A model generated the notes under the pieces. That model did not search any database. It saw only the letters and a program-made list of their open reading frames with translations, and was not told the DNA's origin. From NCBI GenBank assembly GCA_030696315.1, contig JAUYSM010000061.1, positions 1 to 64,000 of the forward strand: a stretch of DNA of 64,000 nucleotides, given 5' to 3'. A program made the position numbers and the translations under genes. Source of the stretch: Pseudohongiella sp. (GTDB lineage Bacteria; Pseudomonadota; Gammaproteobacteria; Pseudomonadales; Pseudohongiellaceae). This document shows, in pieces, positions 1 through 64,000 of the stretch; position 1 is the first letter of the stretch; each line of letters starts with the position of its first letter.

Positions 1-34
1 TGCCTCCGACCCCAATGCCTCCGACCCCGGCCCG

Positions 35-3034
35 TCACAACGCCACTACCGTGAGGCCGAGGCGGGCGGCAACCTCGCTGCTACCGGGATTGGAGACGAC
101 GCCGATGCTGGCGAGTTCAGGCTTCAGGTACTGACGGGCAACACGTTTCAGGTCGGCAAGCGTGACGGCGAGCACGGCGCGGCGGAACTCCATGCGTGAT
201 TCGCGGGTGCGACCGAACAGTTCATTGAAGTAGTCCTGTTTGGCGGCGCCGGCCGGGGAGGTGGATCTGTCCATGCCGCTGATGACGCCCAGAATGGCTT
301 CCTCGACCAGACGGTCGGCGTGATCCTGATTCAGCACAAAGTCCACCGAGGCGTCAAAGTCGGCCAGTGTTTCTGCCAGACGCGGGTCGCGGTAGGAATA
401 GAAGCGGAATGACGCCGAGCCGGAATCCTGATCCGCACCGGCTCCGTAGGCGCCGCCTTGTTCGCGGATGGCGCGGTGCAGGTAAGCATTGCGCAGGAAA
501 CCTGCCAGCACGGTCAATACCGGATGATCGGCATGGCCGCCCGGTACCGTCGGATAGGCTTTGGCACAGAAGTGCACCTGTGAATTGGTGGTCCACAGCT
601 CGCGGACGGGTTCCCGCACGGCCGGCAATTCCACCTGGTTGAAGTGCGTGTTGACCGCCGGCGCAGCTGCCCAGGCTGAAGTCAGTCCCTCAACAAGCAC
701 ATCGCGATGCGCCGCTTCGCCAACCAGCAGGAAACGCCGCGGGGCTGTCATCACAGCCTCGTGGATACGCTTGAACTTGCCCATCAACGCAGCCAGTTGT
801 TTTTTGTCAGTGATTTCTTTGGTCAGTTGTTTGACCGTCTGAATGCCCGCCAGCCCGGTAAAACGATGGCTGAGCTGCGAAGTAGGACTCATGCCGCTGG
901 CCGCTAACGCAATCGCCAATGAATGCCCGCGACCCGTTACGCTGCTGAGCTGCCGCGAATTGATCTGCTCCAGCAATTCTTTGACGCGCTTGTTTTCGTC
1001 AAAACGCACATTAAAAAACGTCTCATACAGCAACTCGGTTTGCGCCGCATGATTGGCCACCAAGGCTTTGGAAGACAGCACCAGAATGGCTTTGCTATTT
1101 TGTTCGTTATGCAGCTCGCTGCGGATATTGGCATAACAGTTCAGCCCGCCACTCACGCTGGATTGCCAGACTGCAACATCCGCATAACCGCGTTTACCCA
1201 CACCAAGCTCGGTATAACAGCTGGTGTACAGCGGCAATACCGCCATCAATTCCGGTTCCAGCGCAGGCAGATCCACAATCACCTGCTGATATACCAGACC
1301 GTTGGTGCCTTGTGCGTACCAGCTCAACGGGGCATCAGGCTGGCCTGGCTGCGGCGCAGTCAAAGTCTCCGAGGCAATAATCGGCAGCTCAGCAGGCACA
1401 TCATCGAGGCCTACTTTTGGCAGCACATCCGGATCATCTTCCTGCGCCTGACGTTCGGCCAGACGTTTGTTGAGCTCCACAATCTGCAGTTTCTGCTGCT
1501 CGGACATTGACGCTTTGATGGCGGCCAGACGCGCTTTTTCAGCCTGTGCTTCGCGCTCGGGCATGCCGGTGTCCGGCGTCATCGTCAGGGTGACCCGGTG
1601 CATGTTGGCTTGCAGCAGCTCACGTATCAGTCCGGGGATAAAGTCGGGATTTTTGATATCTTCGTGCAGCTTTTTGAGCGCCGGTTCAATGTCCAACAAC
1701 TCGATGGGATCACCACGATGCACAGCAGTCGACATACCCGCCATCATCAATTGCAGTCCGTAAGGGTAGCTGTCGCCGGAGATTTCACGCTGATGCAGTT
1801 CAAGTTGGTGCAAGGCGGCTTCTACCTGTTCCTGATCAACACCTTCATCGGCGATGCGCTGCAGAGTTTCCAGAATCAGTTTTTCTACTTTTAGTGTGGC
1901 GTCTTCGGCACAACCTTCCAGGCCACAAATAAAACTCATCTCACGGTTGCTGTCTTCAAGGCCACACAGCGGGGAGGGCGATTTGCCAAGCTCGCTGGTT
2001 TCCAGCACTTCCATCAACGGGCTGGCGCTGTTGTCGAGCAACACCGAGCTCATCAACTGGGCTTTGAACGCAGCCTCCAGGTCTATGCTCTGACCAAGCA
2101 GCCAGGCCACCACCACATGGGTTTTGTCCTCGGTGCCTTCGCTGGCATCGGCCGCATAGGACTCCTGCACACGCACGGGCGCCAGATAACGCTTCTCTTG
2201 ATTGGCGGTGATGTGCGAGACATCAATGCGCTCAAAATGCTTCAAGGCCAGTTCTTCAAATTTTTCCTGATGCTCAAGCGCGGAGATATCACCGTAGGTC
2301 ATGAAGATGGCATTGCTGGGGTGATAATGCGTTTCATAAAACGCTTTTAAATCCGCGTAGCTCAGATCCGGAATGTGAGAAGGTTCGCCGCCACTGTTGT
2401 AATGGTAGGTGCTGGTGGGGAACAGGTAGTTGGTCAGCGTCTGCCAGAGCCGTGAATTTTCCGAGCTCATGGCGCCTTTCATCTCGTTGAACACCACACC
2501 TTTATACTGCAGATCGCTTTGGATGTTGCCGTCTTCCGCAAAATCCAGCCGGTGACCTTCCTGCGCAAAATCCAGCTCATTAAGATTGGAGAAAAACACT
2601 GCATCCATATAGACATGCAGAAGGTTGTTAAAGTCCTTTCTGTTGCGGCTGGCAAACGGATACGCCGTGCAATCGCTGCTGGTAAAAGCATTCATAAAGG
2701 TGTTCAGCGAGCGGCGGATCATCATAAAAAACGGATCGCGCACCGGGTACTTTTTGCTGCCGCACAGTGCGGTGTGCTCAAGGATATGCGCCACACCGGT
2801 GGAGTCCATCGGCAGTGTACGCAGCGCCACCAGGAACACATTTTCGGGGTTGTCCGCGGCCAGATGATAGTGACGGGCGCCTGTACTGATGTGCTCGTAT
2901 TCCTGCATTTCCAGTTGCAGCGATGGGATCACCTGGCTGCGCAGCCAGCGAAACGCCGGATGGTGCGCGGCCGGTTGGCTGTTAACAACGGCGGTGCTGG
3001 TCTGTGAATCACGTGGCGCTGGCGTTTGGATCAT
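35..3034 (-). CDS. M16C-family zinc metallopeptidase (insulinase/presequence-protease-like)
   Basis: ORF with inverted zinc motif HILEH and the M16C-type context CGSKKYPVRDPFFMMIRRSLNTFMNAFTSSDCTAYPFAS. The track start (3154) runs back through a palindromic repeat; MIQTPAPRDSQ at 3034 is the more likely start. Confidence 0.9.
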   Translation of the reverse strand: MIQTPAPRDSQTSTAVVNSQPAAHHPAFRWLRSQVIPSLQLEMQEYEHISTGARHYHLAADNPENVFLVALRTLPMDSTGVAHILEHTALCGSKKYPVRDPFFMMIRRSLNTFMNAFTSSDCTAYPFASRNRKDFNNLLHVYMDAVFFSNLNELDFAQEGHRLDFAEDGNIQSDLQYKGVVFNEMKGAMSSENSRLWQTLTNYLFPTSTYHYNSGGEPSHIPDLSYADLKAFYETHYHPSNAIFMTYGDISALEHQEKFEELALKHFERIDVSHITANQEKRYLAPVRVQESYAADASEGTEDKTHVVVAWLLGQSIDLEAAFKAQLMSSVLLDNSASPLMEVLETSELGKSPSPLCGLEDSNREMSFICGLEGCAEDATLKVEKLILETLQRIADEGVDQEQVEAALHQLELHQREISGDSYPYGLQLMMAGMSTAVHRGDPIELLDIEPALKKLHEDIKNPDFIPGLIRELLQANMHRVTLTMTPDTGMPEREAQAEKARLAAIKASMSEQQKLQIVELNKRLAERQAQEDDPDVLPKVGLDDVPAELPIIASETLTAPQPGQPDAPLSWYAQGTNGLVYQQVIVDLPALEPELMAVLPLYTSCYTELGVGKRGYADVAVWQSSVSGGLNCYANIRSELHNEQNSKAILVLSSKALVANHAAQTELLYETFFNVRFDENKRVKELLEQINSRQLSSVTGRGHSLAIALAASGMSPTSQLSHRFTGLAGIQTVKQLTKEITDKKQLAALMGKFKRIHEAVMTAPRRFLLVGEAAHRDVLVEGLTSAWAAAPAVNTHFNQVELPAVREPVRELWTTNSQVHFCAKAYPTVPGGHADHPVLTVLAGFLRNAYLHRAIREQGGAYGAGADQDSGSASFRFYSYRDPRLAETLADFDASVDFVLNQDHADRLVEEAILGVISGMDRSTSPAGAAKQDYFNELFGRTRESRMEFRRAVLAVTLADLKRVARQYLKPELASIGVVSNPGSSEVAARLGLTVVAL

Positions 3035-3065
3035 AGAGCGTGGTTCCTTGTTGTTTGTTTCAATA

Positions 3066-3102
3066 GGGGACGGAGTGATCAATTTTTGATCCCTCCGTCC
3101 CC
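3066..3102. repeat. Palindromic REP-like repeat copy R1
   Basis: ggggacggagtgatcaatttttgatccctccgtcccc; near-perfect dyad; overlaps the rapA 3' end. Confidence 0.9.
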
Positions 3103-5991
3103 ACTGAGTATGACATGAATTGCCATCAGCTCCGGTGTGGCTTGTGCCAGGCACTGGTGCAGATCCATTGTTTGTTCTTTCAGGTAATCGAGTTCTTCCT
3201 GTCGGATATTGGGATTACGCTGTTTTAATGCAAGTAGACGTTTAATTTCCAGTGTTTGTGTGGTGAGCATGGCTTTGCCCGCTTGGTCGGCCGCCTGTTT
3301 GCAGGCTGCGACGGCCATCTTGTCGGCACTGTTGGTCAATTTGAGCAGCAGTTTCTGATGCGTCTGCAGGGCTTCCAGTGCCATGGATTTATCGGGGAAG
3401 CGTAAATGCTGGCGCTGGTTCTCCAGCGACTGTGCCAGCGCGGTCACGTTGTTATTGTGATCCAGCGTCATATTAAAGGTGAAGCCGGTAGCAGGCAGAT
3501 GTTTGGCCAGTTGCAGATGCGCGGGTGCGCTGACTTTCATGCGGTACTGGCATTCAACAATCATGGCGCAGCCGGGAGCCGGCCATTCGGCTTCGGTGCT
3601 GACGCTGGCGCCGGATTTGCTGCGACTGACCGCCAGCTCCGGGTAAAACACACTCATCGAGGCTTTGCCCTGATGGCTGTTGAGCACCAGATCCATGGCG
3701 CCGGTTACCGTGGGATGTTGCCAGGTCAGGTAAGCGCGATCCTCGCGGCGCAGGGCTTGCTCACGTTTGAAGCAGGCTTCAAAGCCTTCGTCCGGCAATC
3801 CGGGGAAGGAGGGCAGCAGCATATCCTGCCCCGGGACAATGCTGATGCTGCCGTCGGAGTTGCGGTCATAAAACACGCTGTAGCTGTCGAGTACGTTCAG
3901 TAACCACTGCTCCGGCGTGTAGTTTTGTTCAAACTCCGCGATGCGTGCCAACAATTGGCCGGCGTCGTGCGCATTAAACGAGTTGCGCTCCAGCAGCTGG
4001 TCGCGACCCTGTTCCAGCTCCAGCTGCAACTGTGCGTTGCGCGCCTGGACGCGGGTGATGAATGAGTGGACCGGGGAGGGGACGGAGGGATCATTTTTTG
4101 ATCCCTCCGTCCCCTGGTTACCCTGGTTATCCAGGTACTCTTCCAGCTCGGTTTTAAACGCTTGCCACAGGCGGAATGCGCCAGGTGCGACGTGCTCAAA
4201 GGCGTTCAGGCCGTGGTGGTACCACTGGAACAGGCGCTCCTGGCGGCTGCCGATCACGTAAGGCACGTGGATCTGCACGTCGTGACGCTGGCCGATGCGG
4301 TCAAGGCGGCCAATACGTTGTTCCAGCAGATCGGGGTTGATAGGCAGATCAAATAGAATAAGGTGGCGACAGAACTGGAAGTTGCGGCCTTCACTGCCGA
4401 TTTCCGAGCACACCAGAATGCTGGCGGCATTTTCCTCGCCGGCAAAATACGCCGCCGCGCGGTCGCGTTCCAACAGGCTCATGTGGCGATGGAACACGCT
4501 GCTGCGCACGCCAACCCTCAAACGCAGGTGTTTCTCCAGCGCAATAGCAAGCGCGTCGTGTGCACAAATCAACAGTGTTTTGCCCTCGCGCTGTTTGCTG
4601 CCCGGCCCGGTGAGCCAGTCTGCCAGCCAGCGCACACGCGGGTCTTCAGACAGCAGGTCGTCGGGTTCTCCGGGGTCGGAGGCGGGGGAGGGGCCGGAGG
4701 GATCATTTTTTGTTCCCTCCGTCCCCTCCCCGGCCACCTCTTCTTCAGCCATCAGCGGCCAAGGCTTGAGCACGCGCTGTGGGAAGCCGGTGAGCTGGCG
4801 GCGGGTATTGCGGAACAGGATGCGGCCAGTGCCGTGCTGATCGAGCAACTCGCGCATCTGCGGGTCATCGTCGGACATGGTTTTGATGCGGGAGGCAATC
4901 TGCTGGTAGTTGGCCTGTTCAGCCACAAACGCAGCAAAATCAGTGAATCGCGCGGGATCCAGCAGGCGCAGCAGGGCAAAGTGGTTTTCCTGACCCAGCT
5001 GTTCTGGCGTCGCGGTTAACAGCAACAGCCCTTTGGTGGCGCCCGCAAGTGTTTCCAGGGTTTTGTAAGCGCTGGTGATTTCCTCGCCTAATTTGCGTGT
5101 GTCTGGCGTGGTCAGCTCGCCCAGTGTGACGTGGTGCGCTTCGTCCACAATACACAGATCCCAGCCTGCGGTCTGCGCAGCCTGCGTCCATTCTGGTTTG
5201 CGGGTAAACAGGCTGAGCGGGCTCAACACCAGTTGGGCTGTGGTAAATGGATTGTCCTCACCACTTTCCTGCAGCGCTTCACAACGCTGCTGATCCAGCA
5301 AGGTAAACGACAGATTAAAACGTCGCAGCATCTCTACCAGCCACTGATGCAACAATGGCTCTGGCACCACAATCAAGATGCGGGTGCTAAGGCCGCTGAC
5401 CAGTTGTTGTTGCAGAATCAGGCCCGCTTCGATGGTTTTGCCCAGTCCGACCTCGTCCGCGAGCATCACGCGAGGGGCGTAGCGGCCCGCGACTTCATTG
5501 GCAATATAAAGCTGATGCGGAATCAATTCGGCGCGCGCACTGCACAGACCCATCAGGCCACTGCGCTCGGCATCGCCCATCAGCTGCAAGGTTTGCTGCT
5601 TGAGGTAAAACCATTGGCAAGGCTCAAACTGCCCGGACAACAGGCGATCCAGCGGGCGATTCATGCTCAGCGTATCCGGTAACAGGCTTTCCGGCAGCGG
5701 ATGGCGTTTGCCCTGATTGTCCTGAGTCTCATAAATAATCAGCCCGGATGGGGTTTGCATCAGATCCAGAATTTCCAGCTCCAGCTCAGCAACCGTGACT
5801 TTATCGCCAGCTTTTAGGACCAAACGGGTCAACGGCGCCTGCTGGCGCGCGTACCGGCGTGTTTCTTCGACGGCCTTAAAATCAATGCTGACGGTTCTGA
5901 AATCCACGTCGGTCACCAGGCCCAGGCCCAGATCCGGTTCACTATCACTTAGCCAGCGCTGGCCGGTTACAAATTCTCGCTGTTGACTCAT
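3079..5991 (-). CDS. rapA: RNA polymerase-associated SNF2-family ATPase RapA
   Basis: N-terminus MSQQREFVTGQRWLSDSEPDLGLG; helicase motifs LADEVGLGKTIEAGLI, VDEAHH, SEIGSEGRNFQF, QRIGRLDRIGQ. Contains palindromic-repeat-derived sequence. Confidence 0.95.
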   Translation of the reverse strand: MSQQREFVTGQRWLSDSEPDLGLGLVTDVDFRTVSIDFKAVEETRRYARQQAPLTRLVLKAGDKVTVAELELEILDLMQTPSGLIIYETQDNQGKRHPLPESLLPDTLSMNRPLDRLLSGQFEPCQWFYLKQQTLQLMGDAERSGLMGLCSARAELIPHQLYIANEVAGRYAPRVMLADEVGLGKTIEAGLILQQQLVSGLSTRILIVVPEPLLHQWLVEMLRRFNLSFTLLDQQRCEALQESGEDNPFTTAQLVLSPLSLFTRKPEWTQAAQTAGWDLCIVDEAHHVTLGELTTPDTRKLGEEITSAYKTLETLAGATKGLLLLTATPEQLGQENHFALLRLLDPARFTDFAAFVAEQANYQQIASRIKTMSDDDPQMRELLDQHGTGRILFRNTRRQLTGFPQRVLKPWPLMAEEEVAGEGTEGTKNDPSGPSPASDPGEPDDLLSEDPRVRWLADWLTGPGSKQREGKTLLICAHDALAIALEKHLRLRVGVRSSVFHRHMSLLERDRAAAYFAGEENAASILVCSEIGSEGRNFQFCRHLILFDLPINPDLLEQRIGRLDRIGQRHDVQIHVPYVIGSRQERLFQWYHHGLNAFEHVAPGAFRLWQAFKTELEEYLDNQGNQGTEGSKNDPSVPSPVHSFITRVQARNAQLQLELEQGRDQLLERNSFNAHDAGQLLARIAEFEQNYTPEQWLLNVLDSYSVFYDRNSDGSISIVPGQDMLLPSFPGLPDEGFEACFKREQALRREDRAYLTWQHPTVTGAMDLVLNSHQGKASMSVFYPELAVSRSKSGASVSTEAEWPAPGCAMIVECQYRMKVSAPAHLQLAKHLPATGFTFNMTLDHNNNVTALAQSLENQRQHLRFPDKSMALEALQTHQKLLLKLTNSADKMAVAACKQAADQAGKAMLTTQTLEIKRLLALKQRNPNIRQEELDYLKEQTMDLHQCLAQATPELMAIHVILSGDGGIKN
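4078..4114. repeat. Palindromic REP-like repeat copy R2 (inside rapA)
   Basis: ggggacggagggatcattttttgatccctccgtcccc; 37 nt. Confidence 0.92.
4690..4726. repeat. Palindromic REP-like repeat copy R3 (inside rapA)
   Basis: ggggccggagggatcattttttgttccctccgtcccc; 37 nt, slightly diverged. Confidence 0.9.
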
Positions 5992-6006
5992 GTGTACTCT
6001 TTCTTA

Positions 6007-6032
6007 GGGGACGGAGGGATCAAAAAATGATC
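6007..6032. repeat. Partial palindromic REP-like repeat copy R4 (upstream of rapA)
   Basis: ggggacggagggatcaaaaaatgatc; the right arm is lost after tgatc. Confidence 0.8.
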
Positions 6033-6126
6033 AATCCATGGGTGTTAATAGACTGCTTCGATGGCCATAGATTTCTCAAGGCATGTGTCGCACAGCAGCG
6101 GGTGTCGTTATTAGAGGTAATTGTAT

Positions 6127-7137
6127 TCAGGAGCCTGGGGGCAATTCCAGTGTCAGGCGCCCAAGGCTGCCTTCACGAAAATCGTGCAGCAGGATTTCCG
6201 AAACGCGATGCCAGTCGGTTCGGCCGGCTTTGTTGCGGCAGGCACGTTTGATGGCAAGCTGCTCCATAAATTCTTCGGCGGAGCCTGGCAGCTCGTTAAA
6301 TTTGTAGCGTGCTTTTAATGAATCCGGGAAATCGCGCATCAGAAACTCAGCAGCAACCATGGCAACGTCTTCAAAAACAATTGCTGTGTTGCGAATCGCG
6401 CCGGCGGCCGCCAGCCGGTATGCGGCTTGTTGGTCTTCCAGTCTTGGCCATAAAACGCCAGGCGTATCAAAAAGATACCATTGATCGTTAAGCTTGACTC
6501 TTTGCTGGGATTTGGTGACCGCAGGCTCATTACCGGTTTTGGCGAGCTTGCGTCCAATGATCTGGTTCATCAAAGTGGACTTGCCCACGTTAGGGATGCC
6601 GGCAATGACCGCGTTAAATTTTCGTTTGCGATAGCGCTCTTGTCCTGCGCTGTCGTCGATGTCGGTTTCGTCATCAGAGATGGGGTCGTCAGTCAGTTCG
6701 GTTTCCACAAGCATGTCGGTATCTGATGTGTCTGGCACCGCCTCATCCGACGCCAGGTTATCGTCAGGTTCTGATTCCACCGCCACTTTGGCTTTAGGCA
6801 TCAGCGCCTGTTCATCGACCAGCCTTTGGCAGGCACCAATAATCAGATCGGTGTTCAGGTTGCTGTCTTTGCCATTGGCGAGCGCGCGACTGCCGGGCTG
6901 GTTGTTGAAGTATTGCAGCCAGGCGCGGGTATGAGCGGGATCGGCCAGATCAGCCTTGTTAAGAATGTGCAGACACGGTTTGTGATGCTGCAGTCGCATT
7001 TTGTGCATCAGAGGATTGCTGCTTGCGCCAGGCATGCGCGCATCAAGCACCTCGATCACAACGTCGATCTGCTGCATGAGTTTGGCCAACTCTTTGTTGG
7101 CCTTGAACATGTGTCCGGGATACCAGGATATAGTCAT
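6127..7137 (-). CDS. ylqF: Circularly permuted ribosome-biogenesis GTPase, YlqF/RbgA-like
   Basis: MTISWYPGHMFKANKEL start; NKAD (G4) precedes GIPNVGKSTLMN (G1) and DTPGVLWP (G3). Track ORF start trimmed to 7137. Confidence 0.88.
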   Translation of the reverse strand: MTISWYPGHMFKANKELAKLMQQIDVVIEVLDARMPGASSNPLMHKMRLQHHKPCLHILNKADLADPAHTRAWLQYFNNQPGSRALANGKDSNLNTDLIIGACQRLVDEQALMPKAKVAVESEPDDNLASDEAVPDTSDTDMLVETELTDDPISDDETDIDDSAGQERYRKRKFNAVIAGIPNVGKSTLMNQIIGRKLAKTGNEPAVTKSQQRVKLNDQWYLFDTPGVLWPRLEDQQAAYRLAAAGAIRNTAIVFEDVAMVAAEFLMRDFPDSLKARYKFNELPGSAEEFMEQLAIKRACRNKAGRTDWHRVSEILLHDFREGSLGRLTLELPPGS

Positions 7138-7166
7138 AGGGCGCGGATCATAACACGAGCACGACA

Positions 7167-7229
7167 GGGGACAGGTGGCAAATTTTGCGTCTGGTTTACA
7201 ACTGGTCAATTTTTGATCCCTCCGTCCCC
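7167..7229. repeat. Degenerate long-loop palindromic repeat copy R5 (upstream of bolA)
   Basis: Left arm ggggacaggtgg..., right arm tcaatttttgatccctccgtcccc; the right half matches R1. Confidence 0.75.
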
Positions 7230-7241
7230 TACGTGTATACT
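7213..7241 (+). promoter_or_regulatory. Candidate sigma70 promoter for bolA
   Basis: TTGATC (7213-7218), 17-nt spacer, TATACT (7236-7241), 31 nt before the bolA ATG. The -35 lies in repeat R5. Confidence 0.45.
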
Positions 7242-7272
7242 CCGCCCGACCAAAATTCTCTGGATGTGCTTT

Positions 7273-7587
7273 ATGTCGATGCAATCGCGAATAGAAACTA
7301 AAGTGAATCATGGGATTGAGCCGCAATACTTTGATTTGGTTAATGAAAGTCATATGCATAGCGGGCCGGCAACTGAGTCGCACTTTAAATTGACAGTGGT
7401 TTCGGGTCGGTTTGAGGGTTTGAGCGCAGTCAAACGGCATCAGACCGTTTACGGATTGCTGGCAGATGAACTAAGGGATGGTGTGCATGCTTTGGCGCTG
7501 CATTTATATAGTCCTGCCGAGTGGGAAGTGCGCGAAAACGCGGCGCCGGCATCGCCAAACTGCCGCGGAGGCAGCAAAAACGCGTGA
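7273..7587 (+). CDS. bolA: BolA family protein
   Basis: MSMQSRIETKVNHGIEPQYFDLVNESHMH...ESHFKLTVVSGRFEGLSAVKRHQTVYGLL matches the BolA fold pattern. Internal start of ORF 6826..7587. Confidence 0.85.
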   Translation: MSMQSRIETKVNHGIEPQYFDLVNESHMHSGPATESHFKLTVVSGRFEGLSAVKRHQTVYGLLADELRDGVHALALHLYSPAEWEVRENAAPASPNCRGGSKNA

Positions 7588-7930
7588 GTTTGAGTGTCTT
7601 GCATGGCTTGTTTTTGGGTCATTCGAGCGGTCAATTGTGGCAAAAAAATGGTAAAAACAAGGCGAGAATTCGGGTGAAAGTTGCACCTTGCTACCTTTTG
7701 GGCTAAGGTACGTCCTGTTACTAGTTTAAACCCTGGCTATTTCTGGTGCGCATTCAGCGCCGGTAAAGCTAGTCCCAAGTACCTTTTGGCTGACTGAGCA
7801 GGCTGTTTCATCGCGTGCTTGAACGTCGTCAATGTCAGATGAAACTGATCGAGACGTGTTCTTTTGTGACTGTTGCGCAGCGCTGCGACGGGGGCAAAGG
7901 GTAAATTGGCTGAAAGCAAGAGATAAGACT

Positions 7931-8767
7931 ATGAACGATTTTCTTCGACACCCAAGATTGTCCTGGCTGGCGCGTGGAACGCTGGTGGCGGCCCTTGGCG
8001 CGTTCACCTTCACTGCGTGGGCTCAATACCGACAATCGCCTCAAATCAGTGTGTTACCTGATTTTGTAACAGAGATTGTTGAACAAGAGCAGGCGGTCAG
8101 TGAGCTGCCGGATTTTGAATCTTTTGTAGACACACAGGCTCGTAAAGAAGCATTTTTCAACTTTCTGACGGCCTACGTTGAAAAAGAAAACCAAGGTATT
8201 CTGAGAACCCGTGCGGCACTTGAGCCGATGTGGGAAGTCGCCAGCAGCGGTCAGCGCCTGAGCGACGTTGAGTATCTGACCTTGTTGGACATTGCTGAGC
8301 AATACCGACTTGACGCCGCTGAACTCAGCGAGCGACAAGTGCTTGCCGAATTGATGGAACGTGTTGACATCATCCCGACGTCTCTGGTGCTGGCGCAAGC
8401 AGCCAATGAGTCCGCCTGGGGTATGTCGCGTTTTGCTCGTGAAGGAAACAACATCTTCGGTCAATGGTGTTTTGATGCCGGCTGTGGCCTGGTGCCAGCA
8501 CGCCGTGGTCAAAATGCAACGCATGAAGTGAAAGCATTTGCCTCGATCGAGGAGTCGGTCAATTCCTACTTCCTGAATCTGAATACCAACAGCAACTATC
8601 AGGACATGCGCGAAGCGCGTGCCCAGATGCGCGCCCAGAACCGACCGCTGGATTCACTGGTACTCGCCCGTGGTTTGACGCGCTACTCACAACGCGGCAT
8701 GGCCTACGTCAGCGAACTGCAAGACATCATCCGCGTCAACCGACTCGGTGCGCTCGATCGCTCCTGA
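7931..8767 (+). CDS. Bax-like / FlgJ-type glucosaminidase domain protein
   Basis: N-terminal hydrophobic segment; IIPTSLVLAQAANESAWGMSRFAREGNNIFGQWCF glucosaminidase signature. Start set at ATG 7931. Confidence 0.85.
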   Translation: MNDFLRHPRLSWLARGTLVAALGAFTFTAWAQYRQSPQISVLPDFVTEIVEQEQAVSELPDFESFVDTQARKEAFFNFLTAYVEKENQGILRTRAALEPMWEVASSGQRLSDVEYLTLLDIAEQYRLDAAELSERQVLAELMERVDIIPTSLVLAQAANESAWGMSRFAREGNNIFGQWCFDAGCGLVPARRGQNATHEVKAFASIEESVNSYFLNLNTNSNYQDMREARAQMRAQNRPLDSLVLARGLTRYSQRGMAYVSELQDIIRVNRLGALDRS

Positions 8768-8786
8768 CATCAGAACATTGTAGCCC

Positions 8787-8884
8787 GGCCCGTCTCATCC
8801 GGAGACCGGGCAGTTCCTCACAACGACGCCTTCGGCGTCTTTATCGTTGTTCGCTCACTGCCCGGTCTCCGGATGAGACGGGCC
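8787..8884 (-). repeat. Structured inverted-repeat element U1 with conserved core
   Basis: Perfect 28-nt outer arms (8787-8814 / 8857-8884) around a core containing gacgccttcggcgtc. Shares its core with 9040-9123 on the opposite strand. Confidence 0.85.
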
Positions 8885-9039
8885 TCTGGCAACGTGTGTT
8901 CTGAGTCTTCCGCCACAACTCCCTCGCGTCGCAGCACTGCTTTGAGCCCAGTGCGCACTCAATCGAAGCAACTCCCGCGCAATTCAAGGGGAATGCCACC
9001 GGATTCAAGACCGTGTCGTCCCCCGCGCCCCACTGCACA

Positions 9040-9123
9040 GCCCGGTGGGAGGTCAGCGGTGAGCGAGGGACAATAAAGACGCCCAAGGCGTCGTCCCGAG
9101 GAACCGCTGACCTCCCAACGGGC
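9040..9123 (+). repeat. Structured inverted-repeat element U2 with conserved core
   Basis: 21-nt outer arms with one mismatch (9040-9060 / 9103-9123). Core gtgagcga...ataaagacgcccaaggcgtc...gaggaac shared with U1. Confidence 0.85.
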
Positions 9124-9148
9124 GTATCAACAGCGCCAAAACACAAAC

Positions 9149-10288
9149 TCAATCCGCATTCCCCGGCACAGACCGAATCCACAACTTGTTAAACCAATAA
9201 TACCGATTGGTCCCGCGTTTCGGCGCCGTACAGATATACCCATAACGACGCATCTGAAATTCTTCTTCTGCCTGAATGGTAAATCGCACTGCATCACGAT
9301 CCAGCCACTGCAGCGTCAACGGTTTGCCATTGGCATAACAGCCGAGCTGCGACACATTAAAATCACCTGCCAGCTGCAAGGTCACCGGGGGGTTTTTGCT
9401 GTCTGTCACCGGCGAGCGCGGGGAGTGCTCGAGTACCTGGAACGCCAGACTGTCCAGCTTGGTGCGGGCCGAGGCAATATCGGCAAAGGAGGCAGCCAGC
9501 GGATAGCGTGGCAGGGCCGTAAAGTCGGAGTAATAGCCGACCGCTCCGGAGTTCTGTGCGAGCGCCACAAAACCGAGTTCCTCAATCATCGCCATGATGT
9601 CTTCATCAAACTCGCCATAAGGGTAGGCCATGATCTTGTGATCCTGGCCGGTTTCCCGGCGGATATGCTCTTGAGCTTCGAGCAGTTCGGCGCGCAAACG
9701 TGCCAGGCGGTCGGCATTGGTTTCGCCGGGCAGGGCATCCACCATGTGCGGGTGGTTTACCATGTGATTGGCGATGATCACCCCACCTTCGGACATTTCA
9801 CGCACCTGATCCCAGTTCATATACCCACGTTGATTGTCATTAATCGGCTGTGTGGTGGCAAACAGCGTCATGGGGAAACCAAATTCCTTGAGCAGCGGCC
9901 AGCCGGTGTCGTAGATGGATATGTAAGCATCGTCAAAGGTCAGCGCGGCGGTGCGCTCGGGAATCGGCTCTTTGTTTTGCAGTGCCTGAATCAGGCGATC
10001 CAGCGGCCAGACTTCAAAGTTGTTGTCGCGCAGATATTCCATCTGAATGCGCAGTTCGTCTGCGGTCAGACTGGTTGAGCGCGGTGTGGAGTCGGAAACA
10101 TGGTGGTAAATCGTAATGACAGCATGGCCCTCTTGTGTGACCGAGGGCGAATGTGCGATCGAGGGCGAAGGCACGGTTTGCGCCAGCACCGCATGGGTAT
10201 TCAAAATACTCAGGCCGCCAAGCGTGATGGCCAGTTTTATAAAACGCTTCAAAGTGCTGTGTGTTCTCAGGGAAGGTAATAACGCCAT
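9149..10288 (-). CDS. Polysaccharide deacetylase family protein (NodB-type)
   Basis: Signal-peptide-like N-terminus; ITIYHHVSDSTPRSTSLT, ALTFDDAYISIYDTGWPLL, IANHMVNHPHM motifs. Confidence 0.85.
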   Translation of the reverse strand: MALLPSLRTHSTLKRFIKLAITLGGLSILNTHAVLAQTVPSPSIAHSPSVTQEGHAVITIYHHVSDSTPRSTSLTADELRIQMEYLRDNNFEVWPLDRLIQALQNKEPIPERTAALTFDDAYISIYDTGWPLLKEFGFPMTLFATTQPINDNQRGYMNWDQVREMSEGGVIIANHMVNHPHMVDALPGETNADRLARLRAELLEAQEHIRRETGQDHKIMAYPYGEFDEDIMAMIEELGFVALAQNSGAVGYYSDFTALPRYPLAASFADIASARTKLDSLAFQVLEHSPRSPVTDSKNPPVTLQLAGDFNVSQLGCYANGKPLTLQWLDRDAVRFTIQAEEEFQMRRYGYICTAPKRGTNRYYWFNKLWIRSVPGNAD

Positions 10289-10375
10289 GATTGGCCTCTG
10301 CTGTTAATTCAATAGCTTGTCGTGTTGCCGATGCAATCTCAGGCGATAATCCTACCGCAATCAGAGAGTTTTTAC

Positions 10376-10406
10376 TTTATGTTGCCCCCCGGATTGTGGT
10401 ATAAAT
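10376..10406 (+). promoter_or_regulatory. Candidate rpsB promoter
   Basis: Weak -35 tttatg, 18-nt spacer, extended -10 TGG-TATAAA at 10400, followed by the GC-rich stretch ccgcccgc. Confidence 0.5.
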
Positions 10407-10434
10407 CCGCCCGCTTTGATAAGGGAGCGGTATA

Positions 10435-10496
10435 GGGGACGGAGGGATCATTTTTTGTACAGCGCTCGTTGTACAAAAAATGATCCCTCCGTCCCC
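10435..10496. repeat. Perfect long palindromic repeat copy R6 (rpsB leader)
   Basis: ggggacggagggatcattttttgtac / agcgctcgtt / gtacaaaaaatgatccctccgtcccc: 26-bp perfect arms, 10-nt loop. Confidence 0.95.
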
Positions 10497-10518
10497 AAGT
10501 AAGTTCCACATAACGTCA

Positions 10519-10595
10519 CACATACATCGACACATGTACCCTGGGTGCTGCAGAAATGCAGTTGGGTCATGGGATGTATGGAGGCCTAACCCGGA
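10519..10595 (+). ncRNA. rpsB 5' leader, putative S2-responsive regulatory structure
   Basis: CATACATC (10521-10528) pairs with GATGTATG (10573-10580) around GGGTGCTGCAGAAATGCAGTTGGGTCATGG, followed by AGGCCTAACCC; resembles the conserved gammaproteobacterial rpsB leader. Confidence 0.65.
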
Positions 10596-10614
10596 AATAG
10601 ACAAGGTATTTAAC

Positions 10615-11385
10615 ATGACAACTGTGTCAATGAAAGACATGCTCAAAGCTGGCGTCCACTTTGGACACCAGACCCGTTACTGGAACCCCAAGATGAAGCA
10701 GTTCATCTTCGGTGCACGTAACAAGATCCACATCATCAACCTGGAGCACACTGTTCCTGCGATGAACGAAGCACTGGCTGCTGCACAAAGCCTGGCTGCT
10801 CGTAACAAAAAGATTCTGTTTGTTGGCACCAAGCGTGCGGCAGGTCCTGTGATCAAGGCGCAAGCCGAGCGTTGCGGTATGCCTTACGTTGACCACCGCT
10901 GGTTGGGTGGCATGCTGACCAATTACAAAACCATTCGTGGTTCAATCAAGCGTCTGCGTGATCTGGAAGCTCAGGAAACTGATGGCACCCTGGATCGTCT
11001 GACCAAAAAAGAAGCCCTGATGCGTCGTCGCGCCAAAGAGAAACTCGAGCGCAGCATCGGTGGTATCAAGGATATGGCTGGCCTGCCGGATGCACTGTTT
11101 GTGATCGACGTTGATCACGAGCGTATTTCCATCACTGAAGCCAACAGCCTGCGCATTCCGGTTATTGGAGTGGTTGATACCAACTCCAATCCTGACGGCG
11201 TTGATTACCCGATTCCCGGCAATGACGACGCTATGCGCGCCATTGAGCTGTACGCATCTGCCATCGCTGACGCCTGCATCGCTGGCCGTTCTACCGGTAA
11301 CCTGGTGAATGACAGCGAATTCGTGGAAGTGGTTGACGCGCCGGCTGCAGCAGACGCTGCTGCAACGACCGAAGCATCTGCCTGA
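10615..11385 (+). CDS. rpsB: 30S ribosomal protein S2
   Basis: [46 protein letters not shown]; true start at 10615. Confidence 0.98.
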
Positions 11386-11453
11386 TCGGGCGGGGATGCC
11401 ACCCCGGCATCCCACACTTGCTGATTTGTAACAACATAACTACATAGCTGTTT

Positions 11454-11480
11454 AAAAAAAGGGGCCTTGCCCCTTTTTTT
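11454..11480 (+). terminator. Intrinsic terminator/attenuator between rpsB and tsf
   Basis: aaaaaaaggggccttgccccttttttt. Confidence 0.9.
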
Positions 11481-11540
11481 TAATAACAGGTTTTAACTTC
11501 AAGTATTCATTTTTACAGATTGATAAAGAGGCTACTCAAC

Positions 11541-12416
11541 ATGGCAGAAATTACTGCAGGTATGGTCAAGGAATTACGTGAGCGCACCGGTCTGGGCATG
11601 ATGGACTGCAAAAAGGCGCTGGTTGAATCAAACGGTGATCTGGAAAAGGCCATCGAAGATCTGCGTAAAGCCAGCGGCCTGAAAGCCGCCAAAAAAGCCG
11701 GCCGCACTGCTGCTGAAGGTGTGGTTGTATCGCGTGTTGCTGAAGACGGCAGTTATGCGGTTATGGTTGAAATCAACAGCGAAACCGACTTTGTTGCCCG
11801 CGACAATAACTTTCTGGGTTTTGCTGCCACCATTCTTGATAAGGCGTTCACAACTAAACAGTCATCTGTTGAGGCCCTGATGGCGGGCGAGCTGGAAGCA
11901 GCACGTGAAGCATTGGTTCAGAAAATTGGCGAAAACATCAACGTGCGTCGCATCCAGGTGACTGACGCGCCTGAAGGTGTGGCGGCGAGCTACGTACACA
12001 GCAATAACCGTATTTCTGTGGTTGTGGCGCTCAAAGGCGGCGACGCTGTGCTGGCGCGTGATATCGCTATGCACATTGCAGCAGCTAATCCGCTGGTTGT
12101 ACGCTCTGCTGATCTGTCACAGGACTTGCTCGAGAAAGAGCGCGAAATCTACACCGCGCAGGCAGCAGAAAGTGGCAAACCGGCTGATATCGTTGCAAAA
12201 ATGGTTGAAGGTCGTGTGCGTAAGTACGTGGCAGAAGTCACCTTGCTTGAGCAGCAGTTTGTAAAAGATCCTGAGCAGACCATTTCTGCGCTGCTGAAAA
12301 AAGCGGGCGCGGATGTGGTGAGCTTCGTACGTTACGAAGTGGGCGAAGGCATCGAGAAAGAAGTGGTAGATTTTGCTGAAGAAGTCAAAGCACAAGCAGC
12401 TGCTGCCAAGCAGTAA
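11541..12416 (+). CDS. tsf: Elongation factor Ts
   Basis: [29 protein letters not shown]. Confidence 0.98.
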
Positions 12417-12521
12417 TTTGTGGTTTGAATGTGTCGGGTGATATGCCGCAAACAGGGGTATATCACTCGCGCCATTCTGTGGTTAAAGTATCCATAACAA
12501 GTTTCAACAAGCGGGATCATC

Positions 12522-13256
12522 ATGGCAAAAGCTGAAAAAAAGTATAAACGCATACTATTAAAGCTGAGCGGTGAGGCGCTGATGGGCGATGCCGACTTTG
12601 GTATCGACCCTAAAGTGCTCGATCGCATGGCCGTCGAAGTCGGCCAGCTTGTTGGGCTTGGCATTCAGATTGGCATGGTGATTGGTGGCGGCAATCTGTT
12701 CCGCGGTGCAGCGTTAAGTGCCGCCGGTATGGAACGGGTTACCGGAGACCATATGGGCATGCTGGCAACCGTGATGAATGCGCTGGCGATGCGCGATGCC
12801 ATGGAAAGAGCCGGAATCAGTACCCGTGTGATGTCAGCCATTCCCATGAGTGGCGTGGTGGAGCACTATGATCGCCGCGCAGCCATTCGTCATATCCGCA
12901 ACGGCGATGTGGTGATTTTTGCCGCAGGTACGGGCAATCCATTTTTTACAACAGACTCGGCAGCTTGCCTGCGCGGTATCGAAATTGATGCCGAACTCAT
13001 CCTGAAAGCAACCAAAGTTGATGGTGTATACTCGGCCGATCCTATGAAGGTGCCCGACGCCGTCAAATATGATTACCTGACCTACGACGAAGTGCTGGAT
13101 CGTAAACTGGGCGTGATGGATCTGACCGCAATCTGTCTGGTGCGTGACCACGATATTCCTGTGTGTGTGTTTAACATGCAGAAACCGGGATCATTGCTGA
13201 ACAATGTCATGGGTTTGACGGATGGAACCTTGATAGGCGTGACGAATTCGAATTAA
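12522..13256 (+). CDS. pyrH: UMP kinase
   Basis: [15 protein letters not shown]...[13 protein letters not shown]. Confidence 0.97.
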
Positions 13257-13268
13257 CAGGGGATTACC

Positions 13269-13826
13269 ATGATCGAACAAACCATTAAAGATGCTACCGA
13301 GCGTATGGAAAAGTCCTTACACTCCCTTGAAATAGCATTCAACAAAATTCGTACTGGCCGCGCGCACCCGAGTATTCTGGACAGCGTGATGGTGTCTTAC
13401 TACGGTTCTGACACACCTTTGAGCCAACTTGCCAACATTACGGTGGAAGAAGGTCGTTTGCTGGTGATTGCTCCCTGGGAACGCAAACTGATTACCGAAG
13501 TTGAGAAGGCAATCCTGCGCTCTGATCTGGGATTGAATCCGTCCAACAATGGCGAAAGTATTCGTTTGCCAATGCCGGCGCTGACCGAAGAAACGCGCCG
13601 CGAATATACCAAACAAGCTAAAAACGAAGCAGAAGGTGCGCGTGTTGCGATTCGTAATATTCGCCGTGATGCCAATGGGCATATCAAAGATCTGCTCAAA
13701 AACAAAGAAATCAGCGAAGACGATCAGCGCCGTGCTGAAGAGCGTATTCAGAAGCTGACTGATAAATATATTGCTTCCGTCGACGCTGCGTTCAGTGTCA
13801 AGGAAAAGGATCTGCTGTCCATCTGA
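13269..13826 (+). CDS. frr: Ribosome recycling factor
   Basis: RTGRAHPSILDSVMVSYYGSDTPLSQLANITVEE. Confidence 0.97.
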   Translation: MIEQTIKDATERMEKSLHSLEIAFNKIRTGRAHPSILDSVMVSYYGSDTPLSQLANITVEEGRLLVIAPWERKLITEVEKAILRSDLGLNPSNNGESIRLPMPALTEETRREYTKQAKNEAEGARVAIRNIRRDANGHIKDLLKNKEISEDDQRRAEERIQKLTDKYIASVDAAFSVKEKDLLSI

Positions 13827-13907
13827 TCCCGATCGGCCCTGGTTGACTTCACTGTGTTGGTCAGCCTGAAAATATCCAGACAATAGTGAGACGCAGAAGG
13901 ACAAACA

Positions 13908-14750
13908 GTGCCTGACAAGGACAGCAACAAGCAACATAACAGCCAGCCTCGCCATGTGGCGGTGATTATGGATGGCAACAATCGCTGGGCCAAAGCGCAT
14001 GGTCTGGGCGGCAGCGCTGGACACAGGGCGGGCGCTGAAGCGGCGCGCGAACTGGTGTTTTCCTGCGCTGATCGGCAGATCGAGTACTTGACACTGTTTG
14101 CCTTCAGCAGTGAGAACTGGCTGCGCCCGAATAAAGAAGTCAAAGGCCTGATGGCGCTGTTTTTGAGTGTCTTGCGCCGCAAAGAGATTCGCCAGATGCA
14201 CGAGCGCAACGTGCGCCTGCAATTTATCGGCAACCGCAACAGTTTTGCGCCACGCCTCTTAAAAAACATGCTTGAAGTTGAGCAACTCACCCGTCACAAC
14301 ACCGGTATGGTAGTGACGGTGGCAGCCGACTACGGCGGGCAGTGGGATATCAGCCAGGCCTGTCGCGCCTTGGCAGAACAGGCGCAAAAGGGTTTGATCA
14401 ATCCCTCAGACATTACCACCGAGCATGTGCAGCAATACATCAGTCTGGGGCAGGCACCTGCACCTGATTTGTGTATCCGAACCGGCGGCGAACGTCGCAT
14501 CAGTAACTTCCTGCTCTGGCAGATGGCTTACACCGAGTTGTATTTTACTGACTGCTACTGGCCTGATTTTAATGATGCTACTCTGCAATTGGCATTGGAT
14601 GATTTCAGCCAACGCAAACGTCGTTATGGCGGCCATTCCGAGAGTGATGAATTGACCCTGTCTCATGAACCTACCTCACCAATTCGACCAGCGCCGATAG
14701 CCGGAAAATCATCGGATGTGCTGGCGTCTGTGTCAGGAAACGGTGTCTGA
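13908..14750 (+). CDS. uppS: Undecaprenyl diphosphate synthase (GTG start)
   Basis: RHVAVIMDGNNRWAKAHGLGGSAGHRAGAEA. Confidence 0.95.
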   Translation: MPDKDSNKQHNSQPRHVAVIMDGNNRWAKAHGLGGSAGHRAGAEAARELVFSCADRQIEYLTLFAFSSENWLRPNKEVKGLMALFLSVLRRKEIRQMHERNVRLQFIGNRNSFAPRLLKNMLEVEQLTRHNTGMVVTVAADYGGQWDISQACRALAEQAQKGLINPSDITTEHVQQYISLGQAPAPDLCIRTGGERRISNFLLWQMAYTELYFTDCYWPDFNDATLQLALDDFSQRKRRYGGHSESDELTLSHEPTSPIRPAPIAGKSSDVLASVSGNGV

Positions 14751-14751
14751 C

Positions 14752-15615
14752 GTGCTGCGTCAACGTGTACTGACCGCCATTGTGATGCTGCTGGTGTTAT
14801 ACGCCGGCACCGCCTGGTTGTCGCCGACCTGGTATGCAGGTTTCCTGAGTCTGATCATGCTGCCGGCGCTACTGGAGTGGGCAGAGTTGATGGGGCTGCA
14901 GCGCCCGCGCGACAAAGCCCTGTGGATATTGTTTATTACCACCATCGTTGTGCCAATTCTGATTGTGTTTGTATTCCCTGGTGCCGTGCCCTCGACCATG
15001 GGTGTTGCGGTGGTGAGCACAATGGCGGTGGTGTACTGGTTTGTGGTGTTTCTGGCGATCAGTGTGTACCCGGCGGGCCAGCATTATTGGGGAGCGACCT
15101 GGAAACTGGCCGCCATGGGCATTGCCAGCCTGATACCGACCTGGCTAGGGCTGTTTTATCTCAAGACCCTGGACCCCAGCGGTATGTTGGTGTTTATCCT
15201 GATCGGGCTGGTCAGCATTGTCGACATCGGTGCCTATTTCAGTGGTCGCGCCTGGGGGCGCAAAAAACTGGCGTTGGCGCTGAGTCCCAAGAAGTCGTGG
15301 GCAGGGTTTTGGGGCGGCATGGCCAGTTGTGCCGCACTGGCAAGTGTAATCCTGTGGTGGGTGCACACACGGTATCAGCCATTGACGATTGATCTTTGGA
15401 TTCTGTTGTTGGCAGCGGCCATGTTGATGGCAGTGTTCTCGGTAATTGGTGACTTGTTTGAAAGCATGCTGAAGCGCCACCGTGGCATCAAGGATAGCGG
15501 TCGTTTGTTGCCCGGGCATGGCGGCTTTCTTGACCGCATTGACAGTTTGATGGCGGCTACCCCGATTTATGTGCTGGCCTTGCTGGTGCTCAGTAACGGT
15601 CTGGCGGTAATTTGA
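14752..15615 (+). CDS. cdsA: Phosphatidate cytidylyltransferase
   Basis: Multi-TM protein; C-terminal SVIGDLFESMLKRHRGIKDSGRLLPGHGGFLDRIDSL signature. GTG start at 14752 preferred over 14716. Confidence 0.93.
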   Translation: MLRQRVLTAIVMLLVLYAGTAWLSPTWYAGFLSLIMLPALLEWAELMGLQRPRDKALWILFITTIVVPILIVFVFPGAVPSTMGVAVVSTMAVVYWFVVFLAISVYPAGQHYWGATWKLAAMGIASLIPTWLGLFYLKTLDPSGMLVFILIGLVSIVDIGAYFSGRAWGRKKLALALSPKKSWAGFWGGMASCAALASVILWWVHTRYQPLTIDLWILLLAAAMLMAVFSVIGDLFESMLKRHRGIKDSGRLLPGHGGFLDRIDSLMAATPIYVLALLVLSNGLAVI

Positions 15616-16841
15616 TGAAAACCTCACTTGAATCAGTTCAGGCACAGCGAATCACCGTGCTGGGCTCAACCGGCTCTGTGGGTACCAGCACGCTTGATGT
15701 CATTTCCCGTTATCCGGAACTGTCTATTTATGCTTTGAGCGCGGGCAGCAACATCGATCTGTTGTACGAACAATGCCTGCGCTTCAAACCCCATGTTGCC
15801 GTGTTGCTGGATGAGCAGCATGCTGACATCTTGCGTCAGCGTTTGTATGTGGCTGGCAGCGATACTGAAGTCCGCTGCGGCCCACTGGCTTTGTGCGAGA
15901 TTGCTTCCTCGCCCGATGTAGATACAGTGATGGCGGCGATTGTGGGTGCTGCCGGATTGCCACCCGCGTTGGCCGCAGCGTCAAGTGGCAAAAAAGTACT
16001 GTTGGCAAACAAAGAAGCCTTGGTCACAGCCGGTGCTTTGTTTATGAAAGCGGCTGACGACAGCGGCGCGGTGGTTTTACCCATAGACAGCGAACACAAC
16101 GCCATTTTTCAGTGTTTACCCTCTGCCTCGCAGCAGCAGCGCGGACAGTTGTCCTCACATGGCGTGCGCCGGGTGGTGCTCACAGCATCCGGCGGACCAT
16201 TTTTGACCACACCTTTAAATGAGTTGGAGCGGGTGACACCCGCGCAGGCGTGCAAACATCCGAACTGGACCATGGGTCGGAAAATTTCCGTTGATTCTGC
16301 GACCATGATGAATAAAGGTCTGGAGTTTATAGAGGCGTGTTTTTTGTTTGATCTGCCGCCCTCGCAGGTTGATGTATTGATTCACCCGCAGAGTATTGTG
16401 CATTCCATGGTTGAATACCGTGACGGGTCGGTGCTGGCGCAGTTGGGCAGCCCGGACATGCGCGTGCCGATTGCCCATGCCTTGGCATGGCCGCAGCGTA
16501 TGGATTCCGGCGCCAGCTTTCTGGATCTGGTGAAAAGCCCCGATCTGCAGTTTATGACGCCGGATCTTGAGCGTTTTCCAGCACTGGCATTGGGCATGGA
16601 GGCCGCGGCGCAAGGCGGTTATGCACCCTGTATTTTGAATGCCGCCAATGAAATTGCAGTGGCCGCGTTTCTGGACGGACAGATACGGTTTACTGAGATA
16701 CCGGGGGTCATTTCCGGCACTCTGGCGCAAATAACTTGTCGCGAGCCGCTGTCTATCGCTATGATTCAGTCAGTAGATCAACACGCACGAGCCGTCGCCA
16801 GTGAGCTGACAGCGGGACGTAACAGTAAGCTTCTTCCTTAG
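15615..16841 (+). CDS. dxr: 1-deoxy-D-xylulose 5-phosphate reductoisomerase
   Basis: RITVLGSTGSVGTSTLDVI; NKEALVTAG; PIDSEHNAIFQCL. Confidence 0.96.
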   Translation: MKTSLESVQAQRITVLGSTGSVGTSTLDVISRYPELSIYALSAGSNIDLLYEQCLRFKPHVAVLLDEQHADILRQRLYVAGSDTEVRCGPLALCEIASSPDVDTVMAAIVGAAGLPPALAAASSGKKVLLANKEALVTAGALFMKAADDSGAVVLPIDSEHNAIFQCLPSASQQQRGQLSSHGVRRVVLTASGGPFLTTPLNELERVTPAQACKHPNWTMGRKISVDSATMMNKGLEFIEACFLFDLPPSQVDVLIHPQSIVHSMVEYRDGSVLAQLGSPDMRVPIAHALAWPQRMDSGASFLDLVKSPDLQFMTPDLERFPALALGMEAAAQGGYAPCILNAANEIAVAAFLDGQIRFTEIPGVISGTLAQITCREPLSIAMIQSVDQHARAVASELTAGRNSKLLP

Positions 16842-16859
16842 TAGTACCGGACAGGATTT

Positions 16860-18257
16860 ATGTTGCAGACCTTGGTTGTAAATATCTTGGCCCTGATTGT
16901 CACCTTGGGCGTACTGGTTACCGTGCACGAATTTGGGCATTTCTGGGTCGCGCGACGATGTGGCGTGAAAGTGCTGCGCTTTTCGATTGGGTTTGGCAAA
17001 GCCGTCAAAACCTGGGTAGGCAAAGATGGATGTGAATACGTCATCGCGCCGATTCCACTGGGTGGTTATGTCAAGATGCTAGGTCAGGAGGATACACGCG
17101 CCGATGCTGGCAGCAGTGTGCCTGTGGACGAGCGTCATATGGCGTTTAATTTCAAACCACTCTGGCAGCGCTTTGCGATTGTAGCAGCCGGGCCGATGGC
17201 TAATTTCCTGTTGGCGATTCTGGTGTTCTGGCTGATCAACGTGGCTTATGGACAGCGTGGCATTGCGCCTGTGATTGGCAGTATCTTGCCGGACTCGCCG
17301 GCCTGGCAGGCAGGCTTGCGCGCCGGTGATGAAATTGTGTCCGTTGACGGCAATGACACGACCTTATGGCAGCACGTCACCATGGCCATGCTGGACCGGC
17401 TCGGTGAAACCGGGAGCTTGCAGATCACCGCGATTCCACAAGACCAGATTGATCCTCGTGACTTTTTTATTCCCCTGAACAGCTGGCAATCGTCCAGCGC
17501 CGAGCCTGATCCCATGGGATCTTTGGGCATTGTGCAGTTTGATATTCCTCCAATTCTTGACACCATTGTGCCCGATGGCGCGGCGCAGCGTGCCGGGTTA
17601 ATGACGGGTGATCGTATTGTGAGTGCCAACGGCGAGCCGGTGTCAGGCTGGGTGCAGTGGGTCAACATTGTGCGCGCCAGTCCGGAACTGCCTTTGGAAG
17701 TTGTTGTCGAACGTGCGGCAGGGGCTGAACGCGCGGCGCTGATATTGACACCGGCTGCCAGCCAGGCAGCCGATGGTTCAGTGACAGGTGTGATCGGTGC
17801 CAGTGTTGCGCCTTATGATCTGTATGCCAGTTTGCCGGCTGATCAGCGCCGGGAAGTGACTTATAACCCGATCACTGCCGTTGTCCCTGCCTTGCAGGAG
17901 ACCTGGGATAAATCGGTGTTTGTGCTGGAATCCATCAAGAAGATGGTGATTGGACTGATTTCAGTCAAGAATATTAATGGCCCGATTACCATTGCTCAGG
18001 TCGCCGGTGAAACGGCCAGTTATGGTCTTGAAGTGTATCTTGGCTTTTTGGCGATATTGAGCATCAGTCTGGGCGTGATGAATCTGTTGCCGATTCCTGT
18101 GCTGGATGGAGGGCATTTGTTGTATTACACCGTTGAGGCTATCATACGCCGCCCGGTACCCGAGCGCATTCAGGCCATGGGCCTGCAACTTGGATTGCTG
18201 ATCATCGGTGGCATCATGATGCTGGCCATATATAACGACGTCAGTCGGCTGCTGTGA
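16860..18257 (+). CDS. rseP: Site-2 protease RseP with tandem PDZ domains
   Basis: HEFGHFWVARRCGVKVLRFSIGFG; PVLDGGHLLYY. Confidence 0.96.
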   Translation: MLQTLVVNILALIVTLGVLVTVHEFGHFWVARRCGVKVLRFSIGFGKAVKTWVGKDGCEYVIAPIPLGGYVKMLGQEDTRADAGSSVPVDERHMAFNFKPLWQRFAIVAAGPMANFLLAILVFWLINVAYGQRGIAPVIGSILPDSPAWQAGLRAGDEIVSVDGNDTTLWQHVTMAMLDRLGETGSLQITAIPQDQIDPRDFFIPLNSWQSSSAEPDPMGSLGIVQFDIPPILDTIVPDGAAQRAGLMTGDRIVSANGEPVSGWVQWVNIVRASPELPLEVVVERAAGAERAALILTPAASQAADGSVTGVIGASVAPYDLYASLPADQRREVTYNPITAVVPALQETWDKSVFVLESIKKMVIGLISVKNINGPITIAQVAGETASYGLEVYLGFLAILSISLGVMNLLPIPVLDGGHLLYYTVEAIIRRPVPERIQAMGLQLGLLIIGGIMMLAIYNDVSRLL

Positions 18258-18333
18258 TCATTATCTCGATAATGAAATCTCCAGTGCCGCGTGACAATAA
18301 ACTCATAAAAACGTCCGGATTTGTAAGAACTCC

Positions 18334-21015
18334 ATGATAAGAAAGTCGTGTCTCAGTGCTCTCCTGACCCTTGGCATTGCTGCTACAGCGCAGGCGCAAT
18401 CACAGAATTTCAGAATATCCGATATCCGTATTGACGGACTGCAACGGATTTCCCCCGGCGTGATGTTCAGTCTGTTGCCGGTAGGTGTGGGCGATCAAAT
18501 GGAAGCAGGCACTGCCGCTGCCATTATTCGTGCAATCACCGAGTCCCAGTATTTTGAGGAAGTCGAGGTTGCACGTGACGGCGATGTATTGCTGATTACG
18601 GTGCTGGAACGCCCGTCTGTGAGTGAAATTACCATTTCCGGCAACCGGGTGCTGAAGACTGAAGACATTCTGCGCAATATGGAACAGGCGGAAATTGTTG
18701 AAGGCGGTATTTTTACACGCTCCACGCTGGAAGCTATTCGTCAGGGCATTCAGGAAGTGTATTCCGGGCGCGGTCGTTATGGCACAACCGTAGATATTGA
18801 AGTAGAGGATCAGCCGCGAAACCGTGTTTCCATTGATATGACCGTTAACGAAGGTGAAGAGAGCCGCATTCGCGACATCAATATTGTGGGCAACTCCACA
18901 TACGAAAGCGAAGAGTTGACCAGTATTTTTGATTTGGGTGTGCGCCCCTGGTATCTGCCCTTGAGTCGCCGCGATCGTTACTCGCGCGAACAGTTGGAAG
19001 GCGATATAGAACGCTTGAATTCCTATTATCTGGATCGTGGGTTTGCGCGCTTTAACGTGGATAACACCCCGGTATCCATCACACCTGACAATGAGCAGAT
19101 TTACATCACCATCAATGTCAGCGAAGGCCAGCAATACCAGATCAGCAAAGTTGATCTGGTCGGTGACCTGGTCAATGCCGAGCCTTTACTGCGCGCCTAC
19201 ACATTGGTGGGTCCGGGTCAGACGTTCTCGCAGGCCCTGATCACCGCCAGCGAAGAATATATGACCCAGATTCTGGGTAACCTCGGATATGCCTTTGCGG
19301 AAGTTGAGGGTGTGCCCAACATCAATGACGAAGACAATACCGTCGAAGTGATTTTTTATGTTGAGCCCGGCGCACGCACGTACGTCAATCGCATCAACTT
19401 CCGCGGCAACGTCACCACGGCCGATGAAGTCTTGCGTCGTGAAATGCGCCAGCTGGAAAGCGCGCCGGCGTCCAGTCAACAAATAGAATTTTCCAAAGTC
19501 CGTTTGGAGCGTCTGGGTTATTTCTCCACGGTTGAAGTGGATACCGTCGAAGTACCGGGTACCTCGGATCAGGTTGATGTTGAATTTGAAGTCGAAGAAC
19601 AAAGCTTTGGCAGCGTGTCATTCAGTATTGGCTCGGGCGGCGGCGGTAACTGGTTTGTGGCAACCGATCTGCAGGCAGAGAACTTCCTGGGTACTGGCCG
19701 TACAGTCGCTGTAGGTCTTAACCGCAGCTATTTCAGCAGCAGCGCCAACTTCTCTTACATGGATCCCTATTTCACACCCGATGGTGTCAGTCGTGGATTC
19801 AGTGTGTTTGTCCAGAAACAGGATTCGCCTTACAACATCGCGAGTTTCTCGACTACCTCGTATGGCGCTACACTGAACTTCAGTTACCCGATCAGCGAGA
19901 TCCAGCAGATTGGTTACAACATTGGTTATTCCCATACTGAGCTGAGTTCAGGTGGTTTGTCCGTTCAGGAAATTGAAGCAACACCGGTGCTGACGCCGGG
20001 TGTTGACCGTTACATTATCAGCCCGGCCAATCTGAACCCCTGGAATGGCCCGGTCACCGATGCGGTCACGGGACTGGTCAGTGAATTGCCAGTTGAATAT
20101 CTGAATCGCAATACAGATCCCGGATTTATCGACAGAAATGGCAAGGTTTTTGACAACCTGACCTTTACCACTAACTGGGTACGCCAGACCTTGAACCGTG
20201 GTCAGTTGCCAACGGCAGGGTCATTGCAGCAATTGTCGTTTGAAATTACCGTGCCCGGCAGTGACCTTGAGTACTATCGCGCCAGTTATAACACCCAGTA
20301 CTACAAACCCATTATTGGTGAAGACTGGGTGTTCCACGTGCGCACCAATCTTGGTTACGGCGATGGTTATGGTGATACCGGGGAATTGCCGTTTTTCCAG
20401 AACTATTTTGCGGGTGGTCTGGCTTATAACGGGGTCGTACGCGGATTTGAAGAAAACAGTCTGGGTCCGCGCAGCACACCACCTTTGACGTATCAGACCA
20501 ATCTGGCCGGACTCATCAAAGATGAAAATGGCAATGTGAAAGTCAGTGCCGGTGGTTTTGCCGATGGATACGATGGCTCGCTGGGCTATCTGACCTTGCC
20601 CGTAATTGATGCCAATGGTCAGCCAGTCCTGGATGCCAACGGTAACCAACAGGTGCAGCTGGCGGCTCAGCCTTATGATATCTACGGCGATCGCAACAGT
20701 TTTGGTGGCAATATTCTGACCACGGCTTCCATTGAGTTGTTGTTCCCCTTACCGATGGTAGAAGATCGCGGCCGTGTGCGCTCAAGCCTGTTTTTTGATG
20801 TGGGCAGTGTGTTTGCCAGCGACTGCTCAGCACGTCAGACTGCGCTGAATACTTGCAGTCAGTTTGATGTGGGCGATTTACGTTACTCAGTGGGCGTGGG
20901 TGTGACGTATCTGTCACCGTTTGGTCCGCTGACGTTTTATCTGGCCAAGCCATTTACCAAAAATGGCACAGACCAGACCAAATCCTTCGACTTTACTATT
21001 GGAGCAGGATTCTGA
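18334..21015 (+). CDS. bamA: Outer membrane protein assembly factor BamA
   Basis: Signal peptide, POTRA repeats (RISDIRIDGLQRISPG...), beta-barrel ending in ...FTIGAGF. Confidence 0.96.
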   Translation: MIRKSCLSALLTLGIAATAQAQSQNFRISDIRIDGLQRISPGVMFSLLPVGVGDQMEAGTAAAIIRAITESQYFEEVEVARDGDVLLITVLERPSVSEITISGNRVLKTEDILRNMEQAEIVEGGIFTRSTLEAIRQGIQEVYSGRGRYGTTVDIEVEDQPRNRVSIDMTVNEGEESRIRDINIVGNSTYESEELTSIFDLGVRPWYLPLSRRDRYSREQLEGDIERLNSYYLDRGFARFNVDNTPVSITPDNEQIYITINVSEGQQYQISKVDLVGDLVNAEPLLRAYTLVGPGQTFSQALITASEEYMTQILGNLGYAFAEVEGVPNINDEDNTVEVIFYVEPGARTYVNRINFRGNVTTADEVLRREMRQLESAPASSQQIEFSKVRLERLGYFSTVEVDTVEVPGTSDQVDVEFEVEEQSFGSVSFSIGSGGGGNWFVATDLQAENFLGTGRTVAVGLNRSYFSSSANFSYMDPYFTPDGVSRGFSVFVQKQDSPYNIASFSTTSYGATLNFSYPISEIQQIGYNIGYSHTELSSGGLSVQEIEATPVLTPGVDRYIISPANLNPWNGPVTDAVTGLVSELPVEYLNRNTDPGFIDRNGKVFDNLTFTTNWVRQTLNRGQLPTAGSLQQLSFEITVPGSDLEYYRASYNTQYYKPIIGEDWVFHVRTNLGYGDGYGDTGELPFFQNYFAGGLAYNGVVRGFEENSLGPRSTPPLTYQTNLAGLIKDENGNVKVSAGGFADGYDGSLGYLTLPVIDANGQPVLDANGNQQVQLAAQPYDIYGDRNSFGGNILTTASIELLFPLPMVEDRGRVRSSLFFDVGSVFASDCSARQTALNTCSQFDVGDLRYSVGVGVTYLSPFGPLTFYLAKPFTKNGTDQTKSFDFTIGAGF

Positions 21016-21124
21016 TCAGGAAAAAACCGCGCTGCAGGCGTCAGACTCAGTGATATAATGCGCCGCTGTCGCAAACAAGCAAATATTGCACAACCGTAAA
21101 ACAAATTTGACCAAGGTGAATAAC

Positions 21125-21634
21125 ATGAAAAAATTAATGATACTGGTAGCAGGTCTGTTTTTGACAGCCAATATGGCTGTTGCCCAGACTGCGCCCGTCA
21201 TTGGTATCATCAATCTGGAGCAGGCGTTGTTTAATACCGACGCTGCTCGTGCACTTGAAACCGGTACGCGTACCGAGTTTGCTGCCGACGAAGGCAGACT
21301 TGAGCAGCTGAACACTGAACTGCGTGCGATCATTGAACGCGCTCAGCGCGACGAGTCGATCATGAGCGAATCAGAACTGCGCGCACTCAACTCTGAAGCG
21401 CAGGAAAAGCAGGTTCAGATGCAACTGATCAGCGAGCGTCTGCAGGGCGCATGGCAAGAGCGTCAGCAGCAGTTTGTAGAAACCATGCGTGAGCGTCTGG
21501 GCCAGGCCATCGAGGCGGTTGTTCAGGAAGGCAGCTACGATCTGGTTTTAAATGCTGAATCGGTGGCTTTTTTCAATAACAGCTACAACATTACAGCGCT
21601 TGTAACTGCCAAACTCAACGAGTTGTCGCGCTGA
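21125..21634 (+). CDS. skp: OmpH/Skp family periplasmic chaperone
   Basis: MKKLMILVAGLFLTANMAVAQ signal; coiled-coil; located between bamA and lpxD. Confidence 0.9.
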   Translation: MKKLMILVAGLFLTANMAVAQTAPVIGIINLEQALFNTDAARALETGTRTEFAADEGRLEQLNTELRAIIERAQRDESIMSESELRALNSEAQEKQVQMQLISERLQGAWQERQQQFVETMRERLGQAIEAVVQEGSYDLVLNAESVAFFNNSYNITALVTAKLNELSR

Positions 21635-21679
21635 GCCTTGGCGTTTAGCGACGACCATTCCAGTGTCGGGTAAGCAGCA

Positions 21680-22798
21680 ATGAAGGTGTCGTTCACGCTG
21701 GCAGAGTTATCTGCTCAGCTGAACGTGCCTGTTCGGCCAGGCGTTGGGGCGGCGTACAACACCCCGGTTGATGAAATCATCATTGACGGTCTTGCGACGC
21801 TGGAAAACGCAAGCGCCACCAAGTTGAGTTTTTTGAGCAATCCGCGCTACAGCCAGCAGTTATCAACGTGCCAGGCGGGAGCCGTCATTATTCACCCGGA
21901 TCTGGCCGGCAATACCCAGCTTCCGTGCCTGTTGTCATCATCTCCCTATGTCACCTATGCCAAAGCCTCGCAGCTGTTTGCGGCAGCTATTGCGCAGCAC
22001 ACCAGATCTGCTGATGGGCAAACGGGCGTTCATGCCAGCGCGGTAATAAGTCCGGACGCGGTGTTGGGTAAGGATGTGTGTATTGGGCCGCATGCGGTCA
22101 TTGAAGCTGGCGTCAACATCGGCGATGGCAGTTGTATTGGCCCCGGTTGTTTTGTGGGTGCGCGGGCAAAGATCGGCAATCATTGTGTGATGTACGCCAA
22201 TGCCACTGTGTATCACGAGGTGGTGCTGGGCGATCGAGTGATTGTGCATGCCAGCGCTGTGCTGGGTGCGGATGGTTTTGGTTTTGCGTTTGATGGCCAG
22301 CGCTCTGTCAAAATTGCGCAATTGGGGTCGGTGCGTATTGGCTCCGATGTGGAAATTGGCGCAGGCAGCAGTATCGATCGTGGGGCGCTGGACGACACGG
22401 TGATTGGTGACGGCGTCAAAATTGATAACCAGGTTCAGATAGGCCATAACTGTATTGTGGGCGACCACACGGTGATATGCGGCTGCAGCGCATTGGCAGG
22501 CAGCACGCGGATTGGTCGTTATTGTGTGATTGGTGGTGGCGTGGGTATTACCGGGCATTTGAGTATTACTGATCGTGTAACGATCAGTGCCATGTCGATG
22601 GTGACCCAGTCCATTACAAAACCCGGGCTTTATTCTTCTGGCACCTTGCTGCAGGAGAGTGCTCAGTGGAAACGAAATGTGGTGACACTTGGTAAGCTGT
22701 CCGAGTTGTCCCGAACTGTCAGGAACATTCAAAGGCAACTGGATCAAGACAGCTTGCCGCCGTCAGGAAATGATTATGATGAACATCGAAGAGATTAA
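21680..22798 (+). CDS. lpxD: UDP-3-O-(3-hydroxyacyl)glucosamine N-acyltransferase
   Basis: Hexapeptide repeats; [11 protein letters not shown]; lpx cluster position. Confidence 0.95.
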
Positions 22799-23219
22799 GG
22801 AATATCTGCCGCAGCGTTATCCTTTTTTGCTGGTTGACCGAGTGGTCAGCATTGAACTTGGAAAGTCGATTGTTGCGTACAAAAATGTCAGCGTGAACGA
22901 GCCGTTTTTTAATGGCCACTTTCCAGATTTTCCGATCATGCCGGGTGTGCTGATCATTGAGGCCTTGGCACAGGCAGCCGGTGTGCTTGGGTTCAAGAGT
23001 CAAGAGAAAAAACCTAAAGACGGTTACCTGTATTACTTTGTCGGCGCAGATGAAGTGCGCCTGAAACGCCCGGTGGTTCCCGGTGACCGCCTGACGCTGG
23101 AGGCCAGTATTCTGACCAGTAAACGTGGTATCTACAAATTTCAGTGCCGCGCGTCAGTCGGTGATGAGTTGGTCGGCGAGGCAATCATCATGTGTGCAGA
23201 GAGGAAAAAAGAAAAGTGA
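22770..23219 (+). CDS. fabZ: 3-hydroxyacyl-ACP dehydratase FabZ
   Basis: [46 protein letters not shown]. Confidence 0.96.
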
Positions 23220-23998
23220 TTGACGCGCTTGCAATCATACATCCCTCGGCCAGCATTGCCGACGGTGTTCGGGTAGGCCCGTGGAGTGTTATTGGCCCGA
23301 ATGTCACTATCGGTGAAGGCAGCGAAATTGCCTCGCACGTAGTGATCAAAGGCAACACTCGCATCGGGAAAGGCAACAGCATTTATCAGTTTGCATCAAT
23401 AGGTGAAGACCCTGCCGACAAAAAGTTCTCAGGGGAGGACACCTGGCTCGAAATTGGTGACAACAACATCATTCGTGAAGGCGCTACCTTACACCGCGGT
23501 ACTGGCGCGGGCGGTGGTTTGACACGTATTGGTAGCGGCAATCTGATGATGGCCTACGTCCACATCGCACATGATTGCATGGTTGGAAGTAATACTGTGT
23601 TTGCCAACAATGCTGGATTGTCAGGGCATGTGCACGTCGATGACTGGGCCATCCTGGGCGGTTATGCCGGCGTGAATCAGTTCCTGCGGGTTGGGGCACA
23701 TGCGATGGTAGGGGGCATGACACACATTTCGCATGACGTGCCTGCGTATGTGATTGTCAGTGGTAGTCCGCCAGCCGTGCGCAGTGTGAACACTGTCGGA
23801 TTAGAGCGTCGTGGTTTTGATGAGCAAACGGTGAAGTTGATTCGGGAAGCGTTTAAGGTCATTTACAAGCGCGGTTTGAGTTTGCAGGAAGCACAGCAAC
23901 AGATCGCTCAAATGGCGGACGATCACGCGGCACAACATGCTGCGCTGACCGTATTACTGAATTCGATTTCCGGGTCGGCCAAAGGAATTCATCGCTAA
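23216..23998 (+). CDS. lpxA: UDP-N-acetylglucosamine acyltransferase (GTG start)
   Basis: [26 protein letters not shown]; hexapeptide repeats; overlaps the fabZ stop. Confidence 0.95.
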
Positions 23999-24042
23999 GG
24001 CAAACGTGTTGCCATCAACAATAAAAAGCAGGTGCCGGATTT

Positions 24043-25230
24043 ATGCTGATAGCCATGGTGGCGGGGGAAACCTCCGGTGACATACTCGGTGCCGGTCTGA
24101 TCCGCGCCTTGCGTCAGCGTTACCCTGAGGCGCGTTTTGTGGGTGTGGGTGGTCCGCGTATGCTGGACTGCGGTTTCGAAACCATTACACCCATGGAACG
24201 TTTGTCGGTGATGGGGTTTATCGAACCGCTGGGTCGCCTGCCAGAATTATTGCGACTGAAACGTGATCTGATCACACGTTTCAGTGAAGAAACACCCGCT
24301 GTGTTTATTGGCATAGATTCACCGGGTTTTAATTTACGCCTGGCCCAGTCTCTTCATGACCTTGGCATAAAAACCGTGCACTACGTCAGTCCCAGTGTCT
24401 GGGCCTGGGGTCAGAAGCGCATTTTCAAAATTGCCAAAGCCGTTGACCTGATGCTGACCTTGTTTCCCTTTGAGACGGATATCTACCGCCAACACGGCAT
24501 TGCCGTGCATTGTGTAGGGCACCCGATGGCAGATCGGGTAGATCCGGATGAGAATCAGCAGCAGGCCCGCCAGCAGGCGCAACAGTTGTTGGGTCTTAAT
24601 CCTGAGGGCACACAACAGATTGTGAGTTTGATGCCCGGCAGCCGGCATGATGAGCTTGCCCGTCTGGCGCCGGTGTTTTTGAAAACCGCCTTGATCTGTT
24701 TGCAGACCCGCCCGGATCTGCATTTTGTGTTGCCCTGTGCCAACCAGGCGCGTCTGGAACAACTGAATCGCTTGCTGGATGAGACCTTGGCTGAAAACCC
24801 GGCGCATGCTCGTTGGCGAACGTCTTTTACAGTGCTGGATGGCCAATCCTATGAGGCCATGCGTGCGGCCGACATGGTGTTATTGGCTTCCGGCACCGCC
24901 ACGCTGGAAGCGATGCTGCTCAAACGCCCGATGATTGTGTGTTACAAGTTATCCGCCATGACCTGGTGGCTGGCATCGCGTCTGGTCAAAGTGCCCAATA
25001 TTGCCTTGCCGAATCTGCTGGCAGGTCAGCGCCTGGTGCCAGAGTACCTGCAACATGCGGTGACTGAATCAACACTGTCGACAGAACTGCTGGCCTGGCT
25101 GAGCGATCCGGTACGCCGAGATGCTTTGTACGATGATTTTACCCGCATCCATCGCAGTATTCGTCTGGACGCTGATCAGCAAGCCGCCAGCGCGGTCAGT
25201 ACCCTGATTTCAAAAGGCAAGGCCAGCTGA
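24043..25230 (+). CDS. lpxB: Lipid-A-disaccharide synthase
   Basis: MVAGETSGDILGAGLIRAL; YVSPSVWAWGQKRIFKI. Confidence 0.96.
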   Translation: MLIAMVAGETSGDILGAGLIRALRQRYPEARFVGVGGPRMLDCGFETITPMERLSVMGFIEPLGRLPELLRLKRDLITRFSEETPAVFIGIDSPGFNLRLAQSLHDLGIKTVHYVSPSVWAWGQKRIFKIAKAVDLMLTLFPFETDIYRQHGIAVHCVGHPMADRVDPDENQQQARQQAQQLLGLNPEGTQQIVSLMPGSRHDELARLAPVFLKTALICLQTRPDLHFVLPCANQARLEQLNRLLDETLAENPAHARWRTSFTVLDGQSYEAMRAADMVLLASGTATLEAMLLKRPMIVCYKLSAMTWWLASRLVKVPNIALPNLLAGQRLVPEYLQHAVTESTLSTELLAWLSDPVRRDALYDDFTRIHRSIRLDADQQAASAVSTLISKGKAS

Positions 25231-25889
25231 TGCACACGACGCAACATACGACGCAAGAACCGCACGCTCTGCTGTTTGATGAACTGTCCAAAAATGTGTC
25301 CGAGTGGCCGCAACATGCCAATCAACATGTTGCCGGCGCGGATGAAGCCGGCCGCGGCCCACTGGCTGGCGCGGTGTTTGCGGCAGCGGTGATATTACCT
25401 CGTCATTATGATTTGCCCGGATTAAATGACTCTAAAAAACTCAGTGCCGCGCGGCGGGCGCTGTTGTACGATCTGATTCAACAGCAGGCGCTGGCATTTG
25501 CGATCACGCAGGTTTCTGCCGCCGACATAGACAAGATCAATATTTTCAGAGCCTCACTGCTGGCGATGCATCGCGCCGTGGATGCACTGGGTATTGACGC
25601 TGATTTTGTGTACGTGGATGGCACGCACTGCCCGCCATGGAACCGGGCAGGCGCGGCATTGGTCAAAGGCGACAGCCGGCTGGACTGTATTGCCGCCGCC
25701 TCAGTATTGGCAAAAGTGGCGCGCGACCGCGATCTGTTGCGATTGCATGAAGCGTTTCCGATGTACGGATTTGACAGGCATAAAGGGTATCCAACCCCCG
25801 AACATTTAAAGGCACTCGCGCTGCACGGCCCGTGTGTGGAACACCGGCGCAGTTATGCGCCCGTGGCGAAGGTTCTGGCGGACCACTGA
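25230..25889 (+). CDS. rnhB: Ribonuclease HII
   Basis: VAGADEAGRGPLAGAVFAAAVIL; DRHKGYPTPEHLKAL. Confidence 0.95.
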   Translation: MHTTQHTTQEPHALLFDELSKNVSEWPQHANQHVAGADEAGRGPLAGAVFAAAVILPRHYDLPGLNDSKKLSAARRALLYDLIQQQALAFAITQVSAADIDKINIFRASLLAMHRAVDALGIDADFVYVDGTHCPPWNRAGAALVKGDSRLDCIAAASVLAKVARDRDLLRLHEAFPMYGFDRHKGYPTPEHLKALALHGPCVEHRRSYAPVAKVLADH

Positions 25890-25937
25890 CCCAGTATTTG
25901 CCCCCGATAATTTAAACTTTTTCTTCAGGAAATTTGC

Positions 25938-28900
25938 ATGTCCCTTGCTCCAGGCCAATTTGTTCATCTGAATGTACATACCGAGTTTTCAATTGTGGAC
26001 GGTCTTGTGCGTGTGGAGGAGTTGATCAAAACGGTTCGTGCGCTGGACATGCCTGCCGTGGCTGTGACCGATCATGCCAACCTGTTTGCCATGATCAAGT
26101 TTTACTCGGAAGCATTAAGCAAGGGCATCAAACCCATTTGTGGTTGTGATGTACTGATTGAGAATCCGGAACACACTGATCGCCCGCATGCCATCACACT
26201 GCTGGTCAAAAATCTTGAGGGATACCGTAACCTGACGCGCCTGATCTCGATGTCGTATACCGACAAAGTAGGCCTTGGCGCGCCCACATTGCGCCGACGT
26301 TGGTTAGAGCAGCACGCAGACGGATTGATTGTGTTGTCTGGCGGTATGCAAGGGGATGTTGGGCGGGCGCTGGTGGAGGGTGATCGACCCACCGCTTTAA
26401 GGACGCTGGCCTGGTGGATGAATCTGTTTCCAGACAGTTTTTATCTGTCGATTGCACGTTGTGGTCGCCCCGGTGAGGAAGCCTATATTCAGGCGGCGGT
26501 GATGTTGTCCTCAGACACCGATTGCCCCTTGGTGGCGGTAAATGATGTGCGGTTTATTGCTGCCTCTGATTTTGAAGCTCACGAGGTACGCGTGTGCATT
26601 CATGATCGCCGAACCCTTGATGATCCCCGTCGTCCCCGTCACTACACCGAGCAACAATATCTGCGCTCGACCGACGAGATGATCGCCTTGTTTGAAGACG
26701 TGCCGGAAGCCATCGAGAACAGCGTGCAGATTGCGATGCGCTGTTCTTTGTCTCTGGAGCTGGGCAAACCCTACCTGCCCAATTATCCAGTGCCTGCCGG
26801 CATGACCATGGATGAGTTTTTTCGGGAAATCAGCTTGCAGGGCCTGAAGCGCAGACTGCCCCGCATCATCAGTGAGAGCCACGGCTTGCCAACCCCTATC
26901 GATAGTAGTCGTGTGGAGGAGTACGCGGATTTTTGTAAACCTTACTTTGAGCGTCTGGATTTTGAGCTCAATGTGATTATCCAGATGGGTTTTCCCGGGT
27001 ACTTTCTGATTGTGATGGAATTTATCCAGTGGGCCAAAAACAATGATATTCCCGTTGGGCCGGGCAGGGGCTCAGGCGCCGGTTCTATTGTGGCGTACGC
27101 CCTGGGGATCACCGATCTGGATCCTTTGCGTTATGACCTGCTGTTCGAGCGCTTTTTGAACCCGGAACGGGTATCAATGCCGGACTTTGACGTGGACTTC
27201 TGCATGGAAGGTCGTGATCGGGTTATTCAGCATGTGGCTGAATTGTATGGCAAAGAAGCGGTATCGCAGATCATCACCTTTGGCACTATGGCCGCCAAGG
27301 CGGTGGTGCGCGACGTAGCGCGTGTGCAAGGTAAATCCTATGGCCTGGCCGATAAACTCTCCAAGCTGATCCCGTTTGAGCCGGGCATTACGCTGGAAAA
27401 GGCGATGGAAGACGAACCTGCCCTCAAGGAGTTTATTGACTCCGATGAGGACGCGCAGGAAATTATGGAAATGGCGCTCAAACTGGAAGGCATCACCCGT
27501 AACGTAGGCAAACACGCTGGCGGCGTGGTGATTGCGCCGACACGACTGACCGATTTTTCTCCGCTGTACTGTGATGAAAACGGCGATGGACTGGTGACCC
27601 AGTTCGACAAAAACGATGTGGAAACCGCGGGTCTGGTCAAGTTCGACTTTCTGGGTTTGAGAACACTGACCATCATCGACTGGGCAGTGAAGATGATCAA
27701 CCGGCAGGAGCCTGCACACCGCGACAAGCCGCTGGATATCACCATGATTCCGCTGGACGATGTGCGTGTGTACGAGCTGTTGCAGCGTGGCGAGACCACG
27801 GCCGTGTTCCAGCTGGAATCGCGCGGCATGAAAGATCTGATACGACGTTTGTTGCCCAGCTGTTTTGAAGACATTGTGGCACTGGTGGCCTTGTTTCGAC
27901 CCGGTCCCTTGCAGTCGGGCATGGTGGATGATTTTATCAACCGTAAACACGGCCGCGCCGAAATCAGTTATCCGCACCCTGATCTGGCGCCGGTACTTGG
28001 CAATACCTACGGGGTCATTCTGTATCAGGAACAGGTGATGCAGATTGCCCAGGTGCTGGCCAGTTACAGTCTGGGTGGCGCCGACATGCTGCGCCGCGCC
28101 ATGGGTAAAAAGAAACCCGAAGAAATGGCCAAACAACGGGGCTTTTTTGTGGATGGCGCTTCAGGTCGTGGGCTCAGTGAGGAATTATCCGGGTCCATAT
28201 TTGACTTGATGGAAAAATTCGCTGGTTATGGTTTTAACAAGTCGCATTCGGCGGCATACGCGTTGGTGTCATATCAGACTGCGTGGTTAAAAAAGCATTA
28301 TCCAGCCTATTTTATGGCCGCGGTCATGTCTGCTGATATGCAGAATACCGACAAAGTGGTGACCCTGGTTGAAGAATGCCGGGAAATGAAACTGCCCTTG
28401 ATTGTGCCAGATGTGAACGTCGGTGCCTTCAACTTTACGGTGAATACCAAGGGCCAGATTGTGTATGGGCTGGGGGCCATAAAGGGCCTGGGTGAGGGCC
28501 CCATCAACGCCATTATCAAAGCCCGTGACAGTGGTGGCGATTTTACGTCATTGCTGGATTTTTGCCGGCGCGTGGATTTGCGCACGGTTAACAAACGCGC
28601 ACTTGAAGCCTTGATCAAAGCCGGTGCGCTCGACAACCTCTATCAATCGGATACCGATACGACCCGCGCCTGGCTGATGTCTTCACTGGCAGATACTGTT
28701 CAGGCGGCTGAGCAAAGCAGTCGCAATCTGGAATCCGGTGTGCAGGATCTGTTTGGTGACATTGCACCGGTACCCGAAACCGTGTCTGCGAGTGGCCCGG
28801 ACGATGGTCCCGGCAATCAAACCGTCAAGCCATGGAGCCAGCAGCATCGCTTGCGCGAAGAAAAAGAAACCCTTGGTCTGTATCTCAGCGGTCATCCGAT

Positions 28901-29540
28901 TGATGAGTTTTTGCCAGAGCTTAGGCAAATGACCCGCGACCGCCTGGCGAATCTGAAAGCGGATCGCGAAACCCAGGTGTTGGCTGGGCTGCTGGTGGCC
29001 ACCCGCACCATGCGCAGCAAACGTGGCGACAATATTGCGTTTATCACGCTGGATGATCGCAGTGCACGGCTGGAGATATCGCTGTTTGCCAAAGAGTACG
29101 AGCGTTTCAGGGAGTTGCTGCAAAAGGACGCTATCCTGGTGGTGGATTGCCAGGTGTCCATGGATGATTTCAGTGGCACACTGAAAGGACGCGCGCGTGA
29201 GGTGATGACGCTGACGCAGGCGCGCCTGCGTTATGCCAGCGCGGTGCAGCTGGATTTGAAATCTGTCACTCTGGGCAAGGACTTCAGTCAACATCTGGCC
29301 AAGGTATTAGGGCCTTATCGGGTGGATCCGGCGGTCGCTAATCCACAAGTCCAGGCTGTACAAGACGATGCTCAGCCAGCGCCGCCGGTAGCTTGCCCGG
29401 TCCGTATTTGTTATCGACGACCTGATATCACCGGCTGGATTACCCTCGGTGAGCAGTGGCAGGTAAAGCCGGATCAAGCGCTGATTCATGATCTGAAGCA
29501 GCTTTTTGGGCAACAGGCTGTCAGCATCGCTTACCGCTGA
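25938..29540 (+). CDS. dnaE: DNA polymerase III subunit alpha
   Basis: FVHLNVHTEFSIVDGLVRVEELI; GPGRGSGAGSIVAYALGITDLDPL; PDFDVDFCMEGRDRVI. Confidence 0.98.
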   Translation: MSLAPGQFVHLNVHTEFSIVDGLVRVEELIKTVRALDMPAVAVTDHANLFAMIKFYSEALSKGIKPICGCDVLIENPEHTDRPHAITLLVKNLEGYRNLTRLISMSYTDKVGLGAPTLRRRWLEQHADGLIVLSGGMQGDVGRALVEGDRPTALRTLAWWMNLFPDSFYLSIARCGRPGEEAYIQAAVMLSSDTDCPLVAVNDVRFIAASDFEAHEVRVCIHDRRTLDDPRRPRHYTEQQYLRSTDEMIALFEDVPEAIENSVQIAMRCSLSLELGKPYLPNYPVPAGMTMDEFFREISLQGLKRRLPRIISESHGLPTPIDSSRVEEYADFCKPYFERLDFELNVIIQMGFPGYFLIVMEFIQWAKNNDIPVGPGRGSGAGSIVAYALGITDLDPLRYDLLFERFLNPERVSMPDFDVDFCMEGRDRVIQHVAELYGKEAVSQIITFGTMAAKAVVRDVARVQGKSYGLADKLSKLIPFEPGITLEKAMEDEPALKEFIDSDEDAQEIMEMALKLEGITRNVGKHAGGVVIAPTRLTDFSPLYCDENGDGLVTQFDKNDVETAGLVKFDFLGLRTLTIIDWAVKMINRQEPAHRDKPLDITMIPLDDVRVYELLQRGETTAVFQLESRGMKDLIRRLLPSCFEDIVALVALFRPGPLQSGMVDDFINRKHGRAEISYPHPDLAPVLGNTYGVILYQEQVMQIAQVLASYSLGGADMLRRAMGKKKPEEMAKQRGFFVDGASGRGLSEELSGSIFDLMEKFAGYGFNKSHSAAYALVSYQTAWLKKHYPAYFMAAVMSADMQNTDKVVTLVEECREMKLPLIVPDVNVGAFNFTVNTKGQIVYGLGAIKGLGEGPINAIIKARDSGGDFTSLLDFCRRVDLRTVNKRALEALIKAGALDNLYQSDTDTTRAWLMSSLADTVQAAEQSSRNLESGVQDLFGDIAPVPETVSASGPDDGPGNQTVKPWSQQHRLREEKETLGLYLSGHPIDEFLPELRQMTRDRLANLKADRETQVLAGLLVATRTMRSKRGDNIAFITLDDRSARLEISLFAKEYERFRELLQKDAILVVDCQVSMDDFSGTLKGRAREVMTLTQARLRYASAVQLDLKSVTLGKDFSQHLAKVLGPYRVDPAVANPQVQAVQDDAQPAPPVACPVRICYRRPDITGWITLGEQWQVKPDQALIHDLKQLFGQQAVSIAYR

Positions 29541-29598
29541 GCGATGTTATTTGTTATGATTGGGCCTCGTCGGATCGATACAGGCATACCACAACATT

Positions 29599-30552
29599 AT
29601 GAATCCCAATTATCTCGATTTTGAGCAACCGATTGCGGACCTGGAAGTAAAGATCAACGAGTTGCGTCTGGTCAGTGACGACAACGAGTTGAATATCGGT
29701 GAAGAGATTCAAAAGCTTCAGGAAAAGAGCAAAAAACTCACCGAAAAAATTTATGGCAACTTGTCATCCTGGCAGATTTCCCAGGTCGCGCGTCATCCGC
29801 TGCGTCCTTATACGCTGGATTACATTCAACACATCTTTACCGATTTTGATGAATTGCACGGCGATCGTCTGTTTGCTGACGATATGGCCTTGATTGGTGG
29901 CATTGCCCGACTTGAGGGCAAACCCGTGATGGTGATTGGCCATCAGAAAGGCCGTGGCACCAAAGAAAAAGTACGCCATAATTTTGGTATGCCGCGCCCG
30001 GAAGGTTATCGAAAGGCGCGCCGTCTGATCGAACTGGCCGAGCGCTTCCAGTTGCCGGTCTTGAGTTTTATTGATACTCCGGGTGCTTACCCCGGCATCG
30101 ACGCGGAAGAGCGTGGCATCAATGAAGCCATTGCCGAAAACATGGCGATGATGTCGCGTGTGCGTACGCCATTGATTGCAACGGTGACCGGGGAAGCCAA
30201 CTCCGGTGGCGCGATTGCAATTGGTATCGCTGATCATTTGAACATGCTGCAATATTCCACCTATACCGTTATTACCCCGGAAGGCTGCGCCACCATTTTG
30301 TGGAAGTCTGCAGAGCATGCTGCGGATGCCGCCGAAGCCATGGGTGTAACCTCAAAACGCCTGGAGGAGTTGGGGATTGTGGACACCACCATTCCCGAGC
30401 CATTGGGCGGTGCACATCGAGACATCAAAGCAGTGGCAGCCAACATTAAATCCGCCTTGGTGGATCAGGTTGAGCGCTTGCAGAACATGGATATCGATAG
30501 CCTGGTTGATCGTCGGTACCGACGACTGATGAGTTACGGCATCAGCCGCTGA
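29599..30552 (+). CDS. accA: Acetyl-CoA carboxylase carboxyltransferase subunit alpha
   Basis: [48 protein letters not shown]-type signature. Confidence 0.97.
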
Positions 30553-30600
30553 GTCGACGAACGGGCAAATTTCCAGGGGTTTCAGTCAGGGGTTTTCAGC

Positions 30601-32031
30601 ATGTCAGACAAGCATCTGGCGGGCACGGCCCCGGCATTGCTCCATTCTTTAAAACAGCTGCATGAACACTTCCCGCACAGTCGGCGTCTGGTCATTGCCC
30701 TCAGTGGCGGGCTTGACTCCATGGTGTTGCTGGATGTGTGTTGTGAGTTGCAGCCTGAATGGATCAGCCAGTTTCCGGGCGGCGTACGCGCTATTCATGT
30801 CCATCATGGTTTGAGTGTTAATGCAGACAGCTGGCTGGCTTTTTGTGAACAGCAATGTGCTAAGCGCGCCATCCGCTTGAGCAGCGTAAAAGCAGGTGCT
30901 TTTGTCAGGGCGTTTTGTGCGGCTGGCGACAGTATTGAGGAGGCCGCTCGGCGCGCGCGCTATCAGAGTTTTGAACGCGAGCTGGCCGACGATGAAGTGC
31001 TGCTGACCGCACACCACAAAAACGATCAGGCCGAAACCGTGTTGCTGAATCTGCTACGTGGCAGTGGCGCTCGCGGTCTGTCAGGCATGCCAGTGGGCAG
31101 GGCGCTGGGACAGGGGCAGTTATGGCGTCCATTGCTGCAGCAAAGCAGGGCTGAGCTTGAGGCCTACGCCCTGAGTCGGGCGCTGCCATATATTGAAGAT
31201 GAAAGTAACAGCGATGTCCGATTGAGTCGTAATTTTCTGCGCCATCAGGTGCTGCCATTACTGGCGTCACACTGGCCTTCGGTGCAGGAGACCTTGCTGC
31301 GAACGGCGGCACTGCAGGCGGATAATGATCAGTTATTGTCGCAGTTAGCCGGGCAGTATCTGAGTCAGCATCATGATGTGGAAGAAAACACGCTGAACAT
31401 TGCCGGCTTGTTGTCAGCAGCACCTGCCATGCAGCGCCTGGTGCTCAGGCATTGGTTACACAACGCCAGTTGCACACAAGAGTCTGCCGGGCAGTGGCCG
31501 GAGTGGCAAAGTGTACAAACACTGATCGATGAGGTGATGTTGGCCTCAGCAGATGCTGAACCACTGTTGCAGTGGCAGGGGCGCGAGATCCGCCGGTTTC
31601 GTGATCGGCTTTATATAATGTGGCCGGCTGAGCCTTTACCGCCGGCTCCGATTGATGGTTTTTTATGGCGACAGACGCCTGATGGTCGTTTGCCGGTGAT
31701 GGTATTGCCTGGCAACAATGGCAGTTTACGTCTGCTGCAGAGTAAAAATGGCGGCATGATTTTCCCGGAAGGTGAGTGCCGTGTGCGATACCGTGGTGCG
31801 GACGGGCTGGAGTGCGCGTTGGCAGGGCGACCGCGCCGGGCACTCAAAAAAATTTTGCAGGAATCAGATGTGCCGCCGTGGGTGCGTTCACGAACGCCAT
31901 TGATTTTTATTGATAATCAGCTGGCATGGATTGCCGGTGTGGGTGTTTGTGAAGGATTTCAAATCAATAACGGCGGTAATGGCTGGGCAGTCAACTGGCA
32001 GATGCCAGTGTACGAGGCGCCGGAACACTGA
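30601..32031 (+). CDS. tilS: tRNA(Ile)-lysidine synthase
   Basis: LVIALSGGLDSMVLLDV PP-loop; HVHHGLS; HHKNDQAETVLLNLLRGSG. Confidence 0.94.
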   Translation: MSDKHLAGTAPALLHSLKQLHEHFPHSRRLVIALSGGLDSMVLLDVCCELQPEWISQFPGGVRAIHVHHGLSVNADSWLAFCEQQCAKRAIRLSSVKAGAFVRAFCAAGDSIEEAARRARYQSFERELADDEVLLTAHHKNDQAETVLLNLLRGSGARGLSGMPVGRALGQGQLWRPLLQQSRAELEAYALSRALPYIEDESNSDVRLSRNFLRHQVLPLLASHWPSVQETLLRTAALQADNDQLLSQLAGQYLSQHHDVEENTLNIAGLLSAAPAMQRLVLRHWLHNASCTQESAGQWPEWQSVQTLIDEVMLASADAEPLLQWQGREIRRFRDRLYIMWPAEPLPPAPIDGFLWRQTPDGRLPVMVLPGNNGSLRLLQSKNGGMIFPEGECRVRYRGADGLECALAGRPRRALKKILQESDVPPWVRSRTPLIFIDNQLAWIAGVGVCEGFQINNGGNGWAVNWQMPVYEAPEH

Positions 32032-32156
32032 GCGTGCGGCCAGAGATGTTCGAGTATTGAAGCTCGACTAAAACAGACAATGGAACACAGACCGGACACA
32101 AAGACCGGAACATGTTCCCGGATAATTAATTTGTTCATGCGTGGGGCTTCTGGTAA

Positions 32157-34723
<2,567 letters not shown>

Positions 34724-34730
34724 AAACTGA

Positions 34731-36041
<1,311 letters not shown>

Positions 36042-36094
36042 TCAATTAACGGGGTAGAAACACCCTTGATGTGCAAAGAGGCAACACAGACAAG

Positions 36095-36364
36095 ATGAAA
36101 GCACTGCTGGCAGGATTGGTCGTTGTGCTATTACTTCTACAGTGGCGACTCTGGGCCGGCGAGGGTGGCGTGTCGGAGTTACGCCAGCTGGAACAGCAGC
36201 TGGCGGCTCAACAGGCTGAAAATGAGGCGCTGCGTTTGCGCAATCAGATGCTTGAAAACGAAGTGCTGGATTTGAAGACCGGCCTCGATGCGATTGAAGA
36301 ACGTGCACGTTCAGATCTGGGTATGACCCGGGAAGATGAAATTTTCTACAGAGTGATTGAATAG
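36095..36364 (+). CDS. ftsB: Cell division protein FtsB
   Basis: Short single-TM coiled-coil protein between eno and ispD; RARSDLGMTREDEIFYRVIE C-terminus. Confidence 0.9.
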   Translation: MKALLAGLVVVLLLLQWRLWAGEGGVSELRQLEQQLAAQQAENEALRLRNQMLENEVLDLKTGLDAIEERARSDLGMTREDEIFYRVIE

Positions 36365-37116
36365 TGCTCTACGCAATCATTCCGGCAGCCGGTATTGGCA
36401 GCCGTATGCGCTCCAGTGTTCCCAAACAATATTTGCCTTTGTGTGGCAGCACAGTGCTGCTGCATTCCATTCGGGCCCTGCTGGCATTGCCCGATGTTGC
36501 TCGATTGGTGATCGCTTTGAATCCGGTAGATCCATGGTGGCCACAAACCCGCGGTGAGTTATCCGACCGTGAATTGCAGCGTATTGTGACCTGTGAAGGC
36601 GGCGCCGAACGTTGGCAGTCAGTGCAGGCGGCCTTGCAGTTGATCAGTCAACAATCACAACAAAATGACTGGGTGCTGGTACATGATGCTGTGCGCCCCT
36701 GCGTGCGAGAACAGGATTTACGTGCCTTGCTGGATTATTGTGGCGCAGCGGGTGCATCGACGTCCGGTGCCTTATTGGCGACACCGGTGTCCGATACACT
36801 CAAGCGTGCCGCTGTTGATGGCAGCGTACAGGACACTGTGGATCGCAGCCAGTTGTGGGCGGCCTGTACACCCCAGATGTTCAGGGTAGGGGAGTTGCTG
36901 GCCGCCCTGAATCAGTGTGCTCAGTCAGGCATCACGGTGACAGATGAGTCTTCCGCCATCGAAAGTGCTGGTGGTGCTGGTGGTGCTGGTGGAAAAGTTC
37001 AGCTGATTCCCTGTCATAAAGATAATATTAAAATTACCTACCCCGAAGACTTGCAGCTGGCTGAATGGATTCTGCAAGCCCGTCTGCCTTCATCCGTTTT
37101 TTCCGCTGGAGCATAA
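36364..37116 (+). CDS. ispD: 2-C-methyl-D-erythritol 4-phosphate cytidylyltransferase
   Basis: [31 protein letters not shown]. Confidence 0.95.
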
Positions 37117-37123
37117 CAACAGT

Positions 37124-37609
37124 ATGCAACTTCGTATTGGCCATGGTTATGATGCTCACCGATTTGCCGAACCCTCGGATAATCGCCCCTTGATACTCGG
37201 TGGTATTGAAGTGCCCCATGACCGGGGCTTATTGGCACATTCAGATGGTGATGCGCTGATTCATGCCTTGTGTGATGCCTTGCTGGGCGCGTTGGCACTG
37301 GGTGATATTGGACGCCATTTTCCGGATACCGATCAGGCCTACAAAAATGCCGACAGTGCAAATTTGTTAGTACATGTGATGGGCCTGATCAAGGCGCAGG
37401 GCTGGTCGGTGGTGAATGCCGATATGACAATACTGGCGCAGTCTCCTAAAATGGCGCCACATATCAATAAAATGCGCGCTCGTCTTGCAGAATTGCTGGA
37501 GGTTGATATGGGCGCTGTGAACGTCAAAGCATCCACCACAGAGGGCATGGGATTTGTGGGGCGCAAAGAAGGTTTGGAAACACATGCTGTGGTTTTACTA
37601 AGCCAGTGA
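37124..37609 (+). CDS. ispF: 2-C-methyl-D-erythritol 2,4-cyclodiphosphate synthase
   Basis: [32 protein letters not shown]. Confidence 0.96.
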
Positions 37610-38667
37610 ACCTCACCCGAACCCGGCCAGTGCTATTGCATGCGACTTTCAAACTGCAGCCGCAAGACTTTATGGTTGATGAACATCTTGGTTTTGAGTG
37701 CTCTGGTGATGGCGAGCACGTCTGGGTGTTGATCCGCAAAACTGGCATCAATACCGTGGAAGCTGCGCAACGACTGGCACGTGCGGCCGGAATCAGCCTT
37801 AAAGATGTCAGTTGGTCAGGATTAAAAGATCGTCACGGTGTGTGCCGGCAATGGCTGAGTCTGCACATGCCCGGCCGAGCGACACCGGATTTTGCATCGG
37901 TGCTGTCGGACGAGCTACACATCGAGCAATTAGAGCGCAATAGTCGCAAGTTGCGCCGGGGCAGCCATCGTAGCAATGCCTTTGTGATCCGACTGCGACA
38001 TCTCACACCACTGTCAGACACGGTTGATTTGGCCCTGGCACTCACCGCGCTGGAGTCCGCGCTGGCGCAGATCCAACAGCAAGGTGTGCCCAATTATTTT
38101 GGTGAACAGCGCTTTGGTTTTGACAATATCAACAAAGCACAAGCGTGGTTCAGCCGTCAGTATCGTCCTCAGAACACCACCGAGCGCGGGCTGTTGTTAT
38201 CCGCTGCGCGCGCTGCAATTTTTAATGCGGTGTTGAGCGAGCGCGTCGGTGCTGGCACCTGGAATCAATACCTTGAAGGCGATGTCATGAACCTCGCCGG
38301 CAGTGCCAGTGTGTTTGTGCCCGATGCAGATGATGAACACATTGCGCAGCGCATCGCGATCATGGACATTCATCCTACCGGCCCGATGTGGGGGCGTTCG
38401 ACAGCGCGCTCGCCATGCCCACAAGCGGCCTGTGCTGAATTGGAACAAGGTGTCGCCGAAGGTTTTGCTGGTCTGACCAAGGGACTCGTGCAACATCAGG
38501 TCGAAGCCAGTCGGCGCAGTTTGCGTTTGCCGGTTCAGGCATTACACTATCGACTTTTAGAAAACCAATCCCCAACGGGGCCTGATCTGGAGTTGTCTTT
38601 TGAACTGCCCTCGGGCAGTTACGCAACTGCCGTTCTGCATGATCTGATTGAGTACCAAAGCCTGTGA
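37606..38667 (+). CDS. truD: tRNA pseudouridine(13) synthase
   Basis: [33 protein letters not shown]-like/RRS motifs. Confidence 0.94.
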
Positions 38668-39350
38668 ATACACCCAATCTTGCCGGCATAGGCATGACCT
38701 CGCAACGCACCCGGGAGCGCATGATTGCGTCATTGCTGGATAAGGGCATCAAAAACTGGGCCGTTCTGGATGTGATGAGAACGATCCCGCGGCATGTGTT
38801 TCTGGATGAGGCGCTGGCCACGCGGGCTTATGAAGATACCGCGTTGCCCATAGGCTTTAATCAGACAATTTCTCAGCCTTATGTGGTAGCGCGCATGACG
38901 GAGGCGGCATTAGGGCCACGTGTGCCTGAGCAAGGCAAGGTACCCAGAGTGTTGGAGATTGGTACCGGCTGCGGTTATCAGACTGCGGTGATTGCGCAGT
39001 TTGCCGAACGGGTCTGGACAGTTGAACGTATTCAGCCATTGCTGGAAAGGGCGCGTAAACATCTGTCGCTGGTCGGGGTGCGCAATGTACGGTTTAAACA
39101 TGATGATGGCAGTCTGGGCTGGGCAGACAATGCACCCTTTGACATCATTATTGCAGCAGCAGCACCTCAACACGTGCCTGCCGAATTGTTAAACCAGCTG
39201 GCGGAGGGCGGTCGCCTGGTCATACCAGTAGGCACAGAGCGCGGCGGTCAAGAACTGCTGCTGATCGAAAGAACCGGCAATGAATTTTCCAGTCGTGTGC
39301 TGGAAGCCGTGAATTTTGTGCCGCTGTACGTAGGGCAGGTGCAGTACTGA
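38664..39350 (+). CDS. pcm: Protein-L-isoaspartate O-methyltransferase
   Basis: DTALPIGFNQTISQPYVVARMTEA; VLEIGTGCGYQTAVIA. Confidence 0.95.
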   Translation: MNTPNLAGIGMTSQRTRERMIASLLDKGIKNWAVLDVMRTIPRHVFLDEALATRAYEDTALPIGFNQTISQPYVVARMTEAALGPRVPEQGKVPRVLEIGTGCGYQTAVIAQFAERVWTVERIQPLLERARKHLSLVGVRNVRFKHDDGSLGWADNAPFDIIIAAAAPQHVPAELLNQLAEGGRLVIPVGTERGGQELLLIERTGNEFSSRVLEAVNFVPLYVGQVQY

Positions 39351-40255
39351 TGAATGTCAGGGACAGGATTATTTTGTTTTTGAAAGGGATGGCAATTGGC
39401 ATTGCCGATTCCGTGCCGGGCGTCTCTGGTGGCACCATTGCGGTGATCAGTGGTATCTATGAGCAACTGTTAAGTGCGCTGCGCAGTTGCAATCCGATGG
39501 CATTAAAAGTCTTGTACCAGCATGGATTCAAGGCATTCTGGCACAGCATCAATGGTAGTTTTTTGTTAACACTGGGGCTGGGAATTCTGGGCAGTCTGGT
39601 GTTGATGGCCAATACAGTGCTTTACTTGCTGGCCAATCATTTTATGTTGGTGATGGCGTTTTTTCTGGGTCTGGTGCTGGCGTCCTGCGTGTTGTTGTAC
39701 CGTGAAATGGGTGCCATCAGCGTGGTCAAAACCTTGTTATTCCTGCTCGGGTTCACGCTGACCGCGCTGACGGCAGTGATTAATCCGGCAGCAGGTAGTA
39801 CCTCACTGCTTTACCTGTTTTTCTGCGGCGCGATTGCCATCTGTGCCATGATTCTGCCCGGTATTTCCGGTGCTTTTATTCTGATTCTGTTGGGCGTCTA
39901 TGAGTACGTGCTGGACGCGTTGCGCGGTCTGCAACTGGATGTGGTGCTAGTGTTTGCAGCGGGTTGCGCGATTGGCCTGTTGTCGTTTGCGCATGTGCTG
40001 ACCCTGATGTTTTTTTATTATCGCCAGCCAACCTATGCGTTTCTTGTGGGTATGCTGGCGGCGTCGGTCGTCGTCTTGTGGCCCTGGCGATTATCCACAG
40101 AACCCGGTGCTGGTCTGGGCATGATGCCTTGGACATATTCAGAACTGACGGGCAATAGCGCGATGATTCCCTCGGTTCTGGTCTGTGCCTTGACCGGTTT
40201 TGTGGTGATAATGGTATTTGCTGCAACCGTATCGCGATTGACCCGCAACCAATAA
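39350..40255 (+). CDS. DUF368 polytopic membrane protein (PopT-type undecaprenyl-phosphate translocase family)
   Basis: KGMAIGIADSVPGVSGGTIAVISGIYEQLLSAL; ILPGISGAFILILLGVYEYV; multiple TM segments. Confidence 0.85.
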   Translation: MNVRDRIILFLKGMAIGIADSVPGVSGGTIAVISGIYEQLLSALRSCNPMALKVLYQHGFKAFWHSINGSFLLTLGLGILGSLVLMANTVLYLLANHFMLVMAFFLGLVLASCVLLYREMGAISVVKTLLFLLGFTLTALTAVINPAAGSTSLLYLFFCGAIAICAMILPGISGAFILILLGVYEYVLDALRGLQLDVVLVFAAGCAIGLLSFAHVLTLMFFYYRQPTYAFLVGMLAASVVVLWPWRLSTEPGAGLGMMPWTYSELTGNSAMIPSVLVCALTGFVVIMVFAATVSRLTRNQ

Positions 40256-40321
40256 GCGTTTGAACGCGGTGAGTTTTGATTCGCCGCGCCAGTCATCCAA
40301 GGTTTTTTGAAGAGGCGTTTA

Positions 40322-41455
40322 ATGAAAAAGTTTGGCGACGACGTTATGTCATCTGATTTTACTGCGAGTCGAACTGTTGTGCGCACTCCCTGGCTGATGG
40401 TGTCTTTGGTATTGGTGCTGGCCAGTTGTGCCAGTGACTATCAGGCGCCATTGGATGATCGCAGCAGCCGACTCGAGCGTGAAGCCCCGCTGATAGTCGT
40501 TGATGGTCAAACTGTACCTGCCACCTCGCGGGCGCCTGTTGTCACTAGCTCTGGTGCAGGCTCTGGCAGCACAACGGCTGCTCCGGCAGCGGTAGGGTCC
40601 GCAGCAACCGTTGTGCGACCCATTGCAACGGGAACTGGCATCAGTAGAGCAAACGTGACGCGATCCCCGGCTGTGAGTGATTCGCCTGCTCCCACCCAAG
40701 CGCCAGCTCAGATTACTGCTCAGTCTGCTCCTGCGCAGTCTGCTCCTGCGCAGTCTACTCCTCCGCAGTCTGCTCCTCCGCAGTCCTCTGGGCCCGCAGG
40801 CGCTGTGCATGTGGTTGCGCAGGGCGATACCCTGTATTCAATCGCCTTTGCACATAATATGGATGTGCGCAGTCTGGCGGTGGCCAACAATCTGGCGACA
40901 CCCTATACCATTTATCCAGGACAACGTCTGAGCCTGAGTGCAAGTGGAGTGTCTGCGTCTGCCATAGATGCTGTGCCGCAAATTCCAGCGGCACCCGCAG
41001 GCGAAACAGCACCAGACACTGGACGCCGACCACAGGCTGCTATTGATGCGCGTCGTACCGGAAGTGTCAATACCCGACAGGTAGAGGGTGTCAGCTGGCA
41101 ATGGCCTGCTGATGGACGCTTGCTCAGCACTTTCTCTGAGACCGGCGCCGCACGCGGTATTGATATCGCTGGTATCAGCGGACAAGCCGTATTCGCCGCA
41201 GCTGACGGCGATGTTGTGTACGCCGGCAGCGGTATTCAGGGCGCCGGTAATCTGGTGATTGTGCGCCACAATGATCGGTATCTCAGTGCCTATATGCACA
41301 ACAGCACCATACTGGTCAGAGAAGGCGATCAAGTCAGAGCGGGTGATAAGATTGCTGAGATGGGTGCCGGTCCCAATGGCCGTGACATGCTGCATTTTGA
41401 AGTGCGTGTTGACGGCAAACCTGTTGATCCGGTGCGATATTTGCCAAATCGGTAA
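40322..41455 (+). CDS. nlpD: NlpD-like lipoprotein with LysM and M23-type domain
   Basis: Lipobox-like LVLASCASDYQAP; HVVAQGDTLYSIAFAHNM LysM; C-terminal M23-like DMLHFEVRVDGKPVDPVRYLP; pcm...nlpD-rpoS context. Confidence 0.9.
   Translation: MKKFGDDVMSSDFTASRTVVRTPWLMVSLVLVLASCASDYQAPLDDRSSRLEREAPLIVVDGQTVPATSRAPVVTSSGAGSGSTTAAPAAVGSAATVVRPIATGTGISRANVTRSPAVSDSPAPTQAPAQITAQSAPAQSAPAQSTPPQSAPPQSSGPAGAVHVVAQGDTLYSIAFAHNMDVRSLAVANNLATPYTIYPGQRLSLSASGVSASAIDAVPQIPAAPAGETAPDTGRRPQAAIDARRTGSVNTRQVEGVSWQWPADGRLLSTFSETGAARGIDIAGISGQAVFAAADGDVVYAGSGIQGAGNLVIVRHNDRYLSAYMHNSTILVREGDQVRAGDKIAEMGAGPNGRDMLHFEVRVDGKPVDPVRYLPNR
40721..40780 (+). repeat. 15-bp tandem repeat in the nlpD linker (4 full copies)
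   Basis: cagtctgctcctgcg x2, cagtctactcctccg, cagtctgctcctccg; encodes QSAPA/QSTPP units. Confidence 0.9.
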
Positions 41456-41643
41456 TCTCGCCAGCGACTTGTTCCGATAGTTCGCTCAAAAATTGTGCTG
41501 ATTTTGTGAAAGGCAGCACATTTTTGGAATTTGACCTGCCAGATTCCGCTGCTGGGCTGCTGATTACCGCATTTGTCCTGTGATATTGTCTGATCGTTCT
41601 GTTAAGAACGGCCTATTTTCACTGACAAGGATGATCAGACGAT

Positions 41644-42675
41644 ATGGATATTGGTATTGGCATTAGCATTGACGTAGTACAAGAGTTATCTGAAGACACA
41701 CTCGATGATGTGTTGCTCCCTGGCGATGTAATGGATGAGCCGGAAGCGCTGGCAGCAAACCCCGATCACCCCCCCAATACCACCGTTGTCTATGCAAAGG
41801 ACAGCTTCGCCTGTGATGCGGAATTGGCGTACATACGGGAAGTATCGCCCATTCCTCTGCTCACATACGATGAAGAGGTGCGCCTTGCGCGAGCCAGTCG
41901 CGCGGGCGATTCGGCAAGTCGGCAAGCCATGATTCAACACAACCTGCGGCTGGTGCTCAGCCTGGCGAGACGTTACCGCAATCGCGGGCTGGCCTTGTTG
42001 GATATGGTGTCAGAAGGCAATCTGGGCCTGATACGCGCCGTTGAAAAATTTGACCCTGAATTAGGGTTCCGTTTTTCGACCTATGCCACCTGGTGGGTAA
42101 AACAGGCCATCGACCGCTCTATCATGAACCATGCACGCGATGTGCGGCTACCTGTGCATGTGATCAAGGAGGTCAGTCTCATTTTGCGCAAGGAAATGTT
42201 GTTAACCCATCAAATGGGCCGTAAACCCGCGCGATCAGAGCTTGCTGAGCATTGTGGTCTTAAACTGCATGAGCTGACATTTTTACTCGATTGCCATGAA
42301 TCAAGTCATGACAATGAGCAGGCCATACCGGATACCGACGAGCTGGAGGCGGACTGCTGTCCGGCGCTGGACGATGGCGACCCCGTTCGTCCCATGCAGC
42401 TGACGGGTATGCACGGTACCGCCTGGCGTTGGTTGAATGAGCTGAACGAGCGGCAGAGGCAGGTGCTGGAGCGGCGCTACGGACTTAATGGTCATGAGCC
42501 CTTGACGCTTGAGCAAACAGGGGAGGAAATTGGACTGACACGAGAGCGTGTGAGGCAGATTCAAATCGAAGCGATGCGAAGACTCCGACGTATCGCCAGT
42601 CGTGAAGGTTATGAGGTGGATGCGTTTTTTGGCACCGACAGAGTGTCCGAACATGCCTATCTGAATGCTTGCTGA
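41644..42675 (+). CDS. rpoS: RNA polymerase sigma factor RpoS
   Basis: Region 2 NLRLVLSLARRYRNRGLALLDMVSEGNLGLIRAVEKFDPELGFRFSTYATWWVKQAI; region 4 GLTRERVRQIQIEAMRRLR; downstream of nlpD. Confidence 0.93.
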   Translation: MDIGIGISIDVVQELSEDTLDDVLLPGDVMDEPEALAANPDHPPNTTVVYAKDSFACDAELAYIREVSPIPLLTYDEEVRLARASRAGDSASRQAMIQHNLRLVLSLARRYRNRGLALLDMVSEGNLGLIRAVEKFDPELGFRFSTYATWWVKQAIDRSIMNHARDVRLPVHVIKEVSLILRKEMLLTHQMGRKPARSELAEHCGLKLHELTFLLDCHESSHDNEQAIPDTDELEADCCPALDDGDPVRPMQLTGMHGTAWRWLNELNERQRQVLERRYGLNGHEPLTLEQTGEEIGLTRERVRQIQIEAMRRLRRIASREGYEVDAFFGTDRVSEHAYLNAC

Positions 42676-42683
42676 GCTAATTG

Positions 42684-42713
42684 CGCATGCCGGTTGTTGT
42701 GCATCCGGCATGC
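42684..42713. repeat. Inverted repeat downstream of rpoS
   Basis: cgcatgccgg...ccggcatgcg hairpin, not followed by a T-run. Confidence 0.6.
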
Positions 42714-42773
42714 GTCAGTGTCAGCTTGGATAAATGGCAAACATGACAAGCTGAAAAGTTTTTGGGTCAGCGC

Positions 42774-43097
42774 TTATCTGATCAGCAGTTTGATCTTTTC
42801 TGGCGCGCCATTCCATTTTTCCGCATCGTCGAGCGGCGGTTTCATCTGCGTGATGTTGGGCCACTTTTGCGCAAGTTCGGCATTAAGCTCCAGAAACTGC
42901 TTTTGGTCATCCGGCAGCTCATCCTCTGCATAAATAGCATCGACCGGACACTCGGGCTCACACAGTGCGCAGTCAATGCACTCATCCGGATGGATCACCA
43001 GAAAATTGGGGCCTTCATAAAAACAGTCTACTGGACAGACTTCCACGCAATCTGTGTGTTTACAGTTAATACAATTTTCACCGACTACAAATGTCAT
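42774..43097 (-). CDS. fdxA: Ferredoxin FdxA (7Fe-8S type)
   Basis: [55 protein letters not shown]. Confidence 0.95.
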
Positions 43098-43181
43098 AAT
43101 GCTTTCCAGTCCGAATCAAACGATGCGGCATTATAGAGTACCTTCCTGCTGCCGACAAACCCGCCGACTGCCGCAAACAGG

Positions 43182-45818
43182 TCAAAGTGATCTTTTTAGT
43201 TCATATAACAATTGCTGCGCCTGTCTGGGTGTCAAGTCGTCCAGTTCTGTTTGCCGCAGTTGCTCCAGCACTGGATGCGGCGCGCTGGCAAACAGATCAC
43301 TTTGAGCGGGGGCTTGCTGCAAGCCGGGGTTAGGCACAGTTGACCTGCTTTGGGCTTTGGAGACCGGAGTTGACGGCATGGAGACAGCGAGTTGTTCCAG
43401 TTCTCTGAGTTTTTTGCGGGCCTGTTCAATCACTTCAAATGGAATGCCTGCCAGTTGCGCTACCTGCAAGCCGTAACTTTGGTTGGCAGGACCGCGCTTG
43501 ACCGTATGCATGAATACGATGCCTTGCTGATGTTCAGCCGCATCCAGATGCACATTGCCGACGTTTGTATGGGTATCTGGCAATACCGTCAATTCAAAAT
43601 AATGGGTGGCGAACAGAGTCATGGCACGAATCTTTTCAGCTATATACAACGCGCTGGCCCACGCCAGCGACAAACCGTCAAAGGTACTGGTGCCGCGCCC
43701 GACTTCATCCATCAATACCAGGCTCTGGTGCGTGGCGTTGTGCAGGATATTTGCAGTTTCTGTCATCTCTACCATAAACGTAGAGCGTCCGCCTGCCAGG
43801 TCATCCGATGAGCCAATGCGCGTAAAAATGCGATCCACCGGTCCAATCACCGCAGATGCCGCGGGCACATGGCTTCCGCAAAAGGCCAGCAGCACAATCA
43901 GCGCGGTCTGGCGCATATAGGTTGATTTACCACCCATATTGGGGCCGGTAATGATCAGCATCTGCTGTTCGGCGCCGAGTTGGGTGTCATTGGGCACAAA
44001 CTGTTTTTCCAATACCTGCTCGACAACCGGGTGGCGTCCTTGTTCAATCTCAATGCCAATCTCATCGCTTAATACAGGTTGTGCCCAGCTCAAGGTGAGG
44101 GCGCGTTCGGCAAAGTTGCACAGCACATCGAGCTCCGACAGCGCAGCGGCACTGTCTTGCAGCCCTGCCAGCTGATTGGAAGTTACTTCAAGCAGTTCAT
44201 CGTAGAGCAATTTTTCTCGCGCAAGTGCCTTGCTGTTGGCGCTGAGTACGCGATCTTCAAACACCTTCAATTCGGGAGTGATGAAGCGCTCCGCATTTTT
44301 GATGGTCTGACGGCGCTGGTATTCAACTGGCATGTTCTCTGACTGAGCTTTACTGACTTCAATATAGAAACCGTGTACGCGGTTATAGCCAACTTTCAGG
44401 GTGCTTAGGCCAGTGCGCTGTTTTTCACGTATCTCCATGTCAATCAGAAACTGGCCGGCATTGCTGCTGAGCGCGCGCAATTCATCGAGTTCAGCATCGT
44501 AGTGTTCGGCAATAACACCACCTTCGCGGATCACCACGGGTGGATTTTCTATCAGGGCGGACTGCAGTTGCGCGCACAGGGCCGGGTACTCAGCAATGGC
44601 AAGCTGCAGCTGAGCCAGGCGGCTGGTTTCCATCACGGTTTGCAGGGCGCTCAAGGCTGACTGCAGGGCGGGAAATACCGTCAATGCGTCGCGAAGGCGG
44701 GCCATGTCCCTTGGTCGGGCTGATCGCAGTGCTACGCGGGCCAGAATACGTTCAATATCACCTACCTGTTTTAACAAGGGTTGCAGCGTTTCAAAAGCGT
44801 ATTGATGCTGCAAGGCACTGACCACTTGCTGGCGTTGTTGCAGTACGACGCGCTGGCGCAATGGTCGATTCAGCCAGCGATTCAGTAGCCGACTGCCCAT
44901 CGCGGTGCTGGTGGCATCGATCACTGACATCAGGGTATTGCTGCTGCCTCCCCCCAGATTACGGTCGAGTTCCAGATTACGTCGACTCGCGCCATCCATT
45001 ACTAACGCATCGGCCGCAATTTCGGCGCTCATGCGTTGGATGTGGGGCAGGGCGGAGCGCTGGGTATCCTTGGCATAACTAAGCAGGCAACCGGCTGCTT
45101 GAATGGCGAGTGGCAATTCTTCACAACCAAAACCACGCAGGTCACGTGTCTGAAAGTGGCTGATCAACTGACGATAACAGGTGTCGCTGTCATATTCCCA
45201 AACGGGACGACGGCGCAGACCGGGACGACTGGCAAGTTCGGGAGGTAACAACAGGTGCTCATTGACCAGCAATTCTGCGGGTCGTATGCGTTCAATTTCG
45301 GCAAGCAGATCACTGAGACCGCACACCTCACTGACCTGGAATCGACCACCGCTAATGTCCATCCAGGCCAGTCCAGCCTGCCATTCACCACTGGTAGCTT
45401 TTTCGGAGACACTTATCGACATCAGTACGCAGTCGCTGCGGGCATCCAGCAAGGCTTCGTCGCTGATGGTGCCGGGTGTAATGATGCGGACGATCTGCCG
45501 TTCCACGGGGCCTTTACTGGTCGCCGGGTCGCCAATTTGCTCACAGATAGCGATTGATTTGCCCAGCTCTACCAAGCGTGCCAGATATCGCTCGACTGAG
45601 TGATAGGGTACACCACACATCGGAATCGGTTTGCCATTGACATTACCGCGTGCTGTCAGCGTGATGTCCAATAAACTGGCAGCCTCGACCGCATCTTGAA
45701 AAAACAGCTCGTAGAAATCTCCCATGCGGTAAAAAAGCAGATTGTCTGGTTGCTGAGCTTTGATTCTCAAAAACTGCTGAATCATTGGCGTGTGTTGTGA
45801 TAAATCCTTTTGACTCAA
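43182..45818 (-). CDS. mutS: DNA mismatch repair protein MutS
   Basis: [63 protein letters not shown]. Confidence 0.98.
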
Positions 45819-45947
45819 GATACTACCTGCTTTATGCGATGTTATTTGTTAAGTATTCTGGCGACTGGAATCACAGTGTAAGGCCGCATTCTATGTTATT
45901 TGCGGTTCGTGTTTAAACGCTTTGCCCGGCGATGTTAAACTTCGGCC

Positions 45948-46466
45948 ATGAGCACCACTGTCAATCAATCTGCATTAAACAGGATCGCCGCACGGCTGGG
46001 CAGCGTTCTGTGCAGTCATGGCCAAAAAATCGCTACCGCAGAATCCTGCACCGGCGGCTGGATTGCGCAAACCCTCACCGCGATACCCGGCAGCTCCAGC
46101 TGGTTTGAGGCCGGATTTGTAATGTACTCGAACACCATGAAACAAACTGTACTAAAGGTGCCTGTTGAACTCTTGGAAGGTCCGCATGCCCCGGGGGCTG
46201 TCAGCGAGCAGACCGTCCTGGCCATGGCACGTGGCGCACTGGCCTTGGCGGATGTTGATTGGGCGGTTGCCACCAGTGGTATTGCCGGGCCAGGAGGAGG
46301 CACCGCAAACAAACCCGTGGGTCTGGTCTGGATTGGCTGGGCATGCCGTCATGGCAGCACTGCCACCGTTTACAATTTTGCGGGTAATCGTGATCAGATC
46401 AGGCGCCAGGCTGTTGCTGCAGCACTTGATGGTCTGTTGCAGCGCGTTCAGTCACGCGCCGATTAA
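45948..46466 (+). CDS. pncC: CinA C-terminal-type nicotinamide-nucleotide amidohydrolase
   Basis: IATAESCTGGWIAQTLTAIPGSSSWFEAGFVMYSN; ATSGIAGPGGGTANKPVG. Confidence 0.94.
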   Translation: MSTTVNQSALNRIAARLGSVLCSHGQKIATAESCTGGWIAQTLTAIPGSSSWFEAGFVMYSNTMKQTVLKVPVELLEGPHAPGAVSEQTVLAMARGALALADVDWAVATSGIAGPGGGTANKPVGLVWIGWACRHGSTATVYNFAGNRDQIRRQAVAAALDGLLQRVQSRAD

Positions 46467-46554
46467 TCGCAACAATACTGGTTGAATATACAGTAAAGCT
46501 CTGCTTTAATACTGGACAAGCACAAACTCTTACTTAATCTTCAGGAAATTTCAC

Positions 46555-47619
46555 ATGGCAGATACACATGTTCGTGACCCCAACAAGGAAAAGGCACTCA
46601 ACGCGGCACTGACTCAGATTGAGCGCCAGTTTGGTAAGGGCTCTATGATGCGTCTGGGCGATAAGGGCAAGGAGACGATCCCTGCGATATCGACGGGTTC
46701 GCTTGGGCTGGATATTGCACTGGGTATTGGTGGTCTGCCTCGCGGCCGTATCGTTGAGATTTATGGGCCAGAGTCGTCCGGTAAAACCACCCTGACCTTG
46801 CAGGTGATTGCAGAATGTCAGCGCGCCGGTGGTACATGTGCGTTTATTGATGCTGAGCACGCATTAGACCCGATTTATGCGGGGGCTCTGGGTGTTGACG
46901 TAGAAAATCTGCTGGTCAGCCAACCCGATACTGGTGAACAGGCATTGGAAATCTGCGACATGATTGTGCGCTCAGGCGCCGTTGACGTAGTAGTCATCGA
47001 CTCCGTTGCCGCCCTGACACCCAAGGCAGAGATTGAAGGCGAGATGGGTGACAGTCACATGGGGCTGCAGGCGCGCCTGATGTCCCAGGCGCTGCGTAAA
47101 ATGACGGGTAACATCAAGAACTCCAACACCTTGGTTATTTTTATCAACCAGATCCGCATGAAAATCGGGGTGATGTTCGGTTCCCCGGAAACCACCACGG
47201 GTGGTAACGCGCTCAAGTTTTACGCATCTGTGCGTCTGGATATTCGCCGCATAGGCTCGATCAAGGAAGGCGACGAAGTTGTTGGTAATGAAACGCGTGT
47301 CAAGGTCGTAAAAAACAAGGTGGCACCACCGTTCCGACAAACAGAGTTCCAGATTTATTACGGTAAAGGTATTTATCGGATGGGAGAGGTCATTGATCTG
47401 GGTGTCAAACTCAATCTCATTGATAAGTCAGGTGCCTGGTATGCCTACCGTGGAGACAAAATCGGTCAGGGTAAAAAGAATGTTGCGACCTATCTGGAAG
47501 AACATCCTGCGCTGGCGCAGGAGCTGGAAGAGCAGATCAGAAGCCAGTTGCTGGGTGGCGCAACTTTGCTGAGTGCCAGTTCGGATGATACTGAACCGAT
47601 GGAAGCAGAGATGGAGTGA
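46555..47619 (+). CDS. recA: Recombinase RecA
   Basis: [54 protein letters not shown]-type motif. Confidence 0.98.
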
Positions 47620-47628
47620 TTCTGCTGG

Positions 47629-48168
47629 ATGAGTCTTGAATATGAGCAGCACTTCAGAGTAAACGCACGACGTCGAGCCATGGATTTGTTGGCTCGACGC
47701 GAGCACACCCGACAAGAGCTTTTTCTTAAACTCAGGACTCGTTTGTGTGCTGATGGGCCAGCTGCTTCAGCGCAATCAGACAATGACAACGAGTCTTTGA
47801 TTACACTCACAAACGCTGAAAGTCTGCTTGATCAAGTATTAGACAAGCTGGAAGCAGACGGTTTGCTCAGCGACGCAAGGTTTGTTGAGTCTTTTCTGAA
47901 CTCGCGCAAACACAAGGGGTACGGGCCGCTTTATATCCGTCATCAATTACGAATTAAGAACGTTGATGATGAGGGACTGGCGGCTGTGTCAGACGTTGAA
48001 GAGGCGCAGTGGCTCGACGCATTACAAACACTGATCAAAAAGCGTTTGAGTGCAGGGGAGTTTCCCCAGCGCGGTAGCAAAGATTATTTGAAGCTGCAGC
48101 GCTTTGTGTTGTCGAGAGGATATTCAGTGGCTCAATGGGGTGAGGTTGAGAGACGAGTATCGCAATAA
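47629..48168 (+). CDS. recX: Regulatory protein RecX
   Basis: ARRRAMDLLARREHTRQELFLKL; LLSDARFVESFLNSRKHKGYGPLYIRHQL; directly downstream of recA. Confidence 0.9.
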   Translation: MSLEYEQHFRVNARRRAMDLLARREHTRQELFLKLRTRLCADGPAASAQSDNDNESLITLTNAESLLDQVLDKLEADGLLSDARFVESFLNSRKHKGYGPLYIRHQLRIKNVDDEGLAAVSDVEEAQWLDALQTLIKKRLSAGEFPQRGSKDYLKLQRFVLSRGYSVAQWGEVERRVSQ

Positions 48169-48621
48169 CTATATCCCGATCACCTGTGGGCGAAGAGGCG
48201 CCATTCTTGCCAGAATTTGATTCTGGGAGCTTAGCGCAATGCCCGTTTTATCCATAGCGCTCATCAAATCCTCTACGATGGCATTAAATTCCGCACTGTT
48301 GATATTCATCCCGGCATGGACTTGTACCATGTCATCACCTGTGTAAATGCAGGGACCGTCCGCCAGCAAACACATGTGTTCGATCATCTTTTCGCGAAAG
48401 CGATTGACGTTGGAATCCAGAAAGCGCGGTAACACTCGATTGTCACTGGCAATTTCCATAATGAAGTTATCGACCAGTGTTTCAAGGACAGCCTGCCCAC
48501 CGATTTCATCGTACAAGGACTGTTGACTATTGCCCGCACAACTGTTGAGAAAAGCTACCAAACCTATTGATAATAAAATATTTTTTGTAAAAAAAATCGG
48601 GTGACCAAAACTCTGTTTCAT
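48169..48621 (-). CDS. Group 1 truncated haemoglobin-like protein with lipoprotein signal peptide
   Basis: MKQSFGHPIFFTKNILLSIGLVAFLNSCAGN lipobox; SLYDEIGGQAVLETLVDNFIMEIASDNRVLPRFL...HMCLLADGPCIYTGDDMVQVHAGMNI. Confidence 0.8.
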   Translation of the reverse strand: MKQSFGHPIFFTKNILLSIGLVAFLNSCAGNSQQSLYDEIGGQAVLETLVDNFIMEIASDNRVLPRFLDSNVNRFREKMIEHMCLLADGPCIYTGDDMVQVHAGMNINSAEFNAIVEDLMSAMDKTGIALSSQNQILARMAPLRPQVIGI

Positions 48622-48681
48622 GGGTGCTCCGGGTGTTCGCACATTCAAGGTTTGTGAGGTTGGCTGCAGATATATCCGCGC

Positions 48682-49545
48682 TCAAAAAGTCAGTTGCGCA
48701 GACAGGTAAACACCCTGTTGATTCCTGGCGCCGGCAATTTCGCCCAGATCGACCCAGGCAGCAGTCAGTGAGACTCGCTTATTGGGAAAGTAGGCCAAAA
48801 ACAGATCGTGGGCATTTTCCTCTCGCAGCGCCCCCAGGTTGTCAGGCTTTTGCCGATACTCTGCACCCAACACCAGCTGTCTCGTGAGAAACACGGCAAC
48901 TGCAAACTCAGCCGTCCACTTTGCGTCCTGATCGTCGCCACCGTAGCCCAGCAGCCCAAACTGGTTGGCATTGCCATATCTGACATTCACATTCAGCAAG
49001 GTTGTGCGGTGTCCGATCCCGTTTAACCACGCTTTTGCAAAACTGACGGTATAGTCAGTGCCCGAGGTATGCTGTGCACCAACGGCACGCGCCAGGCCTT
49101 TGTCTCTTAGACTTCCATGTTCCGCACCCAGCGTGATTTGTGGTGCCTTGTCAAAAATGATGTCGCCCAGTACCCGCACTTTGATCCCGGTTTTATCTTG
49201 CCGAACATGCAGATTTGCTGGTTTGACTAATAAGTTTTGCCTCGCAAAACTGAACTCTATCCGGTTGCCAAATGCCAACGCGCCACCATCAATGTCAAGT
49301 TGATAGGCATCGACATCCACACGCGTGCGAAACACGCTGCCACCGCGTTGCCCTTCATCCGCGTAAGAACTCAAAGTGGCCCAAGGGATCAAACCACCAC
49401 CGCCTGCACCGGAGATGCTTGAAACTCCACCGGTACCCAGTATTTTTCCATCCCTGTTCACGGGCTGTTCTTGCGCGGAGACCAACTCCGGGCACATGAC
49501 CAAAAGTGTCAGAGCACACACTGACGTCAGACCTGCTAAGTTCAT
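48682..49545 (-). CDS. DUF3034-like outer-membrane protein
   Basis: Signal peptide; DGKILGTGGVSSISGAGGGGLIPWATLSSYADEGQ; beta-rich sequence ending in aromatic F (YLSAQLTF). Confidence 0.75.
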   Translation of the reverse strand: MNLAGLTSVCALTLLVMCPELVSAQEQPVNRDGKILGTGGVSSISGAGGGGLIPWATLSSYADEGQRGGSVFRTRVDVDAYQLDIDGGALAFGNRIEFSFARQNLLVKPANLHVRQDKTGIKVRVLGDIIFDKAPQITLGAEHGSLRDKGLARAVGAQHTSGTDYTVSFAKAWLNGIGHRTTLLNVNVRYGNANQFGLLGYGGDDQDAKWTAEFAVAVFLTRQLVLGAEYRQKPDNLGALREENAHDLFLAYFPNKRVSLTAAWVDLGEIAGARNQQGVYLSAQLTF

Positions 49546-50243
49546 CGTGAGGCTCCCGGCACCAACGCACGAAAGCCGAACTGGGTGTCGGGTGACTTGA
49601 CGGGCAAAATGACTTCAAACGCCACGCCATCAGATGCGGTACTCAGGTCGATTTCCAGCTTGTTGTCTGGCGTTTGCAGCCAAGGGTGCCACACATGGAA
49701 TGTCTGCGGTTTTTCGGAAAGTCCACTCAAGACCAATAAACCGTTTTCATCGCTGATTGCCCGGTCTTGCCATTGGCTGACATAGACATAGGCAACCATG
49801 CTGTCGTGGATGTTGCAACCCAGCACGGCAACGCCGGGTTTGTCGAACAGGACTGGTTCGACCTGCTCGTTAGCATACAAGGGCGTCGAAAATTGTCGTA
49901 TCTCAGAGAACGAGTAAACATGGTGTCGCACATTGTCACTATTCGGAAAGCTGACAGTTTGACCGGCCTGCACTAAGGTTACCATGGGCACAAAACGGCG
50001 GTTGACCTGGTCGATGATTGCCGACCCCGAAGGCGCAGCGCTGTCCAAACGCCCCGCAACTTCCGAAACCACACCCGAGACTGCCTGTTGTTGCTCATCT
50101 TTGACTGTGAGCCGCAGTTCAAAGGCGCTTGCGTTTGATAAAGGGAGAAGTGCCAGTGCAGTGATTAAAAAAACTTTTTTTCTGGCTTTGATGCCGCTAG
50201 CAGCAGCAAATACGCGTGCAGCCTTGCCTGAAATTACATCCAT
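49542..50243 (-). CDS. Periplasmic cupredoxin-like (methylamine-utilization-protein-like) protein
   Basis: Signal peptide after MDVISGK; VSFPNSDNVRHHVYSFSE and VLGCNIHDSMVAYVYVS (H...C-x2-H-x2-M putative type-1 Cu ligands). Confidence 0.75.
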   Translation of the reverse strand: MDVISGKAARVFAAASGIKARKKVFLITALALLPLSNASAFELRLTVKDEQQQAVSGVVSEVAGRLDSAAPSGSAIIDQVNRRFVPMVTLVQAGQTVSFPNSDNVRHHVYSFSEIRQFSTPLYANEQVEPVLFDKPGVAVLGCNIHDSMVAYVYVSQWQDRAISDENGLLVLSGLSEKPQTFHVWHPWLQTPDNKLEIDLSTASDGVAFEVILPVKSPDTQFGFRALVPGASR

Positions 50244-50356
50244 AAAATACCTTACACTGTGGCTCACGCATCGCAGATGTTGTGACCATAACAAGTTGTT
50301 ATTAACAAAATTTCTGCCTATCTTATGGCAACGCTTCAAAATCAGTTGGGCCTTGA

Positions 50357-52393
50357 ATGTCAAAGACCAAGCGAGCAGTAAAATTATTTCCTTTGCATCT
50401 GCCGGTCAGCAGCATCCGCTCCAGACTGATTGCGTTTTTGTTGTTTTTGTTGGTGCCGGTACTGGGTGCTACCTACATTTTCATCAGTCGCGAAAATGAA
50501 CGCTACACAGACCAGACCATTGACTCTTACCTAGGTATCGGCGCTGAAGTTTTTGACTTTAGCCGAACAGAGCACATCAATACGCTGCTGACAGTCAGCA
50601 GTGCTCTCACCAGAGACTGGGGTTTTCGTAACGCTTTCGGCGCAGCCGATGAGGCGACCATTCTCGACGCAGCTCAGAATCTGCTGTCTCGTTCCTTTCA
50701 GGCAGCAGATATCATGCTGATTTCGGATATGGACGGTAAGGTGATCGCGGATACCGCTGCGCAAGGTTTTTCAGAGTTGAGCGCTGCGTGGTTAAGTTTG
50801 ATGCAACGTGCTGCTGCCAGCAGCGATGGCGTTGCTGAAGCCGTTCTGACTGTTAACGATGTTCCTTACCAGGTCACGGTGATCCCCTTGTTCCTGCCCG
50901 CACCGGTCGCCTGGATATTTGCGGGCTTTCCGCTGAACAGCAGGTTTGTAGCCAGCATCAAACAAAGTTCTGCGTCCGATGTTTCGGTGTTGCGATATCA
51001 AGGGCTGGACTTGACGGATCTGGCCAGTAATTCAGCATTGGATGTGTCAACACCCTCCAGCAGGGTAAGCGGTCAGGTCATTGCTTCCACACTGAGCGAA
51101 GAGGATGCGCGCCTGACCTTAGCGAGCCTGGATCCCACGCAGTTTGGAGCGACCCAGCGTATTCGTTTGCAAGAAGCAGACTACGGCACACTGGTCAGAC
51201 CACTTGCAGCGGATCCCGGCAGTGGCGAGCTGATCATCGCTGTCATCCAGCGCTCCTACCGCGAAAATCAGGTTAACCTCGCCCAGTTGCAGGATCGTTT
51301 GTTTTCTTTTTCCATGCTGGTGGTCAGTATCAGTTTGTTAGCCGTAATCTGGTTGGCGCGTACCTTTACCCGACCCATTCTGGCATTGGCCAGACGAGTC
51401 AAACAAATCGAGCAGGGTGATTATTCAACGGGGACATCTGCGGATGTCCGATCCGGTAGCGATGAATTGACGCAACTGGATAGTTCGGTGAGCGCCATGG
51501 CCAGAGGTCTGGCGGAGCGCGAAAAAATCCGTGATCTGCTGGGTAAGGTGGTTTCGCCGGAAATCGCTGCTGAGTTGATGCAAGGGCAGATTGAGCTTGG
51601 AGGTGAAGAGCGCATCGTCAGTGTGCTGTTTGCCGATATCCGCGGATTCACCACCTTGAGTGAAAAACAAACCCCATCCCAAACTTTGTATATGTTGAAT
51701 CAGTGTTTTGAGAAGATCTGCCTGGCAATCGAGTCCAGCGGCGGTGTTGTTGACAAGTTTAACGGAGACGCAGTGATGGCCTTGTTTGGGGCGCCCATCT
51801 CCCACAACAACGATGCAGACAGGGCCATGCAGGCCTTGCTGAGTATCGAGCAGGCCGTGCGTGAGTTTTCGCTTGATCCCAATTCACCTACAGCCGGTTT
51901 GTCAATTGGGCTCGGCATTCATACCGGTCTGGTTGTAGCAGGCAACATGGGTTCACAAAATCGCATGAATTACACGGTGATTGGTGATTCAGTGAATCTG
52001 GCTTCAAGGCTGGAAAGTCTGACGCGCCTTTATGGCGTATCCAATCTGGTCAGTGAGGCTAGCGTCAACGCATTGGGCAAAGACGCAGAGAAATACCAGT
52101 GGCTGGCATTGGACTATGTGCGGGTCAAAGGTAAACGCGAGCCGGTTAAAATCTATACATTACTGGGCCTTGCCAATACGATAAGCGCCGCGCAGCAGAC
52201 TCAAACGGCACTATTTCAACAAATGCGTCAGCATTACCAGGCTGCTGAATGGGACGCTGCGCTGGCAGTATTACGTCAGCTCAATGAGGCAGGGGAGAGC
52301 GCGCTGTTTACCCTGTATGCAGACAGGATCGCGGTATTGAGGCAGACAATACACGCTGCCTGGGATGCGGTTTATAATCTTGAAAGCAAATGA
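50357..52393 (+). CDS. Membrane class III adenylate/guanylate cyclase with extracytoplasmic sensor and HAMP
   Basis: Two TM segments flanking a periplasmic region; HAMP-like RVKQIEQGDYSTGTSADVRSGSDELTQL; VSVLFADIRGFTTLSEKQ, KFNGDAVMALFGAP, YTVIGDSVNLASRLE. Confidence 0.9.
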   Translation: MSKTKRAVKLFPLHLPVSSIRSRLIAFLLFLLVPVLGATYIFISRENERYTDQTIDSYLGIGAEVFDFSRTEHINTLLTVSSALTRDWGFRNAFGAADEATILDAAQNLLSRSFQAADIMLISDMDGKVIADTAAQGFSELSAAWLSLMQRAAASSDGVAEAVLTVNDVPYQVTVIPLFLPAPVAWIFAGFPLNSRFVASIKQSSASDVSVLRYQGLDLTDLASNSALDVSTPSSRVSGQVIASTLSEEDARLTLASLDPTQFGATQRIRLQEADYGTLVRPLAADPGSGELIIAVIQRSYRENQVNLAQLQDRLFSFSMLVVSISLLAVIWLARTFTRPILALARRVKQIEQGDYSTGTSADVRSGSDELTQLDSSVSAMARGLAEREKIRDLLGKVVSPEIAAELMQGQIELGGEERIVSVLFADIRGFTTLSEKQTPSQTLYMLNQCFEKICLAIESSGGVVDKFNGDAVMALFGAPISHNNDADRAMQALLSIEQAVREFSLDPNSPTAGLSIGLGIHTGLVVAGNMGSQNRMNYTVIGDSVNLASRLESLTRLYGVSNLVSEASVNALGKDAEKYQWLALDYVRVKGKREPVKIYTLLGLANTISAAQQTQTALFQQMRQHYQAAEWDAALAVLRQLNEAGESALFTLYADRIAVLRQTIHAAWDAVYNLESK

Positions 52394-52438
52394 TAATTCG
52401 ACCTTATCTATTTGTTTATAAAATAAAAAGGCAGAAAA

Positions 52439-52993
52439 ATGAGTTTGGAATTACACAGCGCTGAGCGCATTCTTCATCAGCTGCGATCCAGCAACGATAT
52501 CAGGGTTGTGCCCTACCATTGTTTGTTATCTGATCTTAATGGTATGGATGACTACGATTTCCTGCAGCGCCTGCAGAAGTCTTTTAATATCCGTGTCGCC
52601 CGCGATGCGGCGGATGCCCGCCCTAGCGCTCAGCGCGAATTTGGTTTGTACCTGGCGGGCTATTGGTACCACATGACGGCGATAGCCGGGACCTGGTTTT
52701 TTTCTGATCCGGTTAAAGATCTGGATGTCAGTATCTTGCGCGATAACATGTTGAACCCTGTGCTGGGTATTGAGGACTGCGCGCAACCTGGCAAGCGCCT
52801 TGATTACATCGATGGCGACCAGCATCTGCAGGTGCTCAGCGAGTGGGTGGATGCGGGAAGATATGAGGCAGCGATTGCGCTGTTTGCCCCGTCAATCGAG
52901 TGTCTGAAAAGCATCGCAGAACTGGGCAGATCGATGCCTGCATTTTCGTGTGCGATCCAGACCGAGTCCGATCGTTTTGTTCATTTGTCATGA
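52439..52993 (+). CDS. Stand-alone DUF1015 C-terminal-domain-like protein
   Basis: EFGLYLAGYWYHM...LDVSILRDNMLNPVLGIEDCAQPGKRLDYIDGDQHLQVLSEWVDAGRYEAAIALFAPSIECLKSIAELGRSMPAFS...RFVHLS resembles the C-terminal half of DUF1015 proteins. Confidence 0.6.
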   Translation: MSLELHSAERILHQLRSSNDIRVVPYHCLLSDLNGMDDYDFLQRLQKSFNIRVARDAADARPSAQREFGLYLAGYWYHMTAIAGTWFFSDPVKDLDVSILRDNMLNPVLGIEDCAQPGKRLDYIDGDQHLQVLSEWVDAGRYEAAIALFAPSIECLKSIAELGRSMPAFSCAIQTESDRFVHLS

Positions 52994-54090
52994 CAAACGC
53001 GCAACGGATTGCATTGATCAATCCCGCCAAGTTTTTGGGTAACCTCCTGCTGGCAGGCGGGTTGATCCAGCAATTGGATAGTTGGTGCGCGCAGCACAAC
53101 AAACAACTACTGATTGTGCTGGATGAAAGTTTTGCTGAGCTGTTTGCAGGGGCGTTCCCCAACGCACAACTGGTGTGGTATCCGCGAAAAGCGCTCTTGC
53201 CGGGCGCGCCCAGGTTTGCAGCGATTCGCGCGTGGCTGGCCTGTGTCAGGCAGATCCGGTCATTCAACGCTGACCTCGCCTTTACGATTGAAGAAGACTC
53301 TGTGTGCCACCGCTTGACACATTTCTCTGGCGCGCGCCACAAGGTCAGCAGCACCATTCATCGGTATCACCTTGGTTTTGATCAGGTGCTGGACATCTCG
53401 CGCAGCCAGCGTCCCACGGGAGAAGAGTCTGTCTGGTATAGCATTCGTGATGTGTTTGCGGCCCTGGGTATCCCGGTTCAAGGTAAGCCCGCTTATGTAA
53501 ACTTGCAGATCGATCCGCCAGACAAGGAATTGATGGCCAGACTTGCACTCAGCGGTCTCGGTTTTAAAAGACCTTTAATGCTAATGCACGCCGGCGCCAG
53601 TAAGGGCTATAAACAATGGCCCTCCGATCATTTTGTCCAGCTAGCGCTTCTGTCAGTAAAGGCGGGTTATCAGATTGCTCTGATTGGGGCAGGGCGCTCG
53701 GATGAGGCTGTTAATGCCCATATTATGTTGGAACTTGGCACCGGCAATGCTTACCCAGACTATGTCGATCTGTGTAATCAGCTCAGCCTGCTTGAATTGG
53801 CTCGCTTGATGAGAATCAGCAGCAAAATTGTAGGTAATGACAGCGGCCCATCTCATCTGGCGTCAGCGCTGGGCGTGCCGGGTGTGGTAATCTTCGGCCC
53901 CACCGATATTGGGATCTGGCGCCCGTTGGGCCCGGCAACCGAGATACTTTCCTTAAAAAGCATGTGTGAAGCCACGTGTACCAGGCACCAGTGCCGGTTA
54001 AACTATCGGTGCTTGAGCGAGATCACTCCACAATCGGTTTTTGACAACCTGGTGTTGTCAGATAAAAGGACGTACGAGACTACTTTATGA
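52990..54090 (+). CDS. Glycosyltransferase family 9 (ADP-heptose transferase-like)
   Basis: [80 protein letters not shown]. Confidence 0.88.
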
Positions 54091-55166
54091 GCAGCATGCA
54101 ACCTCAACACGCGATCAGGATTCTGGTGACCGGCGGGGCAGGATTTATCGGTTCTGCCGTGGTGCGCCACATCATTCAGCATACCGATGACCATGTACTG
54201 AACCTGGACAAACTCACCTACGCCGGTAACACCGAGTCGCTCGCGCCCATCGGCGCCAACCCGCGCTACCGTTTTGAACAGGCTGATATCTGTGACCGTG
54301 CTGAACTCGATCGCATTCTTGCTGACTTCAGACCGCAGGCGGTCATGCATCTGGCGGCAGAGAGCCACGTTGATCGATCAATCGAAGGACCGGCCGCCTT
54401 TATTGAGACCAATATTGTTGGCACCTATACCTTATTGCAGGCGGTTCGTGCGTACTGGCAAGCCTTGGAAGGCGAAGATAAACAGTCATTCAGATTCCAC
54501 CATATTTCAACCGATGAGGTGTATGGTGACCTGGAAGGACCTGAGGATCTGTTTACTGAAACCACGCCCTATGCCCCCAGTTCTCCATATTCTGCCAGTA
54601 AGGCCAGCTCCGATCATCTGGTCAGAGCCTGGCGGCGCACCTATGGGCTACCGTGTATGGTGACCAACTGCTCCAACAATTATGGGCCCTATCATTTTCC
54701 CGAAAAACTGATTCCACACATTATTCTGAAGGCCATTCATGGCGAACCCTTGCCAGTCTATGGGGATGGCAGGCAAATCCGCGACTGGCTGTTTGTTGAG
54801 GATCATGCCCGGGCGCTGTACAAAGTGCTCAGAGAAGGCGATGTTGGTGAGACCTACAATATTGGTGGTCATAACGAAAAGCAGAACATTGATGTGGTTA
54901 AAGCTATTTGTGCGCTGTTGGACGAGTTGCATCCTCAGTCACCCGTTACGCCGCACGAAAAACTGATCACCTTTGTCAAAGATCGACCGGGTCACGACCT
55001 GCGTTATGCCATTGATGCCAGCAAAATCGAGCGTGAACTGGGCTGGGTGCCGGAAGAAAGTTTTGAGAGCGGATTGCGCAAAACCGTGGTGTGGTATTTA
55101 GAAAATCGTCAGTGGTGGCAGCGTGTGCTCAGTGGTGAGTATTCCCTGCAGCGACTTGGTGCATGA
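54087..55166 (+). CDS. rfbB: dTDP-glucose 4,6-dehydratase
   Basis: [60 protein letters not shown]. Confidence 0.95.
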
Positions 55167-55325
55167 GTCTTGTCTGTAGATCACAAGAAATGGGCGGGTG
55201 ACTTCACGTATAATGCGCCGCTTTGGCAGTGCACCACCCAGTGTTACAGCCCGTCAGACAGATGTCAGCCGAAATATTTTTAATCGCCAGTTCAATGGCT
55301 TAAAGCATTCAGGAGCATTAAAGGC

Positions 55326-57482
55326 ATGATTTATCAAGGCACAGCCATACAGGTCACCAAACGTCCATCAGGATTCGCGCGACTGGTTTTTGATCTGCCT
55401 GGCTCCGTGGTCAACGTATTTAATAACCTGATGTTACAAGAATTATCGCAGGCAATTGCTGCGGTCGCCGCCAGTGACGCGCGCGGTCTGGTGTGCGTCA
55501 GCGCCAAATCCAGCTTTTTGGTTGGCGCCGACATCAAGGAATTTACAGAAAAGTTCAAACTGGGTGAACAGGAATTGTTGGAGTGGGCGGCGCGCACCAA
55601 TGAGATTTTTAATGCAGTGGAAGATCTGCCAATCCCGACCGTGACCGCCATCAATGGCATGGCCTTAGGGGGCGGGTTGGAGATGTGTCTGTCTACCGAC
55701 TTCAGGGTGGCCAGTGATGCCGCCGTGCTCGGATTTCCCGAAGTCAATCTGGGTATTTGCCCAGGTTTTGGTGGCACTGTGCGGGCACCACGCTTGATGA
55801 GTGCGTTGAGTGCCATCGAGTGGGTTCGCACCGGCAAACAGGTCAGCGCCTATCAGGCCTTGTCGGAAGGCGCTGTTGATGCAGTTGTTGCACCCGATAT
55901 GCTGGAGGATGCTGCTGAAGACATGCTTGAGCAGGTCTTGAACGGCGAACTGGATCTTCAGGATAGACGCGCCCAGAAAACCGGTCCGCTGCCCATGACA
56001 GCCGACGAAATTAAACAGGTCTTTACCGAAGGACTCGCCAGAGCAGACAAAGAGGCTGGCTCCCATTACCCTGCTGCCGTCACCGCGGTGGAAGCCATGT
56101 GGAAGGCTGCCGATCAGTCGCGCGCGGTCGCCTTGGAGCTTGAAAACGAAGCGTTTGTGACACTGGCACGTGGTGAAGTCGCAGGTAACCTCGTGCAACT
56201 GTTTTTAAGTGAGCAGTTTCTGAAAAGCCGCGCCAAAAAACTCTCAGCAACCGCGCGCCCGGTCAAACGTGCCGCAGTGATGGGTGCTGGCATCATGGGC
56301 GGTGGTATCGCTTATCAATCCGCGCTGCGTGGCACGCCGATTCTGATGAAAGATATTGCGCAACAAGGGCTTGATTTAGGTTTGTCAGAGGCAAATAAAC
56401 TGTTGGCCAAACAGCGTGAGCGCGGCCGGATGGATCAGGCGAAGGTCGACAAAGTCTTGAGCAGTATTACGCCGACGCTCAGCTACGACGGGTTTGAGCA
56501 GGTCGATATTATTGTGGAGGCGGTGGTCGAGAATCCGCGTATCAAGCAGATCGTGCTGGCAGAAGTCGAACAATGTGTACCGGCTAATACCGTATTGACC
56601 TCAAATACCTCAACCATTTCGATCAGCCTGCTGGCCAGTGCTCTGAAACGCCCAGAAAATTTCTGTGGTATGCACTTTTTTAATCCAGTGCCTTTAATGC
56701 CTCTGGTTGAAGTGATCAAGGGCGAAAAAACCAGCACTGAGGCGATTGCGACAACAGTGGCCTATGCCCAATCGCTAGGCAAAAGCCCGATTGTAGTAAA
56801 CGATTGCCCAGGCTTTCTGGTGAACCGTATTTTGTTCCCGTACTTTGGTGCATTTTGTCAGTTGCTGCGCGATGGTGCTGATTTCCGTGTTATTGATCAG
56901 GTCATGGAGCGTTTCGGCTGGCCAATGGGGCCAGCTTATTTGCTTGATGTTGTGGGGATTGATACTGCCTCACATTGCATGAAGGTGATGGCAGAAGGTT
57001 TCCCTGATCGGATGCAGTACAGCTTCCGAACGGCGATTGATCATCTTTATGAGGCGGGCAGTTTTGGCCAGAAAAATGGCAAAGGTTTTTACCAATACCA
57101 GACCTCCGCGGGTGGGCGACCCGCAAAAGTATTTGATGATGCCATTTTGTTGTTCTTGAAACCTCTGCAGGCCAATCTGGATGACGGCTCAGCCCTTGAG
57201 ATCGGCGATGATGCCATACGCGAGCGTATGATGGTTGCGCTGTGTCTTGAAGCGGTCCGTTGTCTGGAAGACGGCATTGTGAGTTCAGCGGCTGAAGTTG
57301 ATATGGGCTTGTTGCTGGGACTGGGTTATCCGCGGTTCCGCGGCGGTGCTTTGCGCTTCATTGATAACATGGGTGTGGCAGCGTTTTGTGAGATGGCGGA
57401 CAAATATGCTGAACTGGGTGCTTTGTACCATCCCACTGATGCATTACGCGCGATGGCAAAATCTGGTCAATCATTTTATTAA
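55326..57482 (+). CDS. fadB: Fatty acid oxidation multifunctional protein, FadB-type alpha subunit
   Basis: N-terminal crotonase (FLVGADIKEFTEKF, NGMALGGGLEMCLSTDFRVAS), then AAVMGAGIMGGGIAYQSALRG and CGMHFFNPVPLMPLVEVI. Confidence 0.93.
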   Translation: MIYQGTAIQVTKRPSGFARLVFDLPGSVVNVFNNLMLQELSQAIAAVAASDARGLVCVSAKSSFLVGADIKEFTEKFKLGEQELLEWAARTNEIFNAVEDLPIPTVTAINGMALGGGLEMCLSTDFRVASDAAVLGFPEVNLGICPGFGGTVRAPRLMSALSAIEWVRTGKQVSAYQALSEGAVDAVVAPDMLEDAAEDMLEQVLNGELDLQDRRAQKTGPLPMTADEIKQVFTEGLARADKEAGSHYPAAVTAVEAMWKAADQSRAVALELENEAFVTLARGEVAGNLVQLFLSEQFLKSRAKKLSATARPVKRAAVMGAGIMGGGIAYQSALRGTPILMKDIAQQGLDLGLSEANKLLAKQRERGRMDQAKVDKVLSSITPTLSYDGFEQVDIIVEAVVENPRIKQIVLAEVEQCVPANTVLTSNTSTISISLLASALKRPENFCGMHFFNPVPLMPLVEVIKGEKTSTEAIATTVAYAQSLGKSPIVVNDCPGFLVNRILFPYFGAFCQLLRDGADFRVIDQVMERFGWPMGPAYLLDVVGIDTASHCMKVMAEGFPDRMQYSFRTAIDHLYEAGSFGQKNGKGFYQYQTSAGGRPAKVFDDAILLFLKPLQANLDDGSALEIGDDAIRERMMVALCLEAVRCLEDGIVSSAAEVDMGLLLGLGYPRFRGGALRFIDNMGVAAFCEMADKYAELGALYHPTDALRAMAKSGQSFY

Positions 57483-57559
57483 AATTGATTGATAAGGGTC
57501 GATTGATAAGGGTCGATGGGTAAAGTCAGACAGTACCAAACATAGTCAATATTTCGAGG

Positions 57560-57742
57560 GTGGGGAACGTGCTCAACGAGTCTTTTTTTAACGCAGCCAG
57601 CACGCCGGACAGAGTGTTTGAGCAAAAACTCAATCGAAGCCGCAAAAGTTTGCGTCGTGATGTCGGGCGTGCCATTGCTGATTTTAATATGATTGAGGAC
57701 GGCGATCTGGTGATGGTGTGCCTGTCTGGCGGAAAATTATAG
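57560..57742 (+). pseudogene. ttcA: 5' fragment of ttcA (tRNA 2-thiocytidine synthetase), interrupted at the PP-loop
   Basis: [38 protein letters not shown]-stop: TtcA N-terminus collinear up to SGGK of SGGKDS, then unrelated AT-rich sequence. Confidence 0.85.
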
Positions 57743-57802
57743 CCAAAAACAAATTTGTAAATCATTTTTACTGAGACTCATAACCTTTTTATCCTATTTA
57801 AC

Positions 57803-57826
57803 AAGGATTTGCTTAGCACAATCCTT
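57803..57826. repeat. Inverted repeat near the left end of the element
   Basis: aaggatt-tgcttagcac-aatcctt. Confidence 0.6.
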
Positions 57827-57856
57827 TGCAAGTTGCCTAATTCGGCATTTAATCAT

Positions 57857-57887
57857 ACTCTTTCGGTTATTAGATAACAAAAAGAGT
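57857..57887. promoter_or_regulatory. 31-bp dyad immediately upstream of the first recombinase gene
   Basis: ACTCTTT-cg-GTTAT-tag-ATAAC-aa-AAAGAGT; ends 5 nt before ATG 57893. Confidence 0.6.
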
Positions 57888-57892
57888 AAAGA

Positions 57893-59131
57893 ATGAGAGT
57901 GAAGCGATATCAATATGACGGCATACCATTCGTCTCCATAGTAGACGATACAGACTGCCCAGTTGATCCCTATGTCTCTTGCTACTTAACTAGCATACGC
58001 ATTTCTAAATCAACAAACTCAACGGTTCGTTATGCCAACGAACTATTGTTTGTACTAAATCACTTTGCAGGTAGAAATATTCGCTTAGCAAAACGGGTTG
58101 CATCGTGTGATTTTATCTCTTTCAGTGAGTACACCCACTTTTACGAACAATGCTTCTTCCAAAAAGCACAGTTAGACAAAAACTATAGCTTTATCGTTCC
58201 CCATATCGACAATAAACACCTGCGGAACTCTATGATCGCGAATGCGCGAGTTGGTGCACGAGTATCCAGCGAAACAATTCAGGGGAGAGTACGAAGATTC
58301 AGATTATTTCTAGAATGGCTCTTTAATGAGTTCCACTTTGATAATCATTCTGATGAAACTCTCGACAAGTTTCAAAAGCTGATCGCGAACATAAAACTCG
58401 ACGAACAAGCTTTTGGTAGAAACAGATCTCAAAAAGTTTCCAATCCAGAAGAATCTGTTATACCAAACAACGTATTTCGCCATATGCTTGAAATCATACT
58501 CCCGACATCTCCTTGCAATCCGTTTAAATCTTCTAAGATTCGGAATTATTTGATTATTTCACTGCTGATGCAGAGCGGCATACGTAGAGGTGCAGTGGCT
58601 AAACTCAAAATTTCGGATTGCCATTTTCATGGCAGCTACGACCGAATATCGATTTATAGGTCTGGAAATGATGCTTCCGACCCCCGTCTAGAAAAACCTA
58701 ACCAGAAGACAAAAGCGCACCTTGCAACGGTTGATAGAACGCTTATGGAGCAACTTAAATTCTATGTAGATCACTATCGCGCCAGGTTTCTGCCGTCCCA
58801 AACCCACGACTATGTATTTGTGAGTGAGAAGAATTCAAAGGGGACGATCGGTTTACCCTTGTCACTTAAAGCATTGAATGCCATTTTTTACGTCCTCTCA
58901 GAAGCTTTGGGGTTTCATATTCATCCTCATTTATTGCGGCATAAGTGGAATGAAATATTCGATGAAGAAGGCGACCGAAAAGGAGTTGACCCTCTTTTAC
59001 TCGAAGATATTAGAAAATATGCAATGGGGTGGTCACAACATTCTACGATGGCACAACTCTACAATGAAAAGCGACTAGCACAAAAGACAAGAGAGCTATC
59101 AAAAGCTCACCAACGTAAGGTGGACCTATAA
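57893..59131 (+). CDS. Tyrosine recombinase A (412 aa; TnpA/GmtY-like)
   Basis: C-terminal DNA_BRE_C-type residues: SGIRRGAVAKLKI (box I R), HPHLLRHKWNEIF (HxxR), GWSQHSTMAQLYNEKR (H/Y). Confidence 0.88.
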   Translation: MRVKRYQYDGIPFVSIVDDTDCPVDPYVSCYLTSIRISKSTNSTVRYANELLFVLNHFAGRNIRLAKRVASCDFISFSEYTHFYEQCFFQKAQLDKNYSFIVPHIDNKHLRNSMIANARVGARVSSETIQGRVRRFRLFLEWLFNEFHFDNHSDETLDKFQKLIANIKLDEQAFGRNRSQKVSNPEESVIPNNVFRHMLEIILPTSPCNPFKSSKIRNYLIISLLMQSGIRRGAVAKLKISDCHFHGSYDRISIYRSGNDASDPRLEKPNQKTKAHLATVDRTLMEQLKFYVDHYRARFLPSQTHDYVFVSEKNSKGTIGLPLSLKALNAIFYVLSEALGFHIHPHLLRHKWNEIFDEEGDRKGVDPLLLEDIRKYAMGWSQHSTMAQLYNEKRLAQKTRELSKAHQRKVDL

Positions 59132-59132
59132 A

Positions 59133-60794
59133 TTGACTAGCGAGCATAACAAGTTGGAGTTACAAACTTCAAAATCATTCGATAGCAATAAATTGTCGTT
59201 TTTTGCTAAGTCTGGTTTGGAAGTGAATGTATATGACTCACACTGGAGGGTGTTGCCAAACAATGGTAAGGGTCATACCCTGAATGTTAGTTGGATTCAC
59301 TCAGCGGAAATGTCTGAAGCTGACCGTTGGTTAATTTTAAACGCTATCATTTTTTACGCTAAAACCAAATCGGCAAACACGGCTGCTACGGTACTCACCT
59401 GCATCAAGCCTCACTTGAAGAACGGGATTCCTACTTTATTCGAAATCAATAGAATTTGGAGTGGATTGAAAACAAACCGTAAAAAGGGGCTGAACCAGTT
59501 CTTTGGCACCTTGGCTAGACAAGGCCATCAACAATTTCAAAAGCATCATTTATTTACCTCGGCAAATCTCGATAAATATCAGTCAAATATGTTAGATTCT
59601 CAAAAGGGGTCATTTTCGGAAATTGAATTTGACTCGTTAGCTAAAAGGATTAATTTCAAATTAGGTGAGTTTGATTGGAATAGTCGCGAACCGCTCTCTT
59701 TTTTCCAATCTCCGAATGGTTTCGGTGAGTTGCGAAATGCGATTACAAACAAGATTCTATTGTCCACTGTTAGACGTCCAATCCAGCTTTCAATTATGAA
59801 ATGGTGCGACATGATTCCTGTCGGCACTAGTTTTAAAAATAACGGAGTATTCAGTACGGAAGAGTTAGGGACGCTTGGCTCGATATCCTTACAGCTAAGA
59901 GTTTTTGTAGCGAAAGAAAAAGGGAGTTTAGGATTGAGGCAATATCCTGAACGCTATCCAATTCACCTCTCAGAAGATTTATCACTAAAGATCCTGCAAT
60001 ACAAGAAAGTCTGCATGCATGGGCTTAAAATGATGCTGGAGTCTTCAGGGATTAAGATCAGTGCTTCTAGATTAATACAGGCGATGGAATATATGCCAGT
60101 GCTTCTATCGCACAAGTTTTTCGAAGAGGGGATCAATAGTATTGAATTAATCGATCATTTATTTACACCCAGCTCTAATTCGTACCACATCTCAGAGGCG
60201 ACGATCACGCATGCATTTCGAGCGCTAAAAATTTCCTCTGATCGAGTTGCCAAATGTATAGCGTCATCCAATAGGGTTAGGCACACGGTTTTAACACGTG
60301 GTGCGCAAGATGGGCTTCCCGCAATGCAACTAGCTAAGCTTACTGGTGTTACCGTACCTGCCGCGAGACATTATGTTGACTTGGATTACCGATCAAGGAG
60401 GCAGATCGACTCCTCATACATTGGAACTCAGTTTCTTATGCAGATATTTCAAACTCCGATTTCTGATGTAAAGGAGGGTGACGATTACATTGCGGATAAT
60501 CAGTTTAATCCTGTAGGCGGAGTAATTGACAAAAATTCATGTGTAACTTGCTCGACTAACATGGGCAAGCCGCTTGGCTGCTACGGCTGTCCCAATTTTA
60601 GGCCTATCCTCGAAGCTGATCATCGAGGTGTGTTAATTGCTGCCGAAGAAAAGCAAGCTGTAAATCGTGCTGCGTTACTTAGCCCCTTGCACGCTCGAAG
60701 TATCGAAAAATTGCAAACTCAGATTGAATGGATAAAGTACACCATAGCGTTCTGTGATGAGGTGATTTCCCGGCAGAGAGCCTTACATGCTTAA
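59133..60794 (+). CDS. Tyrosine-recombinase-like protein B (553 aa) with C-terminal Cys cluster
   Basis: TVRRPIQLSIMKWCDM; SNRVRHTVLTRGAQDGLPAMQLAKLTGVTVPAARHYVDLD; CVTCSTNMGKPLGCYGCPNFRP. TTG start in the track; true start uncertain. Confidence 0.78.
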   Translation: MTSEHNKLELQTSKSFDSNKLSFFAKSGLEVNVYDSHWRVLPNNGKGHTLNVSWIHSAEMSEADRWLILNAIIFYAKTKSANTAATVLTCIKPHLKNGIPTLFEINRIWSGLKTNRKKGLNQFFGTLARQGHQQFQKHHLFTSANLDKYQSNMLDSQKGSFSEIEFDSLAKRINFKLGEFDWNSREPLSFFQSPNGFGELRNAITNKILLSTVRRPIQLSIMKWCDMIPVGTSFKNNGVFSTEELGTLGSISLQLRVFVAKEKGSLGLRQYPERYPIHLSEDLSLKILQYKKVCMHGLKMMLESSGIKISASRLIQAMEYMPVLLSHKFFEEGINSIELIDHLFTPSSNSYHISEATITHAFRALKISSDRVAKCIASSNRVRHTVLTRGAQDGLPAMQLAKLTGVTVPAARHYVDLDYRSRRQIDSSYIGTQFLMQIFQTPISDVKEGDDYIADNQFNPVGGVIDKNSCVTCSTNMGKPLGCYGCPNFRPILEADHRGVLIAAEEKQAVNRAALLSPLHARSIEKLQTQIEWIKYTIAFCDEVISRQRALHA

Positions 60795-63075
60795 TAAGTA
60801 TCTTGACCGACTGCACTCTTTAGTTAGCGACTATCATGCTATTGAACTTACACAGTTTGAGGGCCCTAGCGGAAAGAGAGCGGAATTTGACGATTTAGTT
60901 TGGTTCCATATCGATCCCAACACTGGCCGCCGTACCAGACTCTTGGCTTGTCGCCACGGCGTATACGGAAACTCCACAAAAGGACCTGAACAACAATTCG
61001 CTCTCCGTTTTCCTTACAGCCACTTAGTGAAAGTTTGGATAATAGATGTGGTAAATAGGCCGATTTCAGTGATACATCGTCAGCGACTTGTGTCTTCGGC
61101 TCGGAAGCTCATAACAGATATGAAAGGAGATCTTTATCAGCATTCAGGTTTTCTAGTAAATGAAAGTCACCAAAGGTTAAGTCATGGAGAGCTTCAATTC
61201 TTAGACTTTTGCGTTCAGAAGAAGCTAATGCCGAAAGTCCACTCCAGACCGGCGGATGACAGAGATAGAACGGGCCACAAGCTTGTCGATGATACGATTG
61301 CAAAATTACCGAAAGATCAGAACTTGCAGGCCCTTGGCACCATATTCACGAGAATATTTAGTGCGGTTGACTCAGACGGAAAGGTGAAATCCGGTAAAGC
61401 AATCGCTATAACTGATGCTCTCACTGCGACGTTCGCTTGTCTGTCATTAGCATCTCCCAATCGTACTGCCGCAGAGATACCAGTGTTAAGCAAACAGCGA
61501 TTGTGTTCATATTCTGAAAATAATGACGAATTGGTTTACTTCATAAATTGGAGAGGAAGCAAGGGGCACTCAGATTATAGGAATCACATTCTTGCCTCAT
61601 TGGCGCCCCAAGTAGATAAAGCCTTAAATTACTTTTTTTTGGCGTCTGAACCAGCGAGAGTACTTTGCCGATTCTATGAAAATCCCCTTGAAACCCTTGA
61701 GTCATTACTAGGTGACTTCTCTGTAGCCGCTAATAGGAAATTGCATTTATCGTATCATAAACGGCCTAGTATTTTTCAGTTGGGTTATGCGCTTGGGTTT
61801 TATGATATCGACGATTGTGTTCATGTGGTTAAAGAGGGAGCTGATCCTGCTAAGGTTAATCAAATTCAGCGCGCTTCTTGTTTTGTTGCAAAACCGATAT
61901 TCTCATTGCAGGCTGATGACCATATCTCAACAGCTATGAATATAAATACCAGTTTTTCCAGCCTTACTTTCTTGTTCGGGACAACATTCCTGAGATCTCC
62001 GTTTGGCGATCGATATTCCGTTTCAGTTCAGGAGGTTCAGGACTGGTGGATTTCTCGAGTCAAGACGGTCTCTATTCCAAGTTTCCCACTCTCATATTCA
62101 ACAGGGGAGAGTAATATAGCTCTGAAGAATGCGATGTTCTGCATGCTTGGATCTTGGTTCTATCGCCGTGCCAAAGCTAGCACTAGGGGATCAGGAACTA
62201 AGCAATATCAAGCTTCTCATTATGCAATAATTGAACTACAAACGCTGGCTAGATATGTGGCTGGTCGGCTTGGAAGTGGAACTCGAAAAACGACAATTTT
62301 CGAAGACTATGGTTATTCCGCGGAGGTTATTGTAAAACCACATTCGCTACGCCATTTCGCTAACACACTTGCAGACATGAGCAACATCCCTGTTGAAGTA
62401 ATTACCGCCTGGTCTGGTAGAGTCAACTCTGAGCAAACGCATACTTACATTCATTCCAGTCAAGATGAGAAGGCTGATAGGGTACGAGCGATCATCAATC
62501 CACCTAATAAAAGCAGTCGAAATATTAGATTGATTTCTGAAAAGGAGCTTTCGCAGGTTACTGATTTGCCAGCGTCTCTTACTTCGACAGGCCTTTGTAC
62601 ACAAGAGCTCAATGTGATGCCGTGCAATTATTTGAATGACTTCGTGTCACAATGTTTTATGTGCTCCGAGTCATGTCATATAGCGGGCGATAGTGATGCC
62701 ATCGCCTTTTTAGAGAAGGACTTGGCATATCAGAGCGCGCGACTTGTAGCTGTAGAGGGCGATCCAAGGCTATCAAACTCGGGTGCCATGAAAAGGTGGT
62801 ACATGATTCATTCAAGAAATACTTCAATTCTCTCTCAACTAGTCAATCTTATGAAGAGCCAGTTAGTTGGAACCATCATTCGTTACTCTGATAGGAAGTC
62901 TGAATTCAACTTGACAGACTTGGGGGCCAATAAAGTCACTAGCGTTGCCTGTGTACTGACTGACTCAGAAATTCGACTTCAACGGCTCTTAGAACGTGAA
63001 GTGTCGGGCGAAGAAACAAGCTCGAACCCTCAACTTGAGTCGTTACTGTCTAGGTTTGGCATAAAGGAGTCTTGA
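60787..63075 (+). CDS. Large tyrosine-recombinase-like protein C (762 aa)
   Basis: KPHSLRHFANTLADMSNIPVEVITAWSGRVNSEQTHTYIH box II pattern; C-terminal PCNYLNDFVSQCFMCSESCHIAGDSDA Cys cluster; overlaps gene B by 8 nt. Confidence 0.8.
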   Translation: MLNKYLDRLHSLVSDYHAIELTQFEGPSGKRAEFDDLVWFHIDPNTGRRTRLLACRHGVYGNSTKGPEQQFALRFPYSHLVKVWIIDVVNRPISVIHRQRLVSSARKLITDMKGDLYQHSGFLVNESHQRLSHGELQFLDFCVQKKLMPKVHSRPADDRDRTGHKLVDDTIAKLPKDQNLQALGTIFTRIFSAVDSDGKVKSGKAIAITDALTATFACLSLASPNRTAAEIPVLSKQRLCSYSENNDELVYFINWRGSKGHSDYRNHILASLAPQVDKALNYFFLASEPARVLCRFYENPLETLESLLGDFSVAANRKLHLSYHKRPSIFQLGYALGFYDIDDCVHVVKEGADPAKVNQIQRASCFVAKPIFSLQADDHISTAMNINTSFSSLTFLFGTTFLRSPFGDRYSVSVQEVQDWWISRVKTVSIPSFPLSYSTGESNIALKNAMFCMLGSWFYRRAKASTRGSGTKQYQASHYAIIELQTLARYVAGRLGSGTRKTTIFEDYGYSAEVIVKPHSLRHFANTLADMSNIPVEVITAWSGRVNSEQTHTYIHSSQDEKADRVRAIINPPNKSSRNIRLISEKELSQVTDLPASLTSTGLCTQELNVMPCNYLNDFVSQCFMCSESCHIAGDSDAIAFLEKDLAYQSARLVAVEGDPRLSNSGAMKRWYMIHSRNTSILSQLVNLMKSQLVGTIIRYSDRKSEFNLTDLGANKVTSVACVLTDSEIRLQRLLEREVSGEETSSNPQLESLLSRFGIKES

Positions 63076-63076
63076 T

Positions 63077-63487
63077 ATGGCAACCCCAAAGATAACTGCA
63101 CAGCAGCAGAGAAAAATTGAGACGATTTTAGTCAAATGGGTGGGAAAGTTAACATGGGAATTTTTGGTAAAAAAAATTGACTTAGAGCTTGGCCTAACGA
63201 CGACCAGACAAACCCTTTGTACTTATGCTGGAATTAACGCTGAATATAAAAAGAGAAAAGCGCAGTTACGAGGTGCCACTCCGGCGTTGTATACGAAAGT
63301 GACGGCATCCGATGTTAAACTGGTAGAACAAATTGAACACCTTAAGGCGGAGTTAACTGTGCTAAAACGCAATAATGCTGAGCAATTGCGCATGATTGAA
63401 AGAATGCTCTCAAACGCCAGTTCTATGCCAAACATAGATTTCGATGCATTGATTCGAAAGAGGCCTGAAGAGCTTGGGAACTTATAG
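63077..63487 (+). CDS. Small accessory protein D (136 aa; TnpC/GmtX-position protein, predicted coiled coil)
   Basis: KITAQQQRKIETILVKWVGKLTWEFLVKKIDLELGLTTTRQTLCTYAGI followed by VEQIEHLKAELTVLKRNNAEQLRMIERML heptad-like region; 1 nt after the gene C stop. Confidence 0.7.
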   Translation: MATPKITAQQQRKIETILVKWVGKLTWEFLVKKIDLELGLTTTRQTLCTYAGINAEYKKRKAQLRGATPALYTKVTASDVKLVEQIEHLKAELTVLKRNNAEQLRMIERMLSNASSMPNIDFDALIRKRPEELGNL

Positions 63488-63616
63488 ATTTCAAGGCATC
63501 CCTAAGGAGTGATTTGATTTTTTACTGCTTACTATTTTAATTCTTGGACCGTATATGCGTAGGTATTTAAGATCCTAAAACACGAAATTGCGTACTAAGT
63601 TTAAGAGGCTACAGAT

Positions 63617-63784
63617 ATGAATACTAAGAAGCTCAGGCCTGGATTCTACTGGGTAAAATGTCAAATCGGAGGCCGCTGGGAGGTTGCTGAATATGACGGC
63701 GTTTCGTGGAATGCGGGCCCGTCCGATGGTGGCGAGATCTATCTAGTTGGTCCTGTCATCCCCGAGCCTGTTGAGGACAGTTAA
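63617..63784 (+). CDS. Small conserved-looking hypothetical protein (55 aa)
   Basis: ATG-TAA ORF MNTKKLRPGFYWVKCQIGGRWEVAEYDGVSWNAGPSDGGEIYLVGPVIPEPVEDS; not in the supplied track (below its length cutoff). Confidence 0.6.
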   Translation: MNTKKLRPGFYWVKCQIGGRWEVAEYDGVSWNAGPSDGGEIYLVGPVIPEPVEDS

Positions 63785-64000
63785 GACGTCTATCGACAAC
63801 ATCCTCGCTTTTTTTTCGTACAGCTTCGGTTCACCAATTAGTGTCTAATCCTCTATACATGGCAAGGCGATCGTCGTCCATATAGGTTATCCCTCGGTTT
63901 CGTTAAATTTATCGGACATACCAGTAGCTGATTTTGTTATACACAATTGAATGATCAACGGATTATAGGTAAAGAATCCCATCGTGTTGTATAGGCGGGC

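Follow-up and report, generated by a model that had tools for sequence, protein, structure and literature searches.

The gap between two convergent genes of Pseudohongiella sp. raises the question of what its two long palindromes, U1 and U2, represent. They lie in the window, a stretch of 64,000 nucleotides from a genome of 3.96 Mb (G000), and stand head to head, 155 bp apart (8884 to 9040), in a gap of 381 bp between facing stop codons, as the original prediction had described. That prediction had offered three readings, namely an undescribed family of structured elements, a BIME-like mobile repeat, or a bidirectional terminator with a conserved fold, and is partly supported by the analysis presented here. 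Both flanking genes are ordinary host genes: a glucosaminidase domain (PF01832) is encoded on the plus strand (7832–8767) and a polysaccharide deacetylase (PF01522) on the minus strand (9149–10288). No sigma-70-like promoter was found in the gap between them.

U1 (class A, 98 nt, 8787–8884) has its GA-rich strand on the minus strand, and its 3′ end lies 20 bp past the stop codon of the ORF at 7832–8767. Its 5′ arm (28 bp, 8857–8884) is the perfect complement of its 3′ arm (8787–8814). Further inward, GAGCGA (8851–8856), the 5′ side of a tandem-G·A internal loop, is placed opposite GAGGA (8815–8819), followed by a variable 5-bp helix formed by ACAAC (8846–8850) and GTTGT (8820–8824), an unpaired bulge, GATAAA (8840–8845; helix and bulge together 8840–8850), and an apical hairpin, GACGCC-GAA-GGCGTC (8825–8839), which on the plus strand is followed by TTTATCGTTG and is terminator-like. 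U2 (class A, 98 nt including 7-nt flanks, 9033–9130) carries the GA-rich strand on the plus strand, and 18 bp separate the end of its matched stretch from the stop codon of the minus-strand ORF at 9149–10288. Its 21-bp 5′ arm (9040–9060) has a single mismatch to the 3′ arm (9103–9123), and between them lie GAGCGA (9061–9066) with its partner GAGGA (9098–9102), the variable helix GGGAC (9067–9071) with GTCCC (9093–9097), the unpaired bulge AATAAA (9072–9077; helix and bulge together 9067–9077) and the apical hairpin GACGCC-CAA-GGCGTC (9078–9092), which is followed on the minus strand by TTTATTGTCC and is likewise terminator-like. The arms are separated by 42 nt in each element. The shared core had thus been predicted correctly to the base, including the difference at three of the five pairs of the variable helix with pairing kept on both sides, and arms that differ in sequence and remain complementary. 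Folding z-scores were −12.6 for U1 and −9.8 for U2, and none of 200 shuffled sequences was equally stable.

Matches to the core pattern with up to three mismatches were found ten times in G000 and not once with a reversed control. Alignment A1, made of 28 copies from seven genomes, in which the GAGCGA of the internal loop is conserved, served as the basis of a covariance model (R1). The search with it, the kind of check that the original prediction had proposed, yielded about 24 copies in G000 and 22–28 in four relatives; the counts in seven Pseudohongiella genomes were 24, 27, 28, 23, 22, 16 and 15, four further genomes of the genus had 9, 4, 3 and 1, and the remaining four had none. Pseudohongiella is an aquatic bacterial genus, and the R1 search of seven other genera of its family returned zero copies. 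A broader covariance model (R2) was built from 134 copies. Outside the genus, searches of 119 genomes of the family, 394 of the order and 369 of the class gave no convincing copy, with one weak match as the exception; the filters of the order and class searches were strict, recovering just about 10 of the 24 copies of G000, so that low-copy presence outside the genus is still possible. An exact class B pattern run over 85,462 genomes matched mainly Pseudohongiella and gammaproteobacterial records, those of the genus including Pseudohongiella MAGs and strain LSUCC0112. Matches elsewhere (Novosphingobium, Elusimicrobia, KSB1 and others) were short, low-scoring and consistent with chance, and the pattern had zero matches in viral contigs. 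The elements match no Rfam family, a permissive scan returning just unrelated ones (microRNA precursors and others) far below gathering scores, and no description of the repeat was found in the open-licence literature. U1 and U2 are members of a previously uncatalogued family of repeats of about 95 bases that is essentially confined to Pseudohongiella; the part of the original prediction that spoke of an undescribed structured family is the one best supported, by the many copies, the strong covariation (see below) and the lack of an Rfam match.

Read along the GA-rich strand, the element consists of a 21-bp arm, GAGCGA opposite GAGGA, the variable 5-bp helix, a one-sided bulge and a GC hairpin of 5–6 bp with a 3-nt loop. 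The GAGCGA/GAGGA module is readable as two tandem G·A pairs around a C–G pair with one bulged G. The bulge is AATAAA in class A and AATCA in class B; the latter class, with its shorter tip (95 nt), was not apparent from the window, nor was the general arm length of about 21 bp, arms reaching up to about 33 bp where the flank pairs too. Watson–Crick pairing at arm positions 2–21 is mostly 90–96% (lowest 83%), falls to 56% at position 22 and is around 50% beyond the 21-bp arm. The arm sequence at positions 15–21 shows little conservation (0.04–0.66 bits per position), whereas the asymmetric tip, with its tandem G·A loop and AATCA/AATAAA bulge, is conserved among copies. An A precedes the stem in 69% and a G follows it in 48%, and there is no tag. 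Diverged copies (e.g., L138, L149 and L163) keep the bulge and have the G·A loop replaced or lost. One copy of G008 (L090:1501–1577) is a minimal relative with GAGCGA/GAGGA and arms, lacking bulge and apical hairpin, and is possibly an ancestral or a decayed form. In a rearranged copy of G001 (L128:6017–6118) the 5′ arm is broken by a duplicate of GTGGCACAAGCCCACA and the 3′ arm is tandemly repeated.

Although the arms differ from copy to copy, they covary strongly. In alignment A3, 95.4% of cells are paired and two-sided changes occur at 31 of 33 pairs; its covariation score of 0.750 exceeds those of shuffled alignments (0.181; relatedness of the rows inflates such shuffle tests) and of slid partners (at most 0.118). 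We compared 36 independent cross-genome pairs, selected for similar arms and possibly containing paralogs: 67 arm pairs had gone from one Watson–Crick pair to another and 84 had changed on one side. In the closest of them changes were mostly one-sided, so that pairing seems to be rebuilt stepwise by ordinary substitution. The arms and the inner helix are held by pairing rather than by sequence, through stepwise and compensatory substitution. One-sided changes that left Watson–Crick pairing gave G·U in 30 cases versus A·C in 11, and non-redundant arms held G·U and A·C at 36:17 as against 21:48 in the adjacent flank (Fisher p 5e-5). Since G·U on one strand is A·C on the other, the G·U excess marks the GA-rich strand as the molecule that needs pairing. 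The arms are apparently under selection for pairing on this strand; the constrained molecule is more likely RNA than single-stranded DNA, a DNA hairpin being a possible fit to the G·U preference as well.

A stop codon lies within 80 bp of 90 of the 122 scorable copies (median distance on the 3′ side, 22 bp), and by the gene calls used for these counts, from a small codon-usage gene finder written for the analysis, 55 copies are in convergent, 59 in codirectional and just 3 of the 122 in divergent context. The neighbouring genes inspected are ordinary ones. A link to a reverse transcriptase was dismissed, since a string near one copy that had been read as RYADD is part of a GGDEF gene. Head-to-head pairs like U1/U2 recur at other loci; the pair in the window is mostly accounted for by a separate copy for each of the two convergent genes. 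A strong strand orientation to genes did not hold up generally. It is clear at the nearest stop codons, where the gene is antisense to the GA-rich strand in 69 copies and sense in 21, and not significant codirectionally (17:10 among non-redundant copies).

The reading we favour, at about even confidence, is that of a new, structure-defined and REP-like family of dispersed extragenic hairpins of mobile origin, whose GA-rich strand would form an RNA hairpin at transcript ends. Read-through from a neighbouring gene or a convergent one would transcribe this strand, and the RNA would fold into a rigid, tip-capped rod of 21 bp that could stop or trim read-through (antisense) RNA or shield RNA from 3′ exonucleases, in line with proposals for REP hairpins (PMC3733652). 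In the opposite direction, transcription of the adjacent gene may also stop at the T-tailed hairpin of the tip. One kind of landing place is the centre of an existing palindrome. The hairpin probably acts at transcript ends, to which the T-tailed tip on the coding strand may add weak intrinsic termination. Several observations weigh on this reading: the gap in the window has no sigma-70-like promoter, the G·U preference would suit a single-stranded DNA hairpin as well, inner modules can be lost, as in the G008 copy, and at codirectional loci the GA-rich strand is antisense more often than sense (39 versus 24 copies), so that much of it may rarely be transcribed.

That the family is of mobile origin follows from the comparison of orthologous regions, where copies are present or absent and element-free targets exist. 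Most intergenic regions of G000 with a copy also carry one in G001, G004, G005, G010 or G014, and class, arm sequence or orientation may differ between them, or either member of a pair may be missing. At the locus of U1 and U2, the convergent genes of G007 and G009, which are distant relatives, are separated by about 4 bp only; REPs are present there in G006 and G013, one element in G001, G010 and G014, and two in G000, G004 and G005. We rejected the idea that the target site itself had supplied the 21-bp arms, the element-free gap being just about 4 bp. In G002 (L164:2120–2500) an element splits a GGGGACGGAG REP palindrome into halves; the orthologous REPs of G006 and G011 are element-free, which suggests that palindrome loops serve as insertion targets. 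In G014 (L151:2920–3210) another element is likewise enclosed by REP halves. Symmetric outer palindromes surround 27 of 82 non-redundant copies (3 expected), often starting about 11–19 nt from the arms; some are REPs, some repeats of the element's own arms and a few inverted copies of an adjacent gene end. Copies have been gained by insertion, the species compared being too diverged to fix boundaries or a target duplication.

The element at L170:5080–5300 (G003) is flanked on each side by part of its own arm sequence together with GTGAGC/AGGAAC, an arrangement that resembles the insertion of one copy into the tip of another that was identical to it. At L111:14440–14850, L044 and L140:2080–2330, part of the neighbouring gene's 3′ coding end recurs in inverted form on the far side of the element; these copies belong to a DAHP-synthase-like gene in G000 and G005, whose element-free relatives have no such copy, and to L140 of G014. 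A weak and eroded candidate, judged by eye only, pairs about 8985–9030 with 9141–9170 around U2 in the window. As a general rule of insertion, inverted copying of the gene end was discarded, with just 3–7 of 61 loci depending on the threshold (0.5–1.8 expected).

Mobility of this kind also speaks for the main rival, a purely selfish element without cellular function, in which the GA-rich strand would be a single-stranded DNA hairpin and the substrate of a putative HUH or other recombinase, its fold kept for mobility as in the ends of IS200/IS605 and in REPs. The expansion of copy number within one clade, the paralogs L142 and L139 of G014 that share arms and flanks, the insertion into a REP loop, the frequent symmetric outer palindromes and the one-sided bulge as a possible strand mark would all fit. 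However, compensatory changes continue at fixed orthologous positions, and selection for mobility alone should not enforce pairing at every locus. Moreover, the flanking genes inspected include no linked transposase, such as the Y1 enzymes that the original prediction had suggested looking for nearby, nor was a conserved cleavage tetranucleotide seen at the element ends. We consider this explanation possible but rather unlikely.

It is doubtful, too, that the elements are primarily intrinsic terminators of the adjacent genes, made by the coding-strand apical hairpin and the T-rich bulge (TTTATT or TGATTGTT) some tens of nucleotides past the stop codon. Like Rho-independent terminators, the elements place a GC-rich hairpin soon after a stop codon, with a tip that is T-tailed on the coding strand; terminator-like sites were called at the tips of both U1 and U2, in the direction that fits the adjacent genes, at least 5 T in 8 positions follow on the coding-side strand in 43 of 60 non-redundant copies (GA-rich strand, 0 of 60), and the 69:21 orientation accords with it. 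Unlike such terminators, however, they have 21-bp arms, neither needed nor explained by termination, and a conserved asymmetric tip, while TGATTGTT, the tail seen most often, makes a weak U-tract, the G·U bias lies on the opposite strand, and the orientation is reversed in about a quarter of copies, with no significant bias at codirectional loci. A canonical terminator formed by the long main stem was rejected, as this stem has no U-tract on either side; the bidirectional terminator of the original prediction is left with weak support, from the small tip hairpin, T-tailed on the complement strand only.

Two further explanations are very improbable. Templated quasi-palindrome correction at replication as the sole keeper of arm complementarity, without selection, would account for whole mid-arm stretches that, at one locus, have diverged among species without loss of pairing, but the stepwise rebuilding of pairing argues against such instant correction, the mostly single-sided changes of the closest pairs stay uncorrected as do the bulge and the G·A mismatches, and the G·U/A·C asymmetry and sharp 21-bp limit are left unexplained. 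A REP/BIME family mobilised by a resident RAYT can be rejected at similar strength: a small Y1 transposase (RAYT, about 240 aa) occurs in 8 of 15 genomes, all of them element-bearing, and is absent from the four that carry no copy, a co-occurrence that may be merely phylogenetic, but it is missing from the assemblies of G004 (22 copies) and G013 (3 copies), and at the four RAYT loci inspected, in four species (L190–L193), the gene is surrounded by another, GTAG-type REP family (GGGGWCGGAG...CTCCGWCCCC) with no match to model R2.

The favoured reading, of a structure-defined hairpin family, also bears comparison with known systems. Integron attC sites have conserved boxes at the stem base (GTTRRRY and its complement) and a variable loop. 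Like them, the elements lie downstream of genes and are imperfect palindromes of conserved structure and variable sequence with one-sided extrahelical bases; unlike attC, their tip is conserved and their base variable, with barely conserved arm positions 15–21 in place of core boxes, and no cassette arrays were seen. REP, BIME and REPIN repeats fall into GTAG- and CGTC-tagged families of 20–40 bp, sequence-defined and with an unpaired tag (PMC3733652). The genomic habit that the original prediction called BIME-like is real, the elements being extragenic, 3′ of convergent or codirectional genes and rare in divergent gaps, with inverted neighbours, past mobility and plausibly transcribed hairpins, but in kind they differ, as they are untagged, two to three times longer (about 95 nt) and built on hypervariable, covarying 21-bp arms. 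Stem-loop (SLS) repeats, for which sequence HMMs yielded 92 families across 40 genomes (PMC2267715), are similarly dispersed, intergenic and of common secondary structure; going by that description, they differ from the present arms, which share structure and not sequence.

More speculatively, and with little confidence, one may picture a mobile element whose recognition depends on shape and hardly at all on sequence: a hairpin of 21 bp, whatever its bases but with a marked tip, would insert into the centres of palindromes (REPs or its own relatives), sometimes leave an inverted copy of the neighbouring gene end, and afterwards be retained by the host, with selection on its pairing, as a hairpin at transcript ends.

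Dispersed stem-loop repeats are already known as a kind (PMC2267715, PMC3733652); what is unusual here is membership by fold and tip, with sequence-free arms of a sharp 21-bp length. Sequence is what usually defines a repeat family in bacteria, but here the common bond is the fold, the arms of paralogs largely losing sequence similarity and yet pairing over 21 bp, which suggests that sequence-based repeat finders will miss families of this type. With more than 130 natural variants it offers a test bed for selection on RNA versus single-stranded DNA in an extragenic repeat, and for the function of such repeats at gene ends.

The window also contains many REPs of the GTAG-type GGGGWCGGAG family, at 3066–3102, 4078–4114, 4672–4726, 6007, 7220 and 10435–10496. 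Its sole Rfam match at the gathering score is a t44 RNA (RF00127; 10499–10590), located upstream of an rpsB-like gene and adjoining a REP half at 10487.
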